From assembly GCA_947442625.1 (NCBI GenBank), contig CANEWJ010000009.1:1-37096 (forward strand): a stretch of DNA of 37,096 nucleotides. The letters run 5' to 3'. The stretch is from Chitinophagaceae bacterium. Its GTDB lineage: Bacteria > Bacteroidota > Bacteroidia > Chitinophagales > Chitinophagaceae. Both the position numbers and the translations under genes were made by a program. Of this stretch, positions 1 through 37,096 are shown one piece after another. The notes under the pieces were generated by a model. The model saw only the letters and a program-made list of their open reading frames with translations, had not been told where the DNA came from and made no database searches. Within the stretch, counting starts at the first letter, position 1; each line of letters begins with the position of its first letter.

Positions 1-83
1 GGTGTTGCTTCAGTAGCAAGTTCACCAGCATAAGCCTCACCTTGACGGGCTTCATCAATTGTTTTGTTGGCAAAATTGAGCAT
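1..83 (-). CDS. N-terminal fragment of an unrecognised protein, cut by the left edge
   Basis: An open frame runs leftwards from an ATG at 83-81 and is still open at base 1, giving 27 codons that begin MLNFANKTIDEARQGEAYAG. A TAA lies in the same frame four codons upstream, so the protein cannot start earlier. An almost perfect Bacteroidota promoter (88-119) ends only four bases before the ATG, which supports a real gene start and suggests a very short or absent 5' leader. The visible residues are hydrophilic and show no signal peptide. I do not recognise the family from so short a piece, and no function is proposed. Confidence 0.6.
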   Translation of the reverse strand, partial: MLNFANKTIDEARQGEAYAGELATEAT

Positions 84-87
84 CCTG

Positions 88-119
88 CAAATTTAGTGAA
101 AAAGAAGAGATGTGACAAA
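88..119 (-). promoter_or_regulatory. Bacteroidota-type promoter for the left-edge gene
   Basis: Read on the minus strand, TTTG (119-116) is followed by a 20-base spacer and TAAATTTG (95-88). This matches the Bacteroidota -33/-7 consensus TTTG-N19..21-TAnnTTTG. The -7 box ends four bases before the ATG at 83, so the transcript would start at or next to the start codon. The -33 box lies inside the palindrome at 111-127. Confidence 0.6.
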
Positions 120-127
120 TTGTCACA
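111..127. promoter_or_regulatory. 17-bp perfect palindrome, operator-like (or terminator stem)
   Basis: TGTGACAAATTGTCACA is an 8-bp inverted repeat around one central base. It covers the -33 element of the promoter at 88-119, where a repressor or activator would bind. It resembles a CRP/FNR-type half-site arrangement (TGTGA...TCACA) but with a 7-base rather than a 6-base centre. Alternatively, on the minus strand, TGTGAC/GTCACA could form a short hairpin followed by the pyrimidine run TCTCTTCTTTTTC and so terminate the gene at 141-656. Confidence 0.5.
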
Positions 128-140
128 CTTAAAAATTCAA

Positions 141-656
141 TTATTGATGGACCTGGGGCAGTACCCTTTTGCCCAACCAAGAAGCGGATAGGGGTGTAAT
201 CCATCGGTCCAACAAAGCAGCCTTGGTCAAGACTGTATTGTCAAAAAACAAGGTCTCCTTATCAATGAATGCTTTGTCGATGGCATAATTCAGTTGGGAA
301 AAGGGTAATAATTGTACTTTTTCATTGATATAAAAAGCAAGGTTCATCCTGTCGAACATGGAAACTTTGAACTCCTCTTCTAATGCCTTGATCAGTCTTA
401 CAGAACTGTCGGTACTGCATCCGCTGACACCAGTCACCTCCTCATCTGCCATCAATACAATAAACTGTCCAAAGAACATTGTTCCAAAACCTTTGACCGG
501 TGTTCCATGGGATTTCCAGTCAGCAGTAAAATCTTCCAGTATTTTTTCAATGGTAAGTGCTTCAGAGAGGTTGAATACCCTGTTGCTTTGGTAGATCCAA
601 ACCCTTGATGAATCGCTGAATGTAGAAGGTATGAGATGTTGATAGGCTAAATTCAT
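141..656 (-). CDS. Conserved Bacteroidota protein of the family often labelled 'ABC transporter ATPase'
   Basis: This 171-residue soluble protein has no signal peptide or membrane segment. It matches, from memory, a small Bacteroidota family with the N-terminal pattern SRVWIYQSNR (residues 18-27) and a conserved SGCSTDSSVRLIKALEEEF stretch near residue 78 that carries an invariant-looking Cys. Database records for this family are commonly titled 'ABC transporter ATPase', but I see no Walker A, Walker B or ABC signature, so that label is not supported here. It ends 57 bp upstream of the left-edge gene on the same strand and is divergent from the phosphoribosyltransferase gene. The biochemical role is unknown. 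Confidence 0.75.
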   Translation of the reverse strand: MNLAYQHLIPSTFSDSSRVWIYQSNRVFNLSEALTIEKILEDFTADWKSHGTPVKGFGTMFFGQFIVLMADEEVTGVSGCSTDSSVRLIKALEEEFKVSMFDRMNLAFYINEKVQLLPFSQLNYAIDKAFIDKETLFFDNTVLTKAALLDRWITPLSASWLGKRVLPQVHQ

Positions 657-718
657 TTTTATATTGTTTGTAACAAGTGTACTAAATTACACAACTATTC
701 AATAATCACACCAACAAC

Positions 719-1213
719 ATGGGAAAGAAGTACATCCTTACACCAGAAAAAGCCATGATGAAACTCAAGAGAATGGCCTTTGAAATCCTGGAAAGAAACA
801 ATGGCTCAACAGCTGTTTCAATCGCTGGCATCAAGGAAAATGGGTATGTTGTAGCACAAGAATTAAAGGCCATCCTCAGTGAAATTTCGTCTTTGCAGAT
901 TGACTTGATCGAGATACAGATAGACAAGTCCAATCCCATCAATTGCTCTATTTCGAATGGAATAGCATTGAAGGACAAAATCTTGATTGTTGTTGATGAT
1001 GTGGTGAACAGCGGGAAAACCCTGTTGTATGCCATTCTTCCTTTTCTGCCCCTTTCTCCCAAGCAAATCCAGACGCTTACCCTTGTTGAAAGAAGTTATA
1101 AAGTGTTTCCCGTTCATGTTGATTATGTAGGGATTTCATTGGCTACCACCTTACAGGAAAACATCTTCGTAGAGGTTGTGGATGGTAAATTGGCGGGTGC
1201 CTATGTGGCATAA
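719..1213 (+). CDS. Type I phosphoribosyltransferase-family protein
   Basis: This 164-residue cytoplasmic protein has the PRPP-binding loop of type I phosphoribosyltransferases, VVDDVVNSGKT, at residues 91-101. It has an upstream strand/helix pattern (SIAGIKENGYVVAQEL) typical of the PRT fold. Enzymes of this group transfer ribose-5-phosphate from PRPP to a base, and some members, such as PyrR, are regulators instead. The substrate-specifying hood region is not distinctive enough to name a base. The ATG at 719 is the first good start. The gene stops one base before the convergent DUF2279 gene, leaving no room for a separate terminator. Confidence 0.8.
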   Translation: MGKKYILTPEKAMMKLKRMAFEILERNNGSTAVSIAGIKENGYVVAQELKAILSEISSLQIDLIEIQIDKSNPINCSISNGIALKDKILIVVDDVVNSGKTLLYAILPFLPLSPKQIQTLTLVERSYKVFPVHVDYVGISLATTLQENIFVEVVDGKLAGAYVA

Positions 1214-1214
1214 A

Positions 1215-2144
1215 TCAATAAAAATAAGGGTGAAATCTTAGTTTCCCCTGCCCATTCCATTCAAGCGTTGGTGCCGGAATTTTCAACACATTGACAAGAG
1301 AAAAAACGGTCTTCAATGTTTTGTTCTTTGTTTTAATCCTCGTCAGATCAATGTCTGCCGACAAGTAAAACCGTTTGTACCTGGGAATATCAGAGCGGTT
1401 AATGCTGATTCCCGATGTTGTTGTCCAGGTGTTTTCATAGCCACCCAACATGGTCCTTGCTCCATATCCAAGGGCAATATTGAACCAATTGGGAAAATGG
1501 GAGTCTGGAAAAAAAGACTTGATGTTTACGCTTGCCCAATAGGTTTGGCCGTTATAATCTTTGAGTATTTTTTCTACATCGCCTGATCCAAACAAGTCAT
1601 TGGCCCTTCCCTGCAAAGTTCCATACCGGTGGGGAGAATAGGAGAGTTTGATGGTAATTCTTTGTTCACTCCATCCCAGTTCCTGGGCAGCATAAATACC
1701 TGCACCTGCGGAATTGGCGAGAATGTCAGGGATGCTGAACCCCCATTTGTCTGAATAGCCATCTAAAATTTCAATAATACTCAAATAGGCCATGCCACTG
1801 ATGCCTCCAATCATGACTGCTTTTTTCTTTTCCATACCCTCCCATTGCCAGATTTTACTGGTATGGTTGCTGATTTGATAACTTGACCAGGCATGACCTG
1901 CCTTGTCCATCTGTTGCCATTCTTGCCAATCGTTGTATAAATGGAAATCACTGCGAGGGTAATTGGCATACCAGGTTTTGTTCAGCGAATAGAATGTTCC
2001 ACCCCATAATCCAGCCTGAACACCCACCAGCACCCATTTTTTTGTATTGATACGGGTGGTAGAACTGTCTTGAGCATGAATGCGCAACCCCATGGTCAAC
2101 AAGACTATAGTGCAAGAAATTTGGCATAAAAAGCGATAGAACAT
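1215..2144 (-). CDS. DUF2279 family exported protein
   Basis: This 309-residue protein has an N-terminal signal peptide (hydrophobic about residues 8-20, likely cleavage after RIHA at 24). The diagnostic DUF2279/YfiM motif MDKAGHAWSSYQ begins at residue 79. Further hydrophobic segments follow near residues 110-150 (GGISGMAYLSIIEILDG, DILANSAGAGIYAAQ). The C-terminal third alternates like outer-membrane strands (SVNIKSFFPDS, FYLSADIDLTRI). The family is widespread in Bacteroidota and its function is unknown. It converges on the phosphoribosyltransferase gene and is divergent from the phosphohexomutase gene, with the mutase promoter in the shared intergenic region. Confidence 0.75.
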   Translation of the reverse strand: MFYRFLCQISCTIVLLTMGLRIHAQDSSTTRINTKKWVLVGVQAGLWGGTFYSLNKTWYANYPRSDFHLYNDWQEWQQMDKAGHAWSSYQISNHTSKIWQWEGMEKKKAVMIGGISGMAYLSIIEILDGYSDKWGFSIPDILANSAGAGIYAAQELGWSEQRITIKLSYSPHRYGTLQGRANDLFGSGDVEKILKDYNGQTYWASVNIKSFFPDSHFPNWFNIALGYGARTMLGGYENTWTTTSGISINRSDIPRYKRFYLSADIDLTRIKTKNKTLKTVFSLVNVLKIPAPTLEWNGQGKLRFHPYFY

Positions 2145-2172
2145 AGAAGCCTTAATATAAAGGATGAAGTTA

Positions 2173-2203
2173 ATTGCATTTACGGCTCTGTTTGTTAAGT
2201 TTG
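2173..2203 (+). promoter_or_regulatory. Bacteroidota-type promoter for the phosphohexomutase gene
   Basis: ATTG (2173-2176), a 19-base spacer and TAAGTTTG (2196-2203) match the TTTG-N19-TAnnTTTG consensus with one mismatch in the -33 box. The position implies a leader of about 10-12 bases to the ATG at 2221. It rules against the in-frame ATG at 2164, which lies upstream of the promoter. Confidence 0.6.
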
Positions 2204-2220
2204 TAAAAAATTATTGTCAA

Positions 2221-3948
2221 ATGGAAGCAATGATCAAGGATAGGGTAGACAAATGGTTAGAAGGGAATTACGATGAAGCCACAAAAAATACCATTCGAGA
2301 ACTCATTGTCAATAGTCCTGATGAGTTGGCAGATGCTTTTTACCGTGATCTAGAATTTGGAACAGGTGGTCTCAGGGGAATCATGGGTGTTGGAACAAAC
2401 AGGATCAACCAATATACCATTGGCATGGCAACACAGGGCTTTGCCAATTACCTGATTCAATCTTTCCCAAACCAACAGATAAGGATGGCTGTTGCGCATG
2501 ACAGCAGAAACAACAGCCGATTTTTTGCTGAAATTACAGCCAATGTGATGGCGGCCAATGGCATTCAGGTTTACCTTTTTGACGCCTTGAGGCCTACACC
2601 AGAGCTCTCGTTCACCATCAGGCACCTGCAGTGCCAGGGTGGAGTTGTTTGCACTGCCTCACACAATCCAAAAGAATACAACGGCTACAAAGCATACTTC
2701 GACGACGGGGGACAGTTGGTTCCTCCCCACGATAAAAATGTAATTACAGAAGTACAGAAGATACAATCCGTAGATGAAGTAAAATGGACTGGAGGAGAAG
2801 CCAATCTTCATATTCTTGGAGAAGAGATGGACAAGGCATATATCAATATGGTAAAGGGTTTGAGCATCTATCCCGATGCCATTGAACGCCAAAAAGACCT
2901 GAAGATAGTATATACCCCCATCCATGGCACAGGCATCAAGTTGGTGCCACAGGTATTATCTGCCTTTGGTTTCACCAATCTGACACTGGTTGATGAACAA
3001 ATCATACCCGATGGAAATTTCCCAACGGTAATATATCCCAATCCGGAAGAAAGTGAGGCCATGAGCCTGGGTTTAAAAAAGGCCCAGTTGATTGATGCTG
3101 ATATCCTGTTGGGTACAGACCCTGACGCAGACCGTGTAGGTGTAGGTGTAAAAGACAACCATGGAAATTGGGTTTTGTTGAATGGCAACCAGACTGCAGT
3201 ACTAGCCTTCAATTATATGATAGAAGCCAGGCGTAAAAAAGGACTGGCCAAAGACAACGATATGGTTGTCAAAACCATTGTTACCACTGACCTCATAGAC
3301 ATCATATCAGCAAAGAATGAAATCAAATGTTACAATGTACTCACTGGTTTCAAATGGATCGCAGAACTGATCAAATCCAAAGAAGCCCATGAAAACTATA
3401 TCATTGGTGGAGAGGAGTCTTATGGCTTGATGATAGGTGACCAGTTAAGGGACAAGGATGCTGTTAGTGCTGTGGCCTTCCTTTGTGAAATGGCAGCTTA
3501 TGAGAAGGATGCAGGTAAAAGTTTATTTACAAAACTGGTAGAGCTCTACAAGGAATATGGACTATTTAGAGAACACCTCATCTCAATCACCAAAAAAGGG
3601 AGAGATGGTCAAGCGCAAATAGCTGAAATGATGGATCAGTTCAGGAACAATCCCCCCTTAACCTTGGGTGGTGTGCCGGTTGTTGGACTTTATGATTATG
3701 AAAAGAGAGAGGCCAAAGATTTGGCCAATGGACAAGTTTGTGCAATCGATCTTCCGAAGAGCAATGTGCTCCAATTTGTACTGGAAGATGGCAGTAAAAT
3801 CAGTGCAAGACCATCCGGAACAGAGCCTAAAATAAAATTTTATTTTAGTGTACAGGGTAAACTGGACCAGGAAGAAGATTTTGATGCAGCCTATGCTTCC
3901 CTTGGCGATAAGATTAATCTGATCATTGCTGAACTAGGGTTGGTATAG
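2221..3948 (+). CDS. Phosphohexomutase (phosphoglucomutase/phosphomannomutase, alpha-D-phosphohexomutase superfamily)
   Basis: This enzyme interconverts hexose 1- and 6-phosphates and feeds nucleotide-sugar and storage-polysaccharide synthesis. All four family signatures are present, numbered from the ATG at 2221: the phosphoserine loop TASHNP with Ser147, the metal loop DPDADR at 300-305, the sugar-recognition loop GGEESYG at 396-402, and the phosphate-binding RPSGTEPK from 530. The length of 575 residues fits the PgcA/PGM2-like branch. A frame extension to an ATG at 2164 adds a hydrophobic stretch foreign to this cytosolic family and lies upstream of the promoter, so the ATG at 2221 is preferred. 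The isoaspartate methyltransferase gene follows 36 bp downstream and is probably co-transcribed. Glucose versus mannose specificity cannot be read from the sequence. Confidence 0.92.
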   Translation: MEAMIKDRVDKWLEGNYDEATKNTIRELIVNSPDELADAFYRDLEFGTGGLRGIMGVGTNRINQYTIGMATQGFANYLIQSFPNQQIRMAVAHDSRNNSRFFAEITANVMAANGIQVYLFDALRPTPELSFTIRHLQCQGGVVCTASHNPKEYNGYKAYFDDGGQLVPPHDKNVITEVQKIQSVDEVKWTGGEANLHILGEEMDKAYINMVKGLSIYPDAIERQKDLKIVYTPIHGTGIKLVPQVLSAFGFTNLTLVDEQIIPDGNFPTVIYPNPEESEAMSLGLKKAQLIDADILLGTDPDADRVGVGVKDNHGNWVLLNGNQTAVLAFNYMIEARRKKGLAKDNDMVVKTIVTTDLIDIISAKNEIKCYNVLTGFKWIAELIKSKEAHENYIIGGEESYGLMIGDQLRDKDAVSAVAFLCEMAAYEKDAGKSLFTKLVELYKEYGLFREHLISITKKGRDGQAQIAEMMDQFRNNPPLTLGGVPVVGLYDYEKREAKDLANGQVCAIDLPKSNVLQFVLEDGSKISARPSGTEPKIKFYFSVQGKLDQEEDFDAAYASLGDKINLIIAELGLV

Positions 3949-3984
3949 TAGAATTATAACTTATATCAAGGGGAATACAGACAC

Positions 3985-4641
3985 ATGAGGAATATAGAGG
4001 ACAGGCCTGTACACAAAGGACTTAGAAACAAGTTGGTCAACCTTATCAGGGAGAAGGGAATTACCGATGAAAATGTTTTGCAGGCATTGATGAATGTTCC
4101 GCGTCATTATTTTCTTGATTCCGCATTTGAACAACAGGCATATGAAGACCGTGCTTTTCCAATAGGGGAGGATCAAACTATTTCACATCCTTATACTGTT
4201 GCTTATCAATCTCAGCTTTTGCAAATCAAGCCATTTGATAAGGTATTGGAAGTAGGCACAGGAAGTGCATACCAGGCAACTGTCCTATGCGAATTACAAG
4301 CAAAGGTTTTTTCCATAGAACGCCAGAAAAAACTTTTTGATGCCAACAAGGAATTTCATTTTCTCAAAAAATACCATACGTTGAGGATGTTTTATGGTGA
4401 TGGCTTTGAAGGTCTGCCCACTTTCGCTCCATTTGATAAGGTGTTGATAACCGCTGCTGCACCATTTGTGCCTGAAAAGCTGTTGGCCCAACTTAAGGTA
4501 GGGGGATGCATGGTTTTACCTTTGAATGAAGGGGAAATACAGCGCATGCACAGGATTACCAAATTGGCCGATGGAAGTTTTGAAGAAGAAAAATTTGATG
4601 AGTTTTCATTTGTCCCCATGCTATTGGGGAAAAGAAGATAA
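3985..4641 (+). CDS. pcm: Protein-L-isoaspartate O-methyltransferase
   Basis: This 218-residue cytosolic enzyme methylates L-isoaspartyl residues in aged proteins with S-adenosylmethionine, starting their repair. The family's GQTISqPY motif appears as GEDQTISHPYTVA (61-73). The SAM-binding motif I is VLEVGTGSAYQAT (87-99), and a later strand, FDKVLITAAAP, corresponds to motif II/post-I. The length is typical for bacterial Pcm. It sits 36 bp after the phosphohexomutase gene on the same strand, without an obvious promoter of its own, and is followed at once by a hairpin terminator at 4649-4666. Confidence 0.9.
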   Translation: MRNIEDRPVHKGLRNKLVNLIREKGITDENVLQALMNVPRHYFLDSAFEQQAYEDRAFPIGEDQTISHPYTVAYQSQLLQIKPFDKVLEVGTGSAYQATVLCELQAKVFSIERQKKLFDANKEFHFLKKYHTLRMFYGDGFEGLPTFAPFDKVLITAAAPFVPEKLLAQLKVGGCMVLPLNEGEIQRMHRITKLADGSFEEEKFDEFSFVPMLLGKRR

Positions 4642-4648
4642 AAAAAAA

Positions 4649-4666
4649 CCGCTTGTTGTCAAGCGG
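4649..4666. terminator. Bidirectional intrinsic terminator between convergent genes
   Basis: CCGCTTG (4649-4655) pairs perfectly with CAAGCGG (4660-4666) around a TTGT loop. An eight-A run at 4641-4648 gives a U-tract for transcripts of the minus-strand barrel gene. A CTTTT run at 4667-4671 gives a weaker one for pcm. Confidence 0.8.
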
Positions 4667-4683
4667 CTTTTGCATTAAGGTTT

Positions 4684-7332
4684 TTATTGCATTTGCATGC
4701 CCTCTTGCATGCCATCCATTCCACTCTTTGTATTCTTCCTTTTGAATATTGTTGCATCCACTTTTCCAAAACGATAGCTGAAGTTCAATCTGAACACCTG
4801 CCAGTCACGCCTTCTTGAATTGGTTTGGGTGAAATACTGTGATTCAGAGTAAGAACCATATACTTTGGTTTTGAACATATCGTTCATGCTCAGTGTCAGG
4901 GATCCTCTTTTTTCTTTCAGAAAATCCTTTCTGAGTCCAAATTCAAATCCATAATTTGGTTTCACATAACCCTGGGCAGACGTTTGCTGGAATCCACCCC
5001 AGTTTCCACCACCCATGCTGCTTCCACCACTGCTTCTACCGCCACTCGATCCTCCACTGTAGTTGTTTTGAGGGAGGATTGACTTGCTCCTGAAATCATA
5101 GGCCAGTTGAAGGGTGAAATTCGCTGGAAGCTTGATGTTGGCATTGGCTTTCCCAAATAAGCTGAACAATGAATTGTTGAGGTCAACCTGAAGATTATTG
5201 CTGTTGATGCTGGAATTGAAGAAGTTGAGGTTGGTGGTTAACTCAAGCCACTTCGTAAGTGGATTCCTGGAAGTCATTTCAAGGCCATAGGCACGGCTGC
5301 TGTTGGCGTTGATGTATGTATTGACAAGGATATCCTTGCCAGGCATTGTGCTGGCCTCTTTTACCTGAAAGCGTGTCATCAGGTTATCGGTTTGTTTATA
5401 ATAGGCAGAAATCAACAAGCTGTTGTTGCCTTTGAATGTTTTTTGATAGTTCAACTCAATTGAATTGGTAAATTCCGGAATCAGGTCAGGATTACCCCTG
5501 CTGATATTCAGTGAATCAGTGTAGTCTACAAAAGGCAGTATCTGGTAGAAACTTGGCCTGTTGATTTTTCTTGCATAACTGAATTGCAGGTCCTGGGTTT
5601 GGTTAATCTGGTGTGTAAAATTGAGGCTGGGGAAGAGGCTCAAAGGATAGCTGTTTCCAAAACTCTTGCCATTTGTAATCAAAGTTCCTGTATACTTTGA
5701 GCTCTCAGCCCTCAAACCAAGCTGATAGTTGGTTCTTTTGCCGATTACATTTCCATAAGTACCATAGACTGCAAATACTTTGTCATTGAATTTATAGTTG
5801 GCATTGATAGAGGTAATGGGGATGTACTGGTTCAAGGCAATATTGTAAACGTAATTGAGGTTTTCACTTTGAAAATCCCTAATGGCAGCCCTGAAACCCA
5901 GTTCCATTTTGGATGATTCACCCAGCGGATTGGTGAAATCAGTTTGAACAGTGTAAAGCGTATTGCCTCCTACACCATTTTGTTTTTGGTTGATCAGGCC
6001 ACCTTTGGGAATGCTTTGCAGATCAAAATACTGGGTTTGAAAACCACCGTTGCTCTCGTTACTGCTTTTGTTGTAGTTTAGATCAGCGGTCAATTCCATT
6101 CCTTTTTTGCTAAAAAGATGTTTGAACCCTACGGCCGAACCATAATTGTTGAAGGTATAGCCTGAGCTGGTGGCCCTTTGGGAGAGAATCGATTTTGTTC
6201 CAGTGGTAAAAAGCGTATCTGTTTTTATGGACAGTTTATCTTCATTGTTAAACTCACCCATTACCAGGCTTCCTGAAAAAGTCAATGTGTTTCTGTTATC
6301 GATAAAATAGTCCAGACCCGCCCTGTTGTAATTGAAAAATCCAAGGCTCTTGGGATTGTTGGATTGGTCATAGCGTATGGAAGGGTAAGCAAAGAATTCC
6401 TCCCTGATAGATTCTCCTTCACCGATAGATTTTCTCTTGTTGTACATAGTGCTGGCAAATACATTCACCTTATCTTGCTTGATATTGATATCGCCGCCAA
6501 AGTTGGGCATAAGCCTTGAGTCAATCCCTGCACGAAGATTACCATTGTAGCCTGCTTTCCTGTTCTTCTTTAGCACTATGTTGATAATACCAGACATTCC
6601 ACCTGATGCATCGAATTTAGCAGAAGGATTGGTAATGAGTTCAACACTTTGAATGGCATCAGATGGGATTTGGTCAAGTGAAAGGTTGGTGGGCCTACCG
6701 TCTACAAAAATGGTAGGGGAGGCATTCCTCAAACTGACATTCCCATCAATATCAACATCAACACCGGGAATATTTTTCATCATTTCTGAAGCCGTTTGTC
6801 CGGTAGAAACAAGGTTCTTTTCAACGTTAAAAATCTTCCTGTCTACGCCCATTTGCATAAAGGGCTTGGTACCCACAACCTTGATTTCTTCTAGTTGCTT
6901 TGCATCAACTTCAAGCTTGATATTTCCAAGATCAACGTCTGCATTGCTCATGATCTTTGAAAAATCATTGCCGTTGGGGCCGAGGTCAAACTTTACTGGT
7001 TTTTCCAGTGCAAGGTATCCAATGGCTGTGACCCTCAGGATAAATTGACCCCTTACAGGAAGTCCTTCAAGGCTGAAGTCTCCATTGCTCTTGGTCAACT
7101 GACCAGCAATAATTTTGGTTTTCTTTGCCTTGGTTGTGCTATCAAAAACGGATTGTACAAGTTGAACTGAAGATGCTTCAACCCCTTTATTGGTTTTGGT
7201 ATCCATGATTTTGCCGTAAAATCGACCAATATTCATGTTTTGAGTGGCTCCGGATGGTCTACCACCTCCAGGATATTGAGCAAAGGTGTTAATCGATAGA
7301 AAAGTTAATACGGCAAGAAACAATTTTGACAT
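4684..7332 (-). CDS. Outer-membrane beta-barrel protein, TonB-receptor-like (OMP_b-brl type)
   Basis: This 882-residue protein has a signal peptide (about residues 1-18, cleavage near NTFA-Q). A carboxypeptidase-regulatory-like domain covers about 37-120. A plug-like domain at about 150-255 contains MMKNIPGVDVD, SPTIFVDGRPTNL and SVELITNPSAKFDASG. A long beta-barrel follows. The plug is the minimal form seen in the OMP_b-brl family rather than a full SusC receptor, and no SusD partner lies nearby. A Gly/Ser-rich, low-complexity insert at roughly residues 757-778 probably forms an extracellular loop. After the last barrel strand (LNFSYRFGK) there is a tail of about 25 residues ending in a Met/Gln-rich MDGMQEGMQMQ, which is unusual because the outer-membrane insertion signal is normally C-terminal. 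The substrate is unknown. Confidence 0.85.
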   Translation of the reverse strand: MSKLFLAVLTFLSINTFAQYPGGGRPSGATQNMNIGRFYGKIMDTKTNKGVEASSVQLVQSVFDSTTKAKKTKIIAGQLTKSNGDFSLEGLPVRGQFILRVTAIGYLALEKPVKFDLGPNGNDFSKIMSNADVDLGNIKLEVDAKQLEEIKVVGTKPFMQMGVDRKIFNVEKNLVSTGQTASEMMKNIPGVDVDIDGNVSLRNASPTIFVDGRPTNLSLDQIPSDAIQSVELITNPSAKFDASGGMSGIINIVLKKNRKAGYNGNLRAGIDSRLMPNFGGDINIKQDKVNVFASTMYNKRKSIGEGESIREEFFAYPSIRYDQSNNPKSLGFFNYNRAGLDYFIDNRNTLTFSGSLVMGEFNNEDKLSIKTDTLFTTGTKSILSQRATSSGYTFNNYGSAVGFKHLFSKKGMELTADLNYNKSSNESNGGFQTQYFDLQSIPKGGLINQKQNGVGGNTLYTVQTDFTNPLGESSKMELGFRAAIRDFQSENLNYVYNIALNQYIPITSINANYKFNDKVFAVYGTYGNVIGKRTNYQLGLRAESSKYTGTLITNGKSFGNSYPLSLFPSLNFTHQINQTQDLQFSYARKINRPSFYQILPFVDYTDSLNISRGNPDLIPEFTNSIELNYQKTFKGNNSLLISAYYKQTDNLMTRFQVKEASTMPGKDILVNTYINANSSRAYGLEMTSRNPLTKWLELTTNLNFFNSSINSNNLQVDLNNSLFSLFGKANANIKLPANFTLQLAYDFRSKSILPQNNYSGGSSGGRSSGGSSMGGGNWGGFQQTSAQGYVKPNYGFEFGLRKDFLKEKRGSLTLSMNDMFKTKVYGSYSESQYFTQTNSRRRDWQVFRLNFSYRFGKVDATIFKRKNTKSGMDGMQEGMQMQ

Positions 7333-7426
7333 TAAGCTGTGATTTAATGGATTGGATGCTTTTTGTTCCTTTAAGCTTTCGGATTGAAACTCAAGTAAAT
7401 GTTAAACAAAAAAGGAGGAATTAAGT

Positions 7427-8032
7427 TCAGGATGTCATTACCGTGATTAAAACCTGTAAAATTCCAATGATCAGGCCTAAAACACCGCCAATAACTTCAA
7501 CAAACCTGAATTCTTTGGACATGATCTGATTGAGTATGGATTCCATTTTATCACTGGAGAATCCAGAAACCTTTTCTGTTACCATTTTTTCAAGGTCAAG
7601 CTGAGATTCAATATTTTTCATGTAAGACCCAATGATTTCAGGGAACATGGATTCCAGTTCTTGCATGAAGACGATTTTTAATTGGTTGATGGTATTTTGT
7701 CCAATAAACATCGAAATCATGGGAAAAACGCTGCTGAGCTTTTCACGAAGAAAAAGGTCGATTTTCCCTTCTACAAGAGGCATCATTTTGGAAAGGTTAT
7801 CCGGGTTGATGATTTTTTCCTCTATTTCTCTGAAGGATAAAAGCTCCTCACTGACAAGCTTACCCAGTTTTTCGGCAAATTGTTGTTGCCTTTTGGGGAA
7901 AATACCATGAAAAGAAATCCAAAGAATTTTTTTGGGCTCTTTGGGGTGAAATAGCATTTTTATGGCTATCCAATTGGTAAACCAACCAATGAAGGCAGAT
8001 ATCAAAGGGATTAGAATGAGCCAATAATTCAT
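7427..8032 (-). CDS. DUF445 family membrane protein
   Basis: This 201-residue protein has one transmembrane segment at each end (about 3-20 and 178-198). The charged, helical middle part probably lies on one side of the membrane. The family hallmark is the N-terminal block GWFTNWIAIKMLFHP (16-30), followed by a conserved GIFPKRQQQFAEKLG. The function of the family is unknown. A perfect -7 box lies just upstream on the minus strand (8049-8056), back to back with the tRNA-His promoter. About 95 bp separate its end from the start of the barrel gene, so co-transcription is uncertain. Confidence 0.85.
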   Translation of the reverse strand: MNYWLILIPLISAFIGWFTNWIAIKMLFHPKEPKKILWISFHGIFPKRQQQFAEKLGKLVSEELLSFREIEEKIINPDNLSKMMPLVEGKIDLFLREKLSSVFPMISMFIGQNTINQLKIVFMQELESMFPEIIGSYMKNIESQLDLEKMVTEKVSGFSSDKMESILNQIMSKEFRFVEVIGGVLGLIIGILQVLITVMTS

Positions 8033-8048
8033 ATCCTAAAAATTTTTA

Positions 8049-8077
8049 CAAAGTTAGTTGATCTTAACCAAGTCAAA
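8049..8077 (-). promoter_or_regulatory. Promoter for the DUF445 gene
   Basis: On the minus strand TAACTTTG (8056-8049) matches the Bacteroidota -7 consensus exactly and lies 16 bases before the ATG. A TTTG (8077-8074) is present upstream, but with a 17-base spacer, shorter than the usual 19-21. Confidence 0.5.
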
Positions 8078-8083
8078 TTCAAT

Positions 8084-8114
8084 TTTGATAAAGTAAACAT
8101 TTCCATTAATTTTG
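8084..8114 (+). promoter_or_regulatory. Promoter for tRNA-His
   Basis: TTTG (8084-8087), a 19-base spacer and TAATTTTG (8107-8114) form a perfect Bacteroidota consensus promoter. It is followed by GCACTCC and, 15 bases after the -7 box, by the tRNA. The 14 bases TAATTTTGCACTCC at 8107-8120 recur exactly before rpmI at 36875-36888. Confidence 0.75.
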
Positions 8115-8128
8115 CACTCCGTTATTAT

Positions 8129-8203
8129 GGAGGTTGTAGCTCAGTCGGTTAGAGCGTCTGATTGTGGTTCAGAAGGTCGTGGGTTCGAGACCCATCATCC
8201 TCC
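8129..8203 (+). tRNA. tRNA-His (anticodon GTG)
   Basis: The 75-base cloverleaf has the D-arm TAGCTCAG...GAGC. The anticodon stem TCTGA/TCAGA carries a TTGTGGT loop, with anticodon GTG at 8164-8166. The T-arm GTGGG-TTCGAGA-CCCAT is intact. The extra 5' G at 8129 (G-1) faces C73 at 8203, the identity pair of bacterial tRNA-His. The acceptor stem GAGGTTG/CATCCTC has one U-U mismatch at position 5:68. The 3' CCA is not encoded. It is a single-gene unit with its own promoter and a strong terminator. Confidence 0.95.
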
Positions 8204-8211
8204 CTCTCTCT

Positions 8212-8250
8212 AAAAGGTATTCTTTCAATTGAAAGAATACCTTTTTCTTT
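8212..8250 (+). terminator. Intrinsic terminator of tRNA-His
   Basis: A perfect 15-bp stem (8212-8226 with 8231-8245, AAAAGGTATTCTTTC and its complement) closes an AATT loop. It runs into a T-rich tract (CTTTTTCTTT) that begins within the 3' arm. Confidence 0.88.
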
Positions 8251-8327
8251 TTCTTCATTTTATGCCTTTTATGCTTTCTTAACATAACTTTTAGGCTCCA
8301 TTCATCACAAAAACGACCCGTAAGTTC

Positions 8328-10496
8328 ATGAAAGGGTTAATTTTGAATATGTCATCTAAATTTTTACAATTTATGTTCAGTAAAAAATCATTACCAGTTG
8401 TGATTGTTCTTGTGTTGGCCGGTTTGTTGTTAACCTACAATTCCTCAGGGATTGGTAACCCTCCAGATAAGTACCAGCTGATTTTTGAGCAAGTTGCAGA
8501 TATGTTGGAAGCTGCACATTACAGTCCGAAGAAAGTGGATGATGTATTCTCTCAAAATATTCATAAAAAATACCTGGAAGCCTTAGATCCGGACAAAAAT
8601 ATTTTTCTGCAATCCGACCTCAAGGACCTAAAAAAGTTTGAATCTTCCATTGATGACGAACTACATGGTGCACCCATCGCATATTTTTATGCAGTTGATC
8701 AGGTGTATGCAAAACGCACCAAAGAAGTTGCCGCCTATTATCCTGAATTGTTAATGTATCCTTTTCAGTTTACAGCAGATGAATCCATTGTTTTAGAACC
8801 TGAGAAGCTTGATTATTCAAAGAATGAAGCCGCAAGAAAGGATGCATGGAGAAAAAGATTGAAATTCTTAACCCTTGAACGCCTGTCTGATCTGATGGAT
8901 CAACGCAATACAATGAAGAAGGGAGATAGTGCATACAAGACAGATGCAGATCTAGAGAAGGATGCCAGGGCCAAAGTGAAACTGATGATGACAAGAAATT
9001 TTGATCGGATCATTATCAAAACCAAGCCAGATGAAAGATTTGATATGCTGGTTAACGTCATTACCAATTTCATGGATCCTCATACCACATTCTTTCCTCC
9101 ATTGGAAAAAAGATCATTTGACGAACAAATGAGTGGAAGGTTTTATGGTATTGGCGCATCATTGCGCAATGATGAGGGTGGTGCCATAAGGATTGCTACC
9201 ATCGTGGCAGGGCTTCCAGCCTATAAGTCTCAACAACTGGTTGTTGGAGATCAGGTATTGAAAGTTGGTCAGGCAGCTGAAGAGCCCACGGATCTCACTG
9301 GTTTTGAAACCGAAGATGCTGTAAAGCTGATCAGGGGTAAAAAAGGTACTGAAGTGAGGTTGACAATTAAAAAAGCAGATGGCACGATAAAGATAGTTTC
9401 CATGATAAGGGATGAAGTGGTTTTGGATGAAACGTACGCCAAAAGTGCTGTGATCAATGAGGGTGGAAAAAAGATCGGATACATATTCCTTCCAGAGTTT
9501 TACGCAGATTGGGAAAGACCCAATGGCCCAAAATGTTCTCAGGATGTTGCAAAGGAAATCATCAAACTGAAGGAACAAGCTGTTGATGCCATCATCATGG
9601 ACCTCAGGAACAATGGCGGAGGTTCTTTGTATGACGTTGTGCAGATGGTAGGTTTCTTTATCCCAGAAGGGCCAATTGTTCAGGTTAAAGACAGAGAGGG
9701 AAATCCTCAGGTACTCCGAGACAGGGATCGGTCTGTTTTGTACGACGGACCTTTGGCTGTGATGGTTAATGAATTTTCTGCCTCAGCTTCTGAGATTTTT
9801 GCAGCTGCTATTCAGGACTATGGTCGTGGGATTGTCATTGGCAGTACTTCTACCTATGGAAAAGGCACTGTTCAAAGGAATATTGGTTTGGAACCCAGCA
9901 CTGGTCCTTTCAACAAAGAGGCCACTGATATTGGTACCATAAAACTGACCTTACAGAAATTTTACCGCATCAATGGTGGATCAACTCAGCTCAAAGGCGT
10001 AACACCGAATATTATTCTTCCCGACCAGTATGAAACCTTAAAATACAGGGAAAAAGACAATCCTGATGCATTGCCTTGGGATGAAATTCCAAGAGCATTT
10101 TATACCCGTGTTTCTCCAGGCTATGACATGGATTATGTGAAAAAGAACAGCGCTGTTAGGGTTGCTGCAAATCCAACCTTTAATGCCATCAAGGAATCTT
10201 CCAGCCTCATGGAAACCGCCAACCAGCGGGTGTATTCACTTCAATTGAACAAATACCGTGAGGGACAGAAAAGCCTAAGGGAATCTTTCAAAAAAATTGA
10301 AGAGATGAACAAATCAACCAAAGTGATGGCAGTGAAAATGCTGGAGTTGGACGAGAAAAAACTTTCTGCTGACAATGATAAACTTGAAAGGCGCAAGCAG
10401 TGGATTGGCAATCTTTCAAAAGACATTTACATCAATGAGACCTGTCAAATCATCTCTGACATGATAAGACAGGTTGTTCTGGTTAAAGGAAATTAA
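8328..10496 (+). CDS. Carboxy-terminal processing peptidase, Prc/Tsp type (S41)
   Basis: This 722-residue exported protease probably trims or degrades envelope proteins from their C-termini. An N-terminal anchor or signal (about 20-37) precedes the Tsp-type N-domain. A PDZ domain lies near 265-355 (GIGASLR, GLPAYKSQQLVVGDQVLKVG). The S41 catalytic core contains EFSASASEIFAAAIQDYGRG. By alignment with E. coli Tsp, the nucleophile is Ser486 and the general base Lys512 (TYGKGTVQ). The Ser-Lys spacing is one residue longer than in Tsp. A helical Lys/Glu-rich C-terminal region (about 640-700) fits the Prc C-domain. Translation could also start at the ATG seven codons in (8349). It converges on the DinB-fold gene with only three bases between the stops. 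Confidence 0.93.
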   Translation: MKGLILNMSSKFLQFMFSKKSLPVVIVLVLAGLLLTYNSSGIGNPPDKYQLIFEQVADMLEAAHYSPKKVDDVFSQNIHKKYLEALDPDKNIFLQSDLKDLKKFESSIDDELHGAPIAYFYAVDQVYAKRTKEVAAYYPELLMYPFQFTADESIVLEPEKLDYSKNEAARKDAWRKRLKFLTLERLSDLMDQRNTMKKGDSAYKTDADLEKDARAKVKLMMTRNFDRIIIKTKPDERFDMLVNVITNFMDPHTTFFPPLEKRSFDEQMSGRFYGIGASLRNDEGGAIRIATIVAGLPAYKSQQLVVGDQVLKVGQAAEEPTDLTGFETEDAVKLIRGKKGTEVRLTIKKADGTIKIVSMIRDEVVLDETYAKSAVINEGGKKIGYIFLPEFYADWERPNGPKCSQDVAKEIIKLKEQAVDAIIMDLRNNGGGSLYDVVQMVGFFIPEGPIVQVKDREGNPQVLRDRDRSVLYDGPLAVMVNEFSASASEIFAAAIQDYGRGIVIGSTSTYGKGTVQRNIGLEPSTGPFNKEATDIGTIKLTLQKFYRINGGSTQLKGVTPNIILPDQYETLKYREKDNPDALPWDEIPRAFYTRVSPGYDMDYVKKNSAVRVAANPTFNAIKESSSLMETANQRVYSLQLNKYREGQKSLRESFKKIEEMNKSTKVMAVKMLELDEKKLSADNDKLERRKQWIGNLSKDIYINETCQIISDMIRQVVLVKGN

Positions 10497-10499
10497 TTA

Positions 10500-11021
10500 T
10501 CAGAGATCAACACCATACCTTGTGTGCAGTATTTTCTTGTGGTGTAACCAGTGTCCAACAATAATATATCCAATGGAGAGCAGGCTCACTTGCTCTCCAT
10601 TGACTGTTATGCCCGAACGGCTCAGCCAATCTTCATTAAATCCTTTGAAAAGCAGGGCAGTAGCGCGCCTAACATGCACAAATTCCTGAACAAGCTTTTC
10701 TAAATCATATGCTTTTTCTGATGCTATTGCATATTGGTTTTCTTCAAAACTTCTGATAGGATGAGGGTCTTGTCTGGCAATGGAAAGTGCCCTGAAAGCA
10801 AAAATCATTTCTGCATCAATGCAATGCCGTATCAGGGTATTGATGCTCCATTTATCGGGTGCATAGGAAAATGTGCCTTCTGCTTTAGAGATGGTTTGTA
10901 GATCTTGTTCAAGCAAGTTGACTGACCTGTCCAGTAAATCAATGATTTTACCTGGCCCAACCTGTTCAACATAACGGTTGAAAAAAGCTGGGTGCCTGAT
11001 GGCAGAATTCGCTGGATACAT
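10500..11021 (-). CDS. DinB-fold (DinB_2/YfiT-like) putative metal-dependent protein
   Basis: This 173-residue cytosolic four-helix protein has the metal-ligand pattern of the DinB/YfiT superfamily: His66 in NTLIRHCIDAE and the HxxxH pair His157/His161 in GHWLHHKKIL. Members include thiol-dependent S-transferases and many proteins of unknown function. The substrate cannot be inferred. Its ATG lies one base after the stop of the subtilase gene, so the two are almost certainly translated from one message. Confidence 0.85.
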   Translation of the reverse strand: MYPANSAIRHPAFFNRYVEQVGPGKIIDLLDRSVNLLEQDLQTISKAEGTFSYAPDKWSINTLIRHCIDAEMIFAFRALSIARQDPHPIRSFEENQYAIASEKAYDLEKLVQEFVHVRRATALLFKGFNEDWLSRSGITVNGEQVSLLSIGYIIVGHWLHHKKILHTRYGVDL

Positions 11022-11022
11022 C

Positions 11023-12729
11023 TTACTGTTTTTTCGTTTTCTTGGTTGTTTTTTCTGTTTTCTCCTGGGTTGACTTTCTTTCCCCAGTTGTAGTAGAAGC
11101 CAGTTTGAGGGCGTCTAAAGCATTGATAATTCCTCCTGTAATTGAAAGCTGATCCAAACTTGTTTTTTCATCTTCTGTTCCAGGTTTTGTGAAGCTGGTT
11201 TTAGAAGGTTTCATAGCAGATTGCTCCATAATTCGCTTCACCTGTGCCGCAGATAGATCAGGATAGTAGGAGAGAATAAGGGATGCCAAACCTGCAACAA
11301 CTGGGGATGCCATGCTCGTTCCATCCTTGTCTCCATAGGTGTTTCCGCCGGGGATAGATGAATAAATCTTCACTCCAGGTGCAAAAACATTGACTTCCCT
11401 TTTTCCATAATTGGAAAAAGAAGCTGCCAAGTCTGTTTCTGTTGCGCCACTGGCCCCAACATTTATCCAATTGGTAAAAACCTTGAGGGTGTCATTTTCA
11501 AAATTGCGAGAGGGAAAATTATCTTCCGTATCAATGTTCTTGGCATCATTTCCTGCTGCGTGCACCAAGAGGACTCCTTTTGATTCAGCATATTTAACGG
11601 CATCATCAACCCATTTTTTCTCGGGGGAGAAGCTTTTTCCAAAACTCATGTTCACCACCCAGGCACCATTGTCTACGGCATAGCGGATGGCATTGGCAAT
11701 ATCCTTGTCGTGTTCATCACCATCAGGAACTGCCCGTATGGTCATGATCTCAACATTGTTGGCTACACCATTGATGCCAATGTTATTTTGCCTTGAAGCG
11801 CCAATGATCCCTGCAACATGGGTGCCGTGGGAAGCATCTATGCCCATAATATCATTGTTGCCATAATAACGGTCATTGATGTCATCATAATTGTCTTGAA
11901 CAACATCCTGTCTATACCTTGTGGGTTCTTTTTCAACTGCTTCTACTTTGGATTTTTCTCCTTCATAAAATTGTATGAGATCAGCAATCAAACTGACATT
12001 GGTGTTTTCCATTTGCCTGGTTTGCTGGAAAAACCCCAATAAAACAGATTTCGCTTTGATCACTGAGGACTCTGATGGTTTGAAATCCTGCAGTTGATCA
12101 CCTGTATAACTTTCCTTCCCCATAGACTGTTTTAGGATGCTGTCTGCAGACGGAATTTTTGCAACCAAGTCCTTGAGGATCATAACATACATACCAGCTT
12201 CCTTTGCTTGTGCTTCAATTTGGATTTTTGCTTTGTTAAACAATTGGTATTGCACTTTTTTCTCACCTGAAAGGCTGTTTGCATCTATATTCCCATTTCC
12301 AAATTCAGGCTTGAACTTGTAGTATACCCTAACTGCTTCGTAGCTGTCTTTGCCAACGTTTCTTCCATCTTTGCCTCCAATAAAATTCCACCCATGGATG
12401 TCATCTATGTAACCGTTTTTATCATCATCAATGCCATTGCCCGGGATTTCCTTTCTGTTTTGCCAGAGTATTGGTTTCAAATCTTCATGCACTGTATCAA
12501 TGCCTGAATCAATGACGGCAACAATGACCTTCTTTTTGGGAGACTTGCCGGCCAGTAATTCAGTGTAGGCCCTTTCCAATGAAATGCCATAAATGCCAGT
12601 TGACTGATGGTCTTCCAAATGCCAACCTTTTTTATAGGAGTCAGGTTTTTCATTGAGTGATTGTGCCCCAACAAAAGAGTAACTGCAGATGAATGTGAAG
12701 AGAACTGGGATGAGCTTGATATTTTTCAT
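11023..12729 (-). CDS. Secreted subtilisin-like serine peptidase (S8)
   Basis: This 568-residue precursor has a signal peptide (cleavage near GAQ, residue 23) and the full subtilase triad. Asp74 is in AVIDSGID, His301 in DASHGTHVAG, Ser472 in GTSMASP, and the oxyanion Asn394 in AAGND. The Asp-to-His distance (227 residues) is far longer than in classical subtilisins. A mainly helical, charged insert occupies about residues 130-290. A DDDKNGYIDD segment (101-110) looks like a calcium loop. After the catalytic domain the protein ends in a Lys/Thr-rich tail. No PorSS C-terminal sorting domain is seen. It lies 13 bp after the flippase-like gene and one base before the DinB-fold gene. Confidence 0.93.
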   Translation of the reverse strand: MKNIKLIPVLFTFICSYSFVGAQSLNEKPDSYKKGWHLEDHQSTGIYGISLERAYTELLAGKSPKKKVIVAVIDSGIDTVHEDLKPILWQNRKEIPGNGIDDDKNGYIDDIHGWNFIGGKDGRNVGKDSYEAVRVYYKFKPEFGNGNIDANSLSGEKKVQYQLFNKAKIQIEAQAKEAGMYVMILKDLVAKIPSADSILKQSMGKESYTGDQLQDFKPSESSVIKAKSVLLGFFQQTRQMENTNVSLIADLIQFYEGEKSKVEAVEKEPTRYRQDVVQDNYDDINDRYYGNNDIMGIDASHGTHVAGIIGASRQNNIGINGVANNVEIMTIRAVPDGDEHDKDIANAIRYAVDNGAWVVNMSFGKSFSPEKKWVDDAVKYAESKGVLLVHAAGNDAKNIDTEDNFPSRNFENDTLKVFTNWINVGASGATETDLAASFSNYGKREVNVFAPGVKIYSSIPGGNTYGDKDGTSMASPVVAGLASLILSYYPDLSAAQVKRIMEQSAMKPSKTSFTKPGTEDEKTSLDQLSITGGIINALDALKLASTTTGERKSTQEKTEKTTKKTKKQ

Positions 12730-12742
12730 ATATAATTGATGA

Positions 12743-13759
12743 TTAATTGTTTAAATTGGTTTTAATAGATTTTTTGTTGAGGCTGAAAAGCAATGCAATT
12801 GAAATAGGTCCTGTAATAAAAAGCATGACTGTTTGAACTGACCAGAGCAACCAACCAAAAGCAAGCCCTGAGACTTCTTTTACGCCATACAGCAACATTG
12901 TCTTTTGAACGGCAAATTGATAAGCGCCTATGCCTCCTTGTGTTGCAATCATGGCAAAACTACCAAAGGTGAGGATGGACAGCGAAGGTACCCATCCAAG
13001 TTGAACAAGGTCTTGCATGGCATAAAAACCAACCCTGATGCTGGCGAGGTAAAGAAACCAAATGGCCATTGTGTATACAATGAACATGAACTTGTTTTCA
13101 ACCTTCCTGACACTGATCAGACCCTCAACAATTCCTTTTATCCAATTCTTTATTTTTAACAGGAAAGAAGAATGGCGGAACTTGATATACAACATGTAAC
13201 CAAGAGTACCCAAGGATAATAATAGAATGATCAACGACAAAATGGCTGTTGGAGAAGCATTGATTTTTAACAGAATTTGGTCAAAAAGTTCTTTTGCATA
13301 GCCACCAACAAGGTCAATTTGGGTTGAAATGGCAAGCAGAATCACTAAAGCCAGGCAAATTAGGTCTAAAACCCTTTCCGCAACCATTGTCCCGATCAGT
13401 TTGTCAACCGGAATTTTTTCGTATTTGCCCAGTAAGCTGCATTTCATTACTTCTCCCAACCTAGGAAACAGAAGATTAAAGAAAAAACCTGTGAGTACAG
13501 CAAGAAAAACATTGACGGTTCCCGGGCTTTTTCCTAATGGTTTTATCAACATTTTCCACCTGATGGCCCTTATATAGTGACTGAGTATAATAATAATGAT
13601 GCAAGGAGCAATAATACTTGGTTTAGCATTGAAAACCAATGATTTGACTTTATTGATTTCATTTTCAGTAAATGATCTTGTAGAGAACCAAACAAGGAAA
13701 ACGCCCAATGAAAGGAAAATAATGAACTGCAATATCGTTTTAATCCTTTTGATGAACAT
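12743..13759 (-). CDS. Lysylphosphatidylglycerol synthase TM-domain / UPF0104 flippase-like protein
   Basis: This integral membrane protein of 338 residues has about eight transmembrane helices. It carries the family blocks RAIRWKMLIKPLG, FFFNLLFPRLGEVMKC and a late GSFAMIATQGGIGAYQF. It corresponds to the flippase-like domain of MprF without the aminoacyl-transferase domain, and such proteins are presumed to move lipids or lipid-linked molecules. The frame can be extended to a TTG at 13789, but the ATG at 13759 gives the usual short N-terminus and is preferred. A weak -7-like TAACTTTA overlaps the discarded extension. It is the first gene of a probable operon with the subtilase and DinB-fold genes. 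Confidence 0.85.
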   Translation of the reverse strand: MFIKRIKTILQFIIFLSLGVFLVWFSTRSFTENEINKVKSLVFNAKPSIIAPCIIIIILSHYIRAIRWKMLIKPLGKSPGTVNVFLAVLTGFFFNLLFPRLGEVMKCSLLGKYEKIPVDKLIGTMVAERVLDLICLALVILLAISTQIDLVGGYAKELFDQILLKINASPTAILSLIILLLSLGTLGYMLYIKFRHSSFLLKIKNWIKGIVEGLISVRKVENKFMFIVYTMAIWFLYLASIRVGFYAMQDLVQLGWVPSLSILTFGSFAMIATQGGIGAYQFAVQKTMLLYGVKEVSGLAFGWLLWSVQTVMLFITGPISIALLFSLNKKSIKTNLNN

Positions 13760-13921
13760 CCATTTGTATTGAACCGTAAAGTTAACCAAATGCTTGGTTG
13801 GAGAAAATGTAAATCTTTGTCAGATTCAGCCTAAAAGGACCTGAAATGGCTGTTGGCAGGCAAATCCGATAAAATTTCTTATTTTTACATGCAATTTCGT
13901 CCGCTTCATTAATCCAAACAA

Positions 13922-14737
13922 ATGGTAAGCAAAAAAAGAATTCTCTTTATAGCCAACGAGATGTCGCCTTACCTTGAACTCACAGAGTTCTCGGAGATCG
14001 TAAATAAACTTGCGATTAAAGCCAACGATACTGGCTATGAAGTAAGGTGCATCATGCCCAGATTTGGAACAATCAACGAAAGAAGACATCGTCTGCATGA
14101 GGTGGTTAGGCTCTCTGGTATCAATATTTCTATTGAAAATGATGATTATCCACTCCAAATCAAGGTCGCTTCCCTTCCCAATGCCCGACTCCAGGTTTAT
14201 TTTTTGGATAATGAGGATATGTTCAAGCGTAAATTTGTTTTTCAGGACGAAAATGAAAAATGGTACGATGATAACGGGATTCGTTCAATTTTTTTCTGCA
14301 AAGGAGCCCTTGAAACAGTTAAAAAATTTGGCTGGCCTCCGGATATTATCCATTGCAGTGGCTGGATGACCAGCCTTATTCCACTTTTTTTAAAAACAGC
14401 CTACAAGAAAGAACCGGTTTTCAGCAACAGCAAAGTTTTGTTCACCCTTGGACAAAATACATTTTCTGAGAAACTGGGTGATGATTTCCTTAAATTAAGC
14501 ATGATCAATGTTGGCATCAAAGAAAAAGATTTGGAGGCCTATAAAAACATTGACAATACAGCCTTATTCAATGGAGCTGCCACCTATGCTGATGCCATTT
14601 CTTTTGGCGATGGGGAAGTAGAAAAGATGTTGATCGACCAGTTTTCCAAAGTGAAAGGCAAGAAAGTAATTCCCTACAACCAAGACTCTGATTTAACAGA
14701 GTATTTACAATTGTATGGCGACCTTGCAAATAAGTAA
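13922..14737 (+). CDS. GT5-like N-terminal domain protein ('glycogen/starch synthase' relative, catalytically degenerate)
   Basis: This 271-residue protein matches only the first Rossmann half of starch/glycogen synthases (RILFIANEMSPYLELTEF at the N-terminus, PDIIHCSGWMTSL near 140). It stops where the second, nucleotide-sugar-binding half would begin. The ADP-glucose-binding KTGG motif is replaced by ELTE, and the usual HxHDW motif is HCSGW. So it is unlikely to polymerise glucose. Similar short proteins are, as I recall, common in Bacteroidota beside DUF4270 genes, as here (32 bp upstream). A regulatory, scaffold or sugar-sensing role is possible but unproven. Confidence 0.75.
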   Translation: MVSKKRILFIANEMSPYLELTEFSEIVNKLAIKANDTGYEVRCIMPRFGTINERRHRLHEVVRLSGINISIENDDYPLQIKVASLPNARLQVYFLDNEDMFKRKFVFQDENEKWYDDNGIRSIFFCKGALETVKKFGWPPDIIHCSGWMTSLIPLFLKTAYKKEPVFSNSKVLFTLGQNTFSEKLGDDFLKLSMINVGIKEKDLEAYKNIDNTALFNGAATYADAISFGDGEVEKMLIDQFSKVKGKKVIPYNQDSDLTEYLQLYGDLANK

Positions 14738-14769
14738 TTAATCAGTCAGGAAACGTTAAAATATATTAA

Positions 14770-16212
14770 GTGAGATACCGAAGTTTGTTGAAAGTCCTGG
14801 TTTTTGTTTTTTCAATCGCTTTTTATTCTAATTGTACCAAAATCAAGGGTACTGATATTGGCGCAGGATTGCTTCCAGCCATTGACAATATCATTACATT
14901 TGACACTAGTTTTGAAGTGATTGCTTCCACTTACACAACGCCAGATTCACTCGTTCCCCGTTTGGGAAGAGATATCAATGGCAACGCAGGCCAATTTATC
15001 CTTGGACACATTTCTAATGATCCCCAGTTTGGGAAGACTACCGCTTCTATTTTCATGGAGTTAAAACCATCCAATTACCCCCTTTATTTTGAGAATGTGT
15101 CAGATAGCCTTTACCTCGACTCTGTTGTTCTTTGCTTGAGATGGACCAATACTTTTGGAGACACCAATGCGCTCCAAACCATAAATGTCCACCGCATTTC
15201 AGAAAAATTGGCATCAGATTCAGCATATCTTACCACCAAATCTGTTCAATATGGCGAACTGATTGGATCAAAAACATTCGCACCTTCTGCTTTGAATGAT
15301 TCACTTTTTCTCTTTAGGCAAAGCTTGAACAACCAGCTGCGCATCAGGCTCAATAATTCTTTTGCAAGGGCACTTCTTTCTTTTGACACAACCGGTCGAA
15401 GTCCTTATAAGTCTGATTCTCTCTACCGTGATTTCCTCAAAGGGTTTGCATTGGTTCCTCAAAGCAGCGGAAGCAATGCCAATGCCCTCATGAGTTTTGC
15501 GATGAGCGATACGGCTACCCAGCTGCGTATATATTATCGCTTTACAAAAGAGGGTAAAGCTGATACCACGTTCAAGAATTTCATTTTTAACAATGGTATT
15601 CCTGGTGCTTCTGCCAATCAAATTGTTAGATCCTATACTGGTAGTGAAGCAACGCGTCATCTTGGTACAAAACCAAGAGGCGATAGCCTTATTTATCTTC
15701 AGGCAGCCCCTGGGACGTATTCAATGCTCAGGATTCCTGGATTGGATGAATTCAAGCAAAAAAAAGGGAATGTTATGGTTCATCTTGCTGAACTTTCTAT
15801 GCAGGAAGTTACTACACCAGGAAGACGTCCCAACTTATTTCAAACCCCAGAATTCCTTTATGCTGAGATGTTGGATTCTGCCAATAAAAAATATTACCCT
15901 TTTTTGTCTGACGGATTTGTCAATGGTAAATTCGAAGCTTTCCTCTTTGGTGGGCAACGAAAGTATACCGCTGATAATTCCGGACAATATTTATCTGCTT
16001 ATAGTATGAACCTTACCAGGTACTTACAGGGTATCATCACCAGAAATAACCCAAATTTTCAGTTGAGGTTGACTGCACCATACAGCCTCCGTTATGAAGA
16101 TCTATTTATAACCTTTGCACTCAACAATCTCTGCAGGGGAAATGTCGTGCTCGGTGGTGGTAGCCATGCTTCAAAAAAAATGAAATTCAGGGTTGTTTAT
16201 TCTAAACTTTGA
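14770..16212 (+). CDS. DUF4270 family lipoprotein
   Basis: This 480-residue exported protein has a lipoprotein-type signal: basic RYR, a hydrophobic core LLKVLVFVFSIAF, and Cys22 in YSNC. The body matches DUF4270 as I know it, with an N-terminal TDIGAGLLP block, a beta-rich sequence with many Ser/Thr/Asp/Asn, and an LARALL-type helix (SFARALLSFD). No ATG is available near the N-terminus. The start is a GTG at 14770, giving a well-shaped signal peptide, with a TTG at 14785 as the alternative. The family is of unknown function, probably outer-membrane associated. Its gene follows the GT5-like gene closely and precedes metK by 36 bp. Confidence 0.78.
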   Translation: MRYRSLLKVLVFVFSIAFYSNCTKIKGTDIGAGLLPAIDNIITFDTSFEVIASTYTTPDSLVPRLGRDINGNAGQFILGHISNDPQFGKTTASIFMELKPSNYPLYFENVSDSLYLDSVVLCLRWTNTFGDTNALQTINVHRISEKLASDSAYLTTKSVQYGELIGSKTFAPSALNDSLFLFRQSLNNQLRIRLNNSFARALLSFDTTGRSPYKSDSLYRDFLKGFALVPQSSGSNANALMSFAMSDTATQLRIYYRFTKEGKADTTFKNFIFNNGIPGASANQIVRSYTGSEATRHLGTKPRGDSLIYLQAAPGTYSMLRIPGLDEFKQKKGNVMVHLAELSMQEVTTPGRRPNLFQTPEFLYAEMLDSANKKYYPFLSDGFVNGKFEAFLFGGQRKYTADNSGQYLSAYSMNLTRYLQGIITRNNPNFQLRLTAPYSLRYEDLFITFALNNLCRGNVVLGGGSHASKKMKFRVVYSKL

Positions 16213-16221
16213 TTTTCACGT

Positions 16222-16229
16222 TATATTTG
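16222..16229 (+). promoter_or_regulatory. -7 box of a metK promoter
   Basis: TATATTTG matches the TAnnTTTG consensus exactly and lies 20 bases before the metK ATG. No TTTG is found at the usual 19-21 base spacing, only at 10 bases (16208-16211). The predicted leader is about 15 bases, too short for any riboswitch. Confidence 0.5.
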
Positions 16230-16248
16230 CAAAAACAAAAACATTCAT

Positions 16249-17508
16249 ATGCCATATCTATTTACATCAGAGAGCGTTTCCGAAGGACATCCTGACAAAG
16301 TAGCTGACCAGATTTCAGACGCCCTGATTGATAATTTCCTTGCTTTTGACCCTATGGCCAAAGTGGCTTGTGAAACATTGGTAACAACAGGCCAGGTGGT
16401 CCTTGCGGGAGAAGTTAAGGCCAATTGTACACTTGATGTACAAAAAATTGCACGTGATGTTATCGCCAAGATTGGATATACAAAAAGTGAATACATGTTC
16501 GAAGCCAATTCTTGCGGTATTCTTTCTGCCATCCATGAACAATCCGCAGACATCAACAGGGGTGTTGAACGCAAAAAGAAAGAAGACCAAGGCGCTGGTG
16601 ATCAGGGAATGATGTTTGGATATGCAACCAATGAAACAGAAAACCTTATGCCTTTGGCGTTGGATCTTGCCCACAAGATTCTCATTGAGTTGGCAGATAT
16701 CAGGAGGGAGAAGAGGAGCAAAATGCCTTATTTGCGTCCCGATGCAAAAAGCCAGGTTACCATTGAATATGATGACAATGACAAACCACTCAGGATTGAT
16801 GCCATTGTTGTATCTACCCAACACGATGACTTCTCTACAAGCGACAAGAAAATGTTGGATACCATCAAACATGATGTCATCAACATTGTCATTCCCCGTG
16901 TGAAGGCAAAATGCAAAAAAGACGTTCAGAAACTTTTCAATAACATTACCTACCATATCAATCCTACTGGGAAATTCGTTATTGGTGGACCACACGGTGA
17001 TACAGGCCTAACGGGTAGAAAAATCATCGTTGATACCTATGGCGGAAAAGGTGCCCATGGTGGAGGTGCTTTCAGCGGTAAAGATCCTTCCAAAGTGGAC
17101 AGGAGTGCCGCTTATGCTGCACGCCATATCGCTAAGAACATGGTTGCTGCTGGAGTTGCTGATGAAATGCTTGTTCAGGTTTCCTATGCCATTGGTGTTG
17201 CTAAACCAATGGGTATTTTTGTAGATACCTACGGAACCTCAAAAGTTAATTTGACGGATGGCCAGATTGCTAAAAAAGTAGAGGCTTTGTTTGACATGCG
17301 ACCTTATGCCATTGAAACAAGGTTGAAGCTGAGAAATCCCATTTACCAGGAAACTGCTGCTTATGGACACATGGGAAGAAAGAACGAAATGGTAAAGAAA
17401 ACATTCGCACAACCAGGTGGTGGAACCAAAACCGTAGAAGTTGAATTGTTTACCTGGGAAAAACTTGATTTTGTAACCAAGGTAAAGTCAGCATTTAAAA
17501 TCAAATAA
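16249..17508 (+). CDS. metK: S-adenosylmethionine synthase (methionine adenosyltransferase)
   Basis: This cytosolic enzyme makes S-adenosylmethionine from ATP and methionine, the methyl donor used by the Pcm and rRNA methylase encoded in this window. The 419 residues carry the family signatures: GHPDK at 13-17, [12 protein letters not shown] from 115, and the glycine-rich phosphate loop [12 protein letters not shown] beginning at 247, with [16 protein letters not shown] shortly after. It is slightly longer than the E. coli enzyme, with a small insertion around residues 165-195. It is preceded by its own -7 box and followed by a hairpin at 17530-17552. Confidence 0.97.
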
Positions 17509-17529
17509 TTGACCTTTATTTTATTCTGT

Positions 17530-17552
17530 AAACCCTCCTTCATGGAGGGTTT
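17530..17552 (+). terminator. Probable intrinsic terminator after metK
   Basis: AAACCCTCC (17530-17538) pairs perfectly with GGAGGGTTT (17544-17552) across a five-base loop. The tract that follows (ATTCATT) is only moderately U-rich, so read-through into the Nudix gene 18 bp further on is possible. Confidence 0.6.
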
Positions 17553-17569
17553 ATTCATTAACAACACCC

Positions 17570-18118
17570 ATGGAAAACAACTGGATCAAACTAGGCACCA
17601 CGCAACATTATGACAATCCATGGATTTCTGTTACAGAAGACCAGGTAATCAATCCTGGCGGTAACAAGGGTATTTATGGTGTTGTACATTTCAAGAACCT
17701 TGCGATTGGTATTATCCCCATGGATCAAGCGGGTAACATATATATGGTTGGGCAGTACAGGTATGTAAATGGCCATTACAGCCTTGAGATTCCTGAAGGT
17801 GGTGGCCCGTTGGGCATAGATCCTTTGGAGTCTGCCAAGCGGGAGTTAAAAGAAGAAACTGGCCTTCAGGCAAAGACCTGGGAGAAATTGTTTGAAATGG
17901 ATCTGTCTAACTCCGTAACTGATGAGAGGGCAATTGTTTATCTTGCAACTGACTTGCAACAGGGCGAATCAGATCCAGAGGAAACAGAGGAATTGAGTGT
18001 TTCAAAAATTCACCTGAATGAAGCATACCAAATGGTGCTTGATGGTAAAATCACCGATTCCATAACCGTTGCTGCTCTTTTCAAAATGAAGATTAAATTG
18101 TTAGAAAATGAGAAATGA
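17570..18118 (+). CDS. Nudix hydrolase (ADP-sugar pyrophosphatase-like)
   Basis: This 182-residue cytosolic protein has a Nudix box at 77-99 ending in RELKEETGL (91-99). The catalytic metal-binding Glu92, Glu95 and Glu96 are intact. The first Glu of the consensus GX5E is replaced by Ile83; that residue is the least critical of the box. The N-terminal half (VINPGGNKGIYGVVHF, GQYRYVNG) resembles ADP-ribose/ADP-sugar pyrophosphatases, but the substrate is not certain. Its last 11 bases overlap the start of the downstream rRNA methylase gene, indicating translational coupling. Confidence 0.88.
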   Translation: MENNWIKLGTTQHYDNPWISVTEDQVINPGGNKGIYGVVHFKNLAIGIIPMDQAGNIYMVGQYRYVNGHYSLEIPEGGGPLGIDPLESAKRELKEETGLQAKTWEKLFEMDLSNSVTDERAIVYLATDLQQGESDPEETEELSVSKIHLNEAYQMVLDGKITDSITVAALFKMKIKLLENEK

Positions 18119-18869
18119 AACAAACAAATCCAATTCCAATATCATTGGCCGCCAGCCTGTGTTGGAATCTTTACGAGATGGGGCTCAGCTTGAAAGGATT
18201 TTCTTGCAAAAAAATATAGGTGGGGAAGGTATTGATGAAATCAAACAATTGGCACAAAAACTCCAAATACCCATCAACGCAGTCCCCATTGAAAAATTGC
18301 ATTCCATGACCAGGGCCAACCACCAAGGTGTAATTGGCGTCAACAGCATCATATCATTTCATGATTTGCAGGAATCAATTGACAATGTTCTTCAAAGGGG
18401 AGAAGTACCCCTGTTTGTAATGCTTGATGGCATCACTGATGTACGCAATATTGGGGCGATAGCAAGGACAGCATTGTGTTGTGGTGCTCAGATCATGATT
18501 ATTCCAGACAAAGGAATTGGTGCCATCAATGAGGAAGCGATGAAATCATCAGCGGGCGCACTGCAGCGTATACTGGTATGTCGCGTAAACAGTCTGCTCA
18601 AAGCGGTTGACACTTTGCATTTGAATGATATCAAGGTTTTTACCGCAGAAATGAAATCAGATCTCAAGGTTTTCAATGCTGATTTCAAACAGCCTGCTTG
18701 TATTGTAATGGGCAGTGAAGACAAGGGCATACAGCCATTTATCACAAAAGCGGCAGACATTCAGTTTACCATTCCCATGCAAGGCAGCTTTGATTCATTC
18801 AATGTCGGTATTGCCACAGGCATAATTTTATTTGAAGCCAGCAAACAACGCATGGGTTTTTCATCCTAA
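18108..18869 (+). CDS. rlmB: SpoU/TrmH-family 23S rRNA 2'-O-methyltransferase (RlmB type)
   Basis: This 253-residue SPOUT methylase has an N-terminal L30e-like substrate-binding domain (IIGRQPVLESLRDG, HQGVIGV). The three SpoU motifs follow: LDGITDVRNIGAIARTA with the catalytic Asn/Arg, IVMGSEDKGIQP, and IPMQGSFDSFNVGIATG, which forms the SAM-binding knot. This layout is that of RlmB, which methylates G2251 of 23S rRNA. Close paralogues act on other rRNA or tRNA sites, so the exact target is inferred. It overlaps the Nudix gene by 11 bp and is followed 12 bp later by the GSCFA gene. Confidence 0.87.
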   Translation: MRNETNKSNSNIIGRQPVLESLRDGAQLERIFLQKNIGGEGIDEIKQLAQKLQIPINAVPIEKLHSMTRANHQGVIGVNSIISFHDLQESIDNVLQRGEVPLFVMLDGITDVRNIGAIARTALCCGAQIMIIPDKGIGAINEEAMKSSAGALQRILVCRVNSLLKAVDTLHLNDIKVFTAEMKSDLKVFNADFKQPACIVMGSEDKGIQPFITKAADIQFTIPMQGSFDSFNVGIATGIILFEASKQRMGFSS

Positions 18870-18881
18870 ATTATACTCAAA

Positions 18882-19850
18882 ATGGATTTCCGCCTGGAAT
18901 TTGATCCACCTTCTTTGAGCAAGAAAATAGACCTGAGCGATACAATCATGCTTGTTGGTTCATGTTTTACCGATCATGTGTTCAATTATCTTGTTGCATC
19001 AAAATTTTGTGTTGTACAAAATCCCAATGGTGTCCTTTTCAATCCTGATAGTATTGCGAATACCCTGAGCAGGTATGTTCAAAACAAACATGTATCCTCG
19101 GTTGAGTTGTTCGAAAAAAATGGACTCTGGAATCATTGGGACTTTCATTCAAACCTCAGCTGCACCAGCCAGGAAGAGAGTTTAGTGCGCATGAATGAAG
19201 CAATCAGTTCTGCACATTCCTTTTTAAAACATGCACAATGGTTGATTATTACCCTTGGCTCAGCGTATGTATATGAATTAGAAGGTGGACAGATAGTAGC
19301 CAATTGTCATAAAATGCCAGCCTCTTATTTTACAAAAAGGATGCTGGATCCCGAAGAGATCATCTCAACATATACCAAGACCATTGCAGCACTCAAACAG
19401 TTTAACCACAATCTCAATATCATATTCACCATAAGCCCGGTCCGGCACCTGAGGGATGGTTTTGTTGAAAACAACCGCAGCAAGTCTGTTCTTATTCATG
19501 CTGTAAACAAATTAACCAGCCATCAGGATTATATTAATTATTTCCCCTCCTACGAACTGGTTATAGATGACCTTCGGGATTATCGTTTTTATGCTGAAGA
19601 CATGGTCCATCCCAATTATCAGGCTACTCGCTATGTTTGGAAAAAGTTTTGTACAGCCGCTATCAATGGAAGATCAAGAGAGGTGATGAAAGAATTAGAC
19701 CAGCTGAACATGGCCTTTCATCACAAACCACTTCACCCGGATTCGACCGAACACATGAAATTCAAGAATAAGTATAAGGAGATTACCCAGTCCCTTGCTG
19801 AAAGGTTTCCGTCCATTGACCTCAGCAAGGAAATCAGCCATTTCAGTTGA
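18882..19850 (+). CDS. GSCFA domain protein (SGNH/GDSL-like hydrolase)
   Basis: This 322-residue protein carries the motif that names the family, here GSCFTDHV (from residue 26), with Ser27 the probable nucleophile. A late EDMVHPNYQA provides the Asp-x-x-His part of an SGNH-type triad. The central FTISPVRHLRDG is also typical. There is no signal peptide, so it is probably cytosolic. The family is assigned to esterase/acyl-hydrolase folds but its substrate is unknown. It lies in a tight plus-strand run between the rRNA methylase and the acylase genes. Confidence 0.87.
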   Translation: MDFRLEFDPPSLSKKIDLSDTIMLVGSCFTDHVFNYLVASKFCVVQNPNGVLFNPDSIANTLSRYVQNKHVSSVELFEKNGLWNHWDFHSNLSCTSQEESLVRMNEAISSAHSFLKHAQWLIITLGSAYVYELEGGQIVANCHKMPASYFTKRMLDPEEIISTYTKTIAALKQFNHNLNIIFTISPVRHLRDGFVENNRSKSVLIHAVNKLTSHQDYINYFPSYELVIDDLRDYRFYAEDMVHPNYQATRYVWKKFCTAAINGRSREVMKELDQLNMAFHHKPLHPDSTEHMKFKNKYKEITQSLAERFPSIDLSKEISHFS

Positions 19851-19882
19851 ATAGTAACTAACTTTATTGCAGATTTACAGCC

Positions 19883-22318
19883 ATGAAATATTTTATTTTT
19901 CTTGTTTCCCTCTTGATGAATACTGCACTTGTGTACGTACTCGGCACGCGATCAGTGCTTCCCTTGCCGCTCGGAAGTTTTTTGAGTGTTCAGGAAGGTG
20001 TCTGGCAGAATGCAGAACCTGTAGATGCAGATTTTAATGCATCACTTCGTTTTGATTCGCTTAAAGGCAAGGTCGATGTTTTCCTGGATGATCGTTTGGT
20101 ACCACATGTTTTTGCAGAGCAAGAAAATGATGCCTATTTCGTGCAAGGCTATTTGCATGCAAAATTCAGGCTCTGGCAGATGGAATTCCAAACCCATGCC
20201 GCAGCAGGAAGGGTCAGTGAAATTGTTGGTGAAAAAGCCATTCATTTTGATCGCAATCAACGCAGGATGGGCATTGTTTATGCAGCCGAAAACGCATTGG
20301 CATCCATGGAAAACGATCCGCAAACCATATCGGCCATTGATGCCTATACTGCCGGTGTCAATTCCTACATCAGTTCACTCAAAACCGGTGAGTTGCCGAT
20401 TGAATACAAACTTTTGGGTTACCAGCCCGAAAAATGGACAAACCTGAAATCAGCTCTTTTCACCAAGCAAATGACCCAAACGCTTGCCGGTTATGACCGG
20501 GATTTCGAGTTCACCAATGCACTGAAGTTGCTCGGTGAAGAAAACTTCAGGATCCTGTATCCAAGTCTTCCTGACTCACTGTATCCGGTTATTGCAAAAG
20601 GTACTGTTTACAACAAGCCCCTTGCAGTGCTCAATCCTCCGGCTTCTGCGGATTCTTTATATTTCAAAAGAACAGATACCATCCAGTTTGTGGAAGACTT
20701 CAAGCCCAATCCATCCAATGGCAGCAACAGTTGGGCAGTATCCGGAAACAAGACGCAAAGTGGTAAGCCTATCCTCAGCAATGATCCACACCTGGGACTT
20801 ACTTTACCCTCCATTTGGTTTGAAATACAGTTAAAAACACCATCTTTCAATGCTTATGGTGTTTCTTTTCCTGGCCTGCCGGGCGTTGTCATTGGTTTCA
20901 ATGATAGTATATCCTTTGGATTTACCAATGCCGGTCGAGATGTTAAAGACTACTATGAAATTCAATTCCGTGACACAGACAAAAAAGAGTACTGGTTTGA
21001 TAGCTCCTGGAATCCAACATCCCGGAGGTTAGAACAGATTTACATCAAAAATGCTAAAACAGTAGAGGACACTGTTGCTTATACCGTATTCGGCCCAGTT
21101 ATGTACGATAAAAGTTTCAAAACAGATCTTACAGCAGAAAAAGCATATTCCCTCAAATGGGTTGCCCATGATACGTCCAATATCCTTAAAATGTGGTTAT
21201 TGCTCAACCGCGCAAACAATTACACCGATTATTTGGAAGCTATAGGTCATTTCAATGTGCCTGGTCAGAACATGATTTTTGCTTCCAAGTCAGGAGACAT
21301 CGCCCTTTGGCAGCAAGGCAATTTTCCGTTGCGATGGAATGACCAGGGTCTTTTTGTCATGCCGGGAACCGATAGCAGTTATATGTGGAAGGGATATATT
21401 CCCCATGAAGAAAATCCTCATGGCTTTAACCCTGTTGAAGGGTACCTCAGCAGTGCAAACCAAAGGGCTGCTGATGCCAGTTATCCATACTTCATGCCAG
21501 GAAGCTATGAAGTATACCGTGCCATTACCATCAACAGGAAGCTGGCTGCTATGAACAACATCACAGCCAAGGATATGCAATTGCTTCAAAACAACAACTA
21601 TAATGTTTTTGCTGAAGATGCTCGACCCATTCTGCTCAGATATACCATCAAAGAGCAGCTATCTGTTGATGAAAAAAAATACCTCTCATTGGTTACATCA
21701 TGGAACCTGATGAATGATGCAACAGAAAAGGCTCCAACATGTTTCACCGCATGGTGGGACTCGCTGCATGCTGAAGTTTTCAATGATGACCTTGTTCAGG
21801 ATAAAATGCCGATTGCCAAACCAGAAAAATTTGTTTTGCTGGAAGCGCTGGAAAGGGACAGCAGTTTCAAATTCATTGATAATAACAATACACCCAATAA
21901 AGAAGACCTTTACCAAATGGTCACTGTTGCACTACAAAAAGCATCTAAAATGTTGGCATCACTAGAAAAAGAAAACAAGCTTGAATGGGGCCAGTACAAA
22001 AATACCACTGTTTATCATTTGCTGAAGACCAATGCCATGGCTTTTGCCAGAGAAGGTTTGATGAATGGAGGTGGCAATGGCATCATCAATGCTACACAAC
22101 ATGACCATGGCCCAAGTTGGCGCATGGTGGTGGAAATGACAAGTCCTACGAATGCATACGGTGTATATCCAGGAGGACAAAGTGGCAATCCGGGCAGTAA
22201 ATTCTATGATAATTTCATTGCTCAATGGGCAAAGGGAGCTTATTATAAGCTTTGGTTCATGGAGGCAGCAGAAGATGGGGCAACATGCAAGTGGAAAATG
22301 AGTTTCGCATCCAAATAA
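19883..22318 (+). CDS. Penicillin-acylase-family N-terminal-nucleophile amidohydrolase
   Basis: This 811-residue precursor is exported by an N-terminal hydrophobic signal (about 1-25). In this Ntn-hydrolase family the chain cuts itself before a Ser that becomes the nucleophile. Here the motif NG-SNSWAVSG places that residue at Ser281, so an alpha chain of about 255 residues and a beta chain of about 530 are expected. Further conserved parts are VPHVFAEQENDAYFVQGYLHA at the start of the alpha chain and ILSNDPHLGL in the beta chain. Members cleave beta-lactam side chains or acyl-homoserine lactones, but most natural substrates are unknown. It precedes a small membrane protein gene by 13 bp. Confidence 0.93.
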   Translation: MKYFIFLVSLLMNTALVYVLGTRSVLPLPLGSFLSVQEGVWQNAEPVDADFNASLRFDSLKGKVDVFLDDRLVPHVFAEQENDAYFVQGYLHAKFRLWQMEFQTHAAAGRVSEIVGEKAIHFDRNQRRMGIVYAAENALASMENDPQTISAIDAYTAGVNSYISSLKTGELPIEYKLLGYQPEKWTNLKSALFTKQMTQTLAGYDRDFEFTNALKLLGEENFRILYPSLPDSLYPVIAKGTVYNKPLAVLNPPASADSLYFKRTDTIQFVEDFKPNPSNGSNSWAVSGNKTQSGKPILSNDPHLGLTLPSIWFEIQLKTPSFNAYGVSFPGLPGVVIGFNDSISFGFTNAGRDVKDYYEIQFRDTDKKEYWFDSSWNPTSRRLEQIYIKNAKTVEDTVAYTVFGPVMYDKSFKTDLTAEKAYSLKWVAHDTSNILKMWLLLNRANNYTDYLEAIGHFNVPGQNMIFASKSGDIALWQQGNFPLRWNDQGLFVMPGTDSSYMWKGYIPHEENPHGFNPVEGYLSSANQRAADASYPYFMPGSYEVYRAITINRKLAAMNNITAKDMQLLQNNNYNVFAEDARPILLRYTIKEQLSVDEKKYLSLVTSWNLMNDATEKAPTCFTAWWDSLHAEVFNDDLVQDKMPIAKPEKFVLLEALERDSSFKFIDNNNTPNKEDLYQMVTVALQKASKMLASLEKENKLEWGQYKNTTVYHLLKTNAMAFAREGLMNGGGNGIINATQHDHGPSWRMVVEMTSPTNAYGVYPGGQSGNPGSKFYDNFIAQWAKGAYYKLWFMEAAEDGATCKWKMSFASK

Positions 22319-22331
22319 ACAATATTACACC

Positions 22332-22682
22332 ATGAAATTTATTGTATCTGCAATCATTACAGCTGCGTTGGCTTTTGGATTTGGCCTTTACTTTCCCTGG
22401 TGGACCATTGTTATTGCGGGCATGCTCACCGGCTTTTTGATTCCTCAACATTGGGGATTATCTTTTCTGGCAGCGTTTACCGGCGTATTCTTGCTTTGGG
22501 GATTGATAGCACTTTTCATCAGTGTTTCCAATGATCACATTCTCGCAAAACGCATATCCATGTTGGTGATCAAGAATAGCTCACCCTACCTTATCATCCT
22601 CATGACGGCACTGATTGGGGGATTAACAGCTGGATTGTCCGCGAGTACTGCCCGATCCCTGCTCAATCTTATCAAAAAATAG
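22332..22682 (+). CDS. Small four-helix membrane protein of unknown function
   Basis: This 116-residue protein has four predicted transmembrane segments (about 4-21, 24-41, 45-66 and 82-105) and short loops. A small charged stretch, SNDHILAKR, lies between helices 3 and 4. I do not recognise a named family. It sits 13 bp after the acylase gene and 21 bp before the DUF5686 gene on the same strand, so it is probably part of the same transcript. Its size and topology leave several possibilities open, such as an accessory membrane factor. Confidence 0.7.
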   Translation: MKFIVSAIITAALAFGFGLYFPWWTIVIAGMLTGFLIPQHWGLSFLAAFTGVFLLWGLIALFISVSNDHILAKRISMLVIKNSSPYLIILMTALIGGLTAGLSASTARSLLNLIKK

Positions 22683-22703
22683 AACCCGACAAGCATAACC
22701 TGA

Positions 22704-25181
22704 ATGAGGAACAGCAAATATTTGATGGCATTGATATCATTATTGATTTATTGTATCAATACCCATGCTACAACAATCAATGGGTTTGTTATCGATCAGT
22801 CAAAGAATCCTATAGGCTTTTGTTCTATCACCGTAAAAGAGAGCAAACAAACAGTGTTGACCAATGATCAAGGCAAGTTCTTCATATCGTTGCCAAAAGG
22901 GAAATATCATTTTGTGGTTCAGCATGTTGGTTATGAAACCATTGCGATTGATACATTGGTTGATGGAAATGAAATGCGCTTGACTTTTACCATGAAAAAT
23001 ACAACACTTACCCTTGCTGAGGTAAAGGTTAAGGCAGGAGGAGAAGATCCAGCCTATGAAATCATCCGCAATGCAATCAAGCAACGCAAGTTTTATCAAA
23101 CACAGGTTGGTGAGTATACCTGTGAGGCGTATTTAAAAGGGCTTATAAGAACGGTCAATTTTCCAGATAATTTTATGGGTCAACCCGTTGATTTTGAAGA
23201 TGGAGACAGTTCAAAAAATAAAATTATTTTCCTTTCAGAATCCATATCTGATATCGCATTCAGGCAACCTGATGATGTAAGGGTAGTGGTCAAGTCAACA
23301 AGGGTAAGTGGTCAGACCAATGGCTTGGGACTGGCTAATCCCATTTTGATTTCCTTTTATGACAACATTGTGTCCTTGCCCAAAACTTTCAATCCCAGGG
23401 GGTTTATTTCACCCATTGCAGAGGGTGCAATTGCTTACTATCGGTATAAATACCTGGGTGTTTTTTTTGAAAATGGTTACCAGGTGAATAAGATCCAGGT
23501 CATTCCCAAACGGAAATGGGAACCACTGTTTTCGGGTTACATCCAGATCATTGAGAACAGCTGGAACATACATTCAGTTAACCTTTCCATTGATAAGGAA
23601 TCTCAGTTGGAATTTGCTGACAAGATTCGCATTGAACAACAGTATAACCCTATCAATCGAAATACATGGATGATATCTACGCAAACCATTTTCCCCGAAG
23701 TAAACTTTCTGGGTTTTGCTGCATCAGGATATTTCTCAACCATTTATTCGAGATATGATGTTGATCCAGTGTTTGACAAAAAACAATTTGGAAGAACAGT
23801 GTTGAAATTTGACTCATTGTCGAATAAGCGGTCTTCCTCTTTTTGGGATGCTTCAAGGCCAATCCCTTTGGTGAAAGAGGAAATCGAAGATTTCAAAAAA
23901 AAGGATTCACTCGAAAAGAGGAGAGAAGATCCCCGGTACCTTGACTCACTGGATAAAATTCAGAACCGCATCACTGGTTTGGGCATTTTGATCAATGGCC
24001 CGCGTTTCATCAACAGAAACAAACAATCATCCTTGTCTTTTGACCCCTTGCTCAAATCGCTAAGTTTTAATACCGTCGAAGGGTGGGTTTTGCAAGGTTA
24101 TGCTTCTTTTGAAAAAGGATTGAAAGGAAGACGTCAATTGTCGGTCACTCCTGTATTGCGGTATGGTACCTCAAACCATCAACTCAATGCTTATTTCTCC
24201 AGCTCCTTCAGGTACGGTAAAAAATTTGTAAACCGGGTTTTCTTTTCAATGGGCAAAAAGGTATTTCAGTTCAACAATGCCAATCCTATTCCCCAAATCA
24301 TGAATACGGTATCAACACTGTTTGATGGAGCCAATTACATGAAAATATACCAGGCTAATTTTATGCAAGCAGGTTATTTTAAAGCTTTGGGCCATGGAAT
24401 AGACATGGATGCAAACATCCAATATCAAAACCGCAACCCGATGGTCAATGTCGATACATTGCAAATTGGGGGTAACAGAGGAAAATTTAAAAACCTGACC
24501 CCTAATTACCCGATCGAAGCAGGAACGGGGCCAATGGTTGCACATCAATCTCTCGTAGCTTCCATCAGGTTCCGGTTCAGGCCGGGTGCCCGGTATGTAG
24601 AACTGCCTGATGGCCAGGTCAATACTTTTTCAAGATCACCTGTTTTCACTTTTCAATATTCCAGGACAATCAACGGTTTGTTTGACAATGATTCAAGGTT
24701 TGGAAAATGGAGGTTTTCCGTGGTTGGGGATATCAATTTCAAGATTGGTGGGGAATTCAAATATAAAATTCAGTCAGGTGGCTTTCTCCATGCAGCGCGT
24801 GTTGAGTTGCCTGATTACAATCATTTTATCGGTAATCTGACTGGAAAAGCTACTCCCTACGTGGAAAGTTTTCAAGTAGCACCATTCTATGCCTTTTCCA
24901 ACAAAGAAAGATTCTATGGAACATTGCATGCAGAATACAAGCTCAATGGATTACTCACCAACAAGATTCCCCTCATCAAAAAACTCAATTTGCGTCTTGT
25001 TACAGGTGCCAATATGATCTTGTTGAAAGACAGGAGTTACCAGGAGTTATTTTTGGGCATTGACAATATCATCAAGGTGCTTCGGATTGATTACATCAGA
25101 GGACATGGACAATCCTTGGGCTCAACACATGGATTTAGGCTTGGTATTCGTGGGTTCAATTCGTTATTCACAGATAACTGA
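22704..25181 (+). CDS. DUF5686 outer-membrane protein with N-terminal carboxypeptidase-regulatory-like domain
   Basis: This 825-residue protein has a signal peptide (about 1-22, HA-T). A carboxypeptidase-regulatory-like Ig-fold domain occupies about residues 23-110 (INGFVIDQSKNPIGFCSITV). The DUF5686 region starts with AYEIIRNAIKQRK and GEYTCEAYLKG (about 118-150) and continues as alternating amphipathic strands to the C-terminus, consistent with a large outer-membrane barrel. No TonB plug is seen, so this is not a TonB receptor. The function of the family is unknown. A weak 5-bp hairpin with a T-rich tail follows the stop at 25184. Confidence 0.87.
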   Translation: MRNSKYLMALISLLIYCINTHATTINGFVIDQSKNPIGFCSITVKESKQTVLTNDQGKFFISLPKGKYHFVVQHVGYETIAIDTLVDGNEMRLTFTMKNTTLTLAEVKVKAGGEDPAYEIIRNAIKQRKFYQTQVGEYTCEAYLKGLIRTVNFPDNFMGQPVDFEDGDSSKNKIIFLSESISDIAFRQPDDVRVVVKSTRVSGQTNGLGLANPILISFYDNIVSLPKTFNPRGFISPIAEGAIAYYRYKYLGVFFENGYQVNKIQVIPKRKWEPLFSGYIQIIENSWNIHSVNLSIDKESQLEFADKIRIEQQYNPINRNTWMISTQTIFPEVNFLGFAASGYFSTIYSRYDVDPVFDKKQFGRTVLKFDSLSNKRSSSFWDASRPIPLVKEEIEDFKKKDSLEKRREDPRYLDSLDKIQNRITGLGILINGPRFINRNKQSSLSFDPLLKSLSFNTVEGWVLQGYASFEKGLKGRRQLSVTPVLRYGTSNHQLNAYFSSSFRYGKKFVNRVFFSMGKKVFQFNNANPIPQIMNTVSTLFDGANYMKIYQANFMQAGYFKALGHGIDMDANIQYQNRNPMVNVDTLQIGGNRGKFKNLTPNYPIEAGTGPMVAHQSLVASIRFRFRPGARYVELPDGQVNTFSRSPVFTFQYSRTINGLFDNDSRFGKWRFSVVGDINFKIGGEFKYKIQSGGFLHAARVELPDYNHFIGNLTGKATPYVESFQVAPFYAFSNKERFYGTLHAEYKLNGLLTNKIPLIKKLNLRLVTGANMILLKDRSYQELFLGIDNIIKVLRIDYIRGHGQSLGSTHGFRLGIRGFNSLFTDN

Positions 25182-25183
25182 TC

Positions 25184-25205
25184 AAGGTATCAAACCTTTT
25201 CGTAT
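25184..25205 (+). terminator. Weak possible terminator after the DUF5686 gene
   Basis: AAGGT (25184-25188) and ACCTT (25194-25198) can pair around ATCAA and are followed by TTCGTATTTTT. The stem is only five base pairs, so this may be chance. Confidence 0.3.
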
Positions 25206-25274
25206 TTTTAACCCGTTTCGGATTTTGTTCGGCCTGCAACCGAATTTCCAACACCTAAGGAATTAAAATCATTT

Positions 25275-26321
25275 ATGGCTACACTTCACAACAGGGTTTC
25301 AAGACAGGTCTTGAAGGAAAGGGCGAAAAATGACCCTAGACCCAAGAACACAGTTTCTTTTTATTGCTATTTTTCTATTCCAGATCCTGCAACAATGAGA
25401 GATGAATGGTATCGCCAACTCAATCAACTGGGTGTTTTTGGACGCATTTATATTGCAGAGGAAGGCATCAACGCACAAATCAATTGTCCTATAGCTCATT
25501 TTGAAGACCTGAAGTCATTCCTATACAGTTTTCCCGCCTTGGATGGTCTGCGGTTGAACAAGGCAGTTGAAGAAAAAGGCAATGCTTTTTATGTGCTTGA
25601 TATCAAAGTGCGAAAGAAAATTGTGGCTGATGGTATTGATGACCCAGCTTTTTCAATGGGCAATAAAGGACGCTATGTAGACGCTCAGTCCTTCAATGCT
25701 ATGGTAAAAGACCCTGGCACAATGGTGATTGACATGCGCAATCATTACGAATTTGAAGTGGGAAGGTTCAAGGATGCGATCGAAATACCCAGTGATACAT
25801 TCAGGGAGCAGTTGCCCATGGCCTCTGACATGTTTGAGACCGAGAAAGACCGTACAATAATCATGTATTGTACCGGAGGAATTCGATGTGAAAAAGCCAG
25901 TGCATGGATGCTTCACAAAGGGTTTAAGAATGTTTTTCACCTAGAAGGAGGGATTATCAACTATATCAACCAGGTCCGTGAGCATGGACTGGAAAATAAT
26001 TTCATAGGAAAAAATTTTGTTTTCGATGAGCGGCTGGGTGAACGCATCACCGCAGATATCATCTCCCATTGTCATATTTGTGGTAACCCCTGCGATGAAC
26101 ATGTGAATTGCAATAACAGCAGCTGTCATTTGCTCTTTATACAATGTGAAGCATGCAAAGATGCCCTCAGTGGATGTTGTAGCGCAGATTGCCTTGAAAT
26201 CATCAAGTTGCCTGAACCAGAACAGAAGGAAGCCAGAAAAGGGATGGACAAAGGAAGAAATATATTCAACAAGTCCAAACAGCGGATGAACTCCCTTACC
26301 AAAGAAAATAAATCATCCTAA
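25275..26321 (+). CDS. trhO: tRNA uridine(34) hydroxylase, rhodanese-type (TrhO/YceA)
   Basis: This 348-residue cytosolic protein matches TrhO, which makes 5-hydroxyuridine at tRNA wobble position 34 in an oxygen-dependent way. It has the N-terminal YceA domain (VSFYCYFSIPDP, IAEEGINAQ). A rhodanese domain at about 125-230 has active-site Cys199 in YCTGGIRCEKA. A Cys-rich C-terminal segment at about 265-307 (CHICGNPCDEH, CEACKDALSGCC) looks zinc-binding. The length equals that of E. coli YceA. It probably has its own promoter in the 93-bp gap before it, though I could not define one. Its stop codon overlaps that of purC, which converges from the other strand. Confidence 0.92.
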   Translation: MATLHNRVSRQVLKERAKNDPRPKNTVSFYCYFSIPDPATMRDEWYRQLNQLGVFGRIYIAEEGINAQINCPIAHFEDLKSFLYSFPALDGLRLNKAVEEKGNAFYVLDIKVRKKIVADGIDDPAFSMGNKGRYVDAQSFNAMVKDPGTMVIDMRNHYEFEVGRFKDAIEIPSDTFREQLPMASDMFETEKDRTIIMYCTGGIRCEKASAWMLHKGFKNVFHLEGGIINYINQVREHGLENNFIGKNFVFDERLGERITADIISHCHICGNPCDEHVNCNNSSCHLLFIQCEACKDALSGCCSADCLEIIKLPEPEQKEARKGMDKGRNIFNKSKQRMNSLTKENKSS

Positions 26322-27241
26322 GGCAGCGCATGCAATGAAGCGACAACTTTGTCATATGTTTCCTGATCAGAGATCTCAGCAGGAGAGAAGGGCTCACCAA
26401 TCAGTTTTTCATACAATTCAATATACCTTCCTGAGATGATTGAAATCCATTCATCAGACATTTCAGGAACTGTTTGTCCTTCTTTCCCCATAAAACCATT
26501 GGCCATTAACCATTCTCTTACAAACTCTTTGCTCAATTGAAGCTGTCTTTCTCCCTTGGACTGTCGTTCTTCAAATCCTTCTGCAAAGAAATACCTTGAT
26601 GAATCGGGGGTATGTATTTCATCCATCAACACTATCTGATTGTCAAGTTTTCCAAATTCATACTTGGTATCAGCCAGGATGAGCCCTTGTTTTTCAGCAA
26701 TTGACTTACCTCTTTCAAATAAAGCGAAAGTGTATTTTTTGAGTACTTCCCATTCGTCTTTTGTGGCAAGCCCCTGTGCAATAATTTCTGCTTCGCTGAT
26801 GTCCTCATCATGGCCTGCAGCCGCTTTTGTTGAAGGTGTAATTAAAGGGACTGGGAAAAAATCATTTTCCTTGAGGCCATCTGGCATGACTTGTCCACAT
26901 AATATCCTGCCTGTTTGGTATGTTCGCCAGGCATGACCAACCAAGTTACCCCTGACCACCATTTCTATTTTAAATGGGGTGCATAAATGACCAATGGATA
27001 CGATGGGGGCTGGTACATCCACGAGCCAATTGGAGCATATATCTTTGGTATTGCTTAACATATATGCCGCTATCTGGTTCAAAACCTGTCCTTTATAAGG
27101 GATAGGTCTTGGTAAAATCACATCAAAAGCAGATATCCTGTTGCTGGCCACCATTACCAAATATTGATCACGAATGGTGTATACATCCCTCACTTTTCCA
27201 GAATAAAAAGCTGTTTGAGATGGAAAGTTAAATTGGTTCAT
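26318..27241 (-). CDS. purC: Phosphoribosylaminoimidazole-succinocarboxamide synthase (SAICAR synthetase)
   Basis: This cytosolic enzyme joins aspartate to CAIR with ATP in de novo purine synthesis. The 307 residues are of the longer, Ade1-like form. The ATP-binding start is YSGKVRDVYTI (13-23), followed by SAFDVILPRPIPYKG, VRGNLVGHAW, TPSTKAAAGHDEDIS and the late DTKYEFGK. The stop TAG (26320-26318) overlaps the trhO stop by two bases, so neither gene has room for a private terminator. A weak -7-like TAATTTAG lies just upstream of the ATG on the minus strand. No other purine gene is in the window. Confidence 0.96.
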   Translation of the reverse strand: MNQFNFPSQTAFYSGKVRDVYTIRDQYLVMVASNRISAFDVILPRPIPYKGQVLNQIAAYMLSNTKDICSNWLVDVPAPIVSIGHLCTPFKIEMVVRGNLVGHAWRTYQTGRILCGQVMPDGLKENDFFPVPLITPSTKAAAGHDEDISEAEIIAQGLATKDEWEVLKKYTFALFERGKSIAEKQGLILADTKYEFGKLDNQIVLMDEIHTPDSSRYFFAEGFEERQSKGERQLQLSKEFVREWLMANGFMGKEGQTVPEMSDEWISIISGRYIELYEKLIGEPFSPAEISDQETYDKVVASLHALP

Positions 27242-27319
27242 GGCACTAAATTAGATTCAGTGACTGAGACTTCCAACTTTAAACAGTATGAACATTAGGC
27301 TTTTTTAGTTGTTTCAAAA

Positions 27320-27350
27320 TTTGTTAATGATATTAACAATGCCTATTTTG
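27320..27350 (+). promoter_or_regulatory. Possible promoter for the TonB receptor-fasciclin pair
   Basis: TTTG (27320-27323) is followed after 20 bases by TATTTTG (27344-27350), one base short of the TAnnTTTG consensus. It sits 28 bases before the receptor ATG, which is the expected arrangement. The short -7 box makes the call tentative. Confidence 0.4.
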
Positions 27351-27378
27351 GCTCCAAATTTGATCAAAACTACTGCTT

Positions 27379-30117
27379 ATGAAAAGATTAGCTTGCTTTG
27401 CAGCCTTGCTATTGATGATGCTGCCGGCTATTGTTAACGCGCAAAATGTTTATATTACCGGAAATGTGAAGAGCGCTTCTGGAGGTGAATCCTTGGGTTC
27501 AGTTTCTGTTACCTTAAAGGGAAATTCCAATGGAACGTTTACCGACAACAAGGGTAATTTCAGGCTCAGCTTACCCTCAAAAACCAAATTTCCTGTTACC
27601 GTTCTTTTTTCTTCCATTGGTTTCGGCATCACTGAAGTGAGTGTTGCTGCAGCCGGTGAAATGAAATCCGTTGCATTAAATCCATCTTCGACACTCGGAG
27701 AAGAGGTGGTTGTTTCTGCCACCAGAACGCCAACTAAAATCCTTGAATCGCCTGTTTCTATTGAACGCGTGAGCCTTGCGTCCATAAGGAATTCACCTTC
27801 GGCTGATTATTTTGACATGGCAACCAACCTGAAAGGTGTTGACATGGTGGCATCAAGCTTAACCTTCAAAACAGTTACCACCAGGGGTTTTGCTGGTAGT
27901 GGTAACACAAGATTTACCCAGATTGTAGACGGAATGGACAATCAAGCACCTGGTTTGAACTTTTCTGTGGGAAGCATAGCCGCACTCAACGAACTTGATG
28001 TTGAAAGCATGGAACTTTTGCAAGGTGCCTCATCTGCACTCTATGGACCAGGTGGTATGAATGGTACTTTGTTGATCAACAGCAAAGATCCTTTCAAATA
28101 CCAAGGTCTTTCATTCCAAATGAAAAATGGTGTAATGCATACAGATGGTAAATACCGTGATCCAGCACCTTATTACAACTGGGATGTACGGTATGCCAAA
28201 AAAGTTTCTGACAGGTTTGCGTACAAATTCACTGCTGGTATCATTCAGGCGAAAGACTGGTTGGCTGCAGACAGCAGAAACATCAACAGGGCTCCAGGTG
28301 CCAATTTCAATACCATTAATCCTGGTACACGCAATACTGACCCCAATTATGATGGTTTGAACTTTTACGGTGATGAAACAAACTTGGATTTGAACCTGAT
28401 ACTCAATGGTATTGCTGGTCAGGCTCCATTTTTGGCCCCCTATATCTCTACATTAACAGGTTCTCCAAACCTGGTTTCAAGAACGGGATACTCTGAAAAA
28501 GAAGTTACCAATCCTAATACTATCAATTTCAAATTGGGTGGTTCTTTGAACTATAAGCTTACCAATTCCATTGAAGCAATCCTCTCTGCCAATTGGGGTA
28601 CTGGTAATACTGTCTATACAGGAAGTGAGAGATATTCTATTCTAGACCTGAAATTGGGTCAGTATAAACTTGAATTCAAGCACAAGAACTGGATGTTAAG
28701 GGCATATACCACCCAAGAAAATGCTGGTCAAGCATATAATACTACTGTTACTACGCGCCTCTTTAATGAAGCTTGGAAAGGTTCACAGCAATGGTTTACT
28801 GAGTATGGTCAGGCTTTCCTTGGTGCAAAGTTGAATGGGATGTCTCATATGGACGCCCACAACGTGGCACGTTCTTTGGCCGATGTGGGAAGACCTGTTG
28901 CAGGAAGTGCAAGGTTTCAGTCTCTCTATGATGCTATTCGAATAAATCCTATCTCTAAAGGTGGTGGTCGGCTTATCGATAGAACCAATTTGTATGCAGT
29001 TGAAGGCCAGTACAACCTCAGCGAGTTGACAGGCAAATTTGCCGAAGTACTCGTTGGCGGTAATTTCAGGAGATTTTTATTGAATTCAGAAGGTACTTTG
29101 TTTGCTGACTCTGCTAACAAAATTCCAATCAACGAATACGGTGCATACGTTCAGCTTGCCAAAGGTTTTGCCAAAGACCTGATCAAGTTTACTGTTTCTG
29201 GTCGATTTGATAAAAATGAAAACTTCAAAGGTCGTTTCACGCCAAGGGCTACCATGCTCTTTAAAGTGGCAAAAGACAATCATTTGAGGTTATCCTATCA
29301 AACTGCCTATAGATTCCCTTCAACACAACAGCAGTACATCAACCTTGCTGTGGGTGGAGCAATCCTCTCTGGTGGTGTACCTGCGATGAAAGATTTTTAT
29401 AAGGTAACAACCAATCCAGTTTACTCAGTAGCTGCGCTTGGAGCCGGACAGCTGAAAGTACAGGACCTTCCAGAATTCAATCCTGAAGCTGTAACCTCTT
29501 TTGAATTAGGTTACCGTGGATTGCTTGCCAATTCAAGGTTGTTGGTAGATGTCTATGGATACATTGGAAATTACCAGGATTTCATCACCCGTGTAATTGT
29601 AGCACAATCCATCAGGAGTACCCCAAGTCCTGCAGATGTAATCAATGCGGCTACAAGAAGAATCATTTCTTTCCCCATCAATTCACCAACCCCTGTAAAA
29701 ACTTCAGGATTTGGTCTTTCATTGGAGTATAAATTCAAAAAAGGTTTTTACCTGAATACGAACTTCTCCTCTGATAGATTGGGTGAAGTTCCCAATGGCT
29801 ATATCACTTATTTCAATGCACCAAAGTACAGAGCAAATGCAACATTCGGTAACACTGGTTTCGGAAAAAGCAAACGCCTTGGATTCAATTTCGTTTACCG
29901 CTTCCAATCTTCGTTTTATTACGAAAGTGATCTTGCCAATGGAGATGTTCCATCTTACCAGGTTCTTGATGCACAGATCAGCTACAGGTTGCCTGCCGTA
30001 AATTCTGTCTTGAAATTGGGTGCGAACAATTTGTTGAACCAATACTATATTACTGCATTGGCCAATCCTTCTATCGGTGGCTTGTACTATGTATCTTTTG
30101 GTTATAACATATTTTAA
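27379..30117 (+). CDS. TonB-dependent outer-membrane receptor with carboxypeptidase-regulatory-like N-domain
   Basis: This 912-residue protein has a signal peptide (about 1-21, VNA-Q). A carboxypeptidase-regulatory-like domain covers about 24-105. The TonB plug (about 112-235) contains EEVVVSATRTPTKILESPVSI, TRGFAGSGNTRFTQIVDGMD and ELLQGASSALYGPGGMNG. A 22-strand-type barrel fills the rest and ends in YYVSFGYNIF with the terminal Phe expected for barrel insertion. It is a classical receptor rather than a SusC protein, and there is no SusD gene. The next gene, 35 bp downstream, encodes a fasciclin-domain lipoprotein and is probably co-transcribed. The substrate is unknown; a siderophore, cofactor or peptide are all possible. 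Confidence 0.92.
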   Translation: MKRLACFAALLLMMLPAIVNAQNVYITGNVKSASGGESLGSVSVTLKGNSNGTFTDNKGNFRLSLPSKTKFPVTVLFSSIGFGITEVSVAAAGEMKSVALNPSSTLGEEVVVSATRTPTKILESPVSIERVSLASIRNSPSADYFDMATNLKGVDMVASSLTFKTVTTRGFAGSGNTRFTQIVDGMDNQAPGLNFSVGSIAALNELDVESMELLQGASSALYGPGGMNGTLLINSKDPFKYQGLSFQMKNGVMHTDGKYRDPAPYYNWDVRYAKKVSDRFAYKFTAGIIQAKDWLAADSRNINRAPGANFNTINPGTRNTDPNYDGLNFYGDETNLDLNLILNGIAGQAPFLAPYISTLTGSPNLVSRTGYSEKEVTNPNTINFKLGGSLNYKLTNSIEAILSANWGTGNTVYTGSERYSILDLKLGQYKLEFKHKNWMLRAYTTQENAGQAYNTTVTTRLFNEAWKGSQQWFTEYGQAFLGAKLNGMSHMDAHNVARSLADVGRPVAGSARFQSLYDAIRINPISKGGGRLIDRTNLYAVEGQYNLSELTGKFAEVLVGGNFRRFLLNSEGTLFADSANKIPINEYGAYVQLAKGFAKDLIKFTVSGRFDKNENFKGRFTPRATMLFKVAKDNHLRLSYQTAYRFPSTQQQYINLAVGGAILSGGVPAMKDFYKVTTNPVYSVAALGAGQLKVQDLPEFNPEAVTSFELGYRGLLANSRLLVDVYGYIGNYQDFITRVIVAQSIRSTPSPADVINAATRRIISFPINSPTPVKTSGFGLSLEYKFKKGFYLNTNFSSDRLGEVPNGYITYFNAPKYRANATFGNTGFGKSKRLGFNFVYRFQSSFYYESDLANGDVPSYQVLDAQISYRLPAVNSVLKLGANNLLNQYYITALANPSIGGLYYVSFGYNIF

Positions 30118-30152
30118 TTGTCAGCACAAATCATTGAAATAAAAAAAATATC

Positions 30153-31202
30153 ATGAAAAAAATATACAATTCTTTCAAGTTCATTCTTCCACTGATCATA
30201 CTGGTCGTGGTGGTATCAACTTCTTGTAACAAGGATGTTCCAGCCGCTATGCCCATTGTTCCAACATCTGCTGGCAGCACGATTGGAGACATTCTTACTA
30301 CCAATCCTAATTTTACAATCCTGAGGGCTGCAGTTACAAAAGCGGGTATGATGGATGCTGTTTCTAGCAAAAGCAATGTATTCACTGTTTTTGCTCCCAG
30401 TGATGCTGCATTCATCGCGTCTGGTATCCCATTGGCTGCTATCAATGCACTTCCAGCTGCATCGGTTGCAAGCATTGTTCAGTACCATGTTGTTCCGGGT
30501 CGCAAGCTCATGTCTTCTGCAGTACCCACCAGTTTCCCGAATGTACAGATGCCAACATCGTTCATTATTCCTGCACCGAACACCAATCCATTGGTGCGGT
30601 TCAGCAATTTTCCTTCAAGAAGGGGAGACAGGGTTTGGGTTAACAATATACCGGTGGTTACCCCAGATGTTGATGCTGCCAACGGTTCCATTCATGTAAC
30701 AGCTGCAGTTCTTGCACCTCCATCAAGGGTTTTGTTGGATACCATTTCTAGGGAAGCGGATATGTCCTATCTTGTTGCTGCCATTCTTAGGGCTGATGCC
30801 GCTACTCCTGCAGGCTCACGCTTTCAGGATTTTCTCGCCAACCCAGTGGCCAATTTGACGGTAATGGCTCCTACCAATACTGCTTTCAATGCATTGTTCA
30901 CTTCACTTAGGTTGCCTGCTTCGCCTGCATCGTTTGGATTGTTACCTGTAGCCCAGGTTCAAGCAATTGTTGCCTACCATGTGTTGGTGGGACGCGCTTT
31001 TTCTCCCAATCTCCCAACTGCTGCTACACCTGTACCAACGCTTCTGTCTGCTTCTTTGCCTACAGCTCCATTGTTGACTGTTGATGCAACCCAGGGTGTA
31101 AGAGGTGCTAGAAACCCACGCTATTCAAGAATTACTGCAGTTGACAGACATGCCATCAATGGTGTATACCACAAAATTGACCAGGTGCTCATGCCACAAT
31201 AA
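30153..31202 (+). CDS. Lipoprotein with two fasciclin (FAS1) domains
   Basis: This 349-residue exported protein has a lipoprotein-type signal ending at Cys25 (STSCNKD). Two FAS1 domains follow, at about 44-190 and 200-347. Each shows the family pattern: TVFAPSDAAF ... IVQYHVVPGR in the first, and TVMAPTNTAF ... IVAYHVLVGR in the second. The end of each repeat is similar too (NGSIHVTAAVLAPP and NGVYHKIDQVLMPQ). FAS1 domains mediate adhesion or ligand binding at surfaces. The gene is 35 bp behind the TonB receptor and ends at a strong terminator, so receptor and lipoprotein form a two-gene unit. Surface exposure is inferred, not shown. Confidence 0.92.
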   Translation: MKKIYNSFKFILPLIILVVVVSTSCNKDVPAAMPIVPTSAGSTIGDILTTNPNFTILRAAVTKAGMMDAVSSKSNVFTVFAPSDAAFIASGIPLAAINALPAASVASIVQYHVVPGRKLMSSAVPTSFPNVQMPTSFIIPAPNTNPLVRFSNFPSRRGDRVWVNNIPVVTPDVDAANGSIHVTAAVLAPPSRVLLDTISREADMSYLVAAILRADAATPAGSRFQDFLANPVANLTVMAPTNTAFNALFTSLRLPASPASFGLLPVAQVQAIVAYHVLVGRAFSPNLPTAATPVPTLLSASLPTAPLLTVDATQGVRGARNPRYSRITAVDRHAINGVYHKIDQVLMPQ

Positions 31203-31219
31203 ACTTCAGTAGCAATAAT

Positions 31220-31254
31220 AAAAAGACCGGTCTCACATGAGCCGGTCTTTTTTT
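31220..31254. terminator. Strong bidirectional terminator between the fasciclin gene and ychF
   Basis: AAAAAGACCGG (31220-31230) pairs perfectly with CCGGTCTTTTT (31242-31252). An inner CTCA/TGAG helix extends the stem after a single bulged T. The 3' arm runs into seven Ts. The A-rich 5' arm gives a U-tract for ychF transcripts coming from the other side. Confidence 0.88.
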
Positions 31255-31287
31255 ATGTAGATCAATAAAATCTTTAAATCCTACTCG

Positions 31288-32388
31288 TTAAACGTTGAAC
31301 CTAAAATGCATAATGTCTCCATCCTGTACTATATAATCTTTACCCTGTACAGCCATTTTACCGGCTTCTTTGCAGGCAGCTTCTGACCCAAGGGTGGTGA
31401 AGTCTGAATACCCAATTACCTCAGCCCTGATAAAACCTTTTTCAAAATCTGTATGAATAACACCTGCAGCCTGAGGTGCAAGCATTCCTTTGGTAATTGT
31501 CCAAGCACGTACTTCCTGTACACCAGCTGTAAAATAGGTTGCGAGGTTGAGCAATGTATAGGTTGAACGGATCAGCCTAACCACACCGCTTTCAGAAAGC
31601 CCGAGATCGGTCAGGAACATCAACCTGTCGTCATAGCTTTCCATCACAGCTATCTCACTTTCAATGGCTGCACTGACAAAAAGAATTTCAGCATGTTCCA
31701 GTTTGATAGCTTCTTTGACCTGTTCAGTATACATGTTACCGCTCACAACACTTTTCTCATCAACATTGCATACATAAACGACCGGTTTAATGGTCAGCAA
31801 AAACATATCATTGATGTATTTCTCTTTTTCATCTTCACTGATCTCAAAAGCACGGGCATTTTTTCCCTGGTCAAGATGATCTTTAAGCGCCCTCAACACC
31901 TCAATACCCCTCAATATTTCCCTATCACTGCTTTTGGACAGTTTTTCAGATTTGGATAATTTTTTCTCGACACTTTCAAGGTCTTTCAATTGTAGTTCTG
32001 TATCAATCACCTCCTTGTCTCTAACCGGATTTACGTTGCCATCCACATGAATGACATTGTCATCCTCAAAGCACCTGAGTACATGAATAATGGCATCTGT
32101 TGCCCTGATATTGCCAAGGAACTGGTTTCCCAGCCCTTCGCCCTTGCTGGCACCTTTGACCAAGCCGGCGATATCAACAATTTCTACGTTGGTTGGCACT
32201 ACCTTCTGCGGTTTTACGATCTTTTCAAGTTCAATAAGCCTGTCATCGGGAACAGTAATGACTCCGATATTGGGTTCAATGGTGCAGAACGGAAAATTTG
32301 CTGCCTGTGCTTTTGCACTGCTAAGTGCATTAAATAGGGTTGATTTTCCTACATTTGGTAATCCGACAATGCCAGCCTGTAATGCCAT
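31288..32388 (-). CDS. ychF: Obg-family ATPase/GTPase YchF
   Basis: This conserved cytosolic P-loop protein hydrolyses ATP and binds ribosomes. In bacteria it is linked to oxidative-stress response and translation. From the ATG at 32388 it has 366 residues, the usual family length. The P-loop is GLPNVGKST (9-17), switch II is DIAGLVKGASKGEGLGN, and the altered G4 motif NVDE is the one that favours ATP. The C-terminal TGS domain contains FTAGVQEVRAWTI and FEKGFIRAEVIGY. The frame is open 27 codons further upstream, to 32469, but that extension is not family-like and lies across the -7 box at 32407-32414. Confidence 0.95.
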   Translation of the reverse strand: MALQAGIVGLPNVGKSTLFNALSSAKAQAANFPFCTIEPNIGVITVPDDRLIELEKIVKPQKVVPTNVEIVDIAGLVKGASKGEGLGNQFLGNIRATDAIIHVLRCFEDDNVIHVDGNVNPVRDKEVIDTELQLKDLESVEKKLSKSEKLSKSSDREILRGIEVLRALKDHLDQGKNARAFEISEDEKEKYINDMFLLTIKPVVYVCNVDEKSVVSGNMYTEQVKEAIKLEHAEILFVSAAIESEIAVMESYDDRLMFLTDLGLSESGVVRLIRSTYTLLNLATYFTAGVQEVRAWTITKGMLAPQAAGVIHTDFEKGFIRAEVIGYSDFTTLGSEAACKEAGKMAVQGKDYIVQDGDIMHFRFNV

Positions 32389-32406
32389 AGTATTGATTTT
32401 GCGTGG

Positions 32407-32414
32407 CAAAGATA
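32407..32414 (-). promoter_or_regulatory. -7 box of the ychF promoter
   Basis: On the minus strand TATCTTTG matches TAnnTTTG exactly and lies 18 bases before the ychF ATG at 32388. No clear TTTG is found at the -33 distance. Confidence 0.5.
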
Positions 32415-32475
32415 GTGCGAATGATGTGATAAGGGCATCCTTTGTTGGAATAACATTCAAAGCAATCATCCACCA

Positions 32476-33720
32476 ATGGCATTAAATTACATCTGGTTCT
32501 TTTTTTTCATCATTGCTTTTGCCATTGCACTTGCTAAGTGGATAATTACAGGCGATCCCCTGATTTTCAAAGCCGTTACTGAAGGTATTTTCAAGTCAGC
32601 CAATGATAGCGTTGATCTTTCGTTTAAGCTGATTGGTATCATGACATTGTTCCTTGGCTTCATGAACATAGGGGAGAAGGCAGGGGCCATTCGCTTTCTT
32701 TCTAAACTTGTTGCACCTTTTTTCAGCAAACTGTTTCCCGAAATTCCGCCCAAACACCCTGCCTACGGGCACATGATGATGAATTTTTCCGCCAATTTAC
32801 TCGGGTTGGACAATGCAGCAACTCCCTTTGGCCTTAAGGCCATGGAAAGTCTTCAAACGCTAAACCCCAGCAAAGAAACAGCCAGCAACGCCCAAATCAT
32901 GTTTTTGGTACTGCATGCTTCTGGTCTCACTTTGATTCCCATCAGCATCATCGCCATGAGGGCCTCTGTATCTCCTCCATCCGCAAACCCAACCGATATC
33001 TTTATCCCTTGCATGATTGCCACCTTTGCAGCCACAGTCGCTGCGCTTACCATTGTATCCATCAGGCAAAAAATCAATTTATTCCAGCCCGTCATACTGG
33101 CCTGGATAGGAGGTATTTCATTGCTCATTGGGCTTTTGATTGCCTACCTTAAAATATTCCTGTCTCAAGTGCAAATCGAATCTTTTTCGACAATTTTGAG
33201 CAATGGACTGATTCTTTTTATTTTTCTTGTCTTCTTGACTGGAGGGGTTTATAAAAAAGTCAATGTTTTTGAGTCATTCATTGAAGGAGCCAAAGGCGGT
33301 TTTGAGATTGCCATCAAGATCATCCCTTACCTGGTTGCCATGCTTGTTGCCATCAGTGTATTACGAACTTCTGGGGCATTTGAATTCATCACAGGTGGAA
33401 TGAAAACTTTATTTTCTTACATGGGGATGGATACGCAGTTTGTTTCTGCGCTTCCAACGGCCATGATGAAACCGCTGAGTGGTAGTGGATCCAGGGCAAT
33501 GATGGTAGACACCATGACAACCTATGGTGCCGATTCATTTGCTGGCAGATTATCCGCAATTTTTCAGGGGAGCAGTGATACCACTTTTTATGTGATTGCT
33601 GTCTATTTTGGATCTGTGGGTATTAAAAATACCCGTTATTCTATACCAAGTATGTTATTGGCCGACTTGGTTGGTATAATTACAGCCATTTTTGTAGCTT
33701 ACCTCTTTTTCGGAAATTGA
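32476..33720 (+). CDS. SpmA-SpmB fusion, nucleoside-recognition (Gate) domain membrane protein
   Basis: This 414-residue integral membrane protein joins the two 'spore maturation' proteins in one chain. The SpmA-like half covers about 1-210 (GDPLIFKAVTEGIFKSA, MMMNFSANLLGLDNAATPFGLKAM). The SpmB-like half covers about 225-414 (FIEGAKGGFEIAIKIIPYLVAM, PLSGSGSRAMMVD, GSSDTTFYVIAVYFGSVG). In Bacillus the two proteins affect spore-core dehydration. This organism is presumably non-sporulating, so the role must differ, and transport of a small solute or nucleoside is the general suggestion. It is divergent from ychF and abuts folB, with two bases between its stop and the preferred folB start. Confidence 0.87.
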   Translation: MALNYIWFFFFIIAFAIALAKWIITGDPLIFKAVTEGIFKSANDSVDLSFKLIGIMTLFLGFMNIGEKAGAIRFLSKLVAPFFSKLFPEIPPKHPAYGHMMMNFSANLLGLDNAATPFGLKAMESLQTLNPSKETASNAQIMFLVLHASGLTLIPISIIAMRASVSPPSANPTDIFIPCMIATFAATVAALTIVSIRQKINLFQPVILAWIGGISLLIGLLIAYLKIFLSQVQIESFSTILSNGLILFIFLVFLTGGVYKKVNVFESFIEGAKGGFEIAIKIIPYLVAMLVAISVLRTSGAFEFITGGMKTLFSYMGMDTQFVSALPTAMMKPLSGSGSRAMMVDTMTTYGADSFAGRLSAIFQGSSDTTFYVIAVYFGSVGIKNTRYSIPSMLLADLVGIITAIFVAYLFFGN

Positions 33721-33722
33721 CC

Positions 33723-34079
33723 ATGAACATCATCCTAAAAGATATTACATTGTTTGGTTATCATGGGGTTCATCCATTGGAAAACAAATGCGGTACTGAT
33801 TTTACCATCAATATTGTTATTGCGATGGACAACAGGCAACCCATTAAAACATTAACAGATACCATCGATTATGCTGCTGTATACAGTTTGGTGAAGAAGG
33901 TCTTTTCGACAACAGAGCAATTGTTGGAAGTTGTGGCTGATAAGTTATTTATTGCTATTGCAGAAACTTTTCCACTTGCTGTTGAAATTGAAATAAGCAT
34001 CCTCAAATCAAATCCTCCAATGGAGGGATTTATGGGTCAGGTTGGTGTACACTTAAAAAAGCGAGCAAGTGAAATATAA
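33723..34079 (+). CDS. folB: Dihydroneopterin aldolase
   Basis: This 118-residue cytosolic enzyme makes 6-hydroxymethyl-dihydropterin in folate synthesis. It shows the family start FGYHGVHPLE with the conserved catalytic-site Glu, a TIDYAAVYSLVKK block, LLEVVADKL and the late ILKSNPPMEG with the conserved Lys. The ATG at 33723 lies two bases after the SpmAB stop; a TTG two codons earlier would overlap it and is less likely. The downstream TPR gene starts inside the last codons of folB, so the genes appear translationally coupled. Confidence 0.9.
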   Translation: MNIILKDITLFGYHGVHPLENKCGTDFTINIVIAMDNRQPIKTLTDTIDYAAVYSLVKKVFSTTEQLLEVVADKLFIAIAETFPLAVEIEISILKSNPPMEGFMGQVGVHLKKRASEI

Positions 34080-34818
34080 TTGTCTTCTTGTATTTTTGTT
34101 ACTGTCTGCTGTTGAGTTGTTTGCGCAACAATCTCCATTGATTGATGAAGCAAGAATGTTGGAACGTCAATTCAAGACCATGGAAGCCATCAAAAAATAT
34201 GAATCTATGGTGGCCATTGATCCTGGCAATATTCCCGTTCTTGTTCGGCTGGCTGAATTGTATTGCATGGAGGGACAATCCCTTGCCAAGGAAGAAGAAA
34301 GCAAGTCAATGTATCTGCTGGCCACTAAATACGCAGAAAAAGCTATTGCCCTTGACTCCAACCGAGCAGATGTTCAATATGCCAATGCGATGGTCATCGG
34401 TAAAATGATTGAATATGCCTCTATTAAGGATAAAACAAGGCTAACCATGCAGCTTCGACAAAAGACAGACAAGGCATTGCTCATCGATCCTAATTATACA
34501 AAAGCCATATACACCCTGGCAAAATGGAATGATGAGGTTTCCTCATTGAATCCTGCTGCAAGGGCTGCACTGAAATTAATGAACAAGGGTTTTCCCGCAG
34601 CTTCTGCTGAAGAAGCCATTACACTTTATGAAAAAGCCCGTAAATTAGACCCGGGTTTCATTGTGAACAACCATGATCTGGCCATGGCCTATAAAAAAAT
34701 GGGGAAATCCTTGCAAGCAATTGAACTGCTCAATTATCAGCTGAAATTGCCTGCAAAAACCAAAGAAGACCAGGAAATAAAACTCAAATCAAAACAATTG
34801 TTGGAAAGTCTAAAATAA
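34069..34818 (+). CDS. Exported TPR-like helical repeat protein
   Basis: This 249-residue protein has a signal peptide (KYNCLLVFLLLSAVELFA-Q, cleavage near residue 19). Helical pairs of tetratricopeptide character follow: AIKKYESMVAIDPGNIPVLV, YAEKAIALDSNRADVQYANA, KALLIDPNYTKAIYTLAKW and AITLYEKARKLDPGF. It recalls the RMDN-like TPR proteins, but I cannot assign a function. The start is a GTG at 34069 that overlaps folB by 11 bp, and no ATG would give an intact signal peptide. It precedes the M1 peptidase gene by 21 bp. A periplasmic protein-protein interaction role is a guess from the fold. Confidence 0.78.
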   Translation: MKYNCLLVFLLLSAVELFAQQSPLIDEARMLERQFKTMEAIKKYESMVAIDPGNIPVLVRLAELYCMEGQSLAKEEESKSMYLLATKYAEKAIALDSNRADVQYANAMVIGKMIEYASIKDKTRLTMQLRQKTDKALLIDPNYTKAIYTLAKWNDEVSSLNPAARAALKLMNKGFPAASAEEAITLYEKARKLDPGFIVNNHDLAMAYKKMGKSLQAIELLNYQLKLPAKTKEDQEIKLKSKQLLESLK

Positions 34819-34839
34819 ATCAATTCTCAATTCACAGGT

Positions 34840-36828
34840 ATGTTTAAAAAAATCTCTATCACTGTCGTGGCTTTTTTGTGTTCCATCACATTCTCATTTG
34901 CTCAGGTTCAGGAAAAGCCTGTATCCAAGTATGATGCCAATGAACTTTTCAATCCGCTTTTTTACAAACAATATGGGAGCCTTAGCCGGTCAGGAAATGG
35001 TGAACCGGGAAAGTCCTATTGGCAAAATAAAGCTGATTACAAGATCAGTACAGAATTGAATGACCAGAACAACCAGATTACAGGATCAGTAACGCTGACC
35101 TATTCCAATAACAGCCCCCACAACCTTAATTTCCTGTGGTTCCAGTTGGACCAGAACCTTTTCAATCCAAATTCAAGGGGTTTTGCCAAACTTCCTGTGG
35201 CTGGCAGAAGCAGGTATGGCAATGCAGCAGCCCCGTTTGAGGGGGGGTATGATATTAAATCAGTAAAAATTGTTTCTTCCACAGGCGGAAAGACAACAGA
35301 AACTGTTGTTGTACCTGAAATCACAGACACCCGCATGAGGGTTGACCTTCCAAAACTGTTGAAGGCAGGAGGAGATAAAGTAGTGGTGAAAGTAGACTAT
35401 GCCTACACTGTTCCTGAATATGGTGCAGACAGGACAGGTATACTGAAGAATGCTGATGGTAATATTTATGCCATAGCACAATGGTATCCCCGTATTTGTG
35501 TTTTCGATGATATCCAAGGTTGGAATACACTTCCATACCTGGGCGCAAGTGAATTTTATCTTGAATATGGAAATTTTGACGTTTCGATCACAGCGCCTGC
35601 AACCCATGTTGTTGTTGCCTCCGGCGACCTCCTCAATCCTTCAGAAGTGATGACTGCTGAACAATTGAAAAGATACCAGAAAGCCCACCAAAGTGATGAA
35701 ACAGTGCTGATCAGGAGCAAGGAGGAAATCAAAAATCCTTCTTCAAGGCCTTCTGTGGCAAAACTTACCTGGAAGTACTCAATAGTCAATTCAAGAGACT
35801 TTGCCTGGGCCTCCTCAACCTCTTTCATTTGGGACGCGGCAAGGATTAATCTTCCCAGCGGCAAAAAAGCATTGGCCCAATCTGTTTATCCAAGCAGCTC
35901 AGATGGTAAAAATGCTTGGGGAAGAAGTACCGAATATACCAAGGCAAGCATTGAAAACTATTCCAAAAGATGGTTCGAATACCCTTATCCGATTGCTACC
36001 AATGTAGCCAGCAATGTTGGTGGAATGGAGTATCCCGGCATCGTATTCTGTGGATCTACCGCAAAAACAGGCGGACTCTGGGGTGTAACCGATCATGAGT
36101 TTGGACATACCTGGTTCCCCATGATTGTAGGAAGCAACGAAAGAAAATACGGCTGGATGGACGAAGGATTCAACACCTTTATCAATGATATTGCATCCGA
36201 AGACTTTAACAATGGAGAATATGCCTCAAAAGAATCCAACGCCCACAACATGGCCAAGTTCATGTATAGTGATAGGTCTGAATCCATCATGAAAACACCA
36301 GATGCATTAAAAGAGGCCAACATAGGGCTTTCACTGTATATGAAGCCAGGGTTTGCGCTTACTTTGTTGAGAGAGCAAATCGTCGGACAAAAAAGATTCG
36401 ATTCAGCGTTTAAAAAATATATCCGTGATTGGTCTTTCAAGCATCCTTCCCCCTGGGATTTCTTCAGGAGCATGGAAAATGGCGTAGGAGAGGATTTGGG
36501 ATGGTTTTGGAAAGCCATGTTTCTTGAAAACTGGAGATTGGATCAGGCCATCACCAATGTTGAGTACCAGGGCAACAATGCGAAAAATGGGGCCATCATT
36601 ACCATTGAAAACATGGAAAAAGCAGCCATGCCAGTTGTGATTGAATATGAAACTGTTTCCGGAAACAAGGGAAGGGTAAAGCTTCCAGTTGAAATTTGGC
36701 AAAATGGTGGTGTTTTTAAAACAAGGATTCGGGTAAATGAAGAGATGCTGAAAGTGACCATTGATCCGGACAAAGTTTTCCCTGATTACAACAGTGAAAA
36801 CAATACCTGGACAGCCAAAAAACAGTAA
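34840..36828 (+). CDS. Exported M1-family zinc metallopeptidase
   Basis: This 662-residue precursor has a signal peptide (about 1-21, SFA-Q) and an N-terminal beta-sandwich typical of M1 enzymes ([22 protein letters not shown]). The gluzincin site HEFGH (419-423, zinc ligands His419 and His423, catalytic Glu420) is followed 18 residues later by the third ligand Glu442 in MDEGFN. The substrate-binding GxMEN motif appears as GGMEY, with Tyr in place of Asn. This changes the exopeptidase signature, so aminopeptidase activity is probable but not certain. It is the last gene of the plus-strand run and ends at a 13-bp hairpin. Confidence 0.92.
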
Positions 36829-36836
36829 TCAGGATT

Positions 36837-36869
36837 TTTTGGGGATAAATTGCTCGTTTATCCCCAAAA
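36837..36869 (+). terminator. Hairpin after the M1 peptidase gene
   Basis: TTTTGGGGATAAA (36837-36849) pairs perfectly with TTTATCCCCAAAA (36857-36869) around a 7-base loop. No U-run follows the stem on the plus strand, so it may act as a weak terminator or mRNA-end stabiliser rather than a classical terminator. Confidence 0.6.
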
Positions 36870-36874
36870 TCATA

Positions 36875-36888
36875 TAATTTTGCACTCC
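36875..36888 (+). promoter_or_regulatory. Promoter core (-7 and start region) for rpmI
   Basis: TAATTTTG (36875-36882) matches the Bacteroidota -7 consensus and is followed by CACTCC. The 14 bases are identical to those at the tRNA-His promoter. The nearest -33-like ATTG (36849-36852) lies 22 bases upstream, slightly too far, and within the preceding hairpin loop. Confidence 0.6.
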
Positions 36889-36982
36889 TTTCAGTTGAAA
36901 GACTGAAAGCTATTCCCAAAAGGTTCCATAAGTTCTTCGTCTGTTCGAAGACACCAGTAGGGGTAAATTTAAAAATAAAGTC
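36889..36982 (+). promoter_or_regulatory. Structured 5' leader of rpmI, candidate ribosomal-protein autoregulatory leader
   Basis: About 95 bases separate the predicted transcription start from the rpmI ATG, much longer than the 10-20 base leaders seen elsewhere here. It can form two hairpins: CTTTCAGT/ACTGAAAG (36888-36895 with 36902-36909, 8 bp, loop TGAAAG) and TCTTCG/CGAAGA (36934-36939 with 36946-36951, loop TCTGTT). Ribosomal protein L20 represses rpmI-rplT through such leaders in other bacteria. Whether this one does is inference. Confidence 0.4.
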
Positions 36983-37096
36983 ATGCCAAAAGTTAAAACC
37001 CATTCAAGGGCAAAAAAAACTTTTAAGATCACCGGCAGCGGAAAGATCACTTACAGAAAGCCTACAAGAGGTCACTTGCTCACCAAGAAAACCAAC
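36983..37096 (+). CDS. rpmI: 50S ribosomal protein L35 (5' part, cut by the right edge)
   Basis: The first 38 codons read [20 protein letters not shown] and continue with a Lys/Arg-rich stretch to the window end. This is the highly conserved N-terminus of L35, a small (about 65-residue) basic protein of the large ribosomal subunit. The gene normally lies between infC and rplT. Here the upstream neighbour is an M1 peptidase and there is a promoter immediately before it, so infC is not in its usual place. rplT would be expected just beyond the right edge. Confidence 0.95.

Follow-up and report, generated by a model that had tools for sequence, protein, structure and literature searches.

A TonB-dependent receptor encoded with a double-FAS1 lipoprotein in Chitinophagaceae: a putative two-gene uptake unit

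What does a lipoprotein built of two fasciclin (FAS1) domains do directly behind the gene of a TonB-dependent receptor? The question is raised by the window, the whole stretch of 37,096 nucleotides of a Chitinophagaceae genome analysed here, in which a receptor gene (27379..30117, + strand; 912 aa) is followed after 35 bp (30118..30152, +) by the gene of a lipoprotein (30153..31202, +; 349 aa, lipobox Cys25), and the pair is closed by a terminator hairpin with a U tract (31220..31254, +). Both the spacing and the strong terminator claimed in an earlier note on this DNA hold up: the ORF coordinates are exact, and folding of 31203-31262 yields -21 kcal/mol (z -4.93), with none of 200 shuffles equally stable. 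The stem holds a one-base bulge and was overlooked by a simple terminator scan. Given the A-rich stretch on the other side of the hairpin, the terminator is possibly a two-way element that also serves the convergent ychF-like gene.

Upstream, the divergent neighbour (26318..27241, - strand), which by its sequence is probably purC (SAICAR synthase), provides context and is not part of the unit; the receptor is divergent from this gene in 78 of the 101 receptor loci listed. The gap between them contains a promoter-like core, TTAACAATGCCTATTTTGG (27333..27351, +), which is conserved in an alignment of 118 of the 138 purC-receptor gaps and has a similar counterpart upstream of receptors both with and without FAS1, and which we regard as a candidate promoter. 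A consensus scan of 26500-32500 gave no excess of promoters (10 vs 12.7 in shuffles) or terminators (3 vs 4.8). An operator palindrome at 27321-27339 is carried by the window and three near relatives and thus, present in only 4 of the 138 gaps, was rejected as a family regulator. A riboswitch as a clue to the ligand was likewise dismissed, the Rfam scan of 25000-32600 up to E 0.1 giving no riboswitch match and a single sub-threshold lncRNA match.

The receptor is composed of a signal peptide, a CarboxypepD-like N-terminal domain, a plug and a barrel (Pfam CarbopepD_reg_2, 1e-12; Plug, 8e-11; TonB barrel, 2e-25), the latter with 22 strands in our reading of the single-chain AlphaFold2 model (pLDDT 83.2). 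Foldseek with this model returns Cir, PirA, BtuB and PfeA as top matches and BtuB3 of the BtuB3G3 complex at rank 30, with no SusC among the best 50 matches listed, and the score against the NCBIfam SusC/RagA model TIGR04056 (89.7 bits) lies far under the cut-off of 368.25. Judged on the model, the fold is therefore of the siderophore/B12 type rather than the SusC type, and a SusCD unit is ruled out by the TIGR04056 score together with the absence of SusC among the Foldseek matches listed. The observation that the pair lacks a SusD was correct: no SusD gene adjoins it, the next gene being the FAS1 gene and the flanks the purC-like and ychF-like genes, and the 22 SusD-like matches of the genome, 20 of which exceed the family cut-off, are all located on other contigs. 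As substrate, a glycan is less likely than a small molecule resembling a siderophore, heme or cobalamin.

The lipoprotein matches Pfam Fasciclin in two stretches (1.5e-33; 116.1 bits vs a cut-off of 22), corresponding to FAS1 domains at residues 52-189 and about 224-348, and its single-chain AlphaFold2 model (pLDDT 90.5) finds the tandem FAS1 domains of TGFBIp (E 4.8e-17) and periostin as best Foldseek matches. The FAS1 fold is familiar chiefly from adhesion proteins of animals. One rival explanation sees in the lipoprotein an adhesion protein of the cell surface that is merely co-transcribed and makes no contact with the receptor, in line with the two best structural matches, with the description of FAS1 as a classical adhesion domain in the accessible text of PMC10147662, and with the invariant residues, which resemble the usual FAS1 core and show no obvious ligand site. 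We consider it unlikely, for reasons that lie in the recurrence and history of the pair given below. The algal protein AstaP (structures 22iy and 8c18) is also among the Foldseek matches, and a second rival holds that the lipoprotein captures a ligand, for example a hydrophobic or pigment-like one between the FAS1 helices as in AstaP, hands it on and so sets specificity. The accessible text of PMC10147662 describes carotenoid binding by FAS1, yet it states that small-ligand binding is not known as a common property of FAS1 domains and reports a cyanobacterial homologue that bound no carotenoid; BtuG and XusB, for their part, directly bind ligand according to the accessible parts of PMC10404256 and PMC13142918.

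The earlier note had asked whether the lipoprotein carries a surface-export signal after Cys25. The residues that follow are indeed N-K-D, the translated ORF continuing from the lipobox as C-N-K-D-V. In the accessible text of PMC5080379 the Bacteroidota export signal is K-(D/E)2 from position +3, as defined in other genera. Of the 86 partner N-termini here, 85 have the lysine at +3, mostly within a C-N-K start, whereas the strict signal is found in 0 of 86, which does not exclude export because the motif was defined in other genera. A lysine followed by one D/E occurs in 52 of the 86, and 77 have an acidic residue somewhere in +4 to +6. All 18 readable SusD-like proteins of the same genome (19 fetched from the 22 matches) start with C-x-K as well; so does its BamD (C-S-K), and surface exposure is thus not established by this start. 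The partial signal and the similarity to BamD are what speak for a third rival, a periplasm-facing lipoprotein that helps the receptor to assemble, to stay stable or to couple to TonB. We regard it as improbable, since the N-terminus resembles that of the SusD-like proteins, acidic residues are common at +4 to +6, and neither the plug nor the N-terminal domain contains any of the six signature sites of paired receptors described below.

The pair recurs widely, contrary to the outcome that the earlier note had named as a refutation. In a scan of named genomes, this receptor lies directly upstream in 71 of the 74 FAS1 loci that have an upstream ORF, and FAS1 is carried by 19 of the 101 receptor loci (among the loci listed); these two sets overlap (e.g., L181/L067), so that their counts are not independent, and the 100 fetched receptor loci are among the matches listed, with some genomes contributing two. 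Chance neighbourhood is ruled out by this recurrence. Of the 65 loci measured, 62 have a receptor-FAS1 gap between -1 and 51 nt, and the outliers are at -65, 67 and 76; for ORF calling a plain longest-ORF script took the place of a gene finder, so starts are approximate (e.g., L237). The pairing is kept across 12 genus codes within the family as sampled, and neither the receptor nor the SusC queries match any of 13 further FAS1 loci from this family (L022-L028, L030-L035; each about 3.9 kb); both observations argue against an unrelated adhesion protein. Outside the family, FAS1 was found in none of the fetched stretches of 12 receptor homologues and a close receptor beside none of 8 FAS1 loci. 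In L309, one of the loci outside the family, the second ORF downstream matches the receptor weakly (25%).

Sixty of the 78 purC-linked receptor loci carry no FAS1. The receptor, judged from these loci, predates the pairing and mostly lacks a FAS1 partner, so that FAS1 is a later accessory. Such an order of events fits a lid or helper better than a capture protein that defines the substrate. Receptors paired with FAS1 fall into a single clade (SH-aLRT 98) in a first tree that omits 6 of the 101 loci (fragments L103, L118, L164 and L165; split ORFs L089 and L155), and support is 98 or 100 with the loop-2 columns omitted, where L091 is left out as well. After restoring the six loci, the clade consists of the 18 paired rows plus two fragments, L103 (paired) and L165 (contig ending within the receptor), while the four restored loci without FAS1 all place outside it. 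No FAS1-less receptor was found inside the paired clade in the trees of the listed receptor loci, which again is at odds with a merely co-transcribed adhesion protein. The partner FAS1 proteins also form a single clade (support 100), separate from 17 other FAS1 lipoproteins, and FAS1 seems to have been acquired once inside Chitinophagaceae (family from record titles) and then kept. Receptor and FAS1 distances correlate at 0.49, and at 0.47 after accounting for purC, with 0 of 2000 permutations as high, the permutation ignoring the tree; a correlation beyond the purC effect is a further point against the adhesion explanation. The partner proteins have diverged more quickly than the receptor (mean distance 1.08 vs 0.60), which counts against ligand capture.

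Plug conservation is similar, at 0.83 in paired vs 0.80 in unpaired receptors, which weakens the capture explanation and suggests that FAS1 came as a lid or helper and not with a new substrate. Only six signature sites mark the paired receptors, and together these two results indicate that the substrate probably did not change when FAS1 was acquired. On this evidence, ligand capture that sets specificity appears quite unlikely. Extracellular loops hold no excess of these sites (3/6, Fisher p 0.68), and a FAS1 footprint on receptor residues was dropped. Loop 2, placed by the model between strands 280-292 and 380-393 and presumably extracellular by strand parity, has a variable part at residues 328-385 (28360..28533, +). 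With a line of 66 aa, set after the paired receptors were seen, the loop is at or below that length in 18 of 18 FAS1-paired receptors of the tree, 2 of 58 purC-linked receptors without FAS1 (median of the 58, 103.5 aa), 7 of 7 receptors paired with a beta-helix protein and 9 of 70 with neither partner; 11 further purC-linked receptors without FAS1 have loops of 67-81 aa. Loop-2 length as an independent correlate of FAS1 was dropped, as it rests on one independent contrast.

Taken together, we propose, with somewhat better than even confidence, that the pair is a two-gene outer-membrane uptake unit in which a siderophore/B12-type receptor is joined by a lipid-anchored double-FAS1 protein as extracellular lid or docking helper. 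At the level of sequence, the analysis shows that the genes are co-directional and close, with a terminator after the second, that the lipoprotein has a lipobox, that the pairing is conserved, that receptors and partners each form one clade, and that the receptor predates the pairing. Both genes would be co-transcribed from the receptor promoter and the lipoprotein flipped to the cell surface, where it would bind the receptor with its N-terminal linker beside the shortened extracellular loop 2. By opening and closing over the vestibule it might keep substrate near the plug or shield the channel, the substrate being the same as before the acquisition of FAS1. More tentatively, and with clearly less confidence than in the unit itself, the pair may represent a new class of lidded TonB transporters, in which tandem FAS1 was recruited once, a long Ala-rich self-capping loop 2 was lost or is absent, and FAS1 took over the capping done by the loop in partnerless relatives. 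A concrete, testable role is thus offered for a bacterial double-FAS1 lipoprotein.

By analogy, the pair is most likely a lipoprotein-assisted TonB transporter comparable to BtuBG and XusAB with a new partner fold, double FAS1 being neither a beta-propeller as in BtuG and XusB nor SusD. With SusCD glycan transporters it shares the CarboxypepD-like N-terminal domain and a downstream lipoprotein gene; it differs in the missing SusD, the receptor score under the SusC cut-off and the lack of SusC among the Foldseek matches listed. The nearest paralogue group in the tree comprises receptors beside a TIGR03805 beta-helix protein and a TIGR03806 diheme cytochrome (NCBIfam name, SO2930 family diheme cytochrome), with the partner gene at most 30 bp downstream in six loci and a loop 2 that is also short (58-60 aa), but with a beta-helix partner and, in L099, aldehyde dehydrogenase and TetR genes upstream. 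ORFs similar to these two occur in some other loci of this group. Similar to the window pair, the vitamin B12 transporter BtuBG of Bacteroides couples a receptor of small-molecule fold, BtuB3 being among our matches, to a lipoprotein encoded with it. BtuG and XusB are described as lids on TonB transporters in the accessible text of PMC10404256 and PMC13142918, and in that of the former the BtuG linker is gripped by loops 2 and 11; the first of these two linker-holding loops is the one that is short in paired receptors here. BtuBG differs in its beta-propeller partner, in its substrate B12, for which the Rfam scan of our locus offers no riboswitch counterpart, and in its Bacteroides host as opposed to carriers in Chitinophagaceae (record titles). 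The Bacteroides xenosiderophore transporter XusAB has the same two-component design, but its lipoprotein is a DUF4374 beta-propeller, and our pair is known from genes and single-chain models. FAS1 proteins as TonB-receptor partners were not described in a literature search mostly at title level, in agreement with the earlier impression that this is not a standard system. The same purC-adjoining receptor with and without its partner constitutes a before-and-after series, and hence a natural system for studying the contribution of a lipoprotein partner to a TonB receptor. The TonB receptor-lipoprotein structures in the literature found, as far as the accessible texts go, come from gut Bacteroides and have SusD or beta-propeller partners, whereas the partner described here, in an environmental family (record titles), has another fold.

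The receptor gene (27379-30117, + strand; 912 amino acids; Pfam CarbopepD_reg_2, Plug and barrel) and the lipoprotein gene (30153-31202, + strand; 349 amino acids; Pfam Fasciclin in two stretches) are separated by 35 bp. A terminator-like hairpin and its U tract occupy 31220-31254; with its flanks, the hairpin folds at -21 kcal/mol (z -4.93; 0 of 200 shuffles equally good), and it is absent from the list of a consensus terminator scan. The layout proposed in the earlier note, a closely spaced pair closed by a strong terminator, is thereby confirmed, including its coordinates. The pair is isolated as a unit by a divergent gene on one side and a convergent gene on the other, which their protein sequences suggest to be purC-like and ychF-like, respectively. 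The SusC/RagA model scores 89.7 bits on the receptor, under its cut-off of 368.25.

Searching with the receptor (E 1e-80) gave matches in 107 of 147 sampled genomes of Chitinophagaceae; 100 receptor loci among the matches listed (two from some genomes) and the window make up a set of 101 loci. FAS1 is the next same-strand gene in 19 of these, and a beta-helix protein takes its place beside seven receptors. A second set was built with a FAS1 alignment as query, retaining the best 80 of 439 relatives. Here, this type of receptor lies immediately upstream of FAS1 in 71 of the 74 loci having an upstream ORF, with purC ahead of the receptor in 62 of the 71. In one exception (L241) the receptor is found further upstream, beyond one small opposite-strand ORF; the other two, L240 (Maribellus) and L243 (Cognataquiflexum), have no receptor upstream of FAS1 and show the lowest FAS1 profile scores among the 80 (158 and 133, against at least 239 for the paired loci). 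The counts of both sets cannot be summed since they have contigs in common, yet in each the pairing recurs. Record titles in the second set name the genera Flavihumibacter, Flavisolibacter, Cnuella, Ginsengibacter, Ferruginibacter, Niabella and Flavipsychrobacter among others. A purC-receptor-FAS1 locus also occurs in a MAG labelled Streptomyces griseus (L236), probably a mixed or mislabelled bin.

The purC-like gene (26318-27378 including the gap) and the receptor stay divergent neighbours, at most two ORFs apart, in 78 of the 101 loci (18 with FAS1, 60 without), while other neighbours vary. Their shared gap retains a TAACAAT..TATTTTG core; a perfect 8-3-8 palindrome of the gap, TTGTTAATGATATTAACAA (27321-27339), is present in 4 of 138 gaps, in near relatives only.

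A 95-receptor tree puts all 18 FAS1-paired receptors, which cover 12 genus codes, on one side of a single branch (SH-aLRT 98), and a 94-row tree without the loop-2 columns, under a mixture model, again gives the paired group as one change (support 98 as drawn, 100 in the table). With six omitted fragments restored, the clade gains two members, L103, a paired fragment, and L165, where the receptor gene runs off the contig end; the four restored fragments without FAS1 all fall outside, and no FAS1-less receptor was found within the clade in the tree or among the fragments. The 19 partner FAS1 proteins likewise form a single group against 17 other FAS1 lipoproteins (support 100). Outside Chitinophagaceae, FAS1 was seen in the fetched stretch of 0 of 12 receptor homologues, and a close receptor at 0 of 8 FAS1 loci. 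Given a single clade of receptors and a single clade of partners, FAS1 was most likely gained once, by an older purC-linked receptor. Among 49 non-redundant of 58 receptor-FAS1-purC triples, pairwise distances correlate at 0.49 (receptor-FAS1), 0.37 (receptor-purC) and 0.17 (FAS1-purC); the partial receptor-FAS1 correlation of 0.47, reached in 0 of 2000 permutations, is supportive only because permutation ignores the tree. In some partner proteins (L077:9414-10700 and L085:5536-6855), the second FAS1 domain is interrupted by long insertions not present in the protein of the window.

Strand parity places a putative extracellular loop 2 at receptor residues 293-379. Its variable stretch (328-385) measures 56-65 amino acids in 18/18 FAS1-paired receptors and has a median of 103.5 in 58 purC-linked receptors without FAS1 (at most 66, a limit set post hoc, in two, and 67-81 in 11 more). 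It is also short in 7/7 beta-helix-paired receptors (58-64) and in 9/70 receptors with neither partner (at most 66), one of which (L147) precedes a 144-aa lipoprotein-like ORF. Since loop length against FAS1 pairing represents a single independent contrast and the paralogue outgroup has short loops, the short loop may be ancestral. Plug conservation is 0.83 across 58 non-redundant FAS1-paired receptors and 0.80 across 66 without FAS1. Only six sites mark the paired clade, without enrichment in extracellular loops (3/6, p 0.68). These near-equal values and few signature sites suggest the same substrate before and after FAS1 acquisition; plug conservation may reflect TonB coupling as well.

The nearest receptor paralogues (L092, L096, L097, L099-L102) adjoin a TIGR03805-like beta-helix protein and, except at L092, a gene resembling the TIGR03806 SO2930-family diheme cytochrome (NCBIfam was run on L096 and L092 only); L099 has aldehyde dehydrogenase and TetR genes upstream. 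They represent a second receptor-plus-partner unit that deserves separate study. Other double-FAS1 lipoproteins occur in different settings: one in the window's own genome (L256:983-2014) is separated from a nearby SusD-like gene by a single opposite-strand ORF, and several of Chitinophagaceae (L022-L035 except L029) adjoin genes that by eye resemble LytTR-type two-component genes.

The published surface-export signal of lipoproteins is K-(D/E)2 at +3 (PMC5080379). Among 86 partner N-termini, pooled from both overlapping sets, K occupies +3 in 85, N occupies +2 in 82 and 77 have an acidic residue somewhere from +4 to +6; none shows the strict signal. The match to the export signal proposed for testing behind the cysteine is only partial. 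All 18 readable SusD-like proteins of the same genome (19 fetched, 22 matches) start with C-x-K, as does its BamD, and the partner N-terminus is compatible with surface export without proving it.

AlphaFold2 yields a good model of the lipoprotein (pLDDT 90.5), closest by Foldseek to the TGFBIp and periostin tandems, and a fair model of the receptor (pLDDT 83.2, plug weaker), closest to Cir, PirA, BtuB and PfeA; BtuB3 from BtuB3G3 ranks 30th, and SusC does not appear in the best 50 matches. The FAS1 lipoprotein itself possibly captures ligand, as AstaP binds carotenoids, but the paper on AstaP states that FAS1 domains are not known to share any small-ligand binding (PMC10147662). Among open-licence papers, we found no description of the pairing of FAS1 with a TonB receptor, and the passages checked that name both fasciclin and TonB or Sus proteins mention the two separately, in agreement with the earlier view that this is not a standard described system. 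The best-supported mechanism, by analogy, is that the FAS1 lipoprotein would act as a lid or docking helper on the receptor, modelled on BtuBG and XusAB; the texts on these (PMC10404256, PMC13142918) do not contain the word fasciclin. Loops 2 and 11 of BtuBG hold the linker of its lipoprotein (PMC10404256), and loop 2 is the loop that differs among the receptors here, a parallel that serves as an analogy only.
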